A DNA stretch of 60,214 nt from positions 1,540,335-1,600,548 of the forward strand of contig CP070638.1 of NCBI GenBank assembly GCA_020354025.1, read 5' to 3'. A model generated the notes under the pieces. That model was not told the origin of the DNA. It ran no database searches and saw only the letters and a program-made list of their open reading frames with translations. Positions 1-60,214 of this stretch are shown here, piece after piece. This stretch comes from Fidelibacterota bacterium (GTDB lineage: Bacteria; Fidelibacterota; Marinisomatia; SCGC-AAA003-L08; TS1B11). Made by a program: the position numbers and the translations under genes. Within the stretch, counting starts at the first letter, position 1. Each line of letters begins with the position of its first letter.

Positions 1-238
1 GTAGCTTGACGGTACTTGCCCTAATAAGCTTGTTCCTTTACAAAGTGTAATGTACTTTGCGCCGGAGTTATTCCCTAGAAGACTCCAGTGTTTATTGATA
101 GACCACGGTGCCACTGAGGTACTGGTCATTATCCCGCCCGGTTAATCAAGCTTCGCATCTGTAATCATCTCGACCTGACGAGTGCCTGAGGGTACTGGTA
201 GATATACTTATTCACTCCTAGGCTGGGAGGAATGTGTC

Positions 239-556
239 ATGACTAATACTATCAGGCTCGCACTCATCACTTTACTTTCCATTTCTACAACAAGCGCCAC
301 CATCATCAACGTACCCGCTAATATTGACTCCATACAAGGTGGTATCAACTTGGCCAGCAATGGGGACACCGTCCTTGTCCATCCCGGTACCTATGTGGAA
401 AACATCAACTTTAGAGGCAAGAACATTGTGGCGGTTTCGCTGCTTAGTGCCACATATGAGACTCCCTTTATCTCTCAGTCGGTATTTGATGTGGATAGTA
501 ATGGGCTGAAAGTGGTGTCCCGGGGCTTGGAATACATAATGAGATCAAACCGATGA
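239..556 (+). pseudogene. Truncated secreted beta-helix (pectin-lyase-fold) protein, N-terminal part only
   Basis: The ATG at 239 is preceded by a clear GGGAGG ribosome-binding site. The product starts with a signal peptide of about 20 residues. The segment IINVPANIDSIQGGINLA and the words NGDTVLVHPGTYVENI and GKNIV follow; this is the first rung of the right-handed beta-helix found in large secreted FCB-group proteins. Such proteins run to many hundreds of residues. Here the helix pattern breaks off after about 85 residues, and a short unrelated tail reaches a stop that overlaps the next gene's start (ATGA at 553-556). I read it as a gene fragment joined to foreign DNA rather than a working short protein. 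Confidence 0.55.
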
Positions 557-1923
557 AGTACCACAATGTTCTGTGTATTTACCCCTATCAAACAAAAGTG
601 CGTGAATTACGTTTTTCTCCACCATTAGGGCTCGAGTATATTGTTGCCGCTATAGATGATTTAGTTGATAAGATTACAGTAATTGATATGCGGTTCGAGG
701 ATGATATTACCAAATTCATCCAGAATGATACAGACCTTGTTTGTATCAGTGTCAATTGGGGCTTTGAAAAGAGCTACGTCCACGAGATTATCAATCAAAT
801 TCCTCAGCAGATATTTACAGTTGTAGGTGGAAGCTATGCCTCATTATATATGGATGAATTTTTTCAGAAATGTTCAAATTTAGACGTAATTGTCAGAGGA
901 GACGGTGAAGAAACAATCAGAGAGTTAATTGAGAGTGGTTCCCCTAGTGGAGTGAAAGGATTATCGTATCGATATCAGGGGAGGGTTGTAAATAATGAAA
1001 ATAGAGTCCAGCTTCCTCTAAGTAATGTATTGTTCCCCAATAGGGAACTTAGACGCCAAAAATATAAGATACCACTTGATGGAGTTAATAAAGGAATTGA
1101 AATCGATTCAATATATACTTCTCGGGGCTGCCCTTTCAACTGCAAATTTTGTTATCTTAATATTATCCGATATGGCGAGAAACGACCATGGTCAGCTCGT
1201 ACCCCAGAATCTATTGTCAAAGAATTAAAGTCAGTTGATGCTGATCTGATCATCATTGTCGATGACAATTTTGCCCATGATATGGATAGAGTAGATAGGA
1301 TTTGCCAATTATTGATCAACGAAGGAGTAAAAAAGAAATTCATTGCTCAGGTACGAATTGATGTAGCAAAGCGCCCTGAAGTCCTAAGAAATATGTACAA
1401 GGCAGGTTTTAAGATATTGTGGATAGGAATCGAGTCCGCAAAGGATGAAACCTTAAAATTTTATAGCAAAGGATTTCAAATAAGAGAGGTTACAGAGGCG
1501 TTTAAGGTATTGCGAGGATTCAATTTCTTCTACATCGGCTTTTTCATTATTGGCAATATGGGTGAAGACGAGAAGGACATGATGTTAATACCCAAATTAG
1601 CCTGCGAACTAGGGATAGATGCTTTGAGCCTGTCTATTCTTAGAGTTGAAAAGGACTCACCATTAGAATGCAAAATCGCGGATTCCGATAACTATCATAT
1701 TGCAAGAGATGAGAAAGTATACTCGGACGAATATCCAATCCACGACTTAAGACGCATCCAGAAGAGAATAAAAACAGAATTTTATGGTAGTACTCACTTG
1801 CTGAAGGTCATTATAAAGTTAATTAGAAATAGAACAATCGGAGTCACTGTCTTACTCAGCATATTGCGAGCGTTAATACAAAAGCAACAGGAGAAAAAAC
1901 TTCGAGGATCGGGAAAGAAGTAG
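553..1923 (+). CDS. B12-binding-domain-type radical SAM protein
   Basis: 456 residues. Residues 1-150 look like the Rossmann-type domain found in front of many radical SAM enzymes (BchE/Elp3-like family), but I see no DxHxxG motif, so base-off cobalamin binding is doubtful. The radical SAM core begins near residue 187 with CPFNCKFC (C193, C197, C200), the CxxxCxxC ligands of the 4Fe-4S cluster. VDDNFAHD and GFKILWIGIESA are usual later core elements. The substrate is unknown; relatives act in methyl transfer, cyclisation or lipid and natural-product modification. The gene is clearly more AT-rich than the flanks and stands alone, which suggests transfer. Its start overlaps the stop of the truncated upstream gene. 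Confidence 0.8.
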   Translation: MKYHNVLCIYPYQTKVRELRFSPPLGLEYIVAAIDDLVDKITVIDMRFEDDITKFIQNDTDLVCISVNWGFEKSYVHEIINQIPQQIFTVVGGSYASLYMDEFFQKCSNLDVIVRGDGEETIRELIESGSPSGVKGLSYRYQGRVVNNENRVQLPLSNVLFPNRELRRQKYKIPLDGVNKGIEIDSIYTSRGCPFNCKFCYLNIIRYGEKRPWSARTPESIVKELKSVDADLIIIVDDNFAHDMDRVDRICQLLINEGVKKKFIAQVRIDVAKRPEVLRNMYKAGFKILWIGIESAKDETLKFYSKGFQIREVTEAFKVLRGFNFFYIGFFIIGNMGEDEKDMMLIPKLACELGIDALSLSILRVEKDSPLECKIADSDNYHIARDEKVYSDEYPIHDLRRIQKRIKTEFYGSTHLLKVIIKLIRNRTIGVTVLLSILRALIQKQQEKKLRGSGKK

Positions 1924-2119
1924 TGAAGATCGATTGGGGAGAGAGAAAGTGAGATTGCCACCCATCGACAATCTCAGGTCTGGCTCGCTCGTAATTACAA
2001 GAGGGCATCTGCATCTCCCTACTAGTAACGCCGGAGTACAGCAAATCTATCAAGATGCATTTGTCCCGTACAATGCGGGGGGCGCTGCTGAAGTAGGGAG
2101 ACACTGAAGGAAACAAATC

Positions 2120-2911
2120 ATGCTGCGAGTCCTCGTTCTATCCTTTGTTATTGCTACTCCACTGTTGTCCCAAGACCTACTCATCAATTTAAAAGGGACA
2201 GAGTACCCTGGCCGATTGATCGAGATCAGTGATACCTATGTATATTTTCGATTAGAAGGCCAAACTATTGTGAGTAGGCTTCCCAAGCAGGCAATACTCC
2301 GTGTCATACTGGCTGACGGTCGGGTGGCATACGAGAATGGAAAAATACATCTGGAGATCTTCAGGTCTCAGAGGGATAAGAAGCCGCCCCAGAATAGTGT
2401 GAGAATTGCTGGAGAGCTTTTAGCTGGTGGAGCAGGAGGAGCTATAGGATACTATGGCTACTTAAGATATAGTGGTGAGGGAAATGGAATGAGATATTAT
2501 GCGGCCGCGCTTTATGGATCAACTATCGGTAGCACGATCGGTGTCTTTCTGGTTGGAAATCTAGGTAATGAAACAGGATCACTTGTTTATACTGGAGTAG
2601 GAAGCGCTTGGGGACTGGCAGCAGGGATGGGATTGCTGATGATGTTCAGTATTTTTAGTGAGGGTGCATCCTCTGATGTCAGTAATGCCTTTGAGATAAT
2701 TTCATTCTGGTCTTGCCTCTCCATCGGTGCTACGATAGGATTCAATAAGACCCGCAGATACAAGACCCCTCCCGCTGAAACAGAAACAGGACTCATCAAT
2801 TACCAAGATGGACAGATGAGCTTCGCTGCTCCCATAGTCTATATTCGCCCCAATCCCTTTATCTGGGGTGATATGGTGCAGACCATCGACCTGGCTAGCG
2901 TGAGGTTTTAA
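2120..2911 (+). CDS. Secreted/membrane protein of unknown function, paralog 1
   Basis: 263 residues. A cleavable signal (residues 1-18, ending LLSQ) is followed by a small beta-rich stretch at about 20-85 with the words LIEISD, LEGQTIVSRLP and ILRV.LADGRVAY. A glycine-rich hydrophobic middle with two or three possible membrane passes comes next (GELLAGGAGG, GSTIGSTIGVFLVG, GVGSAWGLAAGMGLLMM). The conserved tail ends IRPNPFIWGDMVQTIDL..VRF. The GAAGGAAA ribosome-binding site lies just upstream. I do not recognise the family. The next gene is its paralog; N- and C-termini are nearly identical while the middle differs, which suggests the ends carry the constrained function. Confidence 0.75.
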   Translation: MLRVLVLSFVIATPLLSQDLLINLKGTEYPGRLIEISDTYVYFRLEGQTIVSRLPKQAILRVILADGRVAYENGKIHLEIFRSQRDKKPPQNSVRIAGELLAGGAGGAIGYYGYLRYSGEGNGMRYYAAALYGSTIGSTIGVFLVGNLGNETGSLVYTGVGSAWGLAAGMGLLMMFSIFSEGASSDVSNAFEIISFWSCLSIGATIGFNKTRRYKTPPAETETGLINYQDGQMSFAAPIVYIRPNPFIWGDMVQTIDLASVRF

Positions 2912-3009
2912 ACAATTGATTTCGGGGTGCCCCAAGCCCATCAAGATGCATTTGTCCTGCAGAATGCGAGAGTGCTACTGAGGTAGAGAGTCGCTGAAGG
3001 AAACAAATC

Positions 3010-3762
3010 ATGCTAAGAATCCTCGTTCTATCCTTTGTTATTGCTACTCCACTGTTGTCCCAAGACCTTCTTATCAATTCTATAGGGACAGAGTACCCAG
3101 GCAAATTGATCGAGATCAGTGATACCCATATATATTTTCTATTAGAAGGCCAGACTATTGTAAGTAGGCTTCCCAAGGATGCAATACTCCGGGTCGTACT
3201 GGCCGATGGTCGGGTAGCGTACGGGGATGCCAAGATAGAACTGGACAGCTTCAGGTCTGAGATTGATAAGAAGCCTCCCCTAGATGGTGTAAGAATAGCT
3301 GGGGAGCTATTAGCTGGTGGAGTAGGAAGCTTTACTGGAGGCGTGGTCGGAGTCTATGGCTTAAATAGCATTATGAATGCCGTGTTGGACAGCGCTTTAA
3401 TGCGCAATACGTGGCTTACGTGGTATGTGCTTGGAGGTGCGATTGGCTGCTCTATCGGTAGTACGCTTGGAGTCTATCTGGTGGGTCATCAAGGCAATGA
3501 GACCGGCTCATTTGGTGCAACACTCCTTGGAGCCGCATTGGGCATATTTCCATTTGGCCCCTTTAGTTCACCCATTGTTGCTACTCTATTCTTTAACCTA
3601 ACCCGCAAATACAAGACTCCTCCTGCTGAACCAGAGACGGGTCTCATCAATATCCAAGAAGGCCAGGTGACACTTGCTACTCCAACAGTCTACATTCGCC
3701 CCAATCCCTTTATCTGGGGTGATATGGTACAAACTATCAACCTGGTCAGCGTGAGGTTTTAA
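3010..3762 (+). CDS. Secreted/membrane protein of unknown function, paralog 2
   Basis: 250 residues, a tandem copy of the preceding gene. The signal peptide is almost identical, the N-terminal block shares LIEISD, LEGQTIVSRLP and LADGRVAY, and the tail ends IRPNPFIWGDMVQTINL..VRF. The middle third has diverged and contains a different set of glycine-rich hydrophobic segments, so the number of membrane passes may differ. The leader, the ribosome-binding site and about 40 bp after the stop match copy 1, so duplication was recent enough for the DNA to be alignable. Function is unknown. A hairpin terminator about 110 bp downstream probably ends the transcript. Confidence 0.75.
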   Translation: MLRILVLSFVIATPLLSQDLLINSIGTEYPGKLIEISDTHIYFLLEGQTIVSRLPKDAILRVVLADGRVAYGDAKIELDSFRSEIDKKPPLDGVRIAGELLAGGVGSFTGGVVGVYGLNSIMNAVLDSALMRNTWLTWYVLGGAIGCSIGSTLGVYLVGHQGNETGSFGATLLGAALGIFPFGPFSSPIVATLFFNLTRKYKTPPAEPETGLINIQEGQVTLATPTVYIRPNPFIWGDMVQTINLVSVRF

Positions 3763-3872
3763 ACAATTGATTTCGGGGTGCCCCAATCCCATCAAGATGC
3801 TTTTACCCTGCTCCTAGTCCCGCAGAATGCGGGGGTGCTGCTGAAGTAGGTATCTATACAACTGTCTGTCTT

Positions 3873-3901
3873 GGCCCCGGTGAACCTTCACGGGGCCTTT
3901 T
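3873..3901 (+). terminator. Hairpin terminator after the paralog pair
   Basis: GGCCCCG pairs with CGGGGCC around an inner GTGAA/TTCA helix and is followed by TTTTG. It sits between the paralog pair and the tRNA genes. Confidence 0.75.
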
Positions 3902-3945
3902 GCTTTAATATGCTGTCGTTGGTAACTTTGCCCGCTATTCGGTGA

Positions 3946-4018
<73 letters not shown>

Positions 4019-4060
4019 CGAGGGATGGGGTACGAATGCAAATTACCCCTTCCGCTACTT

Positions 4061-4133
4061 GACTCGGTAGCTCAGTCGGTAGAGCAGCGGACTTTTAATC
4101 CGTTGGTCGGGGGTTCGATTCCCCCCCGGGTCA
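4061..4133 (+). tRNA. tRNA-Lys (anticodon TTT), attachment site of integrative elements
   Basis: Complete cloverleaf with acceptor GACTCGG/CCGGGTC (one G-U pair), anticodon loop CTTTTAA (anticodon TTT), T-loop GGTTCGATTCC and discriminator A. No CCA is encoded. Its 3' half, from the anticodon loop to two bases past the discriminator, is repeated at 17675-17718 and 20725-20768. That is how tyrosine-recombinase elements use tRNA genes: they insert at the 3' end and restore it with their own copy. Confidence 0.95.
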
Positions 4134-4135
4134 CA
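4092..4135 (+). other. Attachment-site core inside tRNA-Lys(TTT)
   Basis: These 44 bp, from CTTTTAATCC to GGGTCACA, are identical to 17675-17718 and match 20725-20768 at 43 of 44 positions. Only this copy lies in an intact tRNA, so it is the chromosome-side junction of the left element. Upstream of it is normal tRNA sequence; the other two copies instead share TTTCTCCTCGGTGCCCAG. Confidence 0.85.
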
Positions 4136-4145
4136 TAGTAAAAAC

Positions 4146-4177
4146 AAGGGCTTACGAGAGATCGCAGGCCCTTTTTT
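4146..4177 (+). terminator. Terminator of the tRNA-Lys transcript
   Basis: AAGGGC (4146) pairs with GCCCTT (4168) and a run of T follows, directly after tRNA-Lys(TTT). If element 1 is real this terminator belongs to the element and now serves the tRNA. Confidence 0.7.
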
Positions 4178-4359
4178 CATGCTTTAAAATGATCAGAATT
4201 GGACAGGAGTTGACACTTCTGAAATTAAAATTGCACAGTTATGATACACTTAAGTGGTTCTTTCGAGGATTCCCTGAGTTATAGGATTCATCGATTCAAC
4301 CCTGCTAATCTCCGCCAGATAGATGCCTATTGCCTGGTTGGAATTGCTACCCATTGATG

Positions 4360-4460
4360 TTGCTACGCCTCTCCATCTGTTTCAAGCTGGATATGGGCTT
4401 TGCAGATTCGATACAAGTCTTAAGAACAACATGAATTCGTTTGACCATGAGTGAGTAGAG
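4360..4460 (-). pseudogene. Decayed trace of a tyrosine recombinase C-terminus
   Basis: On the minus strand the codons across 4419-4366 read DLYRICKAHIQLET. This aligns with DLYRVSKLLGHASVKTT of the better preserved integrase remnant at 18.1 kb, with three residues missing. Twelve bases, TCGATACAAGTC, are identical in both (4408-4419 and 18170-18181). Further along (4455-4437) the codons for H-G-Q-T-N-S fall where the other remnant has H-S-L-R-K-T. A stop codon interrupts the frame. Position relative to the attachment core and orientation match element 2. The similarity is short, so this is suggestive only. Confidence 0.35.
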
Positions 4461-4491
4461 ACATCAGGCCTTATCTCGGGATTGTTACAGC

Positions 4492-4520
4492 AAAAAGCCC
4501 CGGAATGGCCGGGGCTTTTT
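4492..4520. terminator. Perfect palindromic terminator, works in both directions
   Basis: The 12-bp stem AAAAAGCCCCGG / CCGGGGCTTTTT encloses a 5-base loop. A-runs and T-runs flank it, so it can end transcription on either strand. No intact gene adjoins it, which suggests a gene was lost here. Confidence 0.85.
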
Positions 4521-5066
4521 CTTTCTAAAATTACGTGCCCCTATTTCAGCAGCACCATTCTAACGGGTTGTATTGATGCCAGTGAATGTCTGATCTCTGG
4601 TGCCAACGACTCAGTATTTCTCTCACTCATTCAAGACTCTCTCACAAACAGATTCAATGTAGCAGAAGTGCCTTGTATGATCTAGTCTATTGGAGCCCAC
4701 TCTGCGCTGACCGAGAACAGTAGTTGGACATGTTAGCCATAGAGATTTTCAGATGGTATATGAGATTGTGTTGCGGATATTTACATGGATGATAATTGGG
4801 GATGACCCTCCCCTAAGTAATTCCAGATTAAATCGTTAGCCGCGATCTATCGGTATTGCCGTACTTGCAGTGTGGCAAAACGCCTCAACAATCGGGCTAG
4901 AAATCGGCACGCTTGATTTTAAGAAGTAGCGAGGATCAGCTGCAAACCTCTAATAATTAATGGCATCTGAAGCGACACTTCGGATTCACTTTTATCTGGT
5001 ACATTGTTTGCGTTCCAGATATTAGAGTTCGTTCATCCAGGAATCAGCGGTGAAGAGGACTGAATC

Positions 5067-5177
5067 ATGACGGTGCTGTTAGTTATAGCCACTTTTACAA
5101 TATTGATAACAGCGGATTACGTCATTCGACGGATAAAAAAGAACCGAGACAATAAATTACCGCTGAAGGGGAAATAG
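5067..5177 (+). CDS. Small single-pass membrane protein (36 residues)
   Basis: The ATG at 5067 has a GAAGAGGA ribosome-binding site 8 bases upstream. The product begins MTVLLVIATFTILITADYVI and continues with a basic tail rich in Arg, Lys and Asn, ending LPLKGK. One N-terminal membrane helix followed by positive charges predicts a cytoplasmic tail. From memory, short proteins of this shape (hydrophobic, then D-Y-x-x-x-R) occur near respiratory or redox operons in several anaerobes, but I cannot name a family. It lies before the riboswitch, so it is in a separate upstream transcript. Confidence 0.5.
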   Translation: MTVLLVIATFTILITADYVIRRIKKNRDNKLPLKGK

Positions 5178-5310
5178 GGACGGTAAGAGATCCAACTCTG
5201 AGGCGGTAGGAGTCTCAGAATAAAGCATAAATTTGTTTTTTCTTATAGGAAGTGGATTAGTGTTGGCATAGTATCATTACAGTCACACACGGATCCAGAT
5301 TGAAAACAAG

Positions 5311-5436
5311 GATGTCTGTCGCCTAATCGGTTTGAAGACAGACCGAACGGGGGACCCAAAAACTTGGGGTGTATTCCGTATGTCCGGAAGGGGTACCTTC
5401 TAGCCCTAACCCGTCAGCTAACCTCGTCGGCATTTT
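5311..5436 (+). promoter_or_regulatory. Cyclic di-AMP riboswitch (ydaO/yuaA class)
   Basis: The conserved blocks appear in the right order: CCGAAC, GGGGGACCCA, CTTGGGGTGTATTCC, a CCGTATGTCCGG arm, GGGGTACCTTCTAGCCC, then ACCCGTCAGCTAACCTCG and GGC. These match my memory of ydaO-class aptamers, for example the Thermoanaerobacter one with TTGGGGTTAATC, GGGATACCTTCT and CCCGACAGCTAAC. An intrinsic terminator follows at 5461 and the TauE/SafE gene starts at 5538. In this class c-di-AMP binding normally turns expression off through the terminator. The aptamer assignment is strong; the direction of control is inferred from the class. Confidence 0.88.
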
Positions 5437-5460
5437 AAGGGACAGATTTTAAGCTATCAG

Positions 5461-5490
5461 GGCTACAGACATTTCTGTGGCTTTTTCTTT
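5461..5490 (+). terminator. Riboswitch expression-platform terminator
   Basis: GCTACAGA (5462) pairs with TCTGTGGC (5474), followed by TTTTTCTTTT, between the aptamer and the ribosome-binding site of the permease gene. It is the expected switch element for transcriptional control. Confidence 0.8.
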
Positions 5491-5537
5491 TGTAAGCGGA
5501 TCAGCTAGTTAACAGGTAGAAACGAGGAGGTATTTAG

Positions 5538-6299
5538 ATGGATTTCAGCATAAGTATCCCTATTGTTGCTCTGGCGTTTGCGTGTGAGCTGGTGGATTCG
5601 GGATTAGGCATGGGCTATGGCACCATTCTTACACCCGTATTGCTTCTGCTTGGCTATGAACCTGTGGAGATCGTGCCTGCAGTGCTTTTATCAGAATTCA
5701 TAACAGGACTAACCGCCGGGATCGCACATCACGAGTTCGGTAATTTGAATTTGAACAGAGGTAGCCGTGATTTCAAGGTGACATTCCTTCTGGCCGGATT
5801 GAGCTTGATCGGGGTTGTAGGGGCCGTGGCCATCGCGATTTCTGTGCCGGTATGGGTGATAAAGGTTTATATCGGCATCCTGGTATTGGCCATTGGTGTT
5901 TCCATCCTCCTGTTGCGGAGTCGGCAGTTGTCCTTCTGTTGGCGTCGTGTATCGGGTCTTGGTGTTCTAGCAGCATTCAATAAGGGAATTAGCGGAGGAG
6001 GCTACGGCCCAGTCGTAACCGGAGGGCTGGTACTATCTGGAGTTGGCAGCCGCAATGCGGTGGGGATGACCTCTCTGGCGGAAAGTGTCACTAGCGCCCT
6101 TGGAGTTCTGGGCTACTACTTGGCTACCCGAGCCCAGATACCCTGGCATTTAGCCCCTTCGCTGCTGATGGGTGCACTATTGTCTGTCCCGCTGGCAGCT
6201 TACGCTGTGAGTCGGTTGCCTCATAAGAGATTAAAGCTAGCCATCGGAGGTACAACGACTATATTGGGCTGTTGGACGTTGGTGAAAGTGCTACTGTGA
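5538..6299 (+). CDS. TauE/SafE-family permease (sulfite/sulfonate exporter-like)
   Basis: 253 residues, almost entirely hydrophobic, with seven or eight predicted membrane helices in two similar halves as usual for this family. The N-terminal G-x-G-Y-G-T-I-L-T-P (residues 24-33) and the second-half GISGGGYGPVVTGG (149-162) are its paired signatures. Members export or import small sulfur anions and organosulfonates; substrate cannot be read from sequence. GAGGAGG precedes the ATG. It is directly controlled by the c-di-AMP riboswitch. A sulfate-type binding protein lies downstream, so sulfur-anion handling is the likely theme. Confidence 0.85.
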   Translation: MDFSISIPIVALAFACELVDSGLGMGYGTILTPVLLLLGYEPVEIVPAVLLSEFITGLTAGIAHHEFGNLNLNRGSRDFKVTFLLAGLSLIGVVGAVAIAISVPVWVIKVYIGILVLAIGVSILLLRSRQLSFCWRRVSGLGVLAAFNKGISGGGYGPVVTGGLVLSGVGSRNAVGMTSLAESVTSALGVLGYYLATRAQIPWHLAPSLLMGALLSVPLAAYAVSRLPHKRLKLAIGGTTTILGCWTLVKVLL

Positions 6300-6466
6300 G
6301 CGGAACAATAAATCAGAAATACGATGCCTTATTTCACTCTGGTAGATAATTGCTATGGGTATGATCGTTTCGTGCGATTCATACTCGTCTGTGTTTGCCT
6401 CAGTCGTTAATAGAACTAACTGAGTATAGATGGATTTTAACTATGGAACGATGGCGGGAAGAATCA

Positions 6467-7507
6467 ATGAACGAATATAACGGAGGGGCCGGATTTCGAA
6501 GAGGACGTGCTATCTCAACCATCACAGTAATAATCATTTTAATTATGATTGTCTGGCAGGGGAATTATTTAGAGCTTACTCCTGAACCTCGAACCCTAGT
6601 TGTCTATTGTTTTGCCGGGATGCAGGAAGTAATGGAAAGGGGCATTTTTCCCGCTTTCCAGGAATTCTGGGCAAATGAGAGGGATGAGGCTGTCGAGATC
6701 ATACCCACATTTGCCGGTTCAGGGACAATCGTCGATAAAATCATCTCCAGGTTCCCTGCCGAGGTAGCGATTTTATCTTCACCTATCGATGCCATATGCC
6801 TAGCAGAGCGGATACTGGTGCCTCCCAAGAGCTGGGAGAATCTTCCGAACAACGGGATTTTCAGCTATTCCCCGATGATCATGATCGTTCGGGAGGGTAA
6901 TCCTCTGGAGATCAGGGATTTTCCCGATCTGAGCAGATCAGGGATCAGGGTAATTCACCCTGACCCGTTAACCTCAGGTGCCGGGCAGTGGGATCTCCTG
7001 GCCGTCTTCGGATCGGCTCTGAGGGAGGATAAGGATACTCTAACAGCCCAATGGCGAGTGGAGGAGATATGGGGAAATGCAATCTATCGCCCGGCCAGCG
7101 CCAGGGAAGCTGTTCAGCACTTCAATAATGGTAGCGGGGATGTGCTCATCACCTATGAAGCCAATCTTCGGGGTAATAGGGTGTGGGATAAAATTCCAGG
7201 AGAGCTGGTTTACCCTCCCAGTACGATTGTAAGTGAGCATATCGTTTTACCAATCAACAAGAACATTGAGTCCAAGCAGAAAGAACTCGTTGATACCTTC
7301 GTCCAGTTCCTCTGGAGTCAGGAAGCACAACAAATTCTGACGAGATATCATTTTGAGAGGATTGATAGTAATAGTGTTCAATCAAAAGCGGAATTTGGTG
7401 ATATTTCCGATGCCTTTACACTGGATAGTCTCGGTGGTCCTAGAAGAGTAAAAATAGAGATTCTTGATAATTTGATTCAAGCCCTGATTCCGCCAGTACG
7501 TTACTGA
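6467..7507 (+). CDS. Membrane-anchored sulfate/thiosulfate-type solute-binding protein
   Basis: 346 residues from the ATG at 6467, chosen because GGGAAG lies 6 bases upstream; starts at 6395 or 6443 are possible. An uncleaved-looking helix at about residues 16-32 anchors a periplasmic domain. That domain has the Sbp/CysP layout: LVVYCFAGMQEVME near the start, then FAGSGTIVDKI, and HPDPLTSGAGQWDLL, which parallels the NPKTSGGARW region of sulfate-binding proteins. No ABC permease or ATPase gene is nearby. It may deliver ligand to a distant transporter or act as a sensor partner for the kinase that follows 207 bp later. Confidence 0.75.
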   Translation: MNEYNGGAGFRRGRAISTITVIIILIMIVWQGNYLELTPEPRTLVVYCFAGMQEVMERGIFPAFQEFWANERDEAVEIIPTFAGSGTIVDKIISRFPAEVAILSSPIDAICLAERILVPPKSWENLPNNGIFSYSPMIMIVREGNPLEIRDFPDLSRSGIRVIHPDPLTSGAGQWDLLAVFGSALREDKDTLTAQWRVEEIWGNAIYRPASAREAVQHFNNGSGDVLITYEANLRGNRVWDKIPGELVYPPSTIVSEHIVLPINKNIESKQKELVDTFVQFLWSQEAQQILTRYHFERIDSNSVQSKAEFGDISDAFTLDSLGGPRRVKIEILDNLIQALIPPVRY

Positions 7508-7714
7508 GAAACTACATATAGAAAAACGGGCATCCGGGAGAGGTGCTACCCTAATAGTAACATAAAAGTCATTGAGGCCGATTCTGGTCGTGAAAATCGT
7601 TTCAGTCAGAGATTAGCATGGATAAATTTGATATAAATTGATAACAGACAATCTCTTTTTCAAAGAAAGCGTGGATTTGTTCTGCTATTATCAATAGATA
7701 TATAGGTATTGCCT

Positions 7715-9628
7715 ATGAAACTTACCTTCCGGTCCAAGCTAGTTTTAAGTTTTTTAGTAGTTGTTCTATTCACCGGCTTTATTGGTACGCTGGTTGGTGA
7801 AAGATTGATTAGCGGTGGTATCATACAACAGGCTCAGGAGAAGGTACGGGTTGATCTAAATTCTGCAAGAGAAATATATCAAAGCCAATTGGACCAGGTA
7901 AAAGATGTTGTCCGTTTTACGGCAGATAGATTTTTCATAAATAGCAGCCTTTTAAGTAAAGAAATAGAGTTGAATAAAGATGAATTGAAGAATATTAGAG
8001 CAAGAGAAAATTTGGATATTTTTACAGTATCCGATAAAAATGGGAATGTTATTTTCAGAACCAGGAATCCCACCGTTTTTGGAGACAGCCAAGCCCAGGA
8101 CGAGGTCGTAAGCTTCGTTATTTCAAAAAATGAAATTATTGCATCAACTGTAATCATTTCACGCGAAGAGTTGCTGAAAGAAGGGGACGATCTTGCTGAA
8201 AGGGCTCATATCAATATTATACATACTCCGAGAGCAAAGCCCAGACCGGAAAGTGAAGAGCTGTCCGGGATGATGATAAAGGCAGCAGCCCCTATTCTTA
8301 ATCACGACGGGAATCTGCTGGGAGTATTATATGGTGGGAGGTTGCTGAACAGGAACTATGACATTGTTGATAAGGTGAAGGAAACCGTATATCAAGGTCA
8401 GGTGTACGAAGGGAAAGACATCGGTACAGCGACTATTTTTCAAGGTGATTTACGCATCTCCACCAATGTAAAGAGAGAGGATGGCAGCCGAGCCATAGGA
8501 ACGCGAGTATCCGAAGAAGTATATGATCAAGTTTTAGTTAAAGGATTACCGTGGATCGAGAGGGCGTTTGTGGTGAATGACTGGTATTATACCGCTTATG
8601 AACCAATAAAGAATATCCGTGGAGATATTATTGGCATCCTTTACGTGGGCATCCTTGAAGAAAAATTTGTTGATCTGAGATGGAGAACGCTTTGGTTATT
8701 CTTAGGTATCACTTTTGTCGGAATTATTATCGCAGCCACCATCTCATATTTCCTGGCCAGCCGGGTGGTGCAGCCCATTAAGCACCTAGTCCTGGCATCT
8801 AAAAGAATTGCGGGGGGAGACCTCGGCCACAGAGTAAGACTCAAGGCGAAGGATGAAATCCGTGATTTAGGTGATGCATTCAATTTTATGGCCGCCTCGC
8901 TTAATGAGAGGGATGAGCAGCTCAAAGAGCAAGCCACGCAGACCATCATGAAGTCTGAAAGGCTGGCAACCATCGGACAACTTGCAGCAGGCGTAGCACA
9001 TGAAATCAACAATCCGCTAGGAGGGATTCTGTCATATAGCCATCTTGTACTGGAAGATACCGATACAGAAGACCCCAGGAAGCAAAATTTAGAAAAAATT
9101 GTTATTCAGGCTACCAGGTGTAGAGAGATAGTGAAAGGTTTATTAGACTTTGCCCGGCAGACTGAACCTGAGATGAGTTTGGGAGATATCAACGATATGC
9201 TCAGAGAAGCGTTGGCACTGGTTGAAAAACAGGCTCAGTTCCACAACATAGAAGTAATAAAACATATAGACCCCAATCCTATTCAGGTAATGGTGGACCC
9301 TTCCCAGATCCAGCAGGTACTTATTAATATAATAATGAACGCTGCTGAGTCCATGGCAGGAAGAGGTGAATTAGTATTAGAGACAAAGAAAACCGATGGG
9401 GATCAGGCTCTGGTAAAGATCACTGATACAGGTACAGGCATCCCGGAAGATAATATAGAAAAACTCTTTGATCCTTTCTTTACGACCAAAGAGGTCGGTA
9501 GTGGAACGGGGCTAGGACTTGCCGTCAGCTATGGAATAGTAGAGCGGCACAAGGGATCCATTGAAGTGAGCAGTGAAGTAGGTCTAGGAACAACTTTCAT
9601 CATAAGCCTGCCTTTGTATAAGGGATAG
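7715..9628 (+). CDS. Membrane sensor histidine kinase with Cache-type periplasmic domain
   Basis: 637 residues from the ATG at 7715; a TTG two codons earlier also fits. Order: membrane helix (about 10-30), a large periplasmic Cache-like region (about 35-320), second helix ([19 protein letters not shown]), HAMP (QPIKHL to AASLNE), HisKA with [11 protein letters not shown] (phospho-accepting His) and HATPase_c with N, G1 and G2 boxes ([24 protein letters not shown]). NtrB-like kinases of this form phosphorylate NtrC-type activators, and such an activator starts 7 bp downstream. The input signal is unknown; a small anion or carboxylate is typical for Cache domains. Confidence 0.9.
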
Positions 9629-9634
9629 AACTAA

Positions 9635-10984
9635 ATGGCTGTCTCACCGAATATTCTGGTCATCGATGACGATGAATCCATACGTGATTCCTGTCAGCAG
9701 ACGCTTTCAAGGGATGGTTGTTTGGTGGAGACCGCAGGAGAAGGGAAGGAGGGCCTGCGGCGAATAAAAGAGGAATCATTTGACGTCATTATTCTTGATC
9801 TGAAGATGCCGGGATTGAGTGGGGTAGAGGTATTAGAAAGAATAAAGGAGAATAATCCTGAAACTATCGTGATTATTATTACCGGATATCCTTCTGTGGA
9901 ATCTGCTGTTCAAACGATGAAGATGGGAGCTTACGATTACCTGTCTAAGCCTTTTACGCCAGACGAGTTGCGGATAGTTATGAGGCGGGCATTAGAAAAG
10001 AAAAGTTTAGCGTTTGAAAATATCTATTTAAAACGTGAGCATGAGGAGGAACTTGAGAAGGATCTTATCGGTCAGAGCGGCAACATGCGAAAGGTTGTCC
10101 AGCTGGCAAAGAAAGTCGGACCTACAGACAGCACCGTTTTAGTCAGCGGAGAGAGCGGCACCGGGAAGGAACTAATTGCCAAGGTGATTCGCAACTACAG
10201 TAACCGGAGGGATAAACCCTTCATAACGGTAGATTGTGGTTCTCTGGTAGAGAGTCTTTTTGAGAGCGAGTTATTCGGGCATGTGAAGGGTTCTTTCACG
10301 GGTGCTACGGCCACCAAGCACGGACGATTTGAATTGGCCAACGGCGGAACCATCTTCTTCGATGAGATCGGGAATATCAGCACCAACATTCAAGCCAAAC
10401 TTCTCAGAGCTATCCAGGAAGGAGAAATCTGCAAAGTAGGGAGTTCCCAGGTTATACGGGTAGATGTTCGAATTATAGCTGCCACAAACCAGGATCCAGT
10501 GAAATTGGTTGAAGAAGGTCACTTTAGGGAGGACTTGTTCTACCGTTTAAGCGTAGTGCCGATTCACCTGCCCCCTTTGCGCGAAAGGCCGGAAGATATC
10601 CCCATATTGGCTGGACACTTTCTGAAAACCTACAGCCAAAAGCGGAAAAAGAATGTACGGGACATATCGGGGGAGGCCATGAAGGCACTCGTTAAATACA
10701 GCTGGCCAGGCAATGTTCGAGAGTTGGAGAATGCCATTGAACGGGCTGTGGTTTTGACAGAGAGAGACATAATCCAACCCGTTGATCTTTTATACTATGG
10801 TCTGGCTGCTACTAAGGAGAGTTCCGCGAGGATGGAACAGCCAAAACGTCTGGAGGAGATGGAGAAGGAGCATATCTTATGGACTCTTGAGCTGAATCAT
10901 GGCCACCGGTCCAAGTCAGCCCGATCATTAGGGATAGACCGCAAAACCCTCTGGATGAAGATGAAGAAGTATGGCATAGAATAA
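9635..10984 (+). CDS. NtrC-family sigma-54-dependent response regulator
   Basis: 449 residues. Receiver domain (1-120) with D11/D12, phospho-acceptor D55 and K105. The AAA+ domain (about 145-385) has Walker A GESGTGKE (172-179), Walker B FFDEIG and the sigma-54 contact loop, written GSFTGA (219-224) instead of GAFTGA. The C-terminal Fis-type helix-turn-helix (about 410-449) ends RKTLWMKMKKYGIE. It forms a pair with the kinase 7 bp upstream. By analogy with HupR/HoxA it may activate the hydrogenase operon, but no sigma-54 promoter is obvious directly before hydB; the best candidate lies at 11236. Confidence 0.93.
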   Translation: MAVSPNILVIDDDESIRDSCQQTLSRDGCLVETAGEGKEGLRRIKEESFDVIILDLKMPGLSGVEVLERIKENNPETIVIIITGYPSVESAVQTMKMGAYDYLSKPFTPDELRIVMRRALEKKSLAFENIYLKREHEEELEKDLIGQSGNMRKVVQLAKKVGPTDSTVLVSGESGTGKELIAKVIRNYSNRRDKPFITVDCGSLVESLFESELFGHVKGSFTGATATKHGRFELANGGTIFFDEIGNISTNIQAKLLRAIQEGEICKVGSSQVIRVDVRIIAATNQDPVKLVEEGHFREDLFYRLSVVPIHLPPLRERPEDIPILAGHFLKTYSQKRKKNVRDISGEAMKALVKYSWPGNVRELENAIERAVVLTERDIIQPVDLLYYGLAATKESSARMEQPKRLEEMEKEHILWTLELNHGHRSKSARSLGIDRKTLWMKMKKYGIE

Positions 10985-11200
10985 TATCAATTCGACTCTC
11001 CTCCAGTGTGGGATGATAAAGCTGCCGAATGATTTCAGATTATAGTACCTCGAAATGGGTCCATAAACCTAATCAGGGAATATTGCTAATTTGGGGAAAA
11101 ATGCCTCATAATCGGGGCACGATGCCCCTTAGAAACCATCCTAAAAGCGGAGCACTGATAGTAACACATCAGTAGATAGATACAAAATTACTTGATAATA

Positions 11201-11232
11201 AACCACTTGGAAATATGTCTGAGTGGTTTTTT
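11201..11232 (+). terminator. Terminator after the kinase/activator pair
   Basis: AACCACT (11201) pairs with AGTGGTT (11222), followed by TTTT. It separates the kinase-activator pair from the next transcription unit. Confidence 0.75.
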
Positions 11233-11235
11233 ATC

Positions 11236-11250
11236 TGGCATAAGATTTGT
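11236..11250 (+). promoter_or_regulatory. Candidate sigma-54 promoter (-24/-12)
   Basis: TGGCAT-AAGAT-TTGT against the consensus TGGCAC-N5-TTGC: spacing is exact and two positions differ. The GC of the -12 box is GT here, which weakens it. It lies about 38 bp upstream of the double-receiver gene and immediately after the terminator, in the element that encodes an NtrC-type activator. Transcription from here could run through the regulators into hydBGDA. Confidence 0.35.
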
Positions 11251-11287
11251 GATTGAAAATATTGAAACCTAGGGGTCGTAGTTCTAG

Positions 11288-12085
11288 ATGACAGGTAAAA
11301 AAAGAATCCTAATTGTTGATCCTGACAGCGAGACAGTGCAAGAGTATTGCTTGCTTCTTACCGATGAGGGGTACGATGTAGATATCTGCCAGAAGGTTTC
11401 AAATGCAGTTGGAAAAATTGAGAGTGCGAAGTTCGATTGTGTCATAATAGACGTTGACCTTGAAGACATGAGAGGTTATAACGCAGTTGATATTGTCAAG
11501 ATAATCGATCCGCAGATAGATGTGATATTGACTGCGAGGGCAAATACAAAAGAACTGGAGGCCAAGGTACGAGCCCAAGACATTTTCTATTATTATATAA
11601 AATCATTCAAGGGGGAGGAGCTATTAATGGCAGTCAATAACCTGTTTAGAAAAGGAATTGAGGGAATCGATATGCAAGGAAACAATCAACATTCCAAGAT
11701 CCTGGTGATCGACGATGATCATGATTTCCTGGATTCGATGAAGATAATCCTAGAGTCAGCTTCATACAGATTTGTATCAGCCGACGATCCCAAGGAAGGG
11801 ATGGAGATGATCAAATCGGAGAATCCGGATTTAATCCTGCTTGACATCATGATGGATAGTCTTTTTGATGGTTTTTCTATGTGTCACACTCTTAAGACAT
11901 CAAGAGAGTATCGGACATACCATGATATACCTATCATTTTCGTTTCAGCGGTGAAGGAGGTGGCTGGTTCTCGCTTTGCCTTTGATCCCGGTTCCCAGGG
12001 GATGGTAGGTCCAAACGACTACATCGACAAACCAGTTGAGCCTAATGATTTACTGGCACGCATCGAGAAGCTTCTTGGACAATGA
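11288..12085 (+). CDS. Double receiver-domain response regulator without output domain
   Basis: 265 residues made of two CheY-like domains (about 5-120 and 137-265). The first has D-P-D at the acidic pocket, phospho-acceptor D in IIDVDLED, T in ILTARA and K in YYIKSFK. The second has IDDDHD, LLDIMMD, FVSAVKE and YIDKPVEP. Both look phosphorylation-competent. No DNA-binding or enzymatic domain follows, so it probably relays or sinks phosphate, or works through protein contacts. No good ribosome-binding site is visible. It lies between an NtrB/NtrC pair and a receiver-kinase, so it probably connects them. Confidence 0.85.
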   Translation: MTGKKRILIVDPDSETVQEYCLLLTDEGYDVDICQKVSNAVGKIESAKFDCVIIDVDLEDMRGYNAVDIVKIIDPQIDVILTARANTKELEAKVRAQDIFYYYIKSFKGEELLMAVNNLFRKGIEGIDMQGNNQHSKILVIDDDHDFLDSMKIILESASYRFVSADDPKEGMEMIKSENPDLILLDIMMDSLFDGFSMCHTLKTSREYRTYHDIPIIFVSAVKEVAGSRFAFDPGSQGMVGPNDYIDKPVEPNDLLARIEKLLGQ

Positions 12086-12199
12086 TCCGGCGAACCATAA
12101 CAACGAGGACTGACCTAAAATTCCAGGGATTCTCGAATAGGTGCTAGCCCGGAACTATACGCCCCCACCGCCAGCCATTCGAAATTAGTAATGTGAATC

Positions 12200-13330
12200 A
12201 TGGAAAATGCGGAACCCACTATCCTTGTTATTGATGATGAAGAGGCAATCCGGGACTCATGCTCTCAAATACTTACCAAGGAAGGCCTGTGCGCCGTCAC
12301 AGCCGAAGACGGTATGATCGGCTTGGAAAAAGTAAGGAAAATGAAGCCCGATCTGGCGATTGTTGACTTGAAGATGCCTGGGCTTGACGGATTTGAGTTA
12401 CTGGATGAAATCAGGGAGATCGATCCTGAGCTGATCGCGATTGTTATCACTGGCTATCCAAATATTGAATCGGCGGTCGAAGCCATGAAACTAGGGGCCT
12501 ATGATTTTTTACCCAAACCCTTTGCTCCGGATGAACTCCGGATCATTGTGCGTAGGGGGCTGGAGAAAAGGAGACTATCCCTTGAGTCAGCCGACCTTCG
12601 CCGGGAAAAGAAGCGGATAAAGGAACACTTTATTACTCTGGTAACCCATGAACTGCGCTCTCCGCTGGCAACGATTCATCAATATTGTGATACAATCCTC
12701 GGAGGTTCCGTTGGTGAAGTAAAACCAAAACAGGAGGAAATTCTTAAAATATGCAAAGAGCGCATTAAGGAACTACTGAAACTAGTAGACGACTGGTTAA
12801 ATGTATCACGGATTGAAACTGGCGAAATTGTAGACAATTTGAAGCCGGTAAACCTGGCTACACTCCTGATGGATGTTGCCAACACTCTACAAAGCTATGC
12901 AGAGATGAAGGGAATTGCGATCCACGTTGACTCTATCAATGGTCTTCCTCTCGTGTTAGGAAATGCAGAAACGTTAGAGCTAGCATTCACAAACCTGATC
13001 AGTAATGGTATAAAATTCAATGTGGAGGGAGGGAAAATTGAAATATCCTCAGAAGTGGATGAGAAGTATGTGATTGTGGATGTGGCTGACACAGGCATCG
13101 GTATCCCCGCAGACAAACTACCTTTTATCTTCGATGAGTTCTATCGGGTGAAGAATAAAGCGACCAGGAATATCACGGGCAGCGGACTGGGGCTATCTTT
13201 TGTACACAAAATCATCGAAGCCCACGCCGGGAGAATCCAGGCTATCAGTGAAGAAGGCCGGGGAAGCATGTTTAAAGTCTCTTTGCCCAGGATATCGCAG
13301 AATAGAGTAGATGGCCATCATAACGATTAA
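12200..13330 (+). CDS. Soluble receiver-histidine kinase hybrid
   Basis: 376 residues. The N-terminal receiver (1-120) has phospho-acceptor D56 and is closely similar to the receiver of the NtrC-type activator upstream (shared DLKMPGL, ITGYP, ES.V..MK.GAYD, KPF.PDELRI). HisKA follows with THELRSPLATIH (H150), then HATPase_c with NLISNGIKFN, DTGIGIP and GSGLGLS. There is no membrane segment. A receiver placed before a kinase usually gates kinase activity, so this is likely an internal relay of the same circuit. It ends 67 bp before hydB, a good place for hydrogenase control. Confidence 0.88.
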   Translation: MENAEPTILVIDDEEAIRDSCSQILTKEGLCAVTAEDGMIGLEKVRKMKPDLAIVDLKMPGLDGFELLDEIREIDPELIAIVITGYPNIESAVEAMKLGAYDFLPKPFAPDELRIIVRRGLEKRRLSLESADLRREKKRIKEHFITLVTHELRSPLATIHQYCDTILGGSVGEVKPKQEEILKICKERIKELLKLVDDWLNVSRIETGEIVDNLKPVNLATLLMDVANTLQSYAEMKGIAIHVDSINGLPLVLGNAETLELAFTNLISNGIKFNVEGGKIEISSEVDEKYVIVDVADTGIGIPADKLPFIFDEFYRVKNKATRNITGSGLGLSFVHKIIEAHAGRIQAISEEGRGSMFKVSLPRISQNRVDGHHND

Positions 13331-13397
13331 TATGGTGCGCCGAAATCAGTTCTGCTACCGTTTAGAATGTAAATGACAGTGGGTGAGATGAGATAGG

Positions 13398-14438
13398 ATG
13401 CTCTTTAAAATATTAAGCAAGGAAGAGTTTAGGAATTTTATTGACTTTCTACTGAAAGATACGGAGGTCATCGCCCCCAAACAAATCAACGTTAATGCTG
13501 ATGGCAAAGCAATATATCAGTTCCTGCCAGTTCAGAATTTCGAGGAAATCAGACTCGATTATGAAACGACAGACTACTCGGCTAAAACATATTTCCTCCC
13601 CTACAAGGAGGATCTATCCTCTTGCTCCTTCTTGGGGACGATATGGGACCGTGAGATTAAGTACCGGATTCAGCCCAGAGCAATCGTTGGACTCCATGCC
13701 TGTGATATAAACGCCCTATTGAAACTGGATAAAGTTCTGGCCGGGGATCGTTTTCCCAGCCCCTACTACATTTCACGCAGAAAAAATACCTTTATCGTAG
13801 GAATTGACCACGATCCGTGTGAAGGCGGCTTCTGCCAATCTGTGGGGGCTGACGTCGTCACCCACGGCTTCGATTTATACCTCACCGATCTGGGTGACCG
13901 TTATTTTGCGGCAATCAACTCCAATAGGGGGTTCAACGCGCTCCAGCAGGTTAAAACCAGGGAGCCTACGGCTCGGGATAACAACGACTATTTGGAGGTA
14001 CGTCGGCGAATCGCTAGCCAGTTTAAGCCCCTTGAAGTCCATAACCTGCCCAATCTGATGGACATCGAGTTCGAATCGAAAGTCTGGAAGAAATGGGCCG
14101 ATAAATGCATGAGCTGCGGCAGCTGCGCCATGGTCTGTCCCACTTGTTACTGCTACGGGGTTGAAGAACGAATCACCATGAACAACGCGAAAAGCGCCAA
14201 GATCAAGCAGCTCTACTCGTGCCAGTTCCTCGATTTCGCTACGGTGGCGGGTGGACTTAACTTCCGACCTGACCGCGAGACCCGGTTGAAATATCGCTAC
14301 TACCACCAGCACCGGGGATTCGTGGAGGCCTACGAAGAGCCCCTCTGTGTGGGCTGCTATCGTTGCGGCCGGGTCTGCCTAGCTGACATCAATCCTCCCG
14401 ACATCATCCAAGATCTGCAAACGGAGTACCAGGAATGA
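13398..14438 (+). CDS. hydB: [NiFe]-hydrogenase (sulfhydrogenase) beta subunit, iron-sulfur protein
   Basis: 346 residues, the usual length. Two C-terminal 4Fe-4S motifs are visible: [11 protein letters not shown] (C237, C240, C243, C247) and [11 protein letters not shown] (C317, C320, C323, C327). The N-terminal 220 residues carry [11 protein letters not shown] and [10 protein letters not shown], as in HydB/AsrA-type proteins. It passes electrons between the flavin subunit and the hydrogenase small subunit in soluble group 3b enzymes. It is first in the order B-G-D-A, the arrangement known from Pyrococcus sulfhydrogenase. Its stop overlaps the hydG start (ATGA), so translation is coupled. 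Confidence 0.92.
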
Positions 14439-15343
14439 CTAACCTGTTTCACCCCTACTACATTACCCAGGAAGCCGAGATGACGCAGCCTCTGGACTAT
14501 AACCGGAGAAGCCGACTAAAACATGTGGATCAGGTTTTCCGAAGCGAGATCATTAATGTTATCCCTCTCACTGATATGGAGAAGCTCTTTCAGCTGCGAA
14601 TCCTGGACGAAGCCGAGCGGGAGCGCTTTTCCTTTCTTCCCGGCCAGTTTGTTATGGTCGAAGTGCCTGGCTACGGTGAAATTCCCATTTCCATCTCCAG
14701 TTCCCCATCCCACAAGGGCTATATCGAGCTGTGTATCCGCAAGGCGGGCGTGGTTACCAGCATCCTACATAAGGCCAATCGAGGTGCAGTGGTTGGCCTC
14801 CGCGGACCCTTCGGCACCCATTTCCCCATCGAAAAGATGCGCAGGAACAATATCCTGCTTATCGCTGGCGGGCTCGGGCTGGCACCGCTCCGGGCACCCA
14901 TTTTAAACGTTATAGAAAACCGGACCGATTTTAAGGATGTACATATCCTCTACGGTACTCGGCAGTCGGACATGCTACTGTTCAGCTACCAGTACGAGGA
15001 GTGGAATCGGATCGCCGACATAAACTTGAGGGTCATTGTGGAGCAGGCCGATCCGACCTGGACTGGTTCGGTAGGTCTAATAACCGACTTGCTAAAGGAA
15101 ATGCGGATCGAGCCGATGCAGACCTATGCCATCATCTGCGGTCCACCGGTCATGTTTAAGTTCGTCTGCGCCCACCTACAGCAAGAGGGCATCCCGATGG
15201 ACCGTATGTTCGTATCCCTTGAACGACGAATGCACTGTGGTATGGGTAAATGTTGCCGGTGCAATATCGGGTCCACCTATACCTGCTTATCAGGACCAGT
15301 ATTCGACTATTGGACCGTCATGAACCTTAAAGAAGCGATCTGA
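14435..15343 (+). CDS. hydG: [NiFe]-hydrogenase (sulfhydrogenase) gamma subunit, FAD/NAD(P)H oxidoreductase
   Basis: 302 residues of the ferredoxin-NADP reductase superfamily. The FAD-binding sheet has PISISSSP (84-91), the nucleotide-binding domain has GGLGLAPLR (145-153) and CGPPVM (235-240), and a C-terminal 2Fe-2S site is formed by C268, C273/C274, C276 and C284. In group 3b hydrogenases this subunit exchanges hydride with NAD(P)H. Whether NADH or NADPH is used is not clear from sequence. An in-frame ATG at 14480 is an alternative start, but 14435 overlaps the hydB stop and fits the operon. Confidence 0.92.
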
Positions 15344-15353
15344 TTCCGCTGTT

Positions 15354-16106
15354 ATGAAGTACCTTGGCATCAAACCCAAGAGACCGAAAATCGCAGTATT
15401 CGATTTCACAGGGTGTGAAGGATGTGAGCTGCAGCTGGTCAACAAAGAGGAGACCGTCATAGATTTCCTGGGCTCCGTTGATGTAATCAACTTCCGCGAG
15501 ATCAGCTCGACCATTAGTAATGACTTCGAGGTGGCTTTCATTGAAGGGGCCATCACGAGGGACGACGAAATCAACCGTCTTAACGAGATCCGCGAACAGG
15601 CCAAGGTGCTCATCGCGCTCGGCAGCTGCGCCTGTTTCGGCGGCGTGAACCGGCTTAAGAACGCCTATGATTTCAAGAAAGCCAATCAGGAGGTCTACGG
15701 CAAACAGCATAAGGAAACCCTTCCGGCGCGGGCAGTGAAGGAGATCATAGCGGTGGACCTGCAAATTCCCGGCTGCCCAGTAGATAAACCAGAGGTCGAG
15801 CGGATCGTCCAACACCTAGTCTGGGATGTCCCCTACCAGTTTCCTGCCTACCCGGTGTGTTTCGAATGCAAGCAGCAGTACACCACCTGCGTATTCGAGC
15901 TAGGGCAGCTCTGTTTGGGGCCAGTTACCCAAGGTGGATGCCGCGCCCCTTGCCCAGTGGGTGGCAGTGGTTGCTGGGGCTGCCGTGGACCCGCCGCTGA
16001 TCCTCACCTGAAGGAATTCCTCCAGATAGCCGACGAGCGGGAGTTCAGTCGGAAGGAGATCAACGAGCGCCTCAGCTTCTACAGCGGCTTCGAGGGGATG
16101 CTATGA
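15354..16106 (+). CDS. hydD: [NiFe]-hydrogenase small (delta) subunit
   Basis: 250 residues. The proximal-cluster ligands are in place: TGCEGCELQL (C21, C24), GSCACFGG (C92) and PGCPVDKPE (C141). The C-terminal half is rich in cysteine (C169, C172, C179, C187, C196, C200, C207, C210), enough for two more clusters as in the group 3 delta subunits. There is no Tat signal, so the enzyme is cytoplasmic. It starts 10 bp after hydG and overlaps the hydA start by 4 bp. Confidence 0.92.
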   Translation: MKYLGIKPKRPKIAVFDFTGCEGCELQLVNKEETVIDFLGSVDVINFREISSTISNDFEVAFIEGAITRDDEINRLNEIREQAKVLIALGSCACFGGVNRLKNAYDFKKANQEVYGKQHKETLPARAVKEIIAVDLQIPGCPVDKPEVERIVQHLVWDVPYQFPAYPVCFECKQQYTTCVFELGQLCLGPVTQGGCRAPCPVGGSGCWGCRGPAADPHLKEFLQIADEREFSRKEINERLSFYSGFEGML

Positions 16107-17371
16107 AAACGGACCTGAATGTAGATGTGCATCACCTCACCCGGATTGAGGGGCACGGGAATATCGAAGTACAAATCAAGGACGGGAAGATTCAGGAAGC
16201 CCGCTGGGACGTGGTGGAGACTCCCCGCTATTTCGAGGTCATGCTCAAGGGCAAGCATTTTAGCAGTGCTGGATTTCTCACCGCCCGTATATGCGGCATC
16301 TGTTCTTTTGGTCACTGCCTGGCCAGTTTGCGCGCCACTGAGCAAGCATTCGGCATTACTATTACTGACAAGGCAACCAAACTACGTCTCTTAGCCAAGC
16401 ACGGCGAGACACTCCAGAGCCACATTCTGCACCTGTTTTTCCTGGCGGCACCTGACTTCCTGGAAGTACCCAGCGCCATTCCATTGATTGAAAGCCATCC
16501 TGATGCGGTGGCGATGGCTCTCCGCCTAAAGAGTCTTGGTAATCGCATCTGTGAGGTGGTCGGCGGACGGGCTACCCATCCGGTCTCACTGCTAGTTGGA
16601 GGTGTGGCTAGGTCACCGGACGAACTGCCTGGTCTCAGGGATGAGCTCGAAAACGCTCTGGTCGACTTGGGAGCCGCAACCGAGCTGGTTCGCACATTCG
16701 AGATTCCAGACTTTCACCGTGAGACTGAATACGTATCACTGAAGGGGGAGGATCAGTATCCGTTCATCGGGGGGCGGTTGGTCTCTTCAGATGGGATCGA
16801 AAAGGCTGAGCAGGAGTATGCCGCCATGACTAACGAGTATGTGGACCAGCGTAACACTTCCAAGTGGTGCAAGCTCTCCCGGGAATCATTTGCGGTAGGG
16901 GCTCTGGCGCGATTCAACAATAACTATCATCTACTCCACCCCCAGGCTCTCGAGACAGCATCAACTCTCGGACTGGATCCGGTATGTCACAATCCCTTCA
17001 TGAATAACATTGCACAACTGGTGGAATGTGTTCATATAGTCAATGATTCCATTCAGCTTATTGATGCATTAATGGAGTCGGACTCTGAACTGACCATGGT
17101 GCCAGTCACTCCGCAGGCGGGTGAGGGTGTGGGCGCGGTGGAAGTACCGCGCGGTATCCTGTACCATCATTATAATTATAATAAGGACGGCTATATCGTG
17201 AAGGCCAATTGCGTGATTCCCACGACGCAGAACAACGCTAACATCCACCACGCTCTGAATGACCTTGTGACCAAGTACGCTGAAGAAGGTATGAAAAGCG
17301 ACCGGCTGGAACTCTTATGCTCGATGCTGGTGAGATCATATGATCCCTGCATATCATGCTCTGTACATTGA
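16103..17371 (+). CDS. hydA: [NiFe]-hydrogenase large (alpha) subunit, naturally without a C-terminal extension
   Basis: 422 residues. The two nickel-binding motifs are complete: RICGICSFGH (62-71) and DPCISCSVH (414-422). RIEGHG (14-19) is the usual N-terminal motif. The enzyme reversibly oxidises hydrogen with the NAD(P) subunit. The stop codon follows directly after H422. Most large subunits carry about 5-30 further residues that a specific endopeptidase removes after nickel insertion, so this protein appears to need no such cleavage. No hyp maturation genes are in the window, so cofactor assembly must be encoded elsewhere. It is the last gene of the operon. Confidence 0.94.
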   Translation: MKTDLNVDVHHLTRIEGHGNIEVQIKDGKIQEARWDVVETPRYFEVMLKGKHFSSAGFLTARICGICSFGHCLASLRATEQAFGITITDKATKLRLLAKHGETLQSHILHLFFLAAPDFLEVPSAIPLIESHPDAVAMALRLKSLGNRICEVVGGRATHPVSLLVGGVARSPDELPGLRDELENALVDLGAATELVRTFEIPDFHRETEYVSLKGEDQYPFIGGRLVSSDGIEKAEQEYAAMTNEYVDQRNTSKWCKLSRESFAVGALARFNNNYHLLHPQALETASTLGLDPVCHNPFMNNIAQLVECVHIVNDSIQLIDALMESDSELTMVPVTPQAGEGVGAVEVPRGILYHHYNYNKDGYIVKANCVIPTTQNNANIHHALNDLVTKYAEEGMKSDRLELLCSMLVRSYDPCISCSVH

Positions 17372-17674
17372 TACTTCATAGATAGTGGAGAAACATTAAC
17401 TTTTTAAAGCCAAGCTTCAGTTAGAGCCTCATCTGAAACACATTGAACCTGATCATGTCATATCACCTGAACATTTTACCACCACTGGTCACTATTGGTC
17501 GAATTCCTACCACGTTTTCCTACCTTGAAGTGTCATTTAACGACGGGAGTGCAATGAACTGAGAATCCCCTTCTATGCATGGGCTCCAGGCTTCCCCGTC
17601 GACAAATCCAAGCTTTTCGCAACTAGCTACAATATATTGTATACCTTGGCTTTTTCTCCTCGGTGCCCAGTGTT
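17372..17674. other. Intergenic region, right end of element 1
   Basis: 303 bp after hydA with no gene or strong terminator visible. Its last 20 bases (TTTCTCCTCGGTGCCCAG and on) form the arm shared with the 20.7-kb copy. Confidence 0.5.
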
Positions 17675-17718
17675 CTTTTAATCCGTTGGTCGGGGGTTCG
17701 ATTCCCCCCCGGGTCACA
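17675..17718 (+). other. Second copy of the tRNA-Lys attachment core (element 1 / element 2 junction)
   Basis: It is identical to 4092-4135 over 44 bp but lacks the 5' half of the tRNA. With the 20.7-kb copy it shares about 20 more upstream bases, one of them different. This is the expected junction of two tandem elements. Confidence 0.85.
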
Positions 17719-17728
17719 CTGACAAGAA

Positions 17729-17760
17729 CCTCTATTTCCGACGGGAATAGGGGCTCTTTT
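17729..17760 (+). terminator. Terminator at the left end of element 2
   Basis: CCTCTATTTC pairs with GGAATAGGGG (10 pairs including G-U), followed by CTCTTTT. It lies at the same place relative to the core as the terminator after the intact tRNA. Confidence 0.7.
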
Positions 17761-17843
17761 ACTTATTGGCAAGAGTCCTGCCGTGAAGTGTCGAAATGGT
17801 CAGAAATGGACAGAATTAGATCCTTTTAGACATGAACATTGCG

Positions 17844-17991
17844 CATTTATTGCACAGTTTTTCAAAGTCCCTCTCGCTTAGCAGCGTTTAAGGAAATCAC
17901 AAGTCTAAGAAAAAATACTTTTAGTGCCTGTGGACTTTCAAAGGATTGCCATACTTTCACGAAGGGACGCAGTAGCATTTCTTGCACAGTT
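17844..17991 (+). repeat. Short direct repeats, candidate integrase arm sites
   Basis: TTGCACAGTTTTT occurs at 17850 and 17982. The shorter TTGCACAGTT is at 4231 in element 1 and TTGCACAATT at 20687 near the right end of element 2. Location beside attachment cores and an integrase remnant suggests recombinase arm binding; this is inference. Confidence 0.45.
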
Positions 17992-18094
17992 TTTGAGTGT
18001 GTTGAAGAGTGTGGTGGGAGTAGAGGGGGTGATTGACACCTCCTGTACCAAGTTAATCGGGAAGGAGATGATCCAAGGAGATAACTGAGGAACG

Positions 18095-18300
18095 TTAATC
18101 CCTATCCAATAAATCTACGTAGTATCGTTCAGTTGTTTTCACACTTGCATGTCCAAGTAGTTTGGAGACTCGATACAAGTCAGTTTTCTCATTTTGTAAG
18201 AGCGTACTCCCAAACGTCTTTCGAAGACTATGCAGATCCGCCCCTTTAATTCCTCCAGCATTATTTTTATCAGCGGACGATTTTAATTCCACCCAGAAAT
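18095..18300 (-). pseudogene. Tyrosine recombinase (integrase), C-terminal catalytic remnant
   Basis: About 65 residues match the end of phage-type integrases. HSLRKT carries the catalytic H and R, LLGHAS the second H, and TTERYY the nucleophilic Tyr. The N-terminal arm-binding and core-binding domains and the first catalytic Arg are missing. The open frame runs upstream to 18346, but there it overlaps the 3' end of the TonB receptor gene and loses similarity, so the break is near 18270-18300. It lies just inside the left attachment core of element 2, where an integrase is expected. Confidence 0.75.
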
Positions 18301-20366
18301 GAAAGACCATATCCAGCCAGAGTTTTACCGTCTTCATATATAGCAAATTTCTGGTCTGTCAGGTTCTCTAACCGGATGAACAGGGAAATTCCAGTCGCGA
18401 TTTTCCTGTTCAGACCCAGGTTCACCAGCGTGTAGTCTCGTAACCTGTCTACCTCTCCCTCGGTATTCATAAAATATCGCTGCCGCGCATCCTCCATAGA
18501 CAACATGACCTGCAGTTTCAGGTATTTATTATAGTGATACAGCCGTAGCACGGTTAAATGCCGCGGTGAATAGGCGAGCGGCTCACCTTCATCATCACGC
18601 GTCTCGGCATAGGTATAGTCAAGATGTATTCTGGTGGCTCCCCAAAGTACCTGGAACCCAATCTCAAAACCCATTGCCCGAGCCTCCTTCAGGTTCTCAC
18701 GGCGAAAGATAGGTTTCCCATTCAGACTATCCCCGGTGCTGATAGCCATGATCATATTCGTGAACTCATTTCGATAACCGGTTACCCTGCCAACAAGGTG
18801 ATCGGTGAATTTGTACTCGATACCCACATTCGAACTGGTCGTGAACTCCGGCTTTAAACCTGGATTCCCATCACGGTAGTAGGTCTTATGGTCAAACTTC
18901 TCTTCATACAAGTCTTGGAGGGAGGGTGCCCGAAATCCTTCACCGATGGAGGCTCGTAGGTTGGTCTGCTCAGTCAGTTTGTAGAGAATCCCTAATTTGG
19001 GTGACAGTTCCGTGGCTACATCCGGATGATGATCGACTCGTAGCGCAATGATCGGATTGAAAATCCTGGTGTTCCACAACTCGTCGCTGAGAAAAGCACT
19101 GAATATCGTATTGCGCATTTGAGGCATTGAGGTTCGACTGAACTGCTCCTTGCGAACTTCAAAACCGGTAATAATGGAATGGATCGTGCTGGATTGCCAC
19201 TCGAAGGTGGCATCTGCTTTCACAGTACGATTATCATCGTTTCGATATTCGCCTTGAAAGTGTGAATAGCTGATTCCGGTCTTGACAGTGGAATTGTCAT
19301 ACAACTTCTTCCGGAAATGCAGGTGAATGTCGATCCAGGAATCAGTCACTTTCGGCCTGGATGTAGATCGCAGGTAGTGATTACGGTAGAAACGGGTATC
19401 GATGGTCACCAGTTCAGATTCCGTTGCCTGGTAGGCCACTTTGGACATGATGTTCGATTGATCGAAATCAAAGCGGATACCGTTGGCGTCAGGTACCCCA
19501 TCGCTATGGCAATGATTCGCATTAAGATAGAAGCCGACTTTGTTGATCGAATTCCCGTAGTGAAGGTTAATATGTTGCGTGTTGTACTTGCCGATCGATA
19601 GTTCGGTGCCCCAGGTTAGCGCTGCCGGTATCGGTTTGGTGATAATATTAATCACGCCGCCAAAAGCCTCACTGCCGTATAGCGCAGAAGAAGGGCCTTT
19701 CACGACTTCAACACGCTCGATCATGCCCACTGGTATGAGGTTGATATTTGTCCCTGTATGTATGTGTTCGCTTTTGGCTCTCTCTCCGTCGATCATGACC
19801 ATACTATATTGCGCGGGCAGACCGTGAATCAAGGGAGTAAACCGTCGGGCGGCTCCGTTTGGGGCTCCTCCCGAAATGTTCACCCCCGGGATCCAGCGTA
19901 TAACATCTGTAAGGGTCTGAACACCCAGCCCACGGAACTCGCTGCTGGTGACCAGGTGGGTTTCCAGTGGTACATCTGCTAAAGCATGGGCACTACGTGT
20001 AGCGGTTACCACGACTTCAGTCCCTTTGAGAATCGTAGGCTCCAAGGCGATTTCAATCTGCTTGATCATGTCAGCGGTGGCAGTCAGGTCGTGAATGACA
20101 ACTTGTCGATATCCTATATGACTGATTGCGAGATCGTACTGCCCGGGCTCCAGATTTTCCAGGATGAAACACCCGTCTTTAGCCGTTGTGGCACCGAGAT
20201 TAGTGCCCTGCACGGAGATATTTACAGCCGCTAACATTTCACCCGTGATCTTATCATATACATAACCTCGAATCGAATGAGTGTTGGCCACAACGTATGA
20301 CGGAAGTATGGTTATGATTGTAACCAGGAGAGTAAGGAAATATTGATGGGATCTTCGATTGCTCAC
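18270..20366 (-). CDS. TonB-dependent outer-membrane receptor with carboxypeptidase-regulatory N-terminal domain
   Basis: 698 residues. Signal peptide (about 1-27), CarboxypepD_reg-like beta-sandwich (30-115: IRGYVYDKITGEMLAAVNIS, LEPGQYDLAISHIGY), plug domain (about 120-235 with VVVTATRS, VIRWIPGVNISGG, VEVVKGPSSALYGSEAFGG) and a 22-strand-type barrel to the end. It imports a large ligand across the outer membrane using TonB energy; ligand unknown. It resembles the receptor at 44.9 kb but has no HmuY-like partner. It is the only intact gene of element 2. Its 3' end abuts the integrase remnant. Confidence 0.9.
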   Translation of the reverse strand: MSNRRSHQYFLTLLVTIITILPSYVVANTHSIRGYVYDKITGEMLAAVNISVQGTNLGATTAKDGCFILENLEPGQYDLAISHIGYRQVVIHDLTATADMIKQIEIALEPTILKGTEVVVTATRSAHALADVPLETHLVTSSEFRGLGVQTLTDVIRWIPGVNISGGAPNGAARRFTPLIHGLPAQYSMVMIDGERAKSEHIHTGTNINLIPVGMIERVEVVKGPSSALYGSEAFGGVINIITKPIPAALTWGTELSIGKYNTQHINLHYGNSINKVGFYLNANHCHSDGVPDANGIRFDFDQSNIMSKVAYQATESELVTIDTRFYRNHYLRSTSRPKVTDSWIDIHLHFRKKLYDNSTVKTGISYSHFQGEYRNDDNRTVKADATFEWQSSTIHSIITGFEVRKEQFSRTSMPQMRNTIFSAFLSDELWNTRIFNPIIALRVDHHPDVATELSPKLGILYKLTEQTNLRASIGEGFRAPSLQDLYEEKFDHKTYYRDGNPGLKPEFTTSSNVGIEYKFTDHLVGRVTGYRNEFTNMIMAISTGDSLNGKPIFRRENLKEARAMGFEIGFQVLWGATRIHLDYTYAETRDDEGEPLAYSPRHLTVLRLYHYNKYLKLQVMLSMEDARQRYFMNTEGEVDRLRDYTLVNLGLNRKIATGISLFIRLENLTDQKFAIYEDGKTLAGYGLSFLGGIKIVR

Positions 20367-20724
20367 TGCTATAGTGCTTTATTTAGATTTTAGTGATAAA
20401 AGGAAGAATTATAGCCGATATCCTGGACTTATTGCAGGTACTCAGAGCCCATATCGCCTCAGCTAAAACTTAAAAGAGTATTTCTGGTGATCCAAGGTCA
20501 ACGGCTGACACATCTGAAGCGGTCATAATATTTCGAAATGATTCGCCGATTGGCAGATGGATATTAAACGATTGAGGAATACCGGTTTGATTGGGTCAAA
20601 TAATCCATTAAAAGCGGTGTCCTATTTCGGTGTCCGGTTTTACCTGCAGCACTCTGCCCTGAAGTCGCTTCAACACTATCCATTTATTGCACAATTAGCG
20701 AATTTCTCCTCGGTGCCCAGCGTT
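20367..20724. other. Intergenic region before the third attachment core
   Basis: 358 bp upstream of the TonB receptor start. It contains CATTTATTGCACA (20681-20693) and the shared arm TTTCTCCTCGGTGCCCAG just before the core. No gene is seen. Confidence 0.5.
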
Positions 20725-20768
20725 CTTTTAATCCGTTGGTCGGGGATTCGATTCCCCCCCGGGTCACA
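20725..20768 (+). other. Third copy of the tRNA-Lys attachment core (right end of element 2)
   Basis: It matches the tRNA core at 43 of 44 positions (A instead of G at 20746). It lacks the 5' tRNA half and shares its upstream arm with the 17.7-kb copy. Everything to the right is presumably original chromosome. Confidence 0.85.
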
Positions 20769-21093
20769 AGCTAAAAAACCCAGGTTTATTCCGGGGCAAT
20801 CCAGCCCAACGTCTCTAGAGAATCTCACCAACACAAGCTTAATGGACCTGGTTCATTATTGATACACCAGACTACACAGGTATCCGTCTGCGGATAGTTT
20901 GATCTCTCCAGCCCTGGCATGTAATTTTGAGTTGGTAATGGGCAGAACATCATGTCATCATTGAAAGCGATTTTTCTTCATAGTTGGTAGTTATGTGGCC
21001 CAAAAGAATCGGGATTTTTAAAAATGACCTACTATTTCATATTTCTCAATGCCATTTAACGAATAAGTATTTATACAGACTTGGGGGGATACA
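20769..21093. other. Intergenic region, presumed chromosome side of the island
   Basis: 325 bp between the third attachment core and the sugar isomerase gene. I see no gene, terminator or repeat here. Confidence 0.5.
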
Positions 21094-22032
21094 ATGAATC
21101 GGAAAAAATTTCTAAAATCTGGTGCAATTGCAGTTGGGCTTTCACTCCCTACCGTACAATCTCGAATTCTCGCAAAGGAGATATTAAATCCAAAAACCAA
21201 ATACCAGAATCCCATCGCAGTAGCAACCTACTCTTTTTGGCGATTCAAAGATGACCTCAAATTCCCAATCGAGAAATGTATCGACCTAGCCACTGAATTC
21301 GGATTCGACGGACTAGACATATTGCACATTCAGATGGATCGTGAGGACGACCAATACTTGCGTGAGTTGAAGCGGCGTGCGTTGATTAACGGACTGGCAT
21401 TATGTGGCTTGTCAATCCACCAGGGTTTTGTTTCACCCGATAAAGAAAAACGTCAAGAAAACATAGAACACACAATAAAGATGATAGAAATGGCATACAA
21501 GCTTGGTATCCCTTGTATGCGCCTCAATACTGGCCGCTGGGGTACAATAAGGAATTTTAATAAGTTAATGGAAAACCGTGGCATAGAGCCCGTACTGCCG
21601 GGATATACAGAGGATGATGCCTTTTCGTGGGTAATCGAGAGCATCGAAAAATGCCTGCCAACAGCAGAAAAATGCGGAGTGACCTTAGCTCTTGAAAATC
21701 ATTGGGGATTAGGCCGTACCCCTGAAGGCTTATTACGCATCGTGAAAGCAGTGGACTCATCCTGGCTACAAATCCTTATGGACACGGGAAATTTCCTTGA
21801 AGAGCCATATGATAAACTAAAAATGATTGCCCCATATACTGTATTTGTTCAAGCAAAGACGTATTACGGTGGAGGCACCTACTATACTCTAGATCTGGAT
21901 TATGACCGAATCGCATCCATCCTAAAAGCGCAAAATTATCGGGGTTATATCTCTCTTGAATTCGAAGGTGAAGAAGATTACCAAACAGCAATTCCTAAGA
22001 GCTTAGGTTTACTACGAAAAGCATTCAGTTAA
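21094..22032 (+). CDS. Exported sugar phosphate isomerase/epimerase-like TIM-barrel protein
   Basis: 312 residues. An N-terminal signal (MNRKKFLKSGAIAVGLSLP) has the K-K-F-L-K start typical of Tat-like or secretory leaders in this group. The rest is a xylose-isomerase-like (AP endonuclease 2) barrel with FGFDGLDILHIQMD, LALENHWGLGRTPE and LQILMDTGNF, whose Glu, His and Asp bind the metal. The family isomerises or epimerises sugars, often keto-sugars. GGGGGAT precedes the ATG. Downstream are a membrane protein and a 3-keto-glycoside hydrolase fusion, so a role in periplasmic sugar breakdown is likely. Confidence 0.8.
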   Translation: MNRKKFLKSGAIAVGLSLPTVQSRILAKEILNPKTKYQNPIAVATYSFWRFKDDLKFPIEKCIDLATEFGFDGLDILHIQMDREDDQYLRELKRRALINGLALCGLSIHQGFVSPDKEKRQENIEHTIKMIEMAYKLGIPCMRLNTGRWGTIRNFNKLMENRGIEPVLPGYTEDDAFSWVIESIEKCLPTAEKCGVTLALENHWGLGRTPEGLLRIVKAVDSSWLQILMDTGNFLEEPYDKLKMIAPYTVFVQAKTYYGGGTYYTLDLDYDRIASILKAQNYRGYISLEFEGEEDYQTAIPKSLGLLRKAFS

Positions 22033-22065
22033 TGACCAGCAATCCATAAAACAGGAGAGAACACG

Positions 22066-22566
22066 ATGAGACAAGATGATGCCTTTTCACTTCATTCCAA
22101 TCTGTTCTGGAGGATCATCTGGTACATTGTGGTCGGTGTAGCACTCTACTGGGTGGGCAATGTAGTCGCGGTATTCCCCTGGCTCATCAGTAGGACCTTA
22201 GGAATTATTGCTATGATAGCAAGTACCCTATTATGGGCATATGTGGCCTTTTATTGCCTCCGCCACGTTCAGAAAAGCGAATGGAATATGTATGCGCTAT
22301 TCATGGCGAGTATTTTCCTGGCGACGGCAGCCGTCCAAGATTACTTTCTTTATGCTGTATACCGCGGGATTCCTGACGAGCTATACGTTACTTCTACTTT
22401 CATCGCGTACGGTCTGGTGTTCGCCCTACCATTTATCGTACGGCTCATCATGAGAAACTACCAGCAAAAAGCGATCCTTGTGGTCTCTTTACAGAAGATC
22501 GGGATTGCGTTCCTTATCGGTGTTGTCTCATTTCTTATTACTATCTGGTCTATCAGATATTGGTAA
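22066..22566 (+). CDS. Small integral membrane protein, unknown function
   Basis: 166 residues with four or five predicted helices (about 15-35, 42-66, 73-92, 103-122, 138-160). The N-terminus is charged (RQDDAF) and there is no signal peptide. ACAGGAGAG precedes the ATG. I recognise no family. It lies between two exported sugar-metabolism proteins, 33 bp after the first, so it is probably cotranscribed with it. Confidence 0.7.
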   Translation: MRQDDAFSLHSNLFWRIIWYIVVGVALYWVGNVVAVFPWLISRTLGIIAMIASTLLWAYVAFYCLRHVQKSEWNMYALFMASIFLATAAVQDYFLYAVYRGIPDELYVTSTFIAYGLVFALPFIVRLIMRNYQQKAILVVSLQKIGIAFLIGVVSFLITIWSIRYW

Positions 22567-22792
22567 CAAACTTTTCTCCCTACGCTCGGGCAGTGGTCAC
22601 AATGGGTCAAGCAGCGAGGTGCTGCAGATACCGAGGGGGAGTTCTCCAGCCGGTGATTTTCCCCTTTTTTTATGCTCTGAAACGGAAAGAGAGAGGTTTA
22701 TATTTCAGACGTGCCATACGCTCTCATCCTTGTGCGAGGCCGCCTCCAAGGATTGAAAGTAATTAAGAGTAATACGAAAGGAATATCTTACG

Positions 22793-24241
22793 GTGAAACG
22801 CTTCTCCTTTGCACTGACCTTTTCACTACTGGTCGGTCTTTGCTGTGCCGGAAGGCAAACTACATCTCAAGGTTGGATCCCTCTCTTCGATGGCAATAGC
22901 CTCAGCGGTTGGCAGGCTAACGAAAATCCCGGCTCAGTGACTGTCAGGAACGGCCAGATTGTCTGCCAAGGACCGCGATCTCATCTGTTTTATGTGGGCG
23001 ACGCGCAAAAGGCCAATTTCAAGAATTTTGAACTGAAAGCAGAGATAATGACTGCACCGGGTGCCAATTCGGGTATCTATTTCCATACGCAATTTCAGGA
23101 GGAGGGGTGGCCCGCGAAAGGTTATGAGGTACAGATTAACAATACCCACCGCGGTGAAGGCGACTACCGGGAGCTGAAAAAGACCGGTAGTCTTTATGGC
23201 GTCAGGAACGTATTTAAAGCACCCGTGAATGACGACGAATGGTTTACCCTGAACATCATAGTGACAGGCAAGCGGATCAGGGTAAAAGTGAATGATGGTC
23301 TGGTGGTGGACTACATCGAACCGGACACCCCGGTTGAAAGCGAAGCCCAGGCCGGAAGGCGCCTCTCTTCGGGTACATTTTCTCTCCAGTGCCACGATCC
23401 GGACAGCCGCGTTGCCTTCCGAAGCATAATTGTCAAATTTTTGCCTGACCATCTGCCGGACGAGAATACAATCCAGCAGCCATTAGTCGATGATAATTAC
23501 CGCCTGATCTCCTTGCTGAACGAACAGAATTTCCCCATAATTGATACCCATGTACATTTAAAGGGTGAACTAACTCTGGAAGATGCCCTGGCCAAGTCGC
23601 GGCAGGCTGGCATTTTTTACGGCATCGCCGTCAATTGCGGAGTCGGCCAACCTATTACCGATAACCAAGGTCTCTACGATTTCCTTGAGCGGATGAAGGG
23701 ACAACCGGTTTTCGTGGTCATGCAGGCCGAGGGTCGCGAGTGGGTCAACACTTTTTCCAAGGAGGCCATCGAGAAGTTCGACTACGTAATCACTGACGCC
23801 CTCACCTTTACCGATGATGAAGGCAGGCGCATCCGTCTCTGGATGGATGAGGAGGTGAAGGTCGAGGATAAACAGGCTTTCATGGAGATGTATGTCAATC
23901 GTATCGAGTCGGTGCTGAACGACGAGTACTTTGATATTTTCGTTAATCCGACCTTTTTGCCTAGTGTCCTTGCCGACGAATATGATGCGCTCTGGACCCC
24001 AGAGCGGATGCAGCGGGTGATTGATGCTGCCGTGAAAAACAACATCGCTATCGAGATCAATGCGCGGTACCGGATTCCCAGCAAAGCATTTATCACACAA
24101 GCCAAGCAGTCCGGCGCCAAGTTCGCCTTCGGAACGAATAATGGCGATGAGAATTTCGGCAACCTAGAGTACTGTCTTGAGATGCTGCGGGAGTGTGATC
24201 TTACCGCCGCAGACATGTTCAAGCCAGGCCTGATCGAGTAA
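22793..24241 (+). CDS. Fusion of a 3-keto-glycoside hydrolase (DUF1080) domain and a PHP-like metal-hydrolase domain
   Basis: 482 residues from a GTG with AAAGGAA upstream. A hydrophobic leader (LLVGLCCAG) suggests export or lipid attachment. Residues about 25-220 are DUF1080: GWIPLFDGNSLSGWQ, NSGIYFHTQFQEEGWPAKGY, SLYGV and a final FRSIIVKFLP. Residues about 245-482 form a second domain opening with IIDTHVHLKGELT and containing EGREW, DALTF, EINARYRIPS and FAFGTNNG, a PHP/amidohydrolase-like metal site. DUF1080 proteins hydrolyse 3-keto-disaccharides. I do not know this fusion as a standard arrangement. Confidence 0.75.
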   Translation: MKRFSFALTFSLLVGLCCAGRQTTSQGWIPLFDGNSLSGWQANENPGSVTVRNGQIVCQGPRSHLFYVGDAQKANFKNFELKAEIMTAPGANSGIYFHTQFQEEGWPAKGYEVQINNTHRGEGDYRELKKTGSLYGVRNVFKAPVNDDEWFTLNIIVTGKRIRVKVNDGLVVDYIEPDTPVESEAQAGRRLSSGTFSLQCHDPDSRVAFRSIIVKFLPDHLPDENTIQQPLVDDNYRLISLLNEQNFPIIDTHVHLKGELTLEDALAKSRQAGIFYGIAVNCGVGQPITDNQGLYDFLERMKGQPVFVVMQAEGREWVNTFSKEAIEKFDYVITDALTFTDDEGRRIRLWMDEEVKVEDKQAFMEMYVNRIESVLNDEYFDIFVNPTFLPSVLADEYDALWTPERMQRVIDAAVKNNIAIEINARYRIPSKAFITQAKQSGAKFAFGTNNGDENFGNLEYCLEMLRECDLTAADMFKPGLIE

Positions 24242-24551
24242 GTCACCGTACATCTTCAGGACCTCTTGGTAGCTTGAGATAAAACCTAAGAGATGGCTTT
24301 CGTATTTCCTTCGTTTATTCCGCGTCTCATTGTCGAGCATGCAGATATTTTTTTTACTTTAGGGATAAAATGAAGTTGAGGTTCTTGTACCTGTGATCAT
24401 CCAGAATGGTCACTCTGCCAGGTGCAGGCTCCAGGGGGGAAACGTAGTGCATTAAAAAAAAGAAAGGCCAAAACCGACAGCCCTTCATCAAATTGGATAT
24501 ATCAAAGCCAATCCAGTGAGAAGGTGTTGACTATAGCCAATATTGAGGAAA
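24242..24551. other. Intergenic region containing repeat copy A
   Basis: 310 bp between convergent genes. It holds one copy of the direct repeat (24365-24422). No gene or clear terminator is seen. Confidence 0.5.
24365..24422 (+). repeat. Direct repeat flanking the ROK-MFS-GH2 cassette, copy A
   Basis: AAGTTGAGGTTCTTGTACCTG at 24373-24393 is identical to 29465-29485. About 30 more bases after it match with few changes (ATCCAGA.TGGTCAC.CTG.CC.GG). Both copies are in the same orientation. Confidence 0.75.
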
Positions 24552-25412
24552 TCACGCACGGGCATCGTAGTATAACGCTCCGGCACCAAGAATCGCGATT
24601 TTTGGTGAATCAGTAACTTCGATAGTCAAATGCTCAATCACTGATTGATAAAGAAAAGTATCCAGCACCTTCCACATCGCATCCTTGAAATAGGGAAAAG
24701 CCCTGCTGATCGAACCACCAAAAACAATGATCTCTGGATCGATAGTAAAGAGTATGGCCGAGACTACTTGCCCGATATGATATCCATATTGTTGATATAA
24801 TTCGAGAGCATCAGTTTCCCCTCTCTCAGCCTGGGTAAACAGTTCGTCGCCATCCTGGTGGTGTATTTCCCGGAAAAATTGACCACTACAGAAGTACTCG
24901 AAATTATGCCCATTGTAGGGAATCATGCCAAATTCACCCGCGCCACAACTCTTGCCGGTGTAGAGATGGTCATGAATGATTATGCCCGCGCCTACGCCGG
25001 TCCCCAGAGTTACTCCAACAATATCGCTGTAACCACGGGCTTTGCCGAAATACTTTTCGCCGAGGGCGAAGCAATTTGCATCGTTGTTGATATAGACCGG
25101 GCAGTCAAAGTGAGATTCAAGGCGGTCTTTTAAGAATACCTTATCCCATGACGGTATATTGGTAACCTCGTAAACAATACCACGCTCCACATCGACGAGA
25201 CCCGGTACACCGATACCGATACTCTCCGTACCCTGGACGAACACCTTTTCAATCGCCTCGATGACTTCCAGCATAACGGTCTCTTTCGCCTCACCAGCAG
25301 AGATTGATCGGTAGTATTCCTGTTCGATCTCATTCTGCCTGATCCGTCCAGCCTGGACTTTTGTGGCTCCCAGATCAATCCCGATCACCATTTTGTCTAA
25401 CATGCTCTCCAT
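24552..25412 (-). CDS. ROK-family sugar kinase
   Basis: 286 residues. The phosphate-binding loop is GIDLGATKVQ (11-20). IGIGVPGLVD, INNDANCFALGE (the catalytic Asp region), TLGTGVGAGI and FGGSISRA are usual ROK motifs. The CxCGxxGC zinc site is not intact; only YFCSGQFF is seen. No helix-turn-helix precedes it, so it is an enzyme rather than a NagC-type repressor. It probably phosphorylates glucose, glucosamine or N-acetylglucosamine. It is last in a minus-strand set after an MFS sugar transporter and a GH2 hydrolase. In-frame ATGs at codons 4 and 8 are alternative starts. Confidence 0.85.
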   Translation of the reverse strand: MESMLDKMVIGIDLGATKVQAGRIRQNEIEQEYYRSISAGEAKETVMLEVIEAIEKVFVQGTESIGIGVPGLVDVERGIVYEVTNIPSWDKVFLKDRLESHFDCPVYINNDANCFALGEKYFGKARGYSDIVGVTLGTGVGAGIIIHDHLYTGKSCGAGEFGMIPYNGHNFEYFCSGQFFREIHHQDGDELFTQAERGETDALELYQQYGYHIGQVVSAILFTIDPEIIVFGGSISRAFPYFKDAMWKVLDTFLYQSVIEHLTIEVTDSPKIAILGAGALYYDARA

Positions 25413-25419
25413 CGATCAA

Positions 25420-26679
25420 TCACCCGCCCTCTTTTCTCAAACGGATAGTCTTATTAACGATGATAGGCTTGGCCCAGAAACCTATGCTCAGGATATAACC
25501 CAAGGTCACATATAAGAACAACATCCCGATCTTAAGTCCACCGAACAGGTCACCCAGACCGCCGATGATCAGTGGAACGAAGGCTCCACCAACAATCCCG
25601 GTGCAGAGGATTCCGGAGAAGGAGCCGTGATGTTTCTCAACGGAGTTCAGAGCCAGCGAGAAGATAACGGACCACATGACGGACAGGAAAAATCCGGAGG
25701 CCGGCAATCCATACAAGGCCATCTTAGCAGTCCCGGTAAGCGCCAGCGTCAGGCTAAGAATCGCTGCTATGGTGAACCAGATTATCACTTTACGGCTATC
25801 AAAAAACTTCAAGAGGATCAGACCTAGGACACAACCCGCAGTCAATAGACCCCAGAAGTAAGAAACAGCGTCTGCGCCAACCACCAAGGGATCAAAGTCA
25901 TGATACACAACCAAGTACTTGGACATCCAGTTGGCAAATCCTTGTTCGGTACCCACATAGGCAAAGATACCGAGGAAATAGAGAACCACCTGTCTGTCCC
26001 TGAAGAGGCCCAAGGTTGTCTGCAGGGTTCCCACCCGTTCATCTTCTTTCAATTCCAACTTGGGCAAACGGACCGAAGCCAGTACGAAGACCATCACTAG
26101 CGTCACAGCAGTAAATACCCAGTACAGCGATACCCATGGCAAAGACTCGGGGACCACAGCAGCTAGAGCCTGGATCAGGACATTGCCCTTACCGGTGAAA
26201 TTTTGCAGGTTCAGCACCAGGTAGGTATAGACCTGAGGACTCAAGAACGACGCCAGCCCAAAAACCAGTTGGGCCATCACCGAATTAAACGCAAAGTGCT
26301 CCTCTCCGCCAGCGATACGTAGCAATGGATTTATCGCAACCTGCAGCATTGCCATCCCTATTCCAATCAGGAAAAGCGAAAACATCGCTATATAAAAACT
26401 TGGAAAAGAGGCAAACAGGAACGATCCAATGAGCGCCAGAACAAATGCTGCCGTCATAATAATTTTCGCACTGAACTTGTCAACTAGAATGCCGGAAGGA
26501 ATCGACATTACTCCGTAAGCTGCGAAAAAGGAGAATGGCAGAAAGGCGGCCAGCGCCAGGTGGGTAAGATTAAATCCCTCAATAATATCCGGGATCAATG
26601 GCCCCAGGATATTCGTAAGGAAAGAGATCACGAAGAAAATCAGGAAAATTAACAGCACTATAAAATAATTTCTTTTCAT
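25420..26679 (-). CDS. MFS sugar transporter (FucP/glucose-galactose type)
   Basis: 419 residues with twelve predicted membrane helices. The N-terminal half has GPLIPDIIEGFNLTHLALA and IPSGILVDKFSAK, similar to the helix 2-3 loop of the fucose/glucose-galactose permeases; ALNSVEKHHGSFSGILCTGIVGG in the second half also fits. It imports a monosaccharide, probably with protons. It starts 30 bp after the GH2 gene and ends 7 bp before the kinase, which suggests hydrolysis outside the inner membrane, then uptake, then phosphorylation. Confidence 0.85.
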   Translation of the reverse strand: MKRNYFIVLLIFLIFFVISFLTNILGPLIPDIIEGFNLTHLALAAFLPFSFFAAYGVMSIPSGILVDKFSAKIIMTAAFVLALIGSFLFASFPSFYIAMFSLFLIGIGMAMLQVAINPLLRIAGGEEHFAFNSVMAQLVFGLASFLSPQVYTYLVLNLQNFTGKGNVLIQALAAVVPESLPWVSLYWVFTAVTLVMVFVLASVRLPKLELKEDERVGTLQTTLGLFRDRQVVLYFLGIFAYVGTEQGFANWMSKYLVVYHDFDPLVVGADAVSYFWGLLTAGCVLGLILLKFFDSRKVIIWFTIAAILSLTLALTGTAKMALYGLPASGFFLSVMWSVIFSLALNSVEKHHGSFSGILCTGIVGGAFVPLIIGGLGDLFGGLKIGMLFLYVTLGYILSIGFWAKPIIVNKTIRLRKEGG

Positions 26680-26709
26680 CGAGATTCGGCTCCTTGGTTA
26701 ATCTTACTG

Positions 26710-29340
26710 CTACTTGACGTTCCAGCCGGTGACAGCCAATTTAGGCCGATCATCTTTCAAATCCCGGGCACTAAAATGTGCCTGTAGCTGACGACTCTCA
26801 CCAGGTAACAGACTAATATAATTATCTTCCCAGAAAACCGGCAAAACCACCTCGCCGCTTTCTTCACCGACAATCTGCAATTCGATACAAAATGCAATGT
26901 GATTGTCCGGATTACTTATCGATACCTCCACAAATTGTTCTCCACTCTCAATCCTGTCCCGGTAGTCTACCGCCAGGGTTGCGCCGGGTAGGTCGGCCAG
27001 ATCCTTAAAATCAGCATACTGCTTGGTTGGCGTATAGAACCACCTGCTGTTTTCATAGTCGGGAACATCCTCCTGGGCTGAAAGCCAATAGAAATTCTGA
27101 CCGACCTCTTCACCATCCGTCAAATCCACCAGGCGCAGATCAACAAAATAGACCGATGTGACTTCCAGATCATCCGGAAGATCCATTATTTTCTGCGAGC
27201 TGTTCGCAGGCAAGTCAAACTCCATCCGATGCTCAAATAGTTTCTCCGAGTGCATATTAAAAACGCTTATTTGCGCCGCCATGGCCGGATATTCCCTTAA
27301 CGTCTCATTCGCTGCCCAGATATCCTCGAAAGAATAGCGGTACAGCAGATGCAGCGGCTGACAGGCTTTTTTAGCGCCATAGAACGCGCCATTGGGCATC
27401 AGGTAACTGTCATAAAGCTGCCAATACATCTCCGGCCAAGCTGAATTCACCATCCATTGTATGAGGCCCGTTGAATTCGGTTTGTGGGCTACGAAAGCCT
27501 CGAACATTGGCCGCATCAGCTCATAATTCATTAACTGGGCTTTTCTCACGTAATCTTCCACTCCGCTTGCATGACCATAGCGCTCGTTGAGACCGGTACT
27601 ATATCTCTCAAGGGTGTTGAATTCATTCCGACCGCAATGAAAGTCCCAGAGCTCGTTGATAGGCCACAACCTGTCTTCGGGGATCATCTTTTTAACGCTG
27701 GCAAGGGGCGGAACCTGAGCCCCGGGTCCGGTTTCAGTATTAAAACCGAAAGCGCCGCCACGCTTTGTGTCGGCGTACCAATAAACTGGTACCGTAAACG
27801 CATAAGGTCCACGCATTTTCATCCGGGTTGGTCCGGTTATTTCGCTTTCTCTTTCACTGGCCGCCATGACACACGGACGAACAGGATCGTACTTTTTCAA
27901 AATTTCCAAGTACTCTCTTTCCAGCGCGGGCCGCGGGATCATGTCACTGCCCGCCATCCACACAAAAATACTCGGGTGATTTCGCAACCAGACGATCTGA
28001 TCGCGCCAATAATCCGCTACAAGTTTGATATCTTCAGCGGTTTTGACACCGCCAAATTCGTCACAGGCTTTGCCGAGATAACCTTCCCACTCCCACTGAC
28101 AGCTCCAACCCGCCATTATCAGAATTCCATAACGGTCGCACAAATCGTAAAGTGTCTCGTCCTTGCCCCAGAATCCTTCCAGCCGGATTGCATTAAGGTT
28201 CATGTGCTTGATATATTTGATCTGAGCCTCGAGGTTCTCGGCTGTATTCGCCAGCAGTAGATCCTCCACCCAACCACCACCCTTGATCAGGATTGGCTCA
28301 CCGTTTACTTTAAAACCACGATGCCCGATATCGTTTACATAATCTTCGACTTTACGGATCCCGAATTTGAAATCCACCTGATCGGAAATTTGCCCATCAA
28401 CCACGCATTCCAGATGAATATCATACAAGTGTGGTTCACCGAAATTATGCGGCCACCAGAGTTCTGGATTCTCAATCCTCAATTGAGGGAACTCATTGGG
28501 ATTTAAAGTGACCGTTTCTACAGCGCCTGGATTGAGTGACACCTGTTTTTCGAAGGCAATCTCGCCGATCTGACCTTTGAGCTTTCCAACTACTTTCTCC
28601 GGCTTATGATTGCGTAGCAGCAAGGAAATGTTCAGGTCTGCCGTGACAGGTTCTCCAAAATTGATATCACTTATCACATATGGGTTTTGAATCTGGAGGG
28701 CATCGGAAAAGTGGATCGACACGGTTCGGAATATTCCCATATTTGCGTCCGGCGGTCGCGGATTCCAGTCGACAAATCCGATGGTGAAATCGCCTGGTTG
28801 CGGCGGAAAAACTTCGACTGCAAGGCAGTTCTGACCCGGTTTGAGCTTGCCGGTTACATTCAGTTCAAAGCGTCTGAATGCGCCAAACATCGAATCCGAA
28901 GAAGCAATCTGCTGCCCGTTCAGCCACACATTTGCCCGGTAATTGATACCATCAAATTTCAGATTGGCAATCTGGGATGATTGCCTGTTTTCAATCTTGA
29001 AAGTCTTGCGAAACCACCAGGACTTTTTATATTGTTCCGTTGCTATTCTTTCCAGATTATCAGAGTAATAAATGTTCTCATAGAGGCCATTTTTTACCTG
29101 AGCATCCAAAACGGTCGTTGGTACTATTGTAGCGTACCAGTCATCTGCTTCAAAATCAGGATTGCTGATTTCCGTTCCGTCTTGTGGGATCTGTTCCACG
29201 GACTGAATTTGCCATCCATCCCGAAGGGTGATTGTTTGTGGCGGATGGATTCCTGAGCACTGCATAAGCAGGCAGACCCACAAGCACGCACCTAAGTAGA
29301 AAACTGGCGCAAGAATACTATTTAATGTTATTCTAATCAT
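26710..29340 (-). CDS. Glycoside hydrolase family 2, exo-beta-D-glucosaminidase (CsxA)-like lipoprotein
   Basis: 876 residues from the ATG at 29340, which has GGGGGAC just before it; an ATG at 29352 is also possible. The leader ends in LLMQC, a lipobox. The N-terminal jelly-roll sugar-binding domain has WWFRKTFKI and FDGINYRANVWLNGQQI. The Ig-like and TIM-barrel domains follow, with NHPSIFVWMAGSD and then FNTETGPG 70 residues later. In Amycolatopsis CsxA the acid/base is Asp469 and the nucleophile Glu541, 72 apart; other GH2 enzymes have N-E at the first site. This points to beta-glucosamine or a related non-reducing sugar as substrate. Confidence 0.8.
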   Translation of the reverse strand: MIRITLNSILAPVFYLGACLWVCLLMQCSGIHPPQTITLRDGWQIQSVEQIPQDGTEISNPDFEADDWYATIVPTTVLDAQVKNGLYENIYYSDNLERIATEQYKKSWWFRKTFKIENRQSSQIANLKFDGINYRANVWLNGQQIASSDSMFGAFRRFELNVTGKLKPGQNCLAVEVFPPQPGDFTIGFVDWNPRPPDANMGIFRTVSIHFSDALQIQNPYVISDINFGEPVTADLNISLLLRNHKPEKVVGKLKGQIGEIAFEKQVSLNPGAVETVTLNPNEFPQLRIENPELWWPHNFGEPHLYDIHLECVVDGQISDQVDFKFGIRKVEDYVNDIGHRGFKVNGEPILIKGGGWVEDLLLANTAENLEAQIKYIKHMNLNAIRLEGFWGKDETLYDLCDRYGILIMAGWSCQWEWEGYLGKACDEFGGVKTAEDIKLVADYWRDQIVWLRNHPSIFVWMAGSDMIPRPALEREYLEILKKYDPVRPCVMAASERESEITGPTRMKMRGPYAFTVPVYWYADTKRGGAFGFNTETGPGAQVPPLASVKKMIPEDRLWPINELWDFHCGRNEFNTLERYSTGLNERYGHASGVEDYVRKAQLMNYELMRPMFEAFVAHKPNSTGLIQWMVNSAWPEMYWQLYDSYLMPNGAFYGAKKACQPLHLLYRYSFEDIWAANETLREYPAMAAQISVFNMHSEKLFEHRMEFDLPANSSQKIMDLPDDLEVTSVYFVDLRLVDLTDGEEVGQNFYWLSAQEDVPDYENSRWFYTPTKQYADFKDLADLPGATLAVDYRDRIESGEQFVEVSISNPDNHIAFCIELQIVGEESGEVVLPVFWEDNYISLLPGESRQLQAHFSARDLKDDRPKLAVTGWNVK

Positions 29341-29352
29341 ATTGTCCCCCAT

Positions 29353-29657
29353 CTGATGTTACCGCAATCATAAGGAACGCACAATAAAAATGCAGGCTGA
29401 AATCGCATCAGAGCTTGTCGAGATATCAAGTTGATAGACATTGTTTACACTTTGGAGTATAATAAAGTTGAGGTTCTTGTACCTGGGACCATCCAGAGTG
29501 GTCACCCTGGCCGGTTAGGCTACGCAGAAGAAAGCTTACTCGGCCGTTTTGGATGGGATGTCCGCTCTTTTCATCCGCTGGTAAGGAGTCAGGTATTACT
29601 GGTAAGCTCCGCCCCCTCTTCCAGTTGGATCTTAACGCCTCTCACGGGATATGCAGG
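29353..29657. other. Intergenic region containing repeat copy B
   Basis: 305 bp between the GH2 start and the metallophosphoesterase end. It contains the second copy of the direct repeat. No gene is seen. Confidence 0.5.
29457..29514 (+). repeat. Direct repeat flanking the ROK-MFS-GH2 cassette, copy B
   Basis: Pairs with 24365-24422. Here GGACCA and TGGTC can form a small hairpin around TCCAGAG. The two copies enclose exactly the three-gene cassette. Confidence 0.75.
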
Positions 29658-30590
29658 TCATTCAGAAATCCCTCTCGGATTCTTCTGCCATACCCATTCG
29701 TCAATTACAGTCAGATTACGACCCGGTCGAGCATCGATCGTCTGTACGAGCGCGGTTTCTCCCTCAATAGTTATGAACGTAACGGCAGCAAATGAAGTGG
29801 TATCAGGTGTAAAGGCTGTTTTATTCACAACCGGCTGTGAATCTTTCCAATTGGCGCCACCACAACCATTAACGATGTGAACCATCCCACTTTCGTGATC
29901 TACCGTCCCATCTGGCAATAATGGATGTGTTCGTACATTCACGTGTGCATGTCCATGAAAGATGAAGTCGCCGCCATGCGTGTGAAATTTTTCCAGCCAG
30001 GATTCGCACTTGTCCAGGTAACTGCTTTTATACGTAAGGTCTCCATAACAGGGAGGATGCCAGAATCCGATCAGCCAGTCATCGGCAGGGATATTCACCA
30101 GCTCCTGATCCAGCCAGGTCTGCATAGTTGCCGCGTCGGTAAAATAAGCGTCACATGCGATTATATGGATATTTCCCTTCTGATAGGAATAGAAATGGGT
30201 TGTATTGTTCGCGGAGTTGACAGGTAACACGCCCTTTGTATGCTTATCGTAGGTGCTCCTTATGTCATCATGATTGCTGGTGCACATGAAAAACTTCCCT
30301 GGTAAAAAGAGCGAGTCTATGCCTTTGTAATCCAGGGACTTCTGCCAATCCTCTTCTCTGCCCTGACTAGAGAAATCACCGGTATGAATTTGAAAATCCC
30401 AATCGGTGACCTTATGCAGCAATACGTCGGCAATGCTCTCACAGGCATTGTCCTTATTTTCTCTTGAATCACCCCATAGAGCTATTTTAACTCTTTCTTG
30501 ACTCCAAGAATTCAGAGGCATGATCAAGATGAGAATCACAAACTCCAGAAATACAACGCTACTCAGTGACAGACCGTGTTTTCTCCTCAC
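29658..30590 (-). CDS. Secreted calcineurin-like metallophosphoesterase
   Basis: 310 residues with a signal peptide or N-terminal anchor (about 1-30, ending SWSQ). Metal-binding motifs appear in order: WGDSR, HTGDFSSQG, TSNHDDI, FWHPP and HGHAHVNVRTH. These are the Asp, Asn and His ligands of the two-metal phosphoesterase fold. Substrate is unknown; exported members include acid phosphatases and phosphodiesterases. It is on the same strand as the sugar cassette but separated from it by a 305-bp gap and repeat copy B. Confidence 0.85.
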   Translation of the reverse strand: MRRKHGLSLSSVVFLEFVILILIMPLNSWSQERVKIALWGDSRENKDNACESIADVLLHKVTDWDFQIHTGDFSSQGREEDWQKSLDYKGIDSLFLPGKFFMCTSNHDDIRSTYDKHTKGVLPVNSANNTTHFYSYQKGNIHIIACDAYFTDAATMQTWLDQELVNIPADDWLIGFWHPPCYGDLTYKSSYLDKCESWLEKFHTHGGDFIFHGHAHVNVRTHPLLPDGTVDHESGMVHIVNGCGGANWKDSQPVVNKTAFTPDTTSFAAVTFITIEGETALVQTIDARPGRNLTVIDEWVWQKNPRGISE

Positions 30591-30879
30591 GATATTCTTC
30601 CCTACTCTTAGTTTATCTGAAAAAGGCAGGTTTTAACTTTAGGCAAGAAACAAGAGAGTTTATTGTGCGTGTCAAAGTTATTTTCTACACCTTAACTGAA
30701 GTGTCTTCATTTTATCCGCACCGACTGACCTAAAAAATCATTGGGTACTGGACACGCTTTGATGCCATCTTAATCCATTTCCCTTTCCTATTTCAGATTT
30801 ATTCGAGGGAGAGCAGTGATCTGCTTATCCCGCATTCTGCAAGGTCAACCTGCCATCAAGGAAGCAACACTGAAGTCCG

Positions 30880-30952
30880 AGCCACCTGGCGGATTCGAAC
30901 CGCCGACCTGCCGATTACGAATCGGCTGCTCTACCAGCTGAGCTAAGGTGGC
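30880..30952 (-). tRNA. tRNA-Thr (anticodon CGT)
   Basis: Reading the minus strand from 30952: acceptor GCCACCT pairs with AGGTGGC, D-arm AGCTCAGCTGGTAGAGC, anticodon stem-loop GCCGATTCGTAATCGGC with anticodon CGT, T-loop GGTTCGAATCC and discriminator U. It stands alone at a visible composition step; DNA to the right is more GC-rich. Confidence 0.95.
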
Positions 30953-31115
30953 GCTGGCCGGGTGCTGGCGAAGGCGGCAAAAGTTAATGAAATTTCCCCG
31001 GTTGTGGGGGCGAATCGGAGGGCGGTATGTCAGCTATTGGTCAGACAACCTGATGACGAACCGCCGATTCATGCCTAACTTTCTGCATCAGTTTTTTAAA
31101 AGCGGGAATCCAGCA

Positions 31116-31823
31116 ATGAACTCACACATCCAGCGGTTGTTACCGCCTTTCACAACGGCACTGCTTTTCTTTACCGCCTGCTCTACACCTCATGTTGATC
31201 TCCAGTCCGGCGACCGAATAATCTTCCTGGGAGACTCCATTACCATGCAAGGCGACCAGCCAGGCGGGTATGTTACTATCGTCCGGGACACTCTCACAGC
31301 CAGGCACCCGGACCTGGGCTTGGAGATCATCGGCGCCGGCATTAGCGGCAACAAGGTGCCCAACCTTCAGGACCGTCTACATAGGGACGTACTCTCCAAG
31401 GAGCCTACCATCGTCTTTATCTATATCGGGATAAACGACGTGTGGCACTCCCTCAAGCCCCAGGGGGGCACTCCCAGGAACCGCTACGAAACCGGACTAC
31501 GAAGTATTCTCAGCAGGATCACTGGCAGCGGAGCCCGCGCTGTGCTCTGTACCCCCTCGGTCATCGGTGAGCGATACGACGGGGCCAACTCCCTGGATAC
31601 GATGCTGGACGAATACAGCACCGCTAGCCGCCAGGTGGCCCGGGAGCTAGAGATACCCCTGCTGGACCTTCGGAAAGCCTTCATCAGGTACTTGCGGAAC
31701 CACAATCCAGACAACCTGGAGAAAGGCATACTGACCTACGACGGGGTGCACCTGAACGAGGCGGGCAACCGGCTGGTGGCGGGGGAGGTCCTGTGGACGC
31801 TGGGTGAGAGAGGGATAAAGTGA
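31116..31823 (+). CDS. SGNH/GDSL hydrolase lipoprotein
   Basis: 235 residues from the ATG at 31116. That start is chosen because GGGAA precedes it and it gives a clean lipoprotein signal (LLFFTAC, lipid on Cys). Upstream in-frame starts would run into tRNA-Thr. The SGNH blocks are FLGDSIT (nucleophile Ser), IGAGISGNKV, IYIGINDVW (G-x-N-D) and DGVHLNEAG (Asp and His). Such enzymes remove acyl or acetyl groups from sugars or lipids. It is probably periplasmic or on the inner face of the outer membrane. Confidence 0.85.
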   Translation: MNSHIQRLLPPFTTALLFFTACSTPHVDLQSGDRIIFLGDSITMQGDQPGGYVTIVRDTLTARHPDLGLEIIGAGISGNKVPNLQDRLHRDVLSKEPTIVFIYIGINDVWHSLKPQGGTPRNRYETGLRSILSRITGSGARAVLCTPSVIGERYDGANSLDTMLDEYSTASRQVARELEIPLLDLRKAFIRYLRNHNPDNLEKGILTYDGVHLNEAGNRLVAGEVLWTLGERGIK

Positions 31824-31903
31824 TAACGTGATGAAACCGATAGACCGCTATATAAGGATTTTATCTTCCCCTTGCATCTTTTTCCGGACAGGAGGTAACC
31901 GTC

Positions 31904-33208
31904 ATGCAGACCTATAGCCGCCGCCGCTTTCTGGGGGCCATCGGCAGGCCCGCCGCCGCTTTCGCCGTAGCCACATTCGACCCGGAGGTCATGAAGAACG
32001 CCCTCACCGCCATATCAGCGAGGAAAGGCAAACCGGAGGATATCGCTGCGGATGAGAGCTACTGGTATCCCGTCCAGCAAGCCTACACGGTGGACCGGAG
32101 CCTCGTCAATCTGAATAACGGCGGCGTTAGTCCCTCGCCAGCTGTGGTGCAGGATTCCATGAAGCGCTACCTGGACTATTCCAACGCGGCCCCGGTATAT
32201 ACCATGTGGCACATCCTCGAACCCCAGCGGGAAGGGGTACGAAAGCGCCTGGCCCGGGCTTTCGGCTGTGATCCGGAAGAAGTAGCCCTTACCCGTAACG
32301 CCTCTGAAGGGCTGGAAATCTGCCAGCTGGGTCTTGATCTCAAGACCGGAGACGAAATCCTGACTACCAACCAGGACTACCCCCGTATGATCACCACCTT
32401 CAAGCAGCGGGAGCGCCGGGAAGGGCTGGTATTGAAAGAATTTTCTATTCCCGTACCCGCTGAAAAGCCCCAGGAAATCGTGGAGCTTTTCGAGCGGAAC
32501 ATCACCCGCAAGACCAAGGTCATCCTCATGTGCCACATGATCAACCTTACCGGGCAGATACTGCCGGTGAAGGAAGTAGTGGCTATGGCCCGTCAACGGG
32601 GAATTCCGGTGATAGTGGATGGGGCCCATGCCCTGGCCCACTTCGACTTCCGGCTTTCGGATCTGAATTGCGACTATTACGCCACCAGCCTGCACAAGTG
32701 GCTCTGCGCTCCCCACGGCACCGGGCTTCTGTACGTGCGTCGGGATAAAATCGCCGACTTATGGCCCATGATGGCCGCGCCGGAGACCATGGACGACGAC
32801 ATCCGTAAGTATGAGGAGATCGGCACCCACCCGGCCGCTAACTACCTGGCCATCGCCGACGCCCTCACTTTCCACCAGGGCATAGGAGCCGCCAACAAGG
32901 AAGCCCGCATGCGCTACCTGCGCGACCGATGGGCCAAGCGACTGCTTAAGCACAACCGCGTCCGGCTGCATACCAGTCTGAAACCACGATTCGCCTGCGG
33001 CTTGGCTACCGTGCAGGTTGAAGGGATTGATCCCGAGCAGCTGACGGATTACCTGTGGAAAAAACATCGTATCATCGTGACTCCCCTTAAGCATCCGGAG
33101 TTCGAGGGCATCCGGGTTACACCCAACGTCTATACCACTCTGGATGAGATTGACCGCTTCTCCGATATCATGGAGACGGTCATCAAGAAGGGACTACCCG
33201 AATCTTGA
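31904..33208 (+). CDS. Tat-exported class V aminotransferase (isopenicillin N epimerase-like)
   Basis: 434 residues with the twin-arginine leader SRRRFLGAIG and a very strong ribosome-binding site (AGGAGGTAA). The PLP fold carries NASEGLE, VDGAHALAHFDF (Asp and His near the cofactor) and TSLHKWLCAPHGTG with the Schiff-base Lys. The closest family is isopenicillin N epimerase/cysteine desulfurase-like. Export by Tat fits a protein that binds its cofactor before leaving the cytoplasm. The real reaction (epimerase, lyase or desulfurase) cannot be told from sequence. Confidence 0.88.
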   Translation: MQTYSRRRFLGAIGRPAAAFAVATFDPEVMKNALTAISARKGKPEDIAADESYWYPVQQAYTVDRSLVNLNNGGVSPSPAVVQDSMKRYLDYSNAAPVYTMWHILEPQREGVRKRLARAFGCDPEEVALTRNASEGLEICQLGLDLKTGDEILTTNQDYPRMITTFKQRERREGLVLKEFSIPVPAEKPQEIVELFERNITRKTKVILMCHMINLTGQILPVKEVVAMARQRGIPVIVDGAHALAHFDFRLSDLNCDYYATSLHKWLCAPHGTGLLYVRRDKIADLWPMMAAPETMDDDIRKYEEIGTHPAANYLAIADALTFHQGIGAANKEARMRYLRDRWAKRLLKHNRVRLHTSLKPRFACGLATVQVEGIDPEQLTDYLWKKHRIIVTPLKHPEFEGIRVTPNVYTTLDEIDRFSDIMETVIKKGLPES

Positions 33209-33327
33209 GGCCAGGGGCCGAAAAGGTGCCGCGGTTGCTAGGAGAATGAGACATAAAGTAGTGGCTTGATGAAGGCGTTAGGCTACAGCCTCGGGTCCTT
33301 ATCTTTCCCTTGCAGTTCTTTCCTTGG

Positions 33328-34119
33328 ATGTGTTTTTTCCCAAGCGCTACCTTCTATGATCCAGGTGAGAGTACCGGTGTATCCGTGAAGGAACTGAACA
33401 CCATCAAACGATTCCGATTTATTTACCGTGCCTGGCGTTTTCGGTGGCTGATCGACCGCGATGAAATCGCCTTCTTGCTGGCTCACTTGAAGAAAGGGCA
33501 ATGCGGAGTGGACATCGGTGCCTATAAAGGCGCTTATGCCTACTGGATGTGGAAGGCAGTCGGCCGGGAAGGCCAGGTGTTTGCCTTCGAGCCTCAACGT
33601 GAACTGGCGGAATACCTATTGGTACCGGGCTGGCAGCAGGTCACGGTTGAAAACCTGGCACTCTCTTCCAGAGCAGGGCAGTCCGTCTTGACGGTTCCCG
33701 GAGAAGGGGCCAGCCCGGGAGCAACGCTGGAAAGAGACCTGCATCCGGGCCAAACCCATACGGTACCGGTCACGACACTTGATATTTATTTCGGCCAACA
33801 ACCCCACCTGCCAATCAGCCTGATCAAGTGTGATGTGGAGGGCCATGAGCTGGCGGTCTTTAAGGGCGGTGAGGGAATTCTGCAATCCCAACGACCCATC
33901 CTGATGTTCGAATGTGAACAGCGACACCATCTACATGACAGCGTCCATGATGTGTTCACCTATCTGGAGGGGCAAGGGTACAATGGTTTTTTCTATCTTA
34001 AGGGGAAATTGCACTCAATAGGCGAGTTCAATATTGCCCAACACCAAGGTCGGTCAGCCGTTTATTACATTAATAATTTCATCTTTCTCCCAAGTGAATC
34101 AGGGGATTTATTCTCTTAA
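33328..34119 (+). CDS. FkbM-family methyltransferase
   Basis: 263 residues from the first ATG; a TTG at 33310 or GTG at 33385 may be the true start, as none has a good ribosome-binding site. The SAM-binding core has GVDIGAYKGAYAYWM, VFAFEPQRE and VENLALS. Later VTTLDIYF, LIKCDVEGHELAVFKGG and ILMFECE are characteristic of FkbM. These enzymes O-methylate sugars or polyketides. The polysaccharide genes at 36-42 kb suggest a surface sugar as substrate. Confidence 0.8.
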   Translation: MCFFPSATFYDPGESTGVSVKELNTIKRFRFIYRAWRFRWLIDRDEIAFLLAHLKKGQCGVDIGAYKGAYAYWMWKAVGREGQVFAFEPQRELAEYLLVPGWQQVTVENLALSSRAGQSVLTVPGEGASPGATLERDLHPGQTHTVPVTTLDIYFGQQPHLPISLIKCDVEGHELAVFKGGEGILQSQRPILMFECEQRHHLHDSVHDVFTYLEGQGYNGFFYLKGKLHSIGEFNIAQHQGRSAVYYINNFIFLPSESGDLFS

Positions 34120-34261
34120 GCCAGGGGAGCGAAACGGATGATAAAGTACACCTTAAGATGGCACATGAATGACGGGCTGGAGGTAATAACCTCGGTCCGG
34201 CCGGGATGGAGATCGGGTACATGAAGCTTTTTACTCAACACCTAACTTGGAACTTGTAAAT

Positions 34262-34723
34262 ATGAACTTGAAACATAAACCACCATGCAATCTGCTCCTA
34301 CCGCTGCTGCTGGTAATGGCTTGTAGTCAATCAGAACCTGAGCGGGAGATCATTGCCACCGATGAGGCCCCCGCAGCCATCGGGCCTTACTCCCAGGCGG
34401 TGCGCGTGGGCTACACCCTCTACCTAGCGGGCCAGATCGGTCTTGACCCGTCCACCGGCCAGCTGGTGCCGGGTGGTATTGAGGCCGAGACCCACCGGGT
34501 AATGGCTAACATCCAGGCCGTCCTTCAGGCAGCGGACTATTACTTTGCCGACGTGGTGCAGGTGCAGGCCTACCTGGCGGACATGAACGAGTACGGAGCG
34601 TTTAATACCATTTATGCCGAATATTTTAGCAACGAGCCACCGGCCCGGGCGGTGGTACAAGCTGCTCGTATTCCCCGGGACGCCCGGGTGGAGGTAATGG
34701 TGATGGCGGTGAAAATACCATAG
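34262..34723 (+). CDS. RidA/YjgF-family protein with a lipoprotein signal
   Basis: 153 residues from the ATG at 34262. The N-terminus is a lipoprotein signal (LLPLLLVMAC), followed by a full Rid domain: AIGPYSQAVRVGYTLYLAGQ, NIQAVLQAA, YFSNEPPARAVVQAARIPRDARVEVMVMA. The Arg that binds the imine carboxylate in RidA is present in RDARVEVM or PPARAVV. Cytosolic RidA deaminates reactive enamines; export of this fold is unusual, and a periplasmic or outer-membrane role is inferred from the signal. Confidence 0.82.
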   Translation: MNLKHKPPCNLLLPLLLVMACSQSEPEREIIATDEAPAAIGPYSQAVRVGYTLYLAGQIGLDPSTGQLVPGGIEAETHRVMANIQAVLQAADYYFADVVQVQAYLADMNEYGAFNTIYAEYFSNEPPARAVVQAARIPRDARVEVMVMAVKIP

Positions 34724-34724
34724 T

Positions 34725-34928
34725 ATGCCGGGACAAGGTTCAGCCGGTAATGTGCTAGCAGCATTCGCTAGCCTGGTCGTACCAGGACTGGGGCAGTTGC
34801 TCCAGGGGCGGCTGATAATAGCCATTTTCATGTTCGGTCTGGCGGTGGTGTTGTGGTTCTTCCTGCTGGGCTGGATCATCCACCTGTGGTCCGTCCTGGA
34901 CGCCGCTCGTTTTAGGTCGAAGGAATAG
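34725..34928 (+). CDS. Small two-helix membrane protein
   Basis: 67 residues starting one base after the RidA-like stop. Two hydrophobic segments (about 10-28 and 29-55) contain VVPGLGQLLQGR, which resembles the PGxGQ turn of TM2-domain proteins, followed by a short basic tail. Translationally coupled to its neighbour by position. Function unknown. Confidence 0.65.
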   Translation: MPGQGSAGNVLAAFASLVVPGLGQLLQGRLIIAIFMFGLAVVLWFFLLGWIIHLWSVLDAARFRSKE

Positions 34929-34940
34929 GAGGGACTCTTC

Positions 34941-35243
34941 ATGATAAAGCACATCGTCATGTGGCGCCTGATGGAAGAAGTCGAAGGGACCGCAAAGGAA
35001 GGGAACACGCGTGTGATGAGAGCGCGCCTGGAAGCTCTCCCCAAGGCTATTCCGGAAATCGGACGACTGGAGGTAGGGCTTAATATCAAGGATTCGGAGC
35101 GGGCGGCCGACGTAGTACTCTACTCTGAATTTGACAGCCCCGAAGCCCTGGCCACCTATATCCAACACCCCGCACATCAGGAAGTGGTGGCTTTTATCCG
35201 CGAAGTCGCCAGTGAGACGCGGGTGGTGGACTACGAGGTCTAG
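34941..35243 (+). CDS. Dabb-family (stress-responsive alpha/beta barrel) protein
   Basis: 100 residues, one ferredoxin-like domain: MIKHIVMWRL at the start, then LEVGLNIK, DVVLYSEFDSPEALATYIQH and HPAHQEVVAFI. These are standard Dabb features. Such proteins dimerise into a barrel; most have no proven enzymatic role. It starts 12 bp after the previous gene with AATAGGAGGG as ribosome-binding site. Confidence 0.85.
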   Translation: MIKHIVMWRLMEEVEGTAKEGNTRVMRARLEALPKAIPEIGRLEVGLNIKDSERAADVVLYSEFDSPEALATYIQHPAHQEVVAFIREVASETRVVDYEV

Positions 35244-35247
35244 TCGC

Positions 35248-36192
35248 TCAGCTGTCCTGTTCCACCAGCTCCATCACCACCCCCCACCGCAGGCCCCTGT
35301 CACTGACCGTCAGGCGATCCAATTTTAAGCAGCGCATTACAGCCCGCAGGATCATCCCCCCTGCGATAATCACGTCTGCCCGGCCAGGATGGAGACCGGG
35401 CAGCTCCAGCCGTTCTTGTAGAGGCAAGTCCGTACAGAGAGCCAGGATTTGCTCCAGGATAGGAACGGTCAGGACGGCCCCGTGAATCCTACTGTGATCA
35501 TACTTCTCCAGCTTCAGGTTAATAGCCGCGAAGGTAGTGACGGTGCCACCCACGCCTACGATCGCACTCACAGGTAGTGACCAGTCGACACCGTCAAGTA
35601 TTATATCAATATGTTTAGCCGCTGATGACAGTTCTTCCGAGGAGGGTGGATCGTGGTGGAACCAGCGCTCTGTAAGCCGGACGCTGCCTAGGGGCATACT
35701 TTCCAGTGCCACCAGGCACCCATCCTTTTCTATAGCGATCTCGGTGCTACCACCGCCCACATCAGCGACTACGCGGTTGCCGCCGGTATAAGGAAATTCG
35801 TGCTGTACTGCCTGTAGCACCAGCTTCGCCTCCTCCCGGCCACTGATCTCGACCAGGTCATATCCGGTGGCATCCTTAAGGCGCTTATGGAGTTGGTCCC
35901 GGTTGGTGGCTTCCCGGAATGCGCTGGTGGCTACACACCGCACCCGACGGCAATTATAAGACTCGATGATGCCCTGGTACTCCCGGAAGGTTGCTGCTGC
36001 GCGGGCCAGAGCCTGCTCGGAGAGCTGACCGGTGTAGTCCACACCAGCCCCAAGGCGGACTACCCGCAGCTCCCGGGCCAGAGGAATCAGCCGTGAGCCG
36101 TCCCACCGGGCCACCAGCAGCAGGCAGGTGTTGGTACCAAGGTCAATGGCGGCGTAAAGATCATGTCCCGGAGTCGGGATATGATCTTTCAC
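35248..36192 (-). CDS. Exopolyphosphatase / ppGpp-ppp phosphohydrolase family (Ppx/GppA)
   Basis: 314 residues, the short form of the family without the C-terminal HD domain. AAIDLGTNTCLLLVA near the N-terminus and VADVGGGSTEIA in the middle are the two phosphate-binding loops of the actin-like fold; VGVGGTVTTFAA is the second-domain motif. It removes terminal phosphate from polyphosphate and/or pppGpp. It lies 8 bp from the glycosyltransferase gene upstream and is probably cotranscribed with it. Confidence 0.88.
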   Translation of the reverse strand: MKDHIPTPGHDLYAAIDLGTNTCLLLVARWDGSRLIPLARELRVVRLGAGVDYTGQLSEQALARAAATFREYQGIIESYNCRRVRCVATSAFREATNRDQLHKRLKDATGYDLVEISGREEAKLVLQAVQHEFPYTGGNRVVADVGGGSTEIAIEKDGCLVALESMPLGSVRLTERWFHHDPPSSEELSSAAKHIDIILDGVDWSLPVSAIVGVGGTVTTFAAINLKLEKYDHSRIHGAVLTVPILEQILALCTDLPLQERLELPGLHPGRADVIIAGGMILRAVMRCLKLDRLTVSDRGLRWGVVMELVEQDS

Positions 36193-36200
36193 GGTCGGAT

Positions 36201-37208
36201 TCAGCTTTTTGCCTCGGAAGCAGGTGGCGCTGGCGGCTGTGTGTAAATCTTATTGTTCCTAACATAGCTCCGCAGCCCCTGTACCACGCTGGCCACTATC
36301 AGGAATCGCACTAACATATTACTGATAGGGAATGGCAGGACAGGCAGCAGCACTCGTCCGAGGAAGCGGGTGATAGGATTGAAAAGCAACCGGCCCAGCA
36401 ATCGCTTATGGCGGAAATAATTCCCCGTTAATGGCCAGGCGAAGTCCGCCGCCAGTATGTTGGCGATCTCCGGATTGTGGCTTAGAATCCGTGGCAGGTT
36501 GTGGTATCCGTAGTCTCGCAACAGCTTGAGATGAGCATCAAGGGACCGGTCCTGGTGATGGTAAGATACCGACCGGTTGCCGTAGTAGATACCATCGGGA
36601 AATCTTTGAGCTACCCGGTAACCGAAGAGGATGTCCTTGCCCCCAAAATGCCTGAATGATTCCTCGAAGGTTCCTCCAGCTTCAACCGCAGCCCGGCTCA
36701 AGGCAGCGTTGTTGAAAATCAGGTACTGGAAGCCCAGAGGCTGGATGTCACCGAAGCGGCGAGGCCCCCTCAGGGAGGACTCGTAAAGGTACCGGTTCAG
36801 CTTCGATTTTGGTAGCCAGGAGGCCGGCTCCACCTTCCCTACCACAGCTTCCCGCCCCGGCTTGGCTAGCTCCGCAACGTGCTGTTCCACGAAATCGGGC
36901 TGCACTTCCATGTCGCCATCAAGAAAGATGACGACCTCACCCGTGGTGTGCCCCAGAGCCATATTGCAGGCCTGGCTGCGCCCCAAATTGCTATCGGGAA
37001 AATGCCGGTGGATGAAATCAGGTGGGGTTTGCCGCTTGAGGAACTCACGGGTGCCGTCGGTAGAGCAGTCGTCCACCACGTGCACTTCCAGACGATCATT
37101 GGGATAGGCGAGTCGGCACAGGGACTCGAAGCAGGTGGGATAATGTGGCCCGCCATTATGGATTGTTACCACAACGCTCACGCTGGGCTTTTCCCTTGTG
37201 TTTTCCAT
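36201..37208 (-). CDS. Family 2 glycosyltransferase
   Basis: 335 residues. GT-A fold: VSVVVTIHNGG, HVVDDCSTDGTREFL, VIFLDGDMEV (D-x-D metal site) and FRHFGGKDILFGYR, followed by a C-terminal region with a hydrophobic patch near 290-315 that may touch the membrane. It adds sugars to a surface glycan. The start overlaps the stop of the next upstream gene (TAATG), so the two are coupled. Confidence 0.85.
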   Translation of the reverse strand: MENTREKPSVSVVVTIHNGGPHYPTCFESLCRLAYPNDRLEVHVVDDCSTDGTREFLKRQTPPDFIHRHFPDSNLGRSQACNMALGHTTGEVVIFLDGDMEVQPDFVEQHVAELAKPGREAVVGKVEPASWLPKSKLNRYLYESSLRGPRRFGDIQPLGFQYLIFNNAALSRAAVEAGGTFEESFRHFGGKDILFGYRVAQRFPDGIYYGNRSVSYHHQDRSLDAHLKLLRDYGYHNLPRILSHNPEIANILAADFAWPLTGNYFRHKRLLGRLLFNPITRFLGRVLLPVLPFPISNMLVRFLIVASVVQGLRSYVRNNKIYTQPPAPPASEAKS

Positions 37209-38293
37209 TACACCTCGATTCCCAGCCGGCGGTAATACTCGTATAGTTGGTCGCCCACAACTTCCAGGGCATGGTGGTTCTCAGCCCATATACGGGCGGC
37301 CTGGCCGCGTTCCCTGATTAACTCATGATTCTCAATCAGCGCAGCTAACTGCTCCAGTAGGTCGCCAGGACTGATGTTCACGAAGGGATGGTCAGGCATG
37401 AACGCCTGGTAATCGGCGTTCATGGAAGTGCAGCAAGCCAAGCCCAGGGCCATAGCCTCTACGGAGTTCATGCCGTAGCCGGGGGCCACGTCGGCCACCT
37501 GGTCGATATAGATATCAGATTCAGCCTTCAAAGCCATAGCCTCTTCGTGTGGTTGATTTTCGATAAAAATAAAGCGGATACCATGGGACGCTTCCAGAGA
37601 ACGGCAGGCGGCGATTATAGTCTCCGATCCTTTGGCGTACCGGCTGCGGGTGGCGTGGCAAATGGTGATGGGATCATGCAGTCGCCGCGCTGGCTGATGG
37701 GCAGCCACGTCGTATGGGAGGAAGAGATAATGCAGGTTGGGGTGCCGGGGGAGCAGATCATACTCACTGGTGAGGTTGAGCTGGATATGACGATCAACCG
37801 CCGGGATCACACCCCGGTTGCGAAAATCACGGCCGTGGTAGGTGCCGATGATAGGCTTACTCTCTTCCGCCAGGCGACGGACAAAATCCCCATTGCGGTA
37901 AAACTCCAGGCCACCCTCAAGGTGATAAATGTCGTAGTCCAATAAGCCATAATTCTTAATAGCCGGCTCCACTCGGAAACGCCATAGCCAATCACGGAAG
38001 GTGAAAAAGGCCCGTTCGATACCGGTCTTCGGTCTCCAGAGTGGCGGGCTGCCCGGGATCTCCGTCCAGTTACCCTGGGAACCCTTAGTGCGAGTATAAA
38101 GCCGGTGACGCAGCTGGGTTGCCCGGCGTCTGAAAGGGACCAGGGGCAGGTGCAGGCAGATATCGTCGCGAAATCCATAAGCCGAGGAGAAGTAGGTGAT
38201 ATAGCGGCACTGGTTTCCGCGCGAATTGTGGACTTTCTGCCAAAGTTCCAGCTGCCCGACTACATTCTGCGCCGCAATATAGAGGATCTTCAT
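37208..38293 (-). CDS. Glycosyltransferase, GT-B fold (family 1/4-like)
   Basis: 361 residues. Features of GT-B enzymes: GTYHGRDFRNRGV in the middle, ICHATRSRYAKGSE, then VAPGYGMNSVEAMALGLACC, equivalent to the E-x7-E nucleotide-sugar site of family 4, though the second position is less typical. Works with the coupled GT2 gene in surface polysaccharide synthesis. Acceptor and donor sugars are unknown. Confidence 0.75.
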   Translation of the reverse strand: MKILYIAAQNVVGQLELWQKVHNSRGNQCRYITYFSSAYGFRDDICLHLPLVPFRRRATQLRHRLYTRTKGSQGNWTEIPGSPPLWRPKTGIERAFFTFRDWLWRFRVEPAIKNYGLLDYDIYHLEGGLEFYRNGDFVRRLAEESKPIIGTYHGRDFRNRGVIPAVDRHIQLNLTSEYDLLPRHPNLHYLFLPYDVAAHQPARRLHDPITICHATRSRYAKGSETIIAACRSLEASHGIRFIFIENQPHEEAMALKAESDIYIDQVADVAPGYGMNSVEAMALGLACCTSMNADYQAFMPDHPFVNISPGDLLEQLAALIENHELIRERGQAARIWAENHHALEVVGDQLYEYYRRLGIEV

Positions 38294-38373
38294 GAGTGAC
38301 TCTGCCCGGGAATAGCCATTAAAGCTATGTCATTTTTAACCGCGGCAGTGTATTTTTAACTCTGGAAAATACG

Positions 38374-39549
38374 ATGAAGTTATACGTCATACCTTCCTGG
38401 TATCCTTCGAAGCTGAATCCGGCCAACGGCACTTTCTTTGTCGATTGGGCCGGGACCCTAGCCCGGGCCAGTCATGATATCGTGATAATCGCAAACGTTA
38501 TGCATCCATTCAAGAAACTGCCCAAGTACCACCAACTTCCCGGAAAAACTCATCAACCGGGATTGGAATCCGGACTGTTGACCTACCGGCGGGAAGCCAT
38601 CAATCTGCGGCCCAAGTTGGCAAAAAAGAGCTTCCAGGTCTATAAAAAAAGTCTAACCAGCCAGTTTGAGCAGGCGTTAACTGAGAAAGGCCGACCGGAT
38701 ATTGTTTTGGTCCATTCATCCCTCTGGGCCGGGGCAGCTCTTGCGGAACGTCTGTCGTCCGAAGCGATTCCCTTTATAGTAATGGAACATCTGAAAGCCT
38801 TTCTCCTCGAAGCTGGATTCAGTGACTTCCAGAAAAGATGCGTACAGACAACCTATAGCCGGGCTGACAAAATAGTTGCCGTCAGTTCCACCCTGGAGAA
38901 ACAAATCCTGAAGATCTTTCCCGGGGCACAAGGCAAAACTACCATTATCCACAGTCCGGTAACGAAGAAAATGATGGCCCCGGTTGGTCTTGATAGTAGT
39001 ACCGCCCCGGATTTCACATTCATTGCTGTCAGCCTACTCAGAACTGAAAAACGAATTGATCTCCTACTGAAGGCCTTCTCCCGGCTGGTGCAAGCAGGCA
39101 AATCCGCAAGATTGAAGATCGTGGGTGATGGGCCGTTGAGAAAAAGCCTGGAGCGACTGGCCCGCCGTTTGAATGTGGGGAACCGGATCGATTTCCTGGG
39201 GTATCTGACCAGGGAACAAGTTACCGGAGAACTGCATCAGAGCGATTGCCTGGTTCTTCCCAGTGATGTGGAAACCTTCGGCATGGCCTTGGTGGAAGCG
39301 ATGGCCGCTGGTCTACCCGTAATCGCAACCAGTTGCGGCGGTCCCCAAGATATCGTGACTGAGGAAACCGGGCTACTGGTTCCAGTGAACGACGAAATCG
39401 CTCTTTGTCAGGCCATGCAAACCATAATGGATAATTACGACAACTATGAGCCTGAAAAAATCCGTCGATATGTCGGAGGGAAATTCGGGGAGCAGACTTA
39501 TGTGGCCGCCCTTACGGCCGTCTTTGACGAATTAGTCCCCGGCTCGTGA
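38374..39549 (+). CDS. Family 4 glycosyltransferase
   Basis: 391 residues. GT-B fold with PSWYPSKLNPANGTFFVDWA at the start, VAVSSTLEKQI, VSLLRTEKRIDLLLKAF, GDGPLRKSLE and the donor-site motif SDVETFGMALVEAMAAGLPV. It is divergent from the preceding gene and overlaps the 3' end of the flippase gene on the other strand by 18 bp. Likely part of the same surface-polysaccharide locus. Confidence 0.9.
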   Translation: MKLYVIPSWYPSKLNPANGTFFVDWAGTLARASHDIVIIANVMHPFKKLPKYHQLPGKTHQPGLESGLLTYRREAINLRPKLAKKSFQVYKKSLTSQFEQALTEKGRPDIVLVHSSLWAGAALAERLSSEAIPFIVMEHLKAFLLEAGFSDFQKRCVQTTYSRADKIVAVSSTLEKQILKIFPGAQGKTTIIHSPVTKKMMAPVGLDSSTAPDFTFIAVSLLRTEKRIDLLLKAFSRLVQAGKSARLKIVGDGPLRKSLERLARRLNVGNRIDFLGYLTREQVTGELHQSDCLVLPSDVETFGMALVEAMAAGLPVIATSCGGPQDIVTEETGLLVPVNDEIALCQAMQTIMDNYDNYEPEKIRRYVGGKFGEQTYVAALTAVFDELVPGS

Positions 39550-40989
39550 TACTCTGAAAATGCGGGCAATGACAGCCCTTTCACGGACGTTCAGAAAGCC
39601 TGTTAATACCAGTACTATGGGATATGAAACCATTAATAGTACGTCACGAAGCACTGCCCCCTCAGTGATCTCCCACAAGCCGTAGATTCCAGCCATCAGC
39701 AGGAACACCCGCAGCAATCGGCTCCATTCGTAGGGGACCGGGTAGATCCGCTGGTTAATGCCCAGAAACGCCAATGCCATGATGAGAAATGAAAGGCAGG
39801 TAGCGAGGGCGGCTCCCAGTGCGCCGTACAGTGGAATCAGGGCTACATTCAGCACGACATTGGACAGCGCGCCTATTCCGCGGGTAATGGCGACCCAAAG
39901 GGAGCTTTCCAGCTGAAACACACCCGGCAGTTGAAGCAGATAGGCGGCATGGAACAGGTAACCGAGGGCGATCCAGGGAACGATCTCGGTCCCCTGCCAG
40001 AAGTCAGGACCATAAAAAGTAACAGGTCCCAGATCCAGGCGAACCAGATGGGGAACCCACAGGCACATCAGCACCCAGATAAATCCCAGTACTGCCAGCA
40101 GATAGGTTGCTATCCTGGCGAACAACCGCCTGGTCTCGTCCGTGTCTTCCTGTTTTAGGAAGAAAGGGTGCCAGCTCATGTTAAAACCCATGGCGATCAA
40201 GAACATGAGCATGCCGAGCTTATGCCCTGCGCTGTAGATGCCTACGGTCTCCACGTCGGTCATTATTTTCAGAATATAGCGGTTCGCGAGTTCCATCGTC
40301 ATGGCGAAGATACCGGAGGGCAGGAAGGGCAATCCGAAGCGCATGAGCTGACGCCAGGTAATCAGGGAGGCCCGACGCAGCTCCAGGCGTTTCCAGATGA
40401 TGGGAAAGGTCAGCACGAACAGGGAACCGGAGGTGATCAGGTTACTCATCAGGACTCCCTGAATCCCCATCCGGTACTTGAGGACCAGCAGGAGGTTAAG
40501 TCCCAACGAACCGGCTACATTGAGCAAACTGAACCCGGTGTAGACCAGGGGCCTCTCTTCGGAGCGCAACAGCAGCAGGGGCACATACCAGAGTACGTCG
40601 AAAAAGAGTATGCCGGATATATACGCAATAAACCGGGGATGATCACCTCCCAGAAGGACAGCAGCCAGCGGCTGCCGGAAAGCTAATAGTAACGCGATAA
40701 AAACGGCCGTGGTTATAACAAATGAATAGTATGCAGTAGTCAGATACCGGGCACGATCCTCTCCCCCGGTCTGGACATACCACTTCATGAGTGCGGCATC
40801 CAGTCCGTATTTAAGCACAACGCCCATGAATCCCATGAAAGCGTAGGCTAGCGAAATCACGCCATAATCATAAGTGGAGAAGACGTTGGTATAGAGGGGT
40901 AGCAGCATGAAGGACACCGAGCGGACCAGGATATGACCGGTGCCGTAGATCAGCGTCTGGAGGGAAAGGGCCTTGATCGGCTGAAGCAT
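39532..40989 (-). CDS. Polysaccharide flippase (Wzx/MOP superfamily)
   Basis: 485 residues, twelve to fourteen membrane helices. The start ALSLQTLIYGTGHILVRSVSF and LLPLYTNVFSTYDYGVISLAY are typical of oligosaccharide flippases, with the T/S-x-Y-G motif after helix 2. It moves lipid-linked repeat units across the inner membrane. The following minus-strand gene upstream encodes a FemAB-like transferase 8 bp away; glycosyltransferases are adjacent. Confidence 0.88.
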   Translation of the reverse strand: MLQPIKALSLQTLIYGTGHILVRSVSFMLLPLYTNVFSTYDYGVISLAYAFMGFMGVVLKYGLDAALMKWYVQTGGEDRARYLTTAYYSFVITTAVFIALLLAFRQPLAAVLLGGDHPRFIAYISGILFFDVLWYVPLLLLRSEERPLVYTGFSLLNVAGSLGLNLLLVLKYRMGIQGVLMSNLITSGSLFVLTFPIIWKRLELRRASLITWRQLMRFGLPFLPSGIFAMTMELANRYILKIMTDVETVGIYSAGHKLGMLMFLIAMGFNMSWHPFFLKQEDTDETRRLFARIATYLLAVLGFIWVLMCLWVPHLVRLDLGPVTFYGPDFWQGTEIVPWIALGYLFHAAYLLQLPGVFQLESSLWVAITRGIGALSNVVLNVALIPLYGALGAALATCLSFLIMALAFLGINQRIYPVPYEWSRLLRVFLLMAGIYGLWEITEGAVLRDVLLMVSYPIVLVLTGFLNVRERAVIARIFRVSRAGD

Positions 40990-40997
40990 GGTAGAGA

Positions 40998-41981
40998 TTA
41001 GAGCCGGATTTCGAGCGTATCCCTGAACATACCACTGGAGCCGAAGCTTTCCTTGAACCGGGCCAGACCGAAGTTAGGCTCCATCTGGACAGTGAAAATA
41101 CCGAAGTCCAGGTAGCGGAAGCCCTTTTCGATAGCCCGACAGATCATCTCGTAGAACAGCAGGTTCACCGCCCGGTATTGTTGAAAGACTTCATCGTGGC
41201 TGATGTAGAAGGCCAGGGTCACGTCCGGACCGGCGTCAAAGATGGTGATGCCGGCGATCATACGGTCTCCCCGGTAAGCTGCCAGCAGGTGAATCTCATC
41301 GGGGAAAAGGTCAGCCAGGCGGAGCAGCTCTTCCAGCGTATGGGTAGGCTGGACGTTGTGGCGGCGCTTGAGATTGTGCAGCAGGATGTCGTAAAAGGTA
41401 GAGTAGTCATGACTTAGGCTTACCACTATCCCGGACTGTTGAGCCTTTCTTACCGCCCGCCGCGAGGCGTCGGTGAACTTGGTCAGGTTCTCTTCGGGGG
41501 ACGGTTCCAGGTATAGGATGCTGGATACCTCGCGACGTCGGTAGGAGAATCCCTGCTGCAAGAGGGCAAAGTCCAGGTAGTTGGACAGGCGGCGGTTATA
41601 AATGGTTGGTGGTAGGGTGAGGGTAATTCCCTGGAATCCCCACCTGCGAGCATAATCCAGCAGGCTTTCCACCAGTTCACAGCTGTTTTGAAATGATAGG
41701 CCGATAGGCACCACCAACCCGCCGTAGGAGGCACCGGGGTGCGAGACCAGGTGGCGTTCACCTTGCACCTCCTGCTCAGCTGCCGGGAACAAGGCCAGTA
41801 GACCTTTTGCCCCGGTAAAGGTCAGCGAGTGGTCCTGGAAGCGGTCTTGGGGGTGATAGCCCAGAAAACGACGCAGGTGGAAGAGGGTGCCGTTGCTGGC
41901 CTGCCGTACGTAACGGTCCCACTCTTCCTGGAAGGATGGTTCATAGGGAGAAACGGTTATGGTCATGCTAGCAATACGCAT
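40998..41981 (-). CDS. FemAB/GNAT-superfamily transferase
   Basis: 327 residues with two GNAT-like halves. LFHLRRFLGYHP, GGLVVPIG, KFTDASRRAVRKAQ, YRGDRMIAGITIF and YRAVNLLFYEMI..A...GFRYLDFG are hallmarks of the FemAB-like and CelD-like acyl or aminoacyl transferases found in polysaccharide loci. It probably acylates or aminoacylates a sugar of the surface polymer. A start at 41966 (second Met) is equally possible. Confidence 0.78.
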   Translation of the reverse strand: MRIASMTITVSPYEPSFQEEWDRYVRQASNGTLFHLRRFLGYHPQDRFQDHSLTFTGAKGLLALFPAAEQEVQGERHLVSHPGASYGGLVVPIGLSFQNSCELVESLLDYARRWGFQGITLTLPPTIYNRRLSNYLDFALLQQGFSYRRREVSSILYLEPSPEENLTKFTDASRRAVRKAQQSGIVVSLSHDYSTFYDILLHNLKRRHNVQPTHTLEELLRLADLFPDEIHLLAAYRGDRMIAGITIFDAGPDVTLAFYISHDEVFQQYRAVNLLFYEMICRAIEKGFRYLDFGIFTVQMEPNFGLARFKESFGSSGMFRDTLEIRL

Positions 41982-42151
41982 GGGAATTTATCGGTGCCAG
42001 CAGGCAAGTGGAAGGGAAGAGTGCATACACGGGAATGAAGCCAGTATGGAATACGTCCACTTGCCATTGCAGGTTCAAGGCCCTATACTATACCGGTCTT
42101 TACATCAGTTTGTATCCCATCATCATATTAAATCGGCGGGGAGGAAACCTT

Positions 42152-43822
42152 ATGATTAAACGTAGACCCTACTCAATGACCCTATTATTCATTCTGATGG
42201 TGGCTATTACAGCTGCCGTTCATGCTAGGCCTCAGGACAAACCCACCATCAAGCGCCGGCACGTGGCCGCCACCGAGCGAATAATCGGCCTTTCCTTCGA
42301 CAAATCTGAGCGGGACTCCCTGCTGGCTGATCTGCACGACAACCTGGGCAACTACCAGAACCTGCGTGCTCTGGAGATACCCAATTCCTGCCCACCCGCC
42401 CTGCTCTTCAATCCGATCCCTGCCAGTAAAGCATTTGACAACGAGACAAGAGCCCTGATTTTCGCCCCGGTGAAGGAAGTATCCCGTCCTGAGGGGCTGG
42501 AGGAGCTCGTCTATTACTCGGTGACTCAGCTGGCGGAACTGATCCGCACGCGACGTATCACCTCTCTTGAATTGACGAAAATGTACCTGGAGCGTCTCAG
42601 AGACCACGGCCCGGAACTGGAGTGCGTGGTGACCCTCACCGAAGACCTGGCCCTGATGCAAGCCCGGCGGGCCGATGAGGAAATCGCCGCGGGCAAATAT
42701 CGCGGTCCACTACACGGCATTCCCTACGGTGCCAAAGACCTGCTGGCGGTGAAAGGCTACCCCACCACCTGGGGCGCCATGCCTTACAAAGACCAGGTTA
42801 TTGACGAAGACGCCGCTGTTGTCCAGCTGCTTGAGGAGGCTGGAGCCGTGCTGGTGGCCAAGCTCACACTTGGAGCCCTGGCCTGGGGGGATGTATGGTT
42901 CGGGGGCAAGACCCGCAATCCGTGGAACCTGGAGCAGGGCTCCAGCGGCTCTTCGGCAGGCTCCGCGGCGGCCACCGCAGCCGGATTGGTGTCCTTTGCT
43001 ATCGGTTCGGAGACGTGGGGGTCCATCGTCTCACCATCTACCCGCTGCGGAGTGACGGGTCTCCGGCCCACCTTCGGTCGCGTGAGCCGGACTGGTGCCA
43101 TGGCCCTCAGCTGGTCTATGGACAAACTCGGTCCCATATGTCGCACCGTGGAAGACTGCGCCATTGTCTTTGACGCCATCCGTGGCCCTGACGGCCTCGA
43201 TCAGAGAGTGGTGGACCTCCCCTTCAACTACAACTACCAAGTGGACTGGAACCGCCTGCGCATCGGCTACGTAGAGCAGGCTTTCGAGGAAGATCGCCCA
43301 GGTAAAGCCAATGACCAAGCCGTACTGGAGGTTCTCCGGGAGCTGGGGGCCAATCTGGTACCCATCGAGCTGCCCGACTATCCAATCGAAGACCTGGCAT
43401 TCATCCTGAGTGCGGAGGCAGCAGCGGCCTTTGATGAACTCACCCGCTCCGGGAGAGACGACCTCCTTGTGCGGCAGATCAGAAGAGCCTGGCCAAATTC
43501 CTTCCGCGCTTCACGCTTCATCCCGGCGGTAGAGTATATCCAGGCCAACCGTGCAAGGAAGTTAATCATTCAGGAGATGGAACGGACTCTGGCTGAGGTA
43601 GACCTGTACGTCTGCCCCTCATTCGGCGGGGATAACCTGCTCCTTACCAACCTGACGGGACACCCCTGCGTGGTACTGCCCAATGGGTTCAATGAGCAGG
43701 GCTCTCCTACCAGCATCTCCTTCATGGGACACCTGTATGATGAAGCTACCCTACTGGCCGTAGCCCGGGCCTACCAGGAAGCTACCGACTGGCATTTAAA
43801 ACACCCTCCGGAGTTTAAGTAG
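42152..43822 (+). CDS. Exported amidase (amidase-signature family)
   Basis: 556 residues from the ATG at 42152, preceded by GGGGAGGAAA; the frame stays open upstream to 42008, but that part is not protein-like. The signal peptide ends AAVHA. The Ser-cisSer-Lys triad is visible: Lys in YGAKDLLAVKG, cis-Ser in QGSSGSSAGS and nucleophile Ser in GSETWGSIVSPS. LRPTFGRVSRTGAM also fits. It hydrolyses amide bonds; substrate unknown. It ends LKHPPEFK; an echo of this end occurs at 44571-44624. Confidence 0.88.
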   Translation: MIKRRPYSMTLLFILMVAITAAVHARPQDKPTIKRRHVAATERIIGLSFDKSERDSLLADLHDNLGNYQNLRALEIPNSCPPALLFNPIPASKAFDNETRALIFAPVKEVSRPEGLEELVYYSVTQLAELIRTRRITSLELTKMYLERLRDHGPELECVVTLTEDLALMQARRADEEIAAGKYRGPLHGIPYGAKDLLAVKGYPTTWGAMPYKDQVIDEDAAVVQLLEEAGAVLVAKLTLGALAWGDVWFGGKTRNPWNLEQGSSGSSAGSAAATAAGLVSFAIGSETWGSIVSPSTRCGVTGLRPTFGRVSRTGAMALSWSMDKLGPICRTVEDCAIVFDAIRGPDGLDQRVVDLPFNYNYQVDWNRLRIGYVEQAFEEDRPGKANDQAVLEVLRELGANLVPIELPDYPIEDLAFILSAEAAAAFDELTRSGRDDLLVRQIRRAWPNSFRASRFIPAVEYIQANRARKLIIQEMERTLAEVDLYVCPSFGGDNLLLTNLTGHPCVVLPNGFNEQGSPTSISFMGHLYDEATLLAVARAYQEATDWHLKHPPEFK

Positions 43823-44080
43823 CATCGGCATGTCAGGATACCTGGAGGACTCTCAGCTTATAAATTGTAAATTTGAGCACAATAACAGTGCGCCACCTGC
43901 GTCGTGTCCGATACGGAGTACCAGTCAGGCATTGAAGCGATGGGGAAGGCTTTTCGGAACAAAACAACTGCGGCTGCGCTTACCTGGGTGTCGATTGCCA
44001 GCCATTTGCGCTGGGGCTATCGGAGTCATCCTGATCTTGAAGATGCCACGAATGCACGTTAAGGAAAAAGGGACGTAATC

Positions 44081-44542
44081 ATGATAAAATCCGTGTTCTA
44101 CTTTGTGCTCTTGCTACTGATTTGGTTGATTGCTTGTGACCTGGGTGAAGAGATCGATGAAGCAATTATAACGGTGTCAGGAAATGTATCTGATGATGGC
44201 CAGCCAGTAGCCGAAGTGTTGGTAATGCTGGTGGAAAGTCCCGACTCATCCGATGGTATTAGCCTGGCCAATGCCAGCATTACGGGCAGCACCGGTGATT
44301 ATACTATTCTAAATGTCGATCCCGGTGATTACTATGTGATGGCAGTTGACGATGCCAACGACGATTTCGAATTCGATGTCATGTACGACAGGCTAGGCTT
44401 CTTTGGTATCGATCCAGCCGTGAACGATCTCGAGCCCGACGCTATCGTAGTGACCGATGAAGACCTGGAGAATATCGACATTGAGTATCTGTACAGTTTA
44501 AATATTGCGGGGAATATCATAAAGATCACAGCCCCCGATTGA
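44081..44542 (+). CDS. Lipoprotein with carboxypeptidase-regulatory-like domain
   Basis: 153 residues. The lipoprotein signal ends LLIWLIAC. The mature part is acidic and has a beta-sandwich pattern: VSGNVSDDGQPVAEVLVML, ASITGSTGDYTILNVDPGDYYVMAVDD. Such domains are found in FCB-group surface proteins and TonB receptors. It lies upstream of the TonB/HmuY-like pair but 340 bp away, so cotranscription is uncertain. Function unknown. Confidence 0.75.
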   Translation: MIKSVFYFVLLLLIWLIACDLGEEIDEAIITVSGNVSDDGQPVAEVLVMLVESPDSSDGISLANASITGSTGDYTILNVDPGDYYVMAVDDANDDFEFDVMYDRLGFFGIDPAVNDLEPDAIVVTDEDLENIDIEYLYSLNIAGNIIKITAPD

Positions 44543-44570
44543 TCAGTATGCAGATTGACATTCCACCCGC

Positions 44571-44624
44571 CTGGATGCAATCGGTCGCCACGACCTGTAC
44601 CAACACCCCCCGGAGTTCAAGTAA
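44571..44624 (+). pseudogene. Remnant of an amidase C-terminus
   Basis: The codons read LDAIGRHDLYQHPPEFK then stop. The intact amidase 0.8 kb upstream ends LLAVARAYQEATDWHLKHPPEFK then stop. The DNA (ACCCCCCGGAGTTCAAGTA versus ACCCTCCGGAGTTTAAGTA) is also close. The rest of the copy is gone. Confidence 0.55.
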
Positions 44625-44750
44625 AGCAAAATAACTGCCAACACAGCATTTCCTGCTCCCCCTCCACCCCTTTTTGTAGTAAACTCCCGCCTGTGAAAAA
44701 GCGGGTCGTATAGGATACACTGGATAACCGAACGATCAAGAAGGGGATAA

Positions 44751-44770
44751 AAATAAGTTTGCACTTATTT
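44751..44770. promoter_or_regulatory. Palindromic candidate operator upstream of the TonB/HmuY-like genes
   Basis: AAATAAGT-TTGC-ACTTATTT is a perfect 8-bp inverted repeat with a 4-base centre, 114 bp before the receptor start. A metal- or heme-responsive repressor (Fur-like) would be a sensible binder given the genes; this is inference. Confidence 0.45.
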
Positions 44771-44883
44771 AACTGCCACCCATTATTTTCACCCTCTCTC
44801 TGGTAGGCGTTCACTCTTAGCAAAATCGTGCATGAGACTTCATGCCCCATTTTATTCCTTAATAGTGGGCAGTAACTTGGATT

Positions 44884-47049
44884 GTGAAAAGGCAACTAAC
44901 ATATCTTGTTTTATGGATTCACCTGATTTGGGTTTGGATGGGGATTCCCCTAGCCGGAGCGGACGACTCGACTCCTATCACCGGCCGGGTATTGGACCTT
45001 GTCACCGGCCAGCCCGTCGTGGGAGTGAATATGATTGTCGTGGGTACTCACTATGGCGATGCAACTGATAAATGGGGCAACTTTACTATACCCGGTTTCC
45101 CCCCCGGAGATGTCACTCTACTGGCCTCAGCCATTGGGTACGAGGATATCCAGATTCAGGTGCAACTCCCCCTGGATGCTCCCCTGACCATCCGCTTGCG
45201 GGAGACCTTCTTCCAGATGGATGAAGTGGTGATAACCGGTACCCGTACGAATAAGATCTTCCGCAATGTACCAGTCGCCACCGAAGTGATCTCCCGGCAG
45301 GACGTACTTGATTCCGGGGCGCGGAATATGGGCGAGCTCCTGGAACAACGCTCGGGTATTAGCATCAATCCCGGCGTGGAAGGGGGCCAAACGGTGAACC
45401 TACTGGGGATTGATAGCAAGTATATCCTTATCATGGTAGACGGCCAGCCCGTGACAGGGAAGTTCAACAACCGCATCTCACTTGACCAGATTTCAACCAC
45501 GATAGTGGACAAGGTGGAGATCATCAAAGGTCCCAGTTCTGCCATGTACGGCAGCGAGGCTATGGGCGGGGTGATTAATATTATCACCCGCCGTCGGATG
45601 TCCGCTGCGCCGCTGGCCGTCCGAAGCCGGTTCACCGGCAGCCATGAAGGCTGGAATCCCTTCTACCTGGATCATGGGAAGCGGGACTTTCGCCTCAATC
45701 TCGACCAGGATTGGAAGAACCTACGGCTCCAGCTTGATGTGGACGCTCTCTGGGCTAATGTAGATAAGTCCATCAAGTACATCGATGTGGACCGGTACAA
45801 CAAGCTGGCTTTCAGAAGTGATCTGACTTGGCAGCTCGAACCGACACATGTCCTCGACTTTCGGCTGAACCGGTTTGGAACAACGGAAGAGAATCTGCTC
45901 CGATCACAGGATTTCGTCGCGGCCACCACCGAGATTGAACGCTCGACCGTGCTATTAGAGCACCGCTGGCAGGTGTCACCGGCACTCCACCTGAATACGG
46001 TAGGCCGACAGGACCTTTATGAACGCCAGTTCTCCAGATTGAATGAAGGTACCACCAAGACCCGGGAGAACGAGATGGAGGCGGAGGTTAACCTGGTCTA
46101 CGAAACCACCACCGCAACGGTGAATACCGGTGCGGAGCTAGGTCGGGATATCTATAGCAACGAGCGGGTGTCCGGCGGGAGTCACCGCCGCGACCTGATC
46201 GGGATATACCTGCAGGCGGAGTGGCAGCCACTGTCTGATTTGGTACTTATCATCGGTGCCCGGGTGGACGATAATAACGAGATTACCCCTATCTATAGCC
46301 CTCGGCTCGCAGCCATGTACACGCTGACGGAGCGCTGGAAGCTCCGGACCTCCTGGGGGAAGGGCTTCCGTATGCCCTCCTTCATGGACCGTTACATGGA
46401 CTGGTCGCACCTCCAGTATGGATATGCTATCGTCGGGAATCTTGACCTGGAACACGAAACATCTGAAGGTGTGAACCTTGGGCTGGAGTATTACCACCCT
46501 GGTGTTTACCAGGTCAATGTGATAGCGTACCATAACCGGTTTGTCAACATGATCGACGACTTCCTGCTGGAACCGGGCTTGTTCACCTACAAGAACATCG
46601 GGCAGGTGCGTTTCAACGGTCTGGAGATTCAGGGGCGATGGAATGTATCCCGTAGCTGGCTTATGAGCTGGGGATACAACTATGTGAACAATCAGATTGT
46701 CAAGAGCCAGGACCTTACTGAAGGTGAACCGGTGCCAAATACCCAGCCCCATATCGCCATGATGCGGCTCAGTCATAAGCACTCGGGCGGCCGGATCTCC
46801 CAGGCGTTGAAAGCCAAGTTTATCGCCCCCTATCAGGCCAGCTCCTTCGATCCGGAGCTGGGCAGGCATATTAAAAAGGAACATGCGCCCCAGCCGGTTG
46901 TTGACTATGACGTCAGGGTACGGCTGGTAAGCTGGCTTAGCCTAGGTATCGGCATGCAGAACGTGCTGAATTACACGGACGATGAGTATGGTCCCTTTAT
47001 CGGGCGTACCTTCTACCTGGAACTAGGGACGGCATTGAGAGGAGGATAA
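44884..47049 (+). CDS. TonB-dependent receptor, probable heme/hemophore receptor
   Basis: 721 residues from a GTG. Signal peptide (about 1-25), CarboxypepD_reg domain (30-110: ITGRVLDLVTGQPVVGVNMI), plug (about 120-225: VVITGTRTNKIFRNVPVATE, VEIIKGPSSAMYGSEAMGG) and barrel to the end, closing GRTFYLELGTAL. It transports its ligand with TonB energy. An HmuY-like lipoprotein starts 4 bp downstream, which points to heme, as in the HmuR-HmuY pair of Porphyromonas. The receptor at 18.3 kb is a relative without such a partner. Confidence 0.9.
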   Translation: MKRQLTYLVLWIHLIWVWMGIPLAGADDSTPITGRVLDLVTGQPVVGVNMIVVGTHYGDATDKWGNFTIPGFPPGDVTLLASAIGYEDIQIQVQLPLDAPLTIRLRETFFQMDEVVITGTRTNKIFRNVPVATEVISRQDVLDSGARNMGELLEQRSGISINPGVEGGQTVNLLGIDSKYILIMVDGQPVTGKFNNRISLDQISTTIVDKVEIIKGPSSAMYGSEAMGGVINIITRRRMSAAPLAVRSRFTGSHEGWNPFYLDHGKRDFRLNLDQDWKNLRLQLDVDALWANVDKSIKYIDVDRYNKLAFRSDLTWQLEPTHVLDFRLNRFGTTEENLLRSQDFVAATTEIERSTVLLEHRWQVSPALHLNTVGRQDLYERQFSRLNEGTTKTRENEMEAEVNLVYETTTATVNTGAELGRDIYSNERVSGGSHRRDLIGIYLQAEWQPLSDLVLIIGARVDDNNEITPIYSPRLAAMYTLTERWKLRTSWGKGFRMPSFMDRYMDWSHLQYGYAIVGNLDLEHETSEGVNLGLEYYHPGVYQVNVIAYHNRFVNMIDDFLLEPGLFTYKNIGQVRFNGLEIQGRWNVSRSWLMSWGYNYVNNQIVKSQDLTEGEPVPNTQPHIAMMRLSHKHSGGRISQALKAKFIAPYQASSFDPELGRHIKKEHAPQPVVDYDVRVRLVSWLSLGIGMQNVLNYTDDEYGPFIGRTFYLELGTALRGG

Positions 47050-47053
47050 TGCC

Positions 47054-48004
47054 ATGTGCAAGCGAATTGTAGCTCTTGTGATGATGATACTCGGACTACT
47101 GGCGTGGGGCTGTGAGTCCCCGGAAGATGAGGGAATCGAAGGGACCCAGGTTTCCACGCCCAATATCAAGGAGGAACCCTATTACTTCTCATTCACTACC
47201 GGCACTTCAGTCAGTGAGATCCATGACATTACACTCAAGCAGGAGAGTATGTCGTACATCGTCACTTTGAATGCGGCTGCAAACATTTCGGCTGTAGTAA
47301 AGGCTACGGGTGACTTCGACACCACCGCCTATAGCTTCGCGGATACCGCCCAATTCGACGGAGCGGAGTATGTAATCGGCGACAAATGGATGGATGAGAG
47401 TACCTACAATCCGACGGACCATAGTATCAGCAACAATGGTACCTTCTACTTCGTACGGGCTGCCGGTTACCAGATCGTGAAGTTTATGGTCGTATCGGCC
47501 TCTCCGTCGGTTTATAATATCAAATATGCGGTTTCAGTAGACGTCGGGACTACCTTCCCGACCGCAACGGAACAAGGTGTGAGCTATTCAGTGGAGTCAC
47601 CGGTTGATTTCAGCTTCAGCCAGGGTGCAGGCATTACGCCGGCCGAGTGGCATATCGGTCTGATTACCTCGCCGGTAGCCGGAGCACCGTTCCCCATGCA
47701 GAACGTGATCATTAACTACGAAAATAATACCAAGGTGGCTATTATATCCGATCAGGCATTCGCCGATCTCGAGAGTGTACCAACGGACATGTCCTGGCTG
47801 ACTGCCAGCAGCCAAAACCGACCGCTGGCTTATGGAGGCGAACACGAGGTGCTCACGTATAATCCCGTTAACCATACCGTCTCTATAGTAAATCCCGATC
47901 TGGTCTACGTCGTAAATACACCTGATGGCAACTACTATAAGCTGCGTCTGGTCAATTACGAGCAGTCAGCAGGAATCATTGAATTCGAATACGCGGCGCT
48001 GTAG
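47054..48004 (+). CDS. HmuY-like lipoprotein with two tandem domains
   Basis: 316 residues. The lipoprotein signal ends LLAWGC. Two related halves are seen: EPYYFSFTTGTSVSEIHDITL (about 40) and SPVDFSFSQGAGITPAEWHIGL (about 175), each leading into a beta-rich HmuY-type domain. The end, GNYYKLRLVNYEQS..IIEFEY, is the classic HmuY C-terminus. HmuY proteins bind heme at the cell surface and pass it to a TonB receptor, and such a receptor ends 4 bp upstream. The two-domain form is longer than usual. Axial heme ligands cannot be assigned with confidence. Confidence 0.65.
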   Translation: MCKRIVALVMMILGLLAWGCESPEDEGIEGTQVSTPNIKEEPYYFSFTTGTSVSEIHDITLKQESMSYIVTLNAAANISAVVKATGDFDTTAYSFADTAQFDGAEYVIGDKWMDESTYNPTDHSISNNGTFYFVRAAGYQIVKFMVVSASPSVYNIKYAVSVDVGTTFPTATEQGVSYSVESPVDFSFSQGAGITPAEWHIGLITSPVAGAPFPMQNVIINYENNTKVAIISDQAFADLESVPTDMSWLTASSQNRPLAYGGEHEVLTYNPVNHTVSIVNPDLVYVVNTPDGNYYKLRLVNYEQSAGIIEFEYAAL

Positions 48005-48033
48005 GATGTAGCTTTTCTGTTAGGGGAACAAGA

Positions 48034-48071
48034 GAAAGGCGATTCTGGAGATTGCAGTCGGATCGCCTTTC
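48034..48071 (+). terminator. Terminator of the TonB/HmuY-like operon
   Basis: GAAAGGCGAT (48034) and ATCGCCTTTC (48062) form a perfect 10-bp stem with an 18-base loop. The T-run is short. Confidence 0.6.
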
Positions 48072-48223
48072 GCTATGTCAACAAAGCCTTAAGATCGCAG
48101 TAGTTTTACAGTTTGCTGTGCATCTGCGGATGGCTGGGGATAAATTCTTATTCTACTATTAGGGCACCAGCAGGTCTGTGCTCGCATCACTGCGTGAATA
48201 CAACCATAAGGAATTAGATAACA

Positions 48224-48958
48224 ATGAGACCACTGATTTACTATCTCCCGATTGTGACAACCATCATAGCGCTTATTTTCGGCTGCGCCATCTACCGGCG
48301 CTATGTGCAACGTGGCCGCATTGGGAATCACCTGCTTTGGTGGACCATTGGCGTCCTGACCTATGGAATGGGTACCTTTGCTGAGAGCTACATCACCCTG
48401 CTAGGCTTGAATCCGGTGATATTCAAGTTCTGGTATATTGCAGGAGCCTTGTTGGGCGGTGCTCCTCTGGCTACAGGGACTGTCTGGTTTCTGCTGCGGC
48501 CGGCGGCAGCCCGGCGGTGGACCATTGCCCTGATTATCGCGGTCACTATCCCTGCCATTCTGGCGATCCTGAGCCCAGTAGACCTGACAGTACTGGATCC
48601 ACACCTGCCAGGTAGTCGAGCGCTTGTCTGGTCATGGGTGCGGGTTTTCAGTCCGTTCATCAATACCTATGCAGTGGCTTTCCTGGTAGGAGGAGCTATT
48701 CTATCCGCGCTGCGCTATTCGAAAGCGGCGCCCTCTGGTGAGGGGGAGGAGGCGGGGAAAGCCAGGGACCGGGTCGTCGGAAACTCCCTCATCGCAGTGG
48801 GTGCCATACTTCCAGGAATAGGGGGTATGGCCAGCCGGTTCGGACATACCGAAATCCTCTACGTACTGGAACTGATCGGGATTATCCTGATCTGGCTGGG
48901 CTACTGGTTCAACATCCGCAATCAGCCCCTCAATGAACCCCAACCCGCTCAGACTTGA
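48224..48958 (+). CDS. Seven-helix integral membrane protein, unknown function
   Basis: 244 residues with about seven helices (5-22, 38-58, 66-90, 100-118, 140-165, 190-205, 212-230) and a charged loop before helix 6 (SGEGEEAGKARDR). The layout resembles 7TM sensory or histidine-kinase N-terminal membrane modules, but no signalling domain follows. It ends 9 bp before rnhA. Function unknown. Confidence 0.7.
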   Translation: MRPLIYYLPIVTTIIALIFGCAIYRRYVQRGRIGNHLLWWTIGVLTYGMGTFAESYITLLGLNPVIFKFWYIAGALLGGAPLATGTVWFLLRPAAARRWTIALIIAVTIPAILAILSPVDLTVLDPHLPGSRALVWSWVRVFSPFINTYAVAFLVGGAILSALRYSKAAPSGEGEEAGKARDRVVGNSLIAVGAILPGIGGMASRFGHTEILYVLELIGIILIWLGYWFNIRNQPLNEPQPAQT

Positions 48959-48967
48959 TAGAGATTC

Positions 48968-49429
48968 ATGACCCCCGGCTTGCCAGAGGTAATCCTATAC
49001 ACGGACGGTGCCTGTGCCGGCAATCCCGGACCGGGTGGCTGGGGAGCCATTCTGCAGTATGGAGGGCGGGAGAAGGAACTATCCGGTGGTGGGGAGGGCA
49101 CGACCAACAACCGCATGGAGCTAACTGCCGTTATCAAGGGATTGGAGGCCCTCAAACAGCCCTGCCGGGTTGAGGTGCACTCTGATTCGCGCTATATCGT
49201 AGATGCCATCAACAAAGGGTGGTTAGATAGCTGGATAGCTCAGGATTGGCGGCGGGGTAAAGGAGCGAAAAAGGGGCGTGGCCAGCCGGTGCTGAACGTA
49301 GATCTGTGGCAGCGGCTGGTGGAGCTGCTGAAGGTCCATAAGGTGGAGTTCCACTGGGTACCGGGCCATGTCGGGCACCCGGAGAACGAGCGGGCTGACT
49401 ACCTGGCGGTATCCAATATCCCAAAATAA
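48968..49429 (+). CDS. rnhA: Ribonuclease HI
   Basis: 153 residues, standard length. Catalytic acids are in the usual places: D in [17 protein letters not shown] in [13 protein letters not shown] in [14 protein letters not shown] and D in NERADYLA, with the histidine flap HVGHPENE. It cuts RNA in RNA-DNA hybrids, for example Okazaki primers and R-loops. Confidence 0.96.
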
Positions 49430-49471
49430 ACCATCCCCACGGTGGCAAGCCGTTGACTCACTCATTCTCAC

Positions 49472-50053
49472 TTATAACGCATTATAGGTTAGATTCACCG
49501 AGACCCGCAGCTGGTCCTTCTCCGTCATAATCTGTCGGCTTCCGGCGGTTACCCTTACCCTGCGTTTAGTACCACCACCTACGTCCACCTCTACTTCATC
49601 CTGGATAGGCTCCGGGCCGTTGAATTCGAACCTGGGCTGGTAGTATTTACTGATGTCTACGGTAGCGAGCTTCACCTTCTTCCCCAGGATTCTCACGACA
49701 ATTGAGAACCTGGCTTCTACCACCTGCATCCGTATCTTATTGGCAGATGCATCGTAATCCACCGTCAGGCGGCCGGTTACCTTCTCGTCGAAAGTGATGA
49801 TCTTCGTCTTAATCTTAACCTTGGCATTAAAACCCGCTGTGCCCGGCTCGAAGTCGACACGGGATTCTGTTACTGTCCAATCATATTTGATCTTCTGTGC
49901 GCCCGTCCCTTTCCCCTTCACCGGTCCCACCACCGCCAGAAAGTCATTTACCGTCTTTTCAGTGATGATCACCGAAACGGATTGTCCGGTAACCGACCTG
50001 GGAATAAGGCTGATGGCCGCAACGATCAGAAACGCGACAACTAACTTTCGCAT
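49472..50053 (-). CDS. Secreted beta-rich protein, unknown function
   Basis: 193 residues from the ATG at 50053, chosen because GGAGGAG lies just before it and a clean signal peptide follows (LVVAFLIVAAISLIPRSVTG). The mature part alternates short beta-strands with many Lys and Val: VIITEKTVNDFLAVVGPVKG, KVKIKTKIITFDEKVTGRLTVDYD, VDISKYYQPRFEF. The layout recalls periplasmic lipid-binding-like (BPI/LEA-type) proteins, but I cannot confirm a family. Confidence 0.7.
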   Translation of the reverse strand: MRKLVVAFLIVAAISLIPRSVTGQSVSVIITEKTVNDFLAVVGPVKGKGTGAQKIKYDWTVTESRVDFEPGTAGFNAKVKIKTKIITFDEKVTGRLTVDYDASANKIRMQVVEARFSIVVRILGKKVKLATVDISKYYQPRFEFNGPEPIQDEVEVDVGGGTKRRVRVTAGSRQIMTEKDQLRVSVNLTYNAL

Positions 50054-50141
50054 AATAACTCCTCCGGTTGGATTACTGGGTTTGTGAAGGATCAGTCCAT
50101 CAGACGGGGCAGACTGGCCGAACTGAAAAGTGTTATAAATC

Positions 50142-50984
50142 CTAATCTTTTGTGTTTCTCCGCGAAAACCGGACACTGGCTTTATAGAGCAGCTCCTGCT
50201 CCTCCTCGGACAGGGAAGCGAATCCCTCAGTACTGATCTTGTCCAGGATCCTGTCGACCTGACGACGGAGGTGCTCGTCCTCCTGGCTCTCCGGGAATTC
50301 ATTCCGAATCCGGCGCTCCTGCTGGAGGTTAGCTACCCGCTGACCGAGACGGTACCATGTGGAGCGCCATCCCGACCTGAGGTAGATCCAGCCAATGACC
50401 ATTCCCGAGAGATGTGAAATGTGGCTGATGTTTGAGCCCCCGGACTGAATGAAGGAAGCCCAGAAGGCCATGATCGCCAGGAAACCTACCACGTATTTCA
50501 CCTTCACGGGAAACATGAAGTAAAGATAGACCTCACGGTTAGGGTAAGCCAGGCCGTAAGCCAGAAGTACACCGTAAATGGCACCACTGGCACCGACCAC
50601 CGGAATGGCGGAGTTGAGGCTGAATAGCACGGTAACCAGGCCCGCACCCACGCCGGTGACAAAGTAGTAACGGAGGAAAGATGTCCTGCCCCATTCCCGT
50701 TCCAGCTCGGAGCCAAACATCCAGAGTACGAGCATATTAAGCGCCACATGCCAGAAACCGGCATGAAGAAACATATAGGTGAAGGGCTGCCAGATCATGA
50801 ACCGGGACCAGACCAGCCTGGGAACCAGGCCAAAAAGGGGAAAGAACAGTCGGCTGGTGTCGGTGAGGGTTACTAATCCCCAGATAGCCAGATTGATGAT
50901 GATCAGGCTTCTGATGATTGTAGGGCGGGGGCGCCCCCAGCTGAAAAGGTCGTAGCTTCTGGGGCTTGTGTACTGGTACCGCAT
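50142..50984 (-). CDS. Rhomboid-family intramembrane serine protease
   Basis: 280 residues from the ATG at 50984. Six to seven helices; the catalytic Ser lies in GASGAIYGVL and the His in HISHLSGMVIG. The HAGFWHVALNMLVLWMFG loop with its His-Asn pair is the standard rhomboid signature. A soluble basic/acidic tail of about 85 residues follows the last helix (LGQRVANLQQ to RRNTKD). It cleaves membrane proteins within the bilayer. It starts 5 bp after the preceding hydrolase gene. Confidence 0.92.
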   Translation of the reverse strand: MRYQYTSPRSYDLFSWGRPRPTIIRSLIIINLAIWGLVTLTDTSRLFFPLFGLVPRLVWSRFMIWQPFTYMFLHAGFWHVALNMLVLWMFGSELEREWGRTSFLRYYFVTGVGAGLVTVLFSLNSAIPVVGASGAIYGVLLAYGLAYPNREVYLYFMFPVKVKYVVGFLAIMAFWASFIQSGGSNISHISHLSGMVIGWIYLRSGWRSTWYRLGQRVANLQQERRIRNEFPESQEDEHLRRQVDRILDKISTEGFASLSEEEQELLYKASVRFSRRNTKD

Positions 50985-50988
50985 GGAC

Positions 50989-51771
50989 TTATACAGGTGA
51001 GTGCCCGGAAAGAAAGTCCAGAGTATCGATCCAGACCTTCTCTTTCTCCGGGCCGTCAGCCAGTACATGGCCGGAATGATCGTATGTAATCAATGCTTTA
51101 TCCTTGGAACTGATAGAATTGATCAAAAGGGTGGCGTTATCGAAGGGTACGGTCATATCGTCACGGGAATGCATGACCAGGGTTGGAGACGTTACCCTGT
51201 GCAGCTCCGACCGGATATGGCGGTTGAGTTTTAACATGGCTGCTAATCCGTTCAGCGGGTAGCCATTGTAGCCGTAGTGGCAATCCTGGCGATCAGTATT
51301 TCCTGCACAGACACGTTTTTTGGGTAAAGACTTGCTAAAAGGAGCAGCCAGCGGTAGATACCATCGCAACATAGGATTTTTCAGGATCAATGCGGGAGCC
51401 ATCGCTACAATGCCAGCCACCGGAAAAAGGGTCGACAGGTGAAGAGCCAGACTCGCACCCATACTCAGTCCAATTACAAAAGCGGTATCACAGTTCAGGA
51501 AAAATTCGGTAAAGTGGAACTCCATTTCACGAAGCCAGTCATCGGCTCTGACTAGGTTGCACTCCTCGATGCTCGTGCCGTGCCCGGCCAGCAGCTTGGC
51601 GGTTACCCGGAAACCGTTACCCGCAAGGAATTCGGCCAATCCTTGGAGTTCGTAGGTCGAACCGGAAAAACCGTGGATGAGGAAACAGCCTGTCGGCCCG
51701 TCCCCCAAATTGATTTCCTGTGATGAAAACCGCCCGCTGATCACATCAGTCACGTTGTCACCTGCCGCCAA
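50989..51771 (-). CDS. Alpha/beta hydrolase (monoacylglycerol lipase/carboxylesterase-like)
   Basis: 260 residues. GCFLIHGFSGSTYELQGLA carries the oxyanion His-Gly, VIGLSMGASLAL the nucleophile Ser in G-x-S-x-G, HSRDDMTVP the Asp and DHSGHVL the His. The pattern fits the carboxylesterase/serine aminopeptidase_S33 group. It overlaps the recO 3' end by 22 bp and is probably cotranscribed with it. Confidence 0.88.
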   Translation of the reverse strand: MAAGDNVTDVISGRFSSQEINLGDGPTGCFLIHGFSGSTYELQGLAEFLAGNGFRVTAKLLAGHGTSIEECNLVRADDWLREMEFHFTEFFLNCDTAFVIGLSMGASLALHLSTLFPVAGIVAMAPALILKNPMLRWYLPLAAPFSKSLPKKRVCAGNTDRQDCHYGYNGYPLNGLAAMLKLNRHIRSELHRVTSPTLVMHSRDDMTVPFDNATLLINSISSKDKALITYDHSGHVLADGPEKEKVWIDTLDFLSGHSPV

Positions 51772-52502
51772 AATTTGATGGATTTCAGATTGCTCATGCC
51801 GTCAACATGGAAGAACAGGTGATTCAGGAGAAAGTTTCCGGTTTCCTTCACGGCATTGTCGTCAGCCTGCAGTTCGCTAAGTCTTGAAATATGGGTATGG
51901 TCCAGGTCCCGAAGGTATTCCAGTGATGAGCGTCCTAGCCGAATACCCTGTGCGATACGGCACCGGGCACAGAGCAGGTTGCCGGTGATCATATCTAGTG
52001 AAGCCTCATCCAGAGCTCTGCCGCACTGCCCACACGACGATAGCCGGGGACCAAAGCCTAGCTGCTTGGCTAGGTGGAGCTGGTAGAAATGAAGTAATAC
52101 TGGTGCATCAACCGCGATTTGGTCCAGCTGGCGCAGGGTGGAAGTAATCAGTCGGAAGACCATGGAGTGGGGATCGGAGTCGTGCACAGCCCGGTCAAGC
52201 ATTTCCACGGCCACCAGAGCGGCGGTACTCCTGGCCAGATCTGCGGTTAATCCGGAATATCGCTCCACGAATTCAGATTTGATTAGGGTCTGGATGTCGC
52301 GCCCTTCCTTATGTTGATACCACACGGTGATGTGATTTGGTGGCTGTAGTAAACCGGCAACAGACCGCTTCGGCCGCCGGGCACCTTTGGCAATAACCGA
52401 TACTTTTCCAAACTGCTCAGTAAATAGGCGGACAATAAGGGAAGTGTCCGAATAATTAATACTTCTCAGCACTATTGCGTCTGATGAGAGTTGGATTGGC
52501 AT
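51750..52502 (-). CDS. recO: DNA repair protein RecO
   Basis: 250 residues from the ATG at 52502. That start puts about 8 residues before IVLR, as in other RecO proteins; a TTG directly after the upstream stop would add 13. The N-terminal OB fold has SDAIVLRSINYSDTSLIVRLFT and KVSVIAKGARRPKRS. A C-terminal zinc finger is present: C-G-Q-C and C-A-R-C. RecO anneals ssDNA and loads RecA with RecR. Confidence 0.93.
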   Translation of the reverse strand: MPIQLSSDAIVLRSINYSDTSLIVRLFTEQFGKVSVIAKGARRPKRSVAGLLQPPNHITVWYQHKEGRDIQTLIKSEFVERYSGLTADLARSTAALVAVEMLDRAVHDSDPHSMVFRLITSTLRQLDQIAVDAPVLLHFYQLHLAKQLGFGPRLSSCGQCGRALDEASLDMITGNLLCARCRIAQGIRLGRSSLEYLRDLDHTHISRLSELQADDNAVKETGNFLLNHLFFHVDGMSNLKSIKFWRQVTT

Positions 52503-52541
52503 GGAGACTACTGCCAGTTCCTCCGCCGGTTTGGATTCCAA

Positions 52542-54311
52542 TCAACTATCGTTATCGACAGATGATGTCGGAAGGGTAGATGATGTATTATCATTAACAT
52601 CAATCACCCTTGACGCATCCATTGTGGGGAGTCCATGGAAGCCTTTTTTATCATGCCACACCACCTGACCAGCTACAATCGTCATCAATACCCTGGCGTT
52701 CAGCAATGCCTGGGGATCGCAGTTCACCGGATTGACAGACAATACCGTTAGATCAGCGTCATATCCAGCCAGAATTTTCCCCCGGGTAGTATCTTCGAAG
52801 GCGGCATAAGCGGACCAGGTGGTCATGGCCTTTAGAGCTTCCGGGCCACCCATCCTTTCTCCAGGGTACCATCCTCCTGTGGGTCTGCCGCTGGTATCCT
52901 GCCGGGTGCGGGCAGCATACAACTGCAGCAGAGGTTCCTCCCGCTCAACGGGGCAGTCGGAGCCACCGGGGATGATGGACCCGGAGTTCAGCAGCTGGCG
53001 CCAGGCGTAGGCACCTCGCACGCGCTCCGGCCCTAGGCGGTCCTCAGCCCAATACATGTCACTGGTGGCGTGGCTGGGCTGCATGGCGGGAAGTACACCC
53101 AACCGGGCGAAGCGACGGATGTCCCGGTGGGCGATAACCTGGGCGTGCTCGATACGGGGGCGGGGATCTTGGTCTTTTAACTGAGCTGTGGTTCGCTCGT
53201 AGATATCCAGCGTTAGGCGATTGCCCCGATCGCCGATAGCGTGGATACAGGGTTGGAAACCCGCCTGGAAGGTGCGCTTCACCAAAGCTTCCAGTTCATC
53301 GGGCGGTGTGACTACCAATCCACGGTTACCGGGATCATCGCTGTATGGTGAGAGCAAGGCAGCTCCCCGGCTACCCAAGGCCCCATCGGCATAGAACTTA
53401 ACCGCCCGTATCGTCATATAGCCGCTGTAGTTCAGGACGGGGCCATTACTGAAGTATTGTTCCAGGAGAGCAGCATCACCTCCATCTAGCATCCCATAAT
53501 ATCGCAGAGTGAACAGACCCTCATCAACTAGTTCCCGGATGATCCCAAGAGTAGTGCCTTCCACCCCAGGATCATGAATTTCCGTCAATCCCACCTTATT
53601 GCATCGCCGAACAGCGCCTAAAAGCCATCGGCGGATATCGTCCTTTTCCGGCTTCGGGAGAGCCTCGCGGATCAGTGCCGTGGCGTTATCAATAAACACC
53701 CCTGTAGGTTTGTTATTCTCATCGCGGATGATGGCTCCACCTTCTGGGGCAGGTGTCTCTGAGGTAATCCCGGCGAGAGTCAGTGCCCGGCTGTTGACCC
53801 AGATGGCATGGCCATCAATGCGGGTTAGAACAACCGGGTGTTCCGGGGCGGCCTCATCTAGGATCGTCCCTGTCGGAAAGGTTTGCACTTCCCAGTTATT
53901 CTGGTCCCAGCCCCGGCCCCTGATCCAGGTACCGGAGGGCAGGTCTCGGGCCTTTGCCACCACTAGATCGGCAATTTCTTCGGGGGAATTGGTCCCCACC
54001 AGCTTTAGCTGTTCCAAAGACCGGCCAAAGGCGAGGAGGTGGAAATGGCTGTCGGTAAGTCCCGGCACCACTACTGCCCCTTTGAGGTCAATCCGCTTCG
54101 TTTTCCAGTTGGCCAAGGGAAGAATTTCATCCTCACTGCCCACGGCCAGGATACGGCCATCCACGATGGCCAGGGCTTCGACAGGGGCGAGGTGTCGGTC
54201 CATTGTCAGAATAGTTCCGCCGGTAAGGATCAGATCAACCCCGGAGCGCGGTGTGCATGCCAGGATGATCAGAAGACCGAACCAGATGGGTATTGAATCT
54301 GAGAATCGCAC
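52542..54311 (-). CDS. Amidohydrolase family 3 (YtcJ-like), exported lipoprotein
   Basis: 589 residues from a GTG. The leader ends LLIILAC, a lipobox. Metal-site motifs are GLTDSHFHLLAFG (His-x-His), IHAIGDRGNRLTLD, RIEHAQV and GGSDCPVE. YtcJ-like enzymes hydrolyse amides or act on nitrogen heterocycles; substrate unknown. The gene directly precedes recO. Confidence 0.9.
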   Translation of the reverse strand: MRFSDSIPIWFGLLIILACTPRSGVDLILTGGTILTMDRHLAPVEALAIVDGRILAVGSEDEILPLANWKTKRIDLKGAVVVPGLTDSHFHLLAFGRSLEQLKLVGTNSPEEIADLVVAKARDLPSGTWIRGRGWDQNNWEVQTFPTGTILDEAAPEHPVVLTRIDGHAIWVNSRALTLAGITSETPAPEGGAIIRDENNKPTGVFIDNATALIREALPKPEKDDIRRWLLGAVRRCNKVGLTEIHDPGVEGTTLGIIRELVDEGLFTLRYYGMLDGGDAALLEQYFSNGPVLNYSGYMTIRAVKFYADGALGSRGAALLSPYSDDPGNRGLVVTPPDELEALVKRTFQAGFQPCIHAIGDRGNRLTLDIYERTTAQLKDQDPRPRIEHAQVIAHRDIRRFARLGVLPAMQPSHATSDMYWAEDRLGPERVRGAYAWRQLLNSGSIIPGGSDCPVEREEPLLQLYAARTRQDTSGRPTGGWYPGERMGGPEALKAMTTWSAYAAFEDTTRGKILAGYDADLTVLSVNPVNCDPQALLNARVLMTIVAGQVVWHDKKGFHGLPTMDASRVIDVNDNTSSTLPTSSVDNDS

Positions 54312-54726
54312 AGGCTACAGGTTAGTCATTGGGCGGTGGGTGAGTCAAGTTCGATTAGGAAATATCTGCTACGGCAACTGAACCAAGGCCTCCTAAATAC
54401 GAAGAAGAGCCGACGATACTTGCACGAATAAATCCTTGCACGCCCTCTTAATTGAATGTAACCTTCCCGCTGGCTCGGAGCCTTTGGATCTTCATTTTGT
54501 CCGCTTTGTGATGCATGCAACCTCACGTTCCCTGTCTTATTCCCGTTGACAAAGAGAAGTCACAGGTAATGACCAAAACGAAATGTCTTATGGTCGAGGA
54601 TATTCATATACATGATCTATGGAACCTGTTCGACCATAGGATTCTGTTTTTAATTTAATGAATCTCTGTCGGGAGAAAACGCTCAGCCGATCTCCTGTCG
54701 GGGTCATTTGAGGAGAGTAACTGATA
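54312..54726. other. Long 5' region before the RRM gene
   Basis: 415 bp between divergent genes. It holds a TTGACA box (54546-54551) and a long imperfect stem (54587-54640) followed by T-rich sequence. No gene is seen. It may be a structured leader of the RNA-binding protein. Confidence 0.5.
54587..54640 (+). promoter_or_regulatory. Inverted repeat in the RRM-gene leader
   Basis: CTTATGGTCGA (54587) and TCGACCATAGG (54630) pair at 10 Watson-Crick positions plus one G-T, around a 32-base loop; CTGTTTTTAATT follows. It could be a terminator or a temperature- or protein-sensitive leader element. Confidence 0.4.
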
Positions 54727-54990
54727 ATGCCTAAAAGGATTTACGTGGGCAATTTGCCCTTCAGTACAACCGAATCGGAAATCCGTACGCTGTTCGAGGA
54801 ATATGGTACCGTACGCGAAGTCAACATGATCACTGATCGGGAAACCGGGAGGTTCCGTGGATTCGGTTTCATTGAGATGGAAGACGAGGAGGCCGATACC
54901 GCCATCAGCAAGATGGACGGCGTAGAGTTCGGCGGCCGTTCACTGCGGGTCAATGAGGCGCGAGAGCGTCCGGGCGGCCGCCAGCTGTAA
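54727..54990 (+). CDS. RRM-domain RNA-binding protein
   Basis: 87 residues, a single RNA recognition motif. RNP2 is RIYVGNLPF (4-12) and RNP1 is RFRGFGFIEM (43-52). The C-terminus is short and Arg/Gly-containing (RERPGGRQL). This class in cyanobacteria and FCB bacteria is often cold-induced and binds U-rich RNA. GAGGAG precedes the ATG. Confidence 0.93.
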   Translation: MPKRIYVGNLPFSTTESEIRTLFEEYGTVREVNMITDRETGRFRGFGFIEMEDEEADTAISKMDGVEFGGRSLRVNEARERPGGRQL

Positions 54991-55082
54991 CATAGGCGGG
55001 ATTGCAGGGACTTACAAGACCCGGCCACATCCTGATTCATCCAGAAAAGTGTCTTGATCGGATAATTTTCCCAGGTTATCAT

Positions 55083-55111
55083 AGCTATGTCCTAAACAGT
55101 GACACATAGCT
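55083..55111. other. Hairpin downstream of the RRM gene
   Basis: AGCTATGT (55083) and ACATAGCT (55104) form a perfect 8-bp stem with a 13-base loop about 90 bp after the RRM stop. No T-run, so an intrinsic terminator is uncertain. Confidence 0.35.
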
Positions 55112-55260
55112 GGAAACCACCTGCCCGCCAGAGTCGCTCCAGTTCTGAAACAAAATAAATGTCAACATTCCCGCAATTCGGGAATAACGCCCACCTGGTC
55201 TGACATAGGTCCAGGTTATCCAGGTAAGCTGCTATCGTGAACTACTCGGTGTGGACTCTG

Positions 55261-55980
55261 CTAGGCTGTTATGGCATCAGGGAATAGTGCGGGCAGAACC
55301 TCCCCCGCCGATCCTTGGTGCGACACGTGGTATAGAAAAGACATTTCGGTCGCTTCCGGATTGATCTCGATGCATTGGGCTCCTTGGTCCCGCGCTAGCT
55401 GGGGAAAGCCAGCCGCCGGCCACACCACGGCCGATGTACCCACAGCAATCAACAGGTCGCACCTCCCTACAATCTCCGTAGCCCGCTGAACCACATCAGG
55501 GATTAAGCAATCCCCGAACCAGATGATATCAGGCCGAAGCCAGGCACCACACTGGCAGCGAACCGGGCTTTTTTCCCCAAGGCTGAGGTGGTAGACCTTG
55601 CCCTCCCGGGAGCAGCGCAGGCGCCACAGACTACCATGAAGCTCAATAATCCGCTGGGAGCCAGCCCGCTGGTGCAGCCCGTCAATGTTCTGGGTAATTA
55701 TGGTCACGTCAGGATGGGAGTTTTCCAGGGCCCCAATGATGCTGTGACCCTGGTGGGGTTGACAGTCTGTCAACTGCTGGCGGCGCAGAGCATGAAATTC
55801 TAGCACCTTCCCGGGATTCCGGCGGAAAGCTTCCTCACAGGCTACCTCCTGCCAGTTGTACTTAGCCCAGATGCCGCCCCGGCCTCGGTAAGTTGGCACG
55901 CCGCTCTCAGCAGACATGCCGGCTCCCGTGAAAAAGACAATCGTCCGATAATCGGTGGGTGTGATAGGCTGGATGTCCAT
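55261..55980 (-). CDS. NAD-dependent protein deacylase (sirtuin, CobB-like)
   Basis: 239 residues from the ATG at 55980 (a GTG six codons earlier is possible). NAD-binding motifs: FFTGAGMSAESGVPTYRG, TQNIDGLH, the catalytic His in ELHGS and VGTSAVVWPAA. Zinc region: CSREG...RCQC with LRPDIIWFGD, as in E. coli CobB. In the acyl-pocket signature (Y-N-A-R in CobB) this protein reads H-A-L-R: the Tyr is replaced and the Arg kept, so acyl preference may differ from the classic desuccinylase. Confidence 0.9.
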   Translation of the reverse strand: MDIQPITPTDYRTIVFFTGAGMSAESGVPTYRGRGGIWAKYNWQEVACEEAFRRNPGKVLEFHALRRQQLTDCQPHQGHSIIGALENSHPDVTIITQNIDGLHQRAGSQRIIELHGSLWRLRCSREGKVYHLSLGEKSPVRCQCGAWLRPDIIWFGDCLIPDVVQRATEIVGRCDLLIAVGTSAVVWPAAGFPQLARDQGAQCIEINPEATEMSFLYHVSHQGSAGEVLPALFPDAITA

Positions 55981-56110
55981 TCCGGTTGAAGGTAACACGG
56001 TTCGCGTATGGTTTCAATCCATTAGCTCGAGACTTCTCTTCTTGCCCAATCTAATACCCGGAGCCGAGAGAGTTTGACCAGCGCGTCCATAGAGCTGGAT
56101 TCACGATAAC

Positions 56111-56147
56111 AAAAGAGCCCCCGTCACCATCTAGTGAAGGAGGCCCT
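56111..56147 (-). terminator. Terminator of the citrate synthase gene
   Basis: On the minus strand AGGGCCTCCTTCAC pairs with GTGACGGGGGCTCT at 13 of 14 positions around TAGATG, followed by TTTT, 25 bp after the citrate synthase stop. Confidence 0.8.
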
Positions 56148-56171
56148 TGCTAGATCAGGGTGGGAATGTTC

Positions 56172-57446
56172 TCAGCGCTTATCGACTGGTACGAAGGGAC
56201 GCTGTGTCTCTCCCATGTAGACCTGCCGCGGGCGGTAAATGCGGCCTTTCGGGTCGGCCCGCATTTCTTTCCATTGGGAAATCCAGCCCGCCATACGACC
56301 GAGGGCGAACATGACGGTGAACATATCAGTAGGGATTCCCATCGCCCGGTAGATGATCCCACTGTAGAAGTCCACGTTCGGGTACAGACCGCGCTGCAGG
56401 AAGTATTCGTCCTCAGTGGCTATCTTCTCTAGATTCTTGGCGATTTCCAGAAGCGGGTCCTCGATGCCGAGCCCTTCGAGCACCTTGGCAGCGACTTCCT
56501 TCAGAATTGTCGCCCGGGGATCGAAGTTCTTGTACACACGGTGACCGAAGCCCATCAGCCGGAAGCCAGAGGACTTGTCCTTGGCCATATCAGTGTACTT
56601 CTTGAAGTTCATGTCGTCCTTGCGGATCATTTCCAGCATCTCAATAACCGCCTGGTTGGCGCCGCCATGCAGCGGACCCCAAAGGGCGCCGACTCCTGCC
56701 GACATCGATGCATACAGGTTAGCCTGGCTGCTGCCCACCATTCGTACCGTAGAGGTACTGCAGTTCTGCTCGTGGTCTGCGTGTAGGATGAGGAGTAGAT
56801 TGAGGGCTTCGTCCAATACTTCAGGGACCTCGTACGCCTTTGGCGGTTCGGCGTACATCATGTGGAGGAAATCCTGAGTATAGGTCAGGTCGCTCCTGGG
56901 ATCAACGTAGGGCTGGCCGACGGAGTGCTTGTAAGCATAAGCTGCTAAGGCTGCCTGCTTGGCTAGTAACCTGATGACGTTCAGGTTGACCTCCTCCTCG
57001 TCTTTGGCCGCCGGGTAGAAAGTCGAAAGCGCCGAGATCATCGATGAAAACACCGCCATGGGATGAGCAGTGGTCGGGAACGCATCGAAGAACGATTTCA
57101 TGCCTTTAGGGAGCTCTCTATGGCTTTTCAGCTGGTTTGTTAACTCTTCGAGTTCCTGCTTGTTGGGTAGGTGTCCATAGACCAGTAGGTGGATGACCTC
57201 GGTGAAAGAAGCGCTTTTTGCGATCTCCTCGATGGGATAGCCGCGATACCGCAGAATTCCCTTCTCACCGTTGATGAACGTGATTGTACTTAGACAGGAG
57301 CCTGTGTTGCCGTAACCCGAATCAGCAGTGATGGCTCCGGTAGTGCCCCTCAGCTTACTGATATCAATGCCGACTTCTTTCTCGCTGCCGACAACGATGG
57401 GCAATTCGTACTCTTTACCGTCGAGAATAAGTTTGGCTGGATCCAT
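56172..57446 (-). CDS. gltA: Citrate synthase
   Basis: 424 residues, usual length for the hexameric GltA type. Active-site residues are visible: His in NCSTSTVRMVGSSQ and in GPLHGGANQAVIEM, His in GFGHRVYKNFDPRA and Asp near PTDMFTVMFALGR. The N-terminal small domain (LILDGKEYELPIV) is typical of bacterial GltA. It makes citrate from acetyl-CoA and oxaloacetate in the TCA cycle. Monocistronic; GGAGGT precedes the start. Confidence 0.96.
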   Translation of the reverse strand: MDPAKLILDGKEYELPIVVGSEKEVGIDISKLRGTTGAITADSGYGNTGSCLSTITFINGEKGILRYRGYPIEEIAKSASFTEVIHLLVYGHLPNKQELEELTNQLKSHRELPKGMKSFFDAFPTTAHPMAVFSSMISALSTFYPAAKDEEEVNLNVIRLLAKQAALAAYAYKHSVGQPYVDPRSDLTYTQDFLHMMYAEPPKAYEVPEVLDEALNLLLILHADHEQNCSTSTVRMVGSSQANLYASMSAGVGALWGPLHGGANQAVIEMLEMIRKDDMNFKKYTDMAKDKSSGFRLMGFGHRVYKNFDPRATILKEVAAKVLEGLGIEDPLLEIAKNLEKIATEDEYFLQRGLYPNVDFYSGIIYRAMGIPTDMFTVMFALGRMAGWISQWKEMRADPKGRIYRPRQVYMGETQRPFVPVDKR

Positions 57447-57846
57447 TAAGAACCTCCGAAACTAGGTTAGATGAGATAGGTTGAAGCAGTTGTGCTTATA
57501 ATTCCAAATACCCGTTCGCAGGGTGTGCGAATCAGGCTGCTTAAATTACGACAGTTGAGTCCTAAATATCTACTAATTCCTCACATCTCAGCAAGAGAAA
57601 AAGTAAATCAGCGGGTTAGATGTACACGGCCGCTTATATGGGATTTTACGAGTACAATAAGTCGGATTTCCCTCCCCTGTCAATACCAATATCGCCATCA
57701 TGATTGGTTTTCGACATCACATACCGGGGATCTTGTATAGGCCGAGATACCAGGGACCAAGAATCCTTAAAGGTTGCTATGTTGAGCGGCCAGATGGCCA
57801 CCCATCACTGCCCCTGCACCTGCTCCTGTGGTAAAAGGCTTCTAGC
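57447..57846. other. Intergenic region, citrate synthase promoter side
   Basis: 400 bp between citrate synthase and the Rrf2 regulator, both on the minus strand. I see no gene, repeat or clear motif. Confidence 0.5.
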
Positions 57847-58272
57847 TTAACAGCTATAATAATCGATAGCCACGTCTTGCTCGGCGAAGCTTTGCAAGTC
57901 ACGACAGAGCTGGAGGGTGCGCACTTGTTGAGCGAGCTTTTTCCAATGCCTGAGAATAGGACATTCGACCTTAGGCAGGCAGGAATCGGCGCCCTGACTA
58001 ACAGGGCACTCATTAGGTGGCCCGTCAACGGCACATACTATCTCATTCAGCATGATGCCCCCGGGTGGGCGCACCAGTAAAACCCCTCCGAGCAATCCCC
58101 GACTGGTTGACAGCAGACGTCGTTTGTGCATGGCCTGTACAACCTTGACGACTGAATGTCGGGGGATGCCGGTATCAGTGGATAACTGATCGAGTTTCAA
58201 AGGCTTTTGTTGGAAGCTGCGGGCAAGGTAGCCCATCACCTTGATGGCGTATGCTGCATTCCTCGAGAACAT
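57847..58272 (-). CDS. Rrf2-family transcriptional regulator with a three-cysteine cluster motif
   Basis: 141 residues. The winged helix (1-80) starts MFSRNAAYAIKVMGYLA, with KLDQLSTDTGIPRHSVVKVVQAM as recognition part and RGLLGGVLLVRPP as wing. Cysteines in NECPVSQGADSCLPKVECP (C-x8-C-x5-C) match the Fe-S ligands of IscR/NsrR-type proteins. It probably senses Fe-S status, nitric oxide or redox. The palindrome AGGATA-N4-TATCCT between its likely -35 and -10 suggests autoregulation. Confidence 0.9.
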   Translation of the reverse strand: MFSRNAAYAIKVMGYLARSFQQKPLKLDQLSTDTGIPRHSVVKVVQAMHKRRLLSTSRGLLGGVLLVRPPGGIMLNEIVCAVDGPPNECPVSQGADSCLPKVECPILRHWKKLAQQVRTLQLCRDLQSFAEQDVAIDYYSC

Positions 58273-58286
58273 GATAAAATAATAAA

Positions 58287-58304
58287 GAGGATAACTCTAT
58301 CCTT
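58287..58304 (-). promoter_or_regulatory. Candidate Rrf2 operator
   Basis: AGGATA-ACTC-TATCCT, a perfect 6-bp inverted repeat (58288-58303), lies 16-31 bp upstream of the Rrf2 start. On the minus strand it sits between TTGTAT and an AT-rich -10-like stretch, where a repressor would block RNA polymerase. Confidence 0.45.
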
Positions 58305-58534
58305 AATACAATATACTCCCCTTATTCTGATATGTCAATACACTTTTATCAAGGAATTACGCAACATGGAAAGATCACAACGCTCTGTCAGGGCGGCACG
58401 CGGGCAAACCGGAAAGGGAGGACGGTGCTGAAAAAAATGTCTTTACTTATCAGAATTGTTGCCTACATTTAGCCTTGATGCGCCCTATAGCGCTGTGTAA
58501 AGTGCCAGGGCGGTGTACAGCGGGAAAAATCAAC

Positions 58535-59416
58535 ATGGTTTACACTCCTAGTATTACCAGACAACACAGCATCATTGGAATGGCTGGCGTGGCAGCTGTG
58601 ATACTACTGGTCTGGCTTCCTGAATCCACCGCAGCCCAGCAATACTACCCCGAGGATGACACAACCTACTACGAAGATGAATACTTCGATGAATATTACG
58701 AAGGCGAGTATTACGAAGAAGACTACGGCGGTGGAGAAGAAGACTATTTTGGCGAGGAAGAATTCTATTACGAGGGGGAAGGCGAGTACCTCGAAGAAGA
58801 TGCTTACTACGACGAGGAGGGTTTTGATGAGACCTTCGAGGGGGATTTCCTCGATGAATTGGAACCGGAAGAGGCGGTAGAGGAACTTGACCTGGCCGAC
58901 GACCAGGCCGGGGAGGTAGAGCTTCAGGAGATCGAACAGCCGAAAGTTAAAGAACCCCGTGTCAAACGCGGCTACACGGCGAAGGTGTCCGTGGCTTCTC
59001 CCTGGCTGGTGGGACTCGGCTTCGACGCTTTCTGGTATTCCTATGCGGACGCCCGCTTCGCCCTGGACCTGCCTCGGAAAAAGGGCGGCGGACGGCTGGC
59101 GCCCGCCTATACCCTGGAAGCGGGCTCCTTCAGCTTCGTCAACTATCACCCCCGCGGCGGCCGGTTTCGCGGAGTGGCTTTGCAGGCCATGATTCGACTC
59201 CCGGTCGGGCCGCTGGAAGTATCGGCCGGAGGCGGAATGTACGCCTCGGGCAGCAACGTGCGCGGCGGAATGATCTTCGGGGCCAGCTACACCATACCAT
59301 TCATCCACTTCATCGCCATCACCTTCGAGTCACGGATGACCTTCGTCCAGAACGCCACCCCCACCGGTTCCGCCTACTGGCTGGATGTGGGCGGCAGTAT
59401 CGGTTACCCATTCTAG
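58535..59416 (+). CDS. Outer-membrane protein with a Tyr/Glu/Asp-rich acidic segment
   Basis: 293 residues from the ATG at 58535 (GCGGGAAAA before it; an earlier ATG at 58475 is less protein-like). Signal peptide to about residue 35 (ending STAAQ). A highly acidic segment of about 110 residues follows, built mostly of Y, E, D and G (for example YYEDEYFDEYYEGEYYEEDY). The C-terminal 150 residues look like a beta-barrel: VASPWLVGLGFDAFWYSY, LEAGSFSFVNYHP, VSAGGGMYASGSN, MTFVQNATPTG, ending SIGYPF with a terminal Phe. The acidic part may bind metal or basic surfaces; this is inference. Confidence 0.75.
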   Translation: MVYTPSITRQHSIIGMAGVAAVILLVWLPESTAAQQYYPEDDTTYYEDEYFDEYYEGEYYEEDYGGGEEDYFGEEEFYYEGEGEYLEEDAYYDEEGFDETFEGDFLDELEPEEAVEELDLADDQAGEVELQEIEQPKVKEPRVKRGYTAKVSVASPWLVGLGFDAFWYSYADARFALDLPRKKGGGRLAPAYTLEAGSFSFVNYHPRGGRFRGVALQAMIRLPVGPLEVSAGGGMYASGSNVRGGMIFGASYTIPFIHFIAITFESRMTFVQNATPTGSAYWLDVGGSIGYPF

Positions 59417-59609
59417 GAGCAACCCGGACCTATTTGCGGTACCATGACCGATTATACCGAGATATGTGCGCCGGATCACCCCCAGCACTTGACACGGGAC
59501 ACATCCGCTCCCACTATTTGATGCCCGTCACTTTTCCAGAGGATATAAAGTTTTAGTTTAAATTCCGAAAACGGATGTGATTATATTTATGCGGGTAATG
59601 TGTGGTTAG

Positions 59610-60214
59610 ATGAACCGATCAGATAGACAGAGAGCGCCCTTTTACTGGCTGATTGTTAGCGGCCTCATTTTGACCACGGCTTCTACCGGCTACGCAGCTG
59701 CGCTGACGGTCAATTTTAGTGGCACCGGCAGCAACGTGGTGGCAGGCTACTGGAATATTGGCATGACGGGGGGAAATATCACATCCTCTGGATTTTCCGT
59801 CGCTGATGGCCAGACCGCTTATATGGAAGTGAAAATTAACGATGTAATTCAAGGAGGATTTCAAAAGAGTGCCACTATTGCTGGTAGTGCTGCCAATTTC
59901 AGTGTCACCAACACGGAAATCGAAAGTCTAGGTGATTTTGGCCAAGGTAAGAGCATAAAATTTTATGTATCCGCTGGCGCAGGGGCAGACGAGGGAGAAT
60001 CATCGGCGAGCGTCGTTGACCAGATTACGCCAACTGTCTCTAGCGTTAACTCCTCCACCAGTGATGCCACCGGAAAGAAGATCGGGGACGTGATCGACGT
60101 CGATGTAGCCTTTTATGAAACCGTAACGGTAACACTAGGCACGCCCCAGATCGAGCTGGAAACCGGCACCACTGACGCTCAGGTGGACTATTCCAGCGGA
60201 TCGGGGACGAGCAC
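59610..60214 (+). CDS. Large Ig-like repeat surface protein, N-terminal part (runs off the window)
   Basis: The frame is open from the ATG at 59610 to the window end (at least 201 residues). Signal peptide to about residue 30 (LTTASTGYAA). A first beta-sandwich domain follows (LTVNFSGTGSNVVAGYWNIG). From about residue 140 comes a domain written TPTVSSVNSSTSDATGKKIG, then DVDVAFYETVTVTLGTPQI and TTDAQVDYSSGSGT. This is the repeat unit of very long bacterial surface or adhesin proteins, where VTVTGTPQLTLETG occurs many times. The rest lies outside. Confidence 0.75.
   Translation, partial: MNRSDRQRAPFYWLIVSGLILTTASTGYAAALTVNFSGTGSNVVAGYWNIGMTGGNITSSGFSVADGQTAYMEVKINDVIQGGFQKSATIAGSAANFSVTNTEIESLGDFGQGKSIKFYVSAGAGADEGESSASVVDQITPTVSSVNSSTSDATGKKIGDVIDVDVAFYETVTVTLGTPQIELETGTTDAQVDYSSGSGTS

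Follow-up and report, generated by a model that had tools for sequence, protein, structure and literature searches.

A clade of group 3b [NiFe]-hydrogenases encoded without a C-terminal tail, found in a Fidelibacterota genome, has probably dispensed with its maturation endopeptidase

The window analysed here is a stretch of 60,214 nucleotides from a Fidelibacterota bacterium, and it contains no runs of N (no assembly gaps). It carries a hydrogenase operon, hydB-hydG-hydD-hydA, on the forward strand. The first gene, hydB (13398-14438), encodes an Fe-S subunit (PF17179; best NCBIfam match NF040829, ShyB), followed by hydG (14435-15343) for the FAD/NAD(P)-binding subunit (PF00175, PF00970, PF10418) and hydD (15354-16106) for the small subunit (PF01058; best NCBIfam match NF040831, ShyD). 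The last gene, hydA (16103-17371), encodes the large subunit (PF00374); its best NCBIfam matches were NF040828 and NF040832 (ShyA/HydA), with scores under the equivalog cut-offs, and its best PDB match was the alpha subunit of Pyrococcus furiosus SHI. The hydA gene is an unbroken reading frame of 422 codons, and the 422-residue protein ends in ...LVRSYDPCISCSVH (YDPCISCSVH), with the TGA stop codon (17369-17371) immediately after H422, where relatives have a tail of 4-13 residues. Two motifs hold the Ni/Fe ligands: the L1 motif RICGIC (residues 62-67; 16286-16303), with C64 and C67, and the L2 motif DPCISCSVH (residues 414-422; 17342-17368), with C416 and C419, which ends in the terminal H422.

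Upstream of hydB, four genes on the same strand make up a kinase/regulator set at 7706-13330, comprising a sensor kinase, an NtrC-type regulator and two further response regulators. They encode an sCache sensor histidine kinase (7706-9628; PF17202, PF00512, PF02518), an NtrC-type sigma-54 response regulator (9635-10984; PF00158, PF00072, PF02954), a response-regulator-like protein (11288-12085) and a response regulator-histidine kinase hybrid (12200-13330; PF00072, PF00512, PF02518). In the related genome L009, the hybrid also lies beside the operon and the order of the response-regulator-like gene is conserved. A comparable set adjoins hypDE or hypFCDE in Desulfobacterota genomes (L150, L154), which suggests that these genes form a common hydrogenase regulation module.

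By sequence, operon and tree, HydA is assigned to group 3b and not to group 2b, 2d, 4c, 4e or 4g. It has the RxCGxC and DPCxxCxxH motifs with all four cysteine ligands, the window has the four-gene layout of large, small, FAD/NAD(P) and Fe-S subunits, and HydA adjoins tailed 3b enzymes in the tree, besides its best matches to ShyA/HydA and SHI. P. furiosus SHI and Thermococcus kodakarensis HyhL share the HydBGDA four-subunit organisation and the ligand motifs with the window enzyme and are its best PDB matches by sequence and fold. Chlorobiaceae proteins termed group 3b (HyhL) in the sections considered here of a survey of Chlorobia (PMC8125076) fall in the same clade as HydA. A usual, though not defining, trait of group 3b is a C-terminal tail cut by a HycI-type protease, and this tail is absent from HydA.

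We then compared the C-terminus of HydA with that of SHI alpha, its best solved relative. The two proteins aligned end to end, and the alignment stopped at the same histidine. The SHI alpha precursor has 428 residues and runs four residues past this histidine; these residues (VVRL) are cut off by the protease FrxA (PMC2865534), whereas the window clade has none. H422 is thus the position of the processed C-terminus in relatives, which bears out the claim of an earlier note on this DNA that HydA is encoded already in mature form. A second 3b copy in the same genome is likewise tail-less and stops at the same residue.

A scan of GTDB genomes with HydA yielded 80 loci. The results showed that all 67 full-length homologues at or above about 54% identity lack the tail. 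They come from Chlorobiaceae, Thermodesulfobacteriota, one Nitrospirota MAG and one Fidelibacterota family (one MAG among the homologues), indicating that the tail-less end is a stable trait of a whole 3b branch in at least four bacterial phyla. The stop codon was TGA in 49 of these genes, TAG in 10 and TAA in 8, and visual inspection of 18 sequences revealed no in-frame remnant of a tail 3' of the stop. That a normally tailed gene was cut short by a sequencing error or a recent nonsense mutation has next to no probability, because independently assembled homologues end at the same residue, between them using all three stop codons, the genome's other copy ends alike and tail remnants are absent; the homologues ruled this explanation out. 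The earlier note had named tailed close homologues with a recent TGA as the finding that would overturn its reading, and none appeared down to about 54% identity. Recoding of TGA (e.g. as selenocysteine), with translation running on into a tail, would fit the prevalence of TGA in the clade, but 18 members end in TAA or TAG and the frame past the stop is not conserved. Selenocysteine read-through was ruled out by the TAA and TAG members, and the chance of any such recoding is negligible.

More distant homologues (47-51% identity; Bathyarchaeota, Thermoplasmatota, Balneolota) are tailed, with ends such as CVKVHFV and FLNVEWKR. Among 45 tailed 3b sequences the tail measured 7-13 residues, with a hydrophobic, alternating, strand-like consensus (e.g. 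MLEVDFIE), and every neighbouring 3b lineage tested was tailed. The nearest relatives are tailed bacterial 3b enzymes of Fidelibacterota, Balneolota and Thermodesulfobacteriota (44-51% identity), which have the same active-site residues and differ by their tail of 7-13 residues; those of Fidelibacterota and Balneolota also have a HycI gene that overlaps or abuts hydA. In a maximum-likelihood tree built after the tails had been trimmed, the tail-less sequences occupied one side of a single branch (bootstrap/SH-aLRT 99/96), a split present in 99% of the bootstrap trees. One state change was again obtained when a sample of Thermodesulfobacteriota was included in a larger, quickly computed tree (SH-aLRT 100). 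The tree itself is unrooted; since SHI has a tail, as do more distant 3b enzymes of the same phylum, loss is the simpler direction. The absent tail had been linked to this particular operon as a mobile cassette; the absence stands, and with 67 of 67 homologues sharing it, the trait is an old property of the clade. A Nitrospirota MAG also encodes a distant group 3-like large subunit (L171, 3945-5303, minus strand) whose tail of 17 residues (LVVPEETKTEKPPHGVR) is unusual.

To follow the protease gene, we searched the loci with a HycI profile derived from 27 members of the family encoded in these genomes. Of 31 tailed loci in Fidelibacterota and Balneolota, 30 have a same-strand HycI-family reading frame that overlaps hydA or follows it by no more than about 60 bp, and the 31st ends 48 bp past the stop, too short to judge. 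By comparison, a same-strand adjacent protease was found in 0 of 67 tail-less loci, whose downstream flank spans several kb in most and only about 0.5 kb in a few. In one tail-less locus (L012) a protease lay 1.3 kb away on the opposite strand, beside another hydrogenase. Within Thermodesulfobacteriota, the protease was adjacent in 0 of 5 tail-less and 12 of 20 tailed loci. At archaeal tailed loci it was never adjacent, yet it was encoded elsewhere in the genome. Adjacency alone is therefore not diagnostic of need, given these archaeal loci and the 8 of 20 tailed Thermodesulfobacteriota loci without a neighbouring protease. The loci compared are related, and for that reason a Fisher test on adjacency was set aside. 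From the gene content of these loci, we conclude that the tail and the operon's protease gene were lost together.

At the level of whole genomes, a PF01750 protease was present in 77 of 86 Chlorobiaceae genomes. A strong profile match to the group 1 (Hup) large subunit was found in 76 of the 77 protease-positive genomes and in none of the 9 protease-negative ones; the exception (G331) had weak group 1 matches only. Three Hup-only genomes with one strong large-subunit match and nothing else (G299, G300, G311) have kept the protease, and three 3b-only genomes with verified tail-less ends (G310, G322, G335) have none. Of the latter, G310 and G322 encode hypD, while G335 gave no hypD match despite its tail-less 3b enzyme. 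Six Chlorobiaceae genomes have no hydrogenase, and hypD is absent from five of them and reduced to a 47-codon fragment in the sixth. This distribution indicates that the protease tracks the tailed enzyme, and that the Hyp proteins are retained for the tail-less one alone. The combination of hypD, no HycI and exclusively tail-less large subunits recurs in three Thermodesulfobacteriota genomes (G008, G012, G013), whose large subunits are 3b and, in two of them, also a group 4-like protein ending in DPCISCTER. Five genomes in total (G008, G012, G013, G310, G322) thus combine hypD, tail-less enzymes only and no HycI. Individual loci also have hypC, hypE and hypF beside hypD. Many of the genomes are MAGs, in which single absences are weak, and the overall pattern is the evidence. 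In the same protease-free Desulfobacterota genomes, the group 4-like large subunits with DPCISCTER at the stop (L149, 4373-5446; L155, 8119-9285) are, judging from their sequences, a second tail-less hydrogenase.

The genome that contains the window encodes HypE, HypA, HypF and HypD together near C1:3.25 Mb and a HycI homologue at C1:971045. The earlier note had named absence of the protease from the genome as support for its idea; the protease is present in the window's own genome and absent from the five genomes with hypD and only tail-less enzymes. The HycI gene comes just after the gene for another, long-tailed large subunit, which is broken by a 100-N assembly gap (L008, 8158-8257) of the kind used to scaffold the single chromosome contig. 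The HycI homologue in this genome and in most clade genomes could be taken as a nickel-dependent chaperone that serves the tail-less subunit without cutting it. We consider this role very unlikely: nearly all of these HycI genes sit beside different, tailed hydrogenases, the five genomes above have hypD and tail-less enzymes with no HycI match, and Escherichia coli HybD showed no interaction with a tail-less HybC variant (PMC6769069).

Residues R62, C64, C67 and H71, as well as D414, P415, C416, C419 and H422, were invariant across 67 tail-less and 40 tailed homologues. Fixed differences between the two sets occurred only at sites 59, 96, 220 and 222 (tail-less/tailed: L/I, L/K, P/A and I/Y). 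For near pairs of tail-less genes, dN/dS was about 0.07-0.1 (0.027/0.31 for L013/L014; 0.018/0.26 for L045/L063), and the window hydA differed from that of L009 with a pN of 0.12 and a pS of 0.73. These results indicate that tail-less hydA is under strong purifying selection. The tail-less protein might still be a non-hydrogenase paralogue, with another redox role or a role as an assembly scaffold, that needs no nickel-checking cleavage. Large subunits have known scaffold relatives in HoxV/HupK (PMC12134894), the sections considered of PMC8125076 call the role of group 3b in Chlorobia unclear, and we found no reports of activity, metal content or processing for the clade members examined. Against such a role, the four cysteine ligands, the L1 arginine and the terminal histidine do not vary among 67 sequences, the intact tail-less loci compared all have the full hydBGDA operon, and hypD (with hypC, hypE and hypF in individual loci) is retained where the sole large subunit is tail-less. 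We regard it as improbable.

To place the window operon within its phylum, we compared it with the vertical 3b enzyme of Fidelibacterota, which is tailed and about 49% identical to the window HydA. The window's 3b family grouped with Thermodesulfobacteriota and Nitrospirota, and a single Fidelibacterota 3b clade was rejected (AU test, p = 7.5e-7). In the part compared, the window and L009 share a block that starts with the sensor kinase (7706) and ends with hydA (17368); beyond hydA their flanks are different, and on the upstream side the L009 locus is truncated. A C-terminal fragment of a tyrosine recombinase (integrase) lies 0.7 kb downstream of hydA (18095-18346, minus strand; PF00589) and is a possible remnant of a transfer event. 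The phylogenetic placement suggests that the window 3b operon was most likely acquired by horizontal transfer. The idea of a mobile hydrogenase cassette is thereby supported as an ancient cross-phylum transfer with an integrase fragment nearby, but not as an active mobile element. The genome's other tail-less 3b operon (L007, 3184-7441; G000:C1:1.425-1.429 Mb) lies directly upstream of an rnf cluster in which RnfC and two Rnf-Nqr membrane subunits were identified, which suggests that it couples NAD(P)H/H2 to Rnf.

Taken together, it is highly likely that this 3b clade lost the tail and the HycI-type endopeptidase once, long ago, that its enzymes are portable and matured by the Hyp proteins without proteolysis, and that the operon was horizontally acquired here. 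Within this reading, we infer H2 activity, Hyp-dependent cofactor insertion, intrinsic proofreading and portability as an advantage. The C-terminus that tailed relatives gain only by cleavage would be present in HydA from translation on, and HypABCDEF would build and insert NiFe(CN)2CO with no final proteolytic step. Quality control would presumably be intrinsic and not depend on nickel-gated cleavage, with the small subunit rejecting empty large subunits, an idea proposed for tail-less regulatory hydrogenases. The tail of those 3b enzymes that have one keeps the N-terminus aside, which allows HypA to deliver nickel, and cleavage then closes the site (Kwon et al. 2018, cited in PMC7294309); in T. 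kodakarensis HyhL it displaces the N-terminus for HypA docking (PMC7294309). Artificial removal of the tail gave nickel-free enzyme in Ralstonia eutropha SH (group 3d) and E. coli Hyd-2 (PMC7294309), so tail loss cannot be presumed harmless, and R. eutropha MBH tolerated such removal (PMC7294309). Natural tail-less sensors load nickel normally, which the authors credit to intrinsic proofreading (PMC7294309). By analogy, the window clade most likely works like these sensors, with Hyp insertion, no cleavage and intrinsic proofreading. AlphaFold models of the tail-less protein compared by Foldseek gave TM values of 0.88-0.90 to mature SHI and 0.78-0.84 to immature HyhL; a tailed control gave the same pattern, and the comparison was dropped as a test of the open versus closed state.

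Among the maturation factors, the protease is the one that is hydrogenase-specific, so a tail-less enzyme would be able to work in any Hyp-bearing host. Such host-independence would fit the spread of the clade over several phyla and the transfer into this Fidelibacterota family. The earlier note had proposed freedom from a matching protease in each host; we infer this independence from comparative genomics and from the finding that the P. furiosus 3b enzyme made in E. coli required only FrxA to be added (PMC2865534). A more tentative extension, which we hold as possible but somewhat doubtful, is that the clade evolved another nickel check (e.g. in the small subunit or the N-terminus) and that protease independence aided its moves between phyla.

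Extension-less hydrogenases are already known. The natural tail-less groups are 2b, 2d, 4c, 4e and 4g in one account (PMC7294309) and 2b, 2d, 4c and 4e in a Metallomics review (PMC12134894), and neither includes any member of group 3. The earlier note's statement that a tail-less form was unexpected in group 3b agrees with both lists. In the H2-sensing (2b, 2d), CooH (4c), Ech (4e) and 4g enzymes the large subunit likewise ends at the last L2 residue, and these enzymes use the Hyp machinery without a protease (PMC7294309, PMC12134894). HydA, whose gene stops after L2, lies outside these phylogenetic groups, and tail-less 3b is an additional loss inside a group otherwise tailed in the lineages examined. 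The open-access literature yielded no earlier report of a tail-less group 3b enzyme (subscription reviews lay outside its scope), and the considered sections of PMC8125076 make no mention of the missing tail in Chlorobia. As far as we found, the tail-less form in group 3 is apparently new, with the loss of the adjacent protease traceable alongside it.

Most [NiFe]-hydrogenases depend on a tail and a dedicated protease and some do without, and PMC7294309 asks that tolerance of tail absence be examined in further large subunits. The clade offers a natural control within one group, as close relatives with and without the tail have the same subunits and include cultured members (Chlorobaculum, Chlorobium). 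The structural model of the tail and HypA derives from group 3b itself (T. kodakarensis HyhL), so that the clade tests this model directly. The published bottleneck for producing 3b hydrogenase in E. coli was the matching protease (PMC2865534), and a tail-less 3b enzyme might be made there from its four structural genes only.

Elsewhere in the window, at 2108-3759, two tandem reading frames have nearly identical N-termini (RKQIMLR.LVLSFVIATPLLSQDLLIN), and they are likely the result of a recent duplication.
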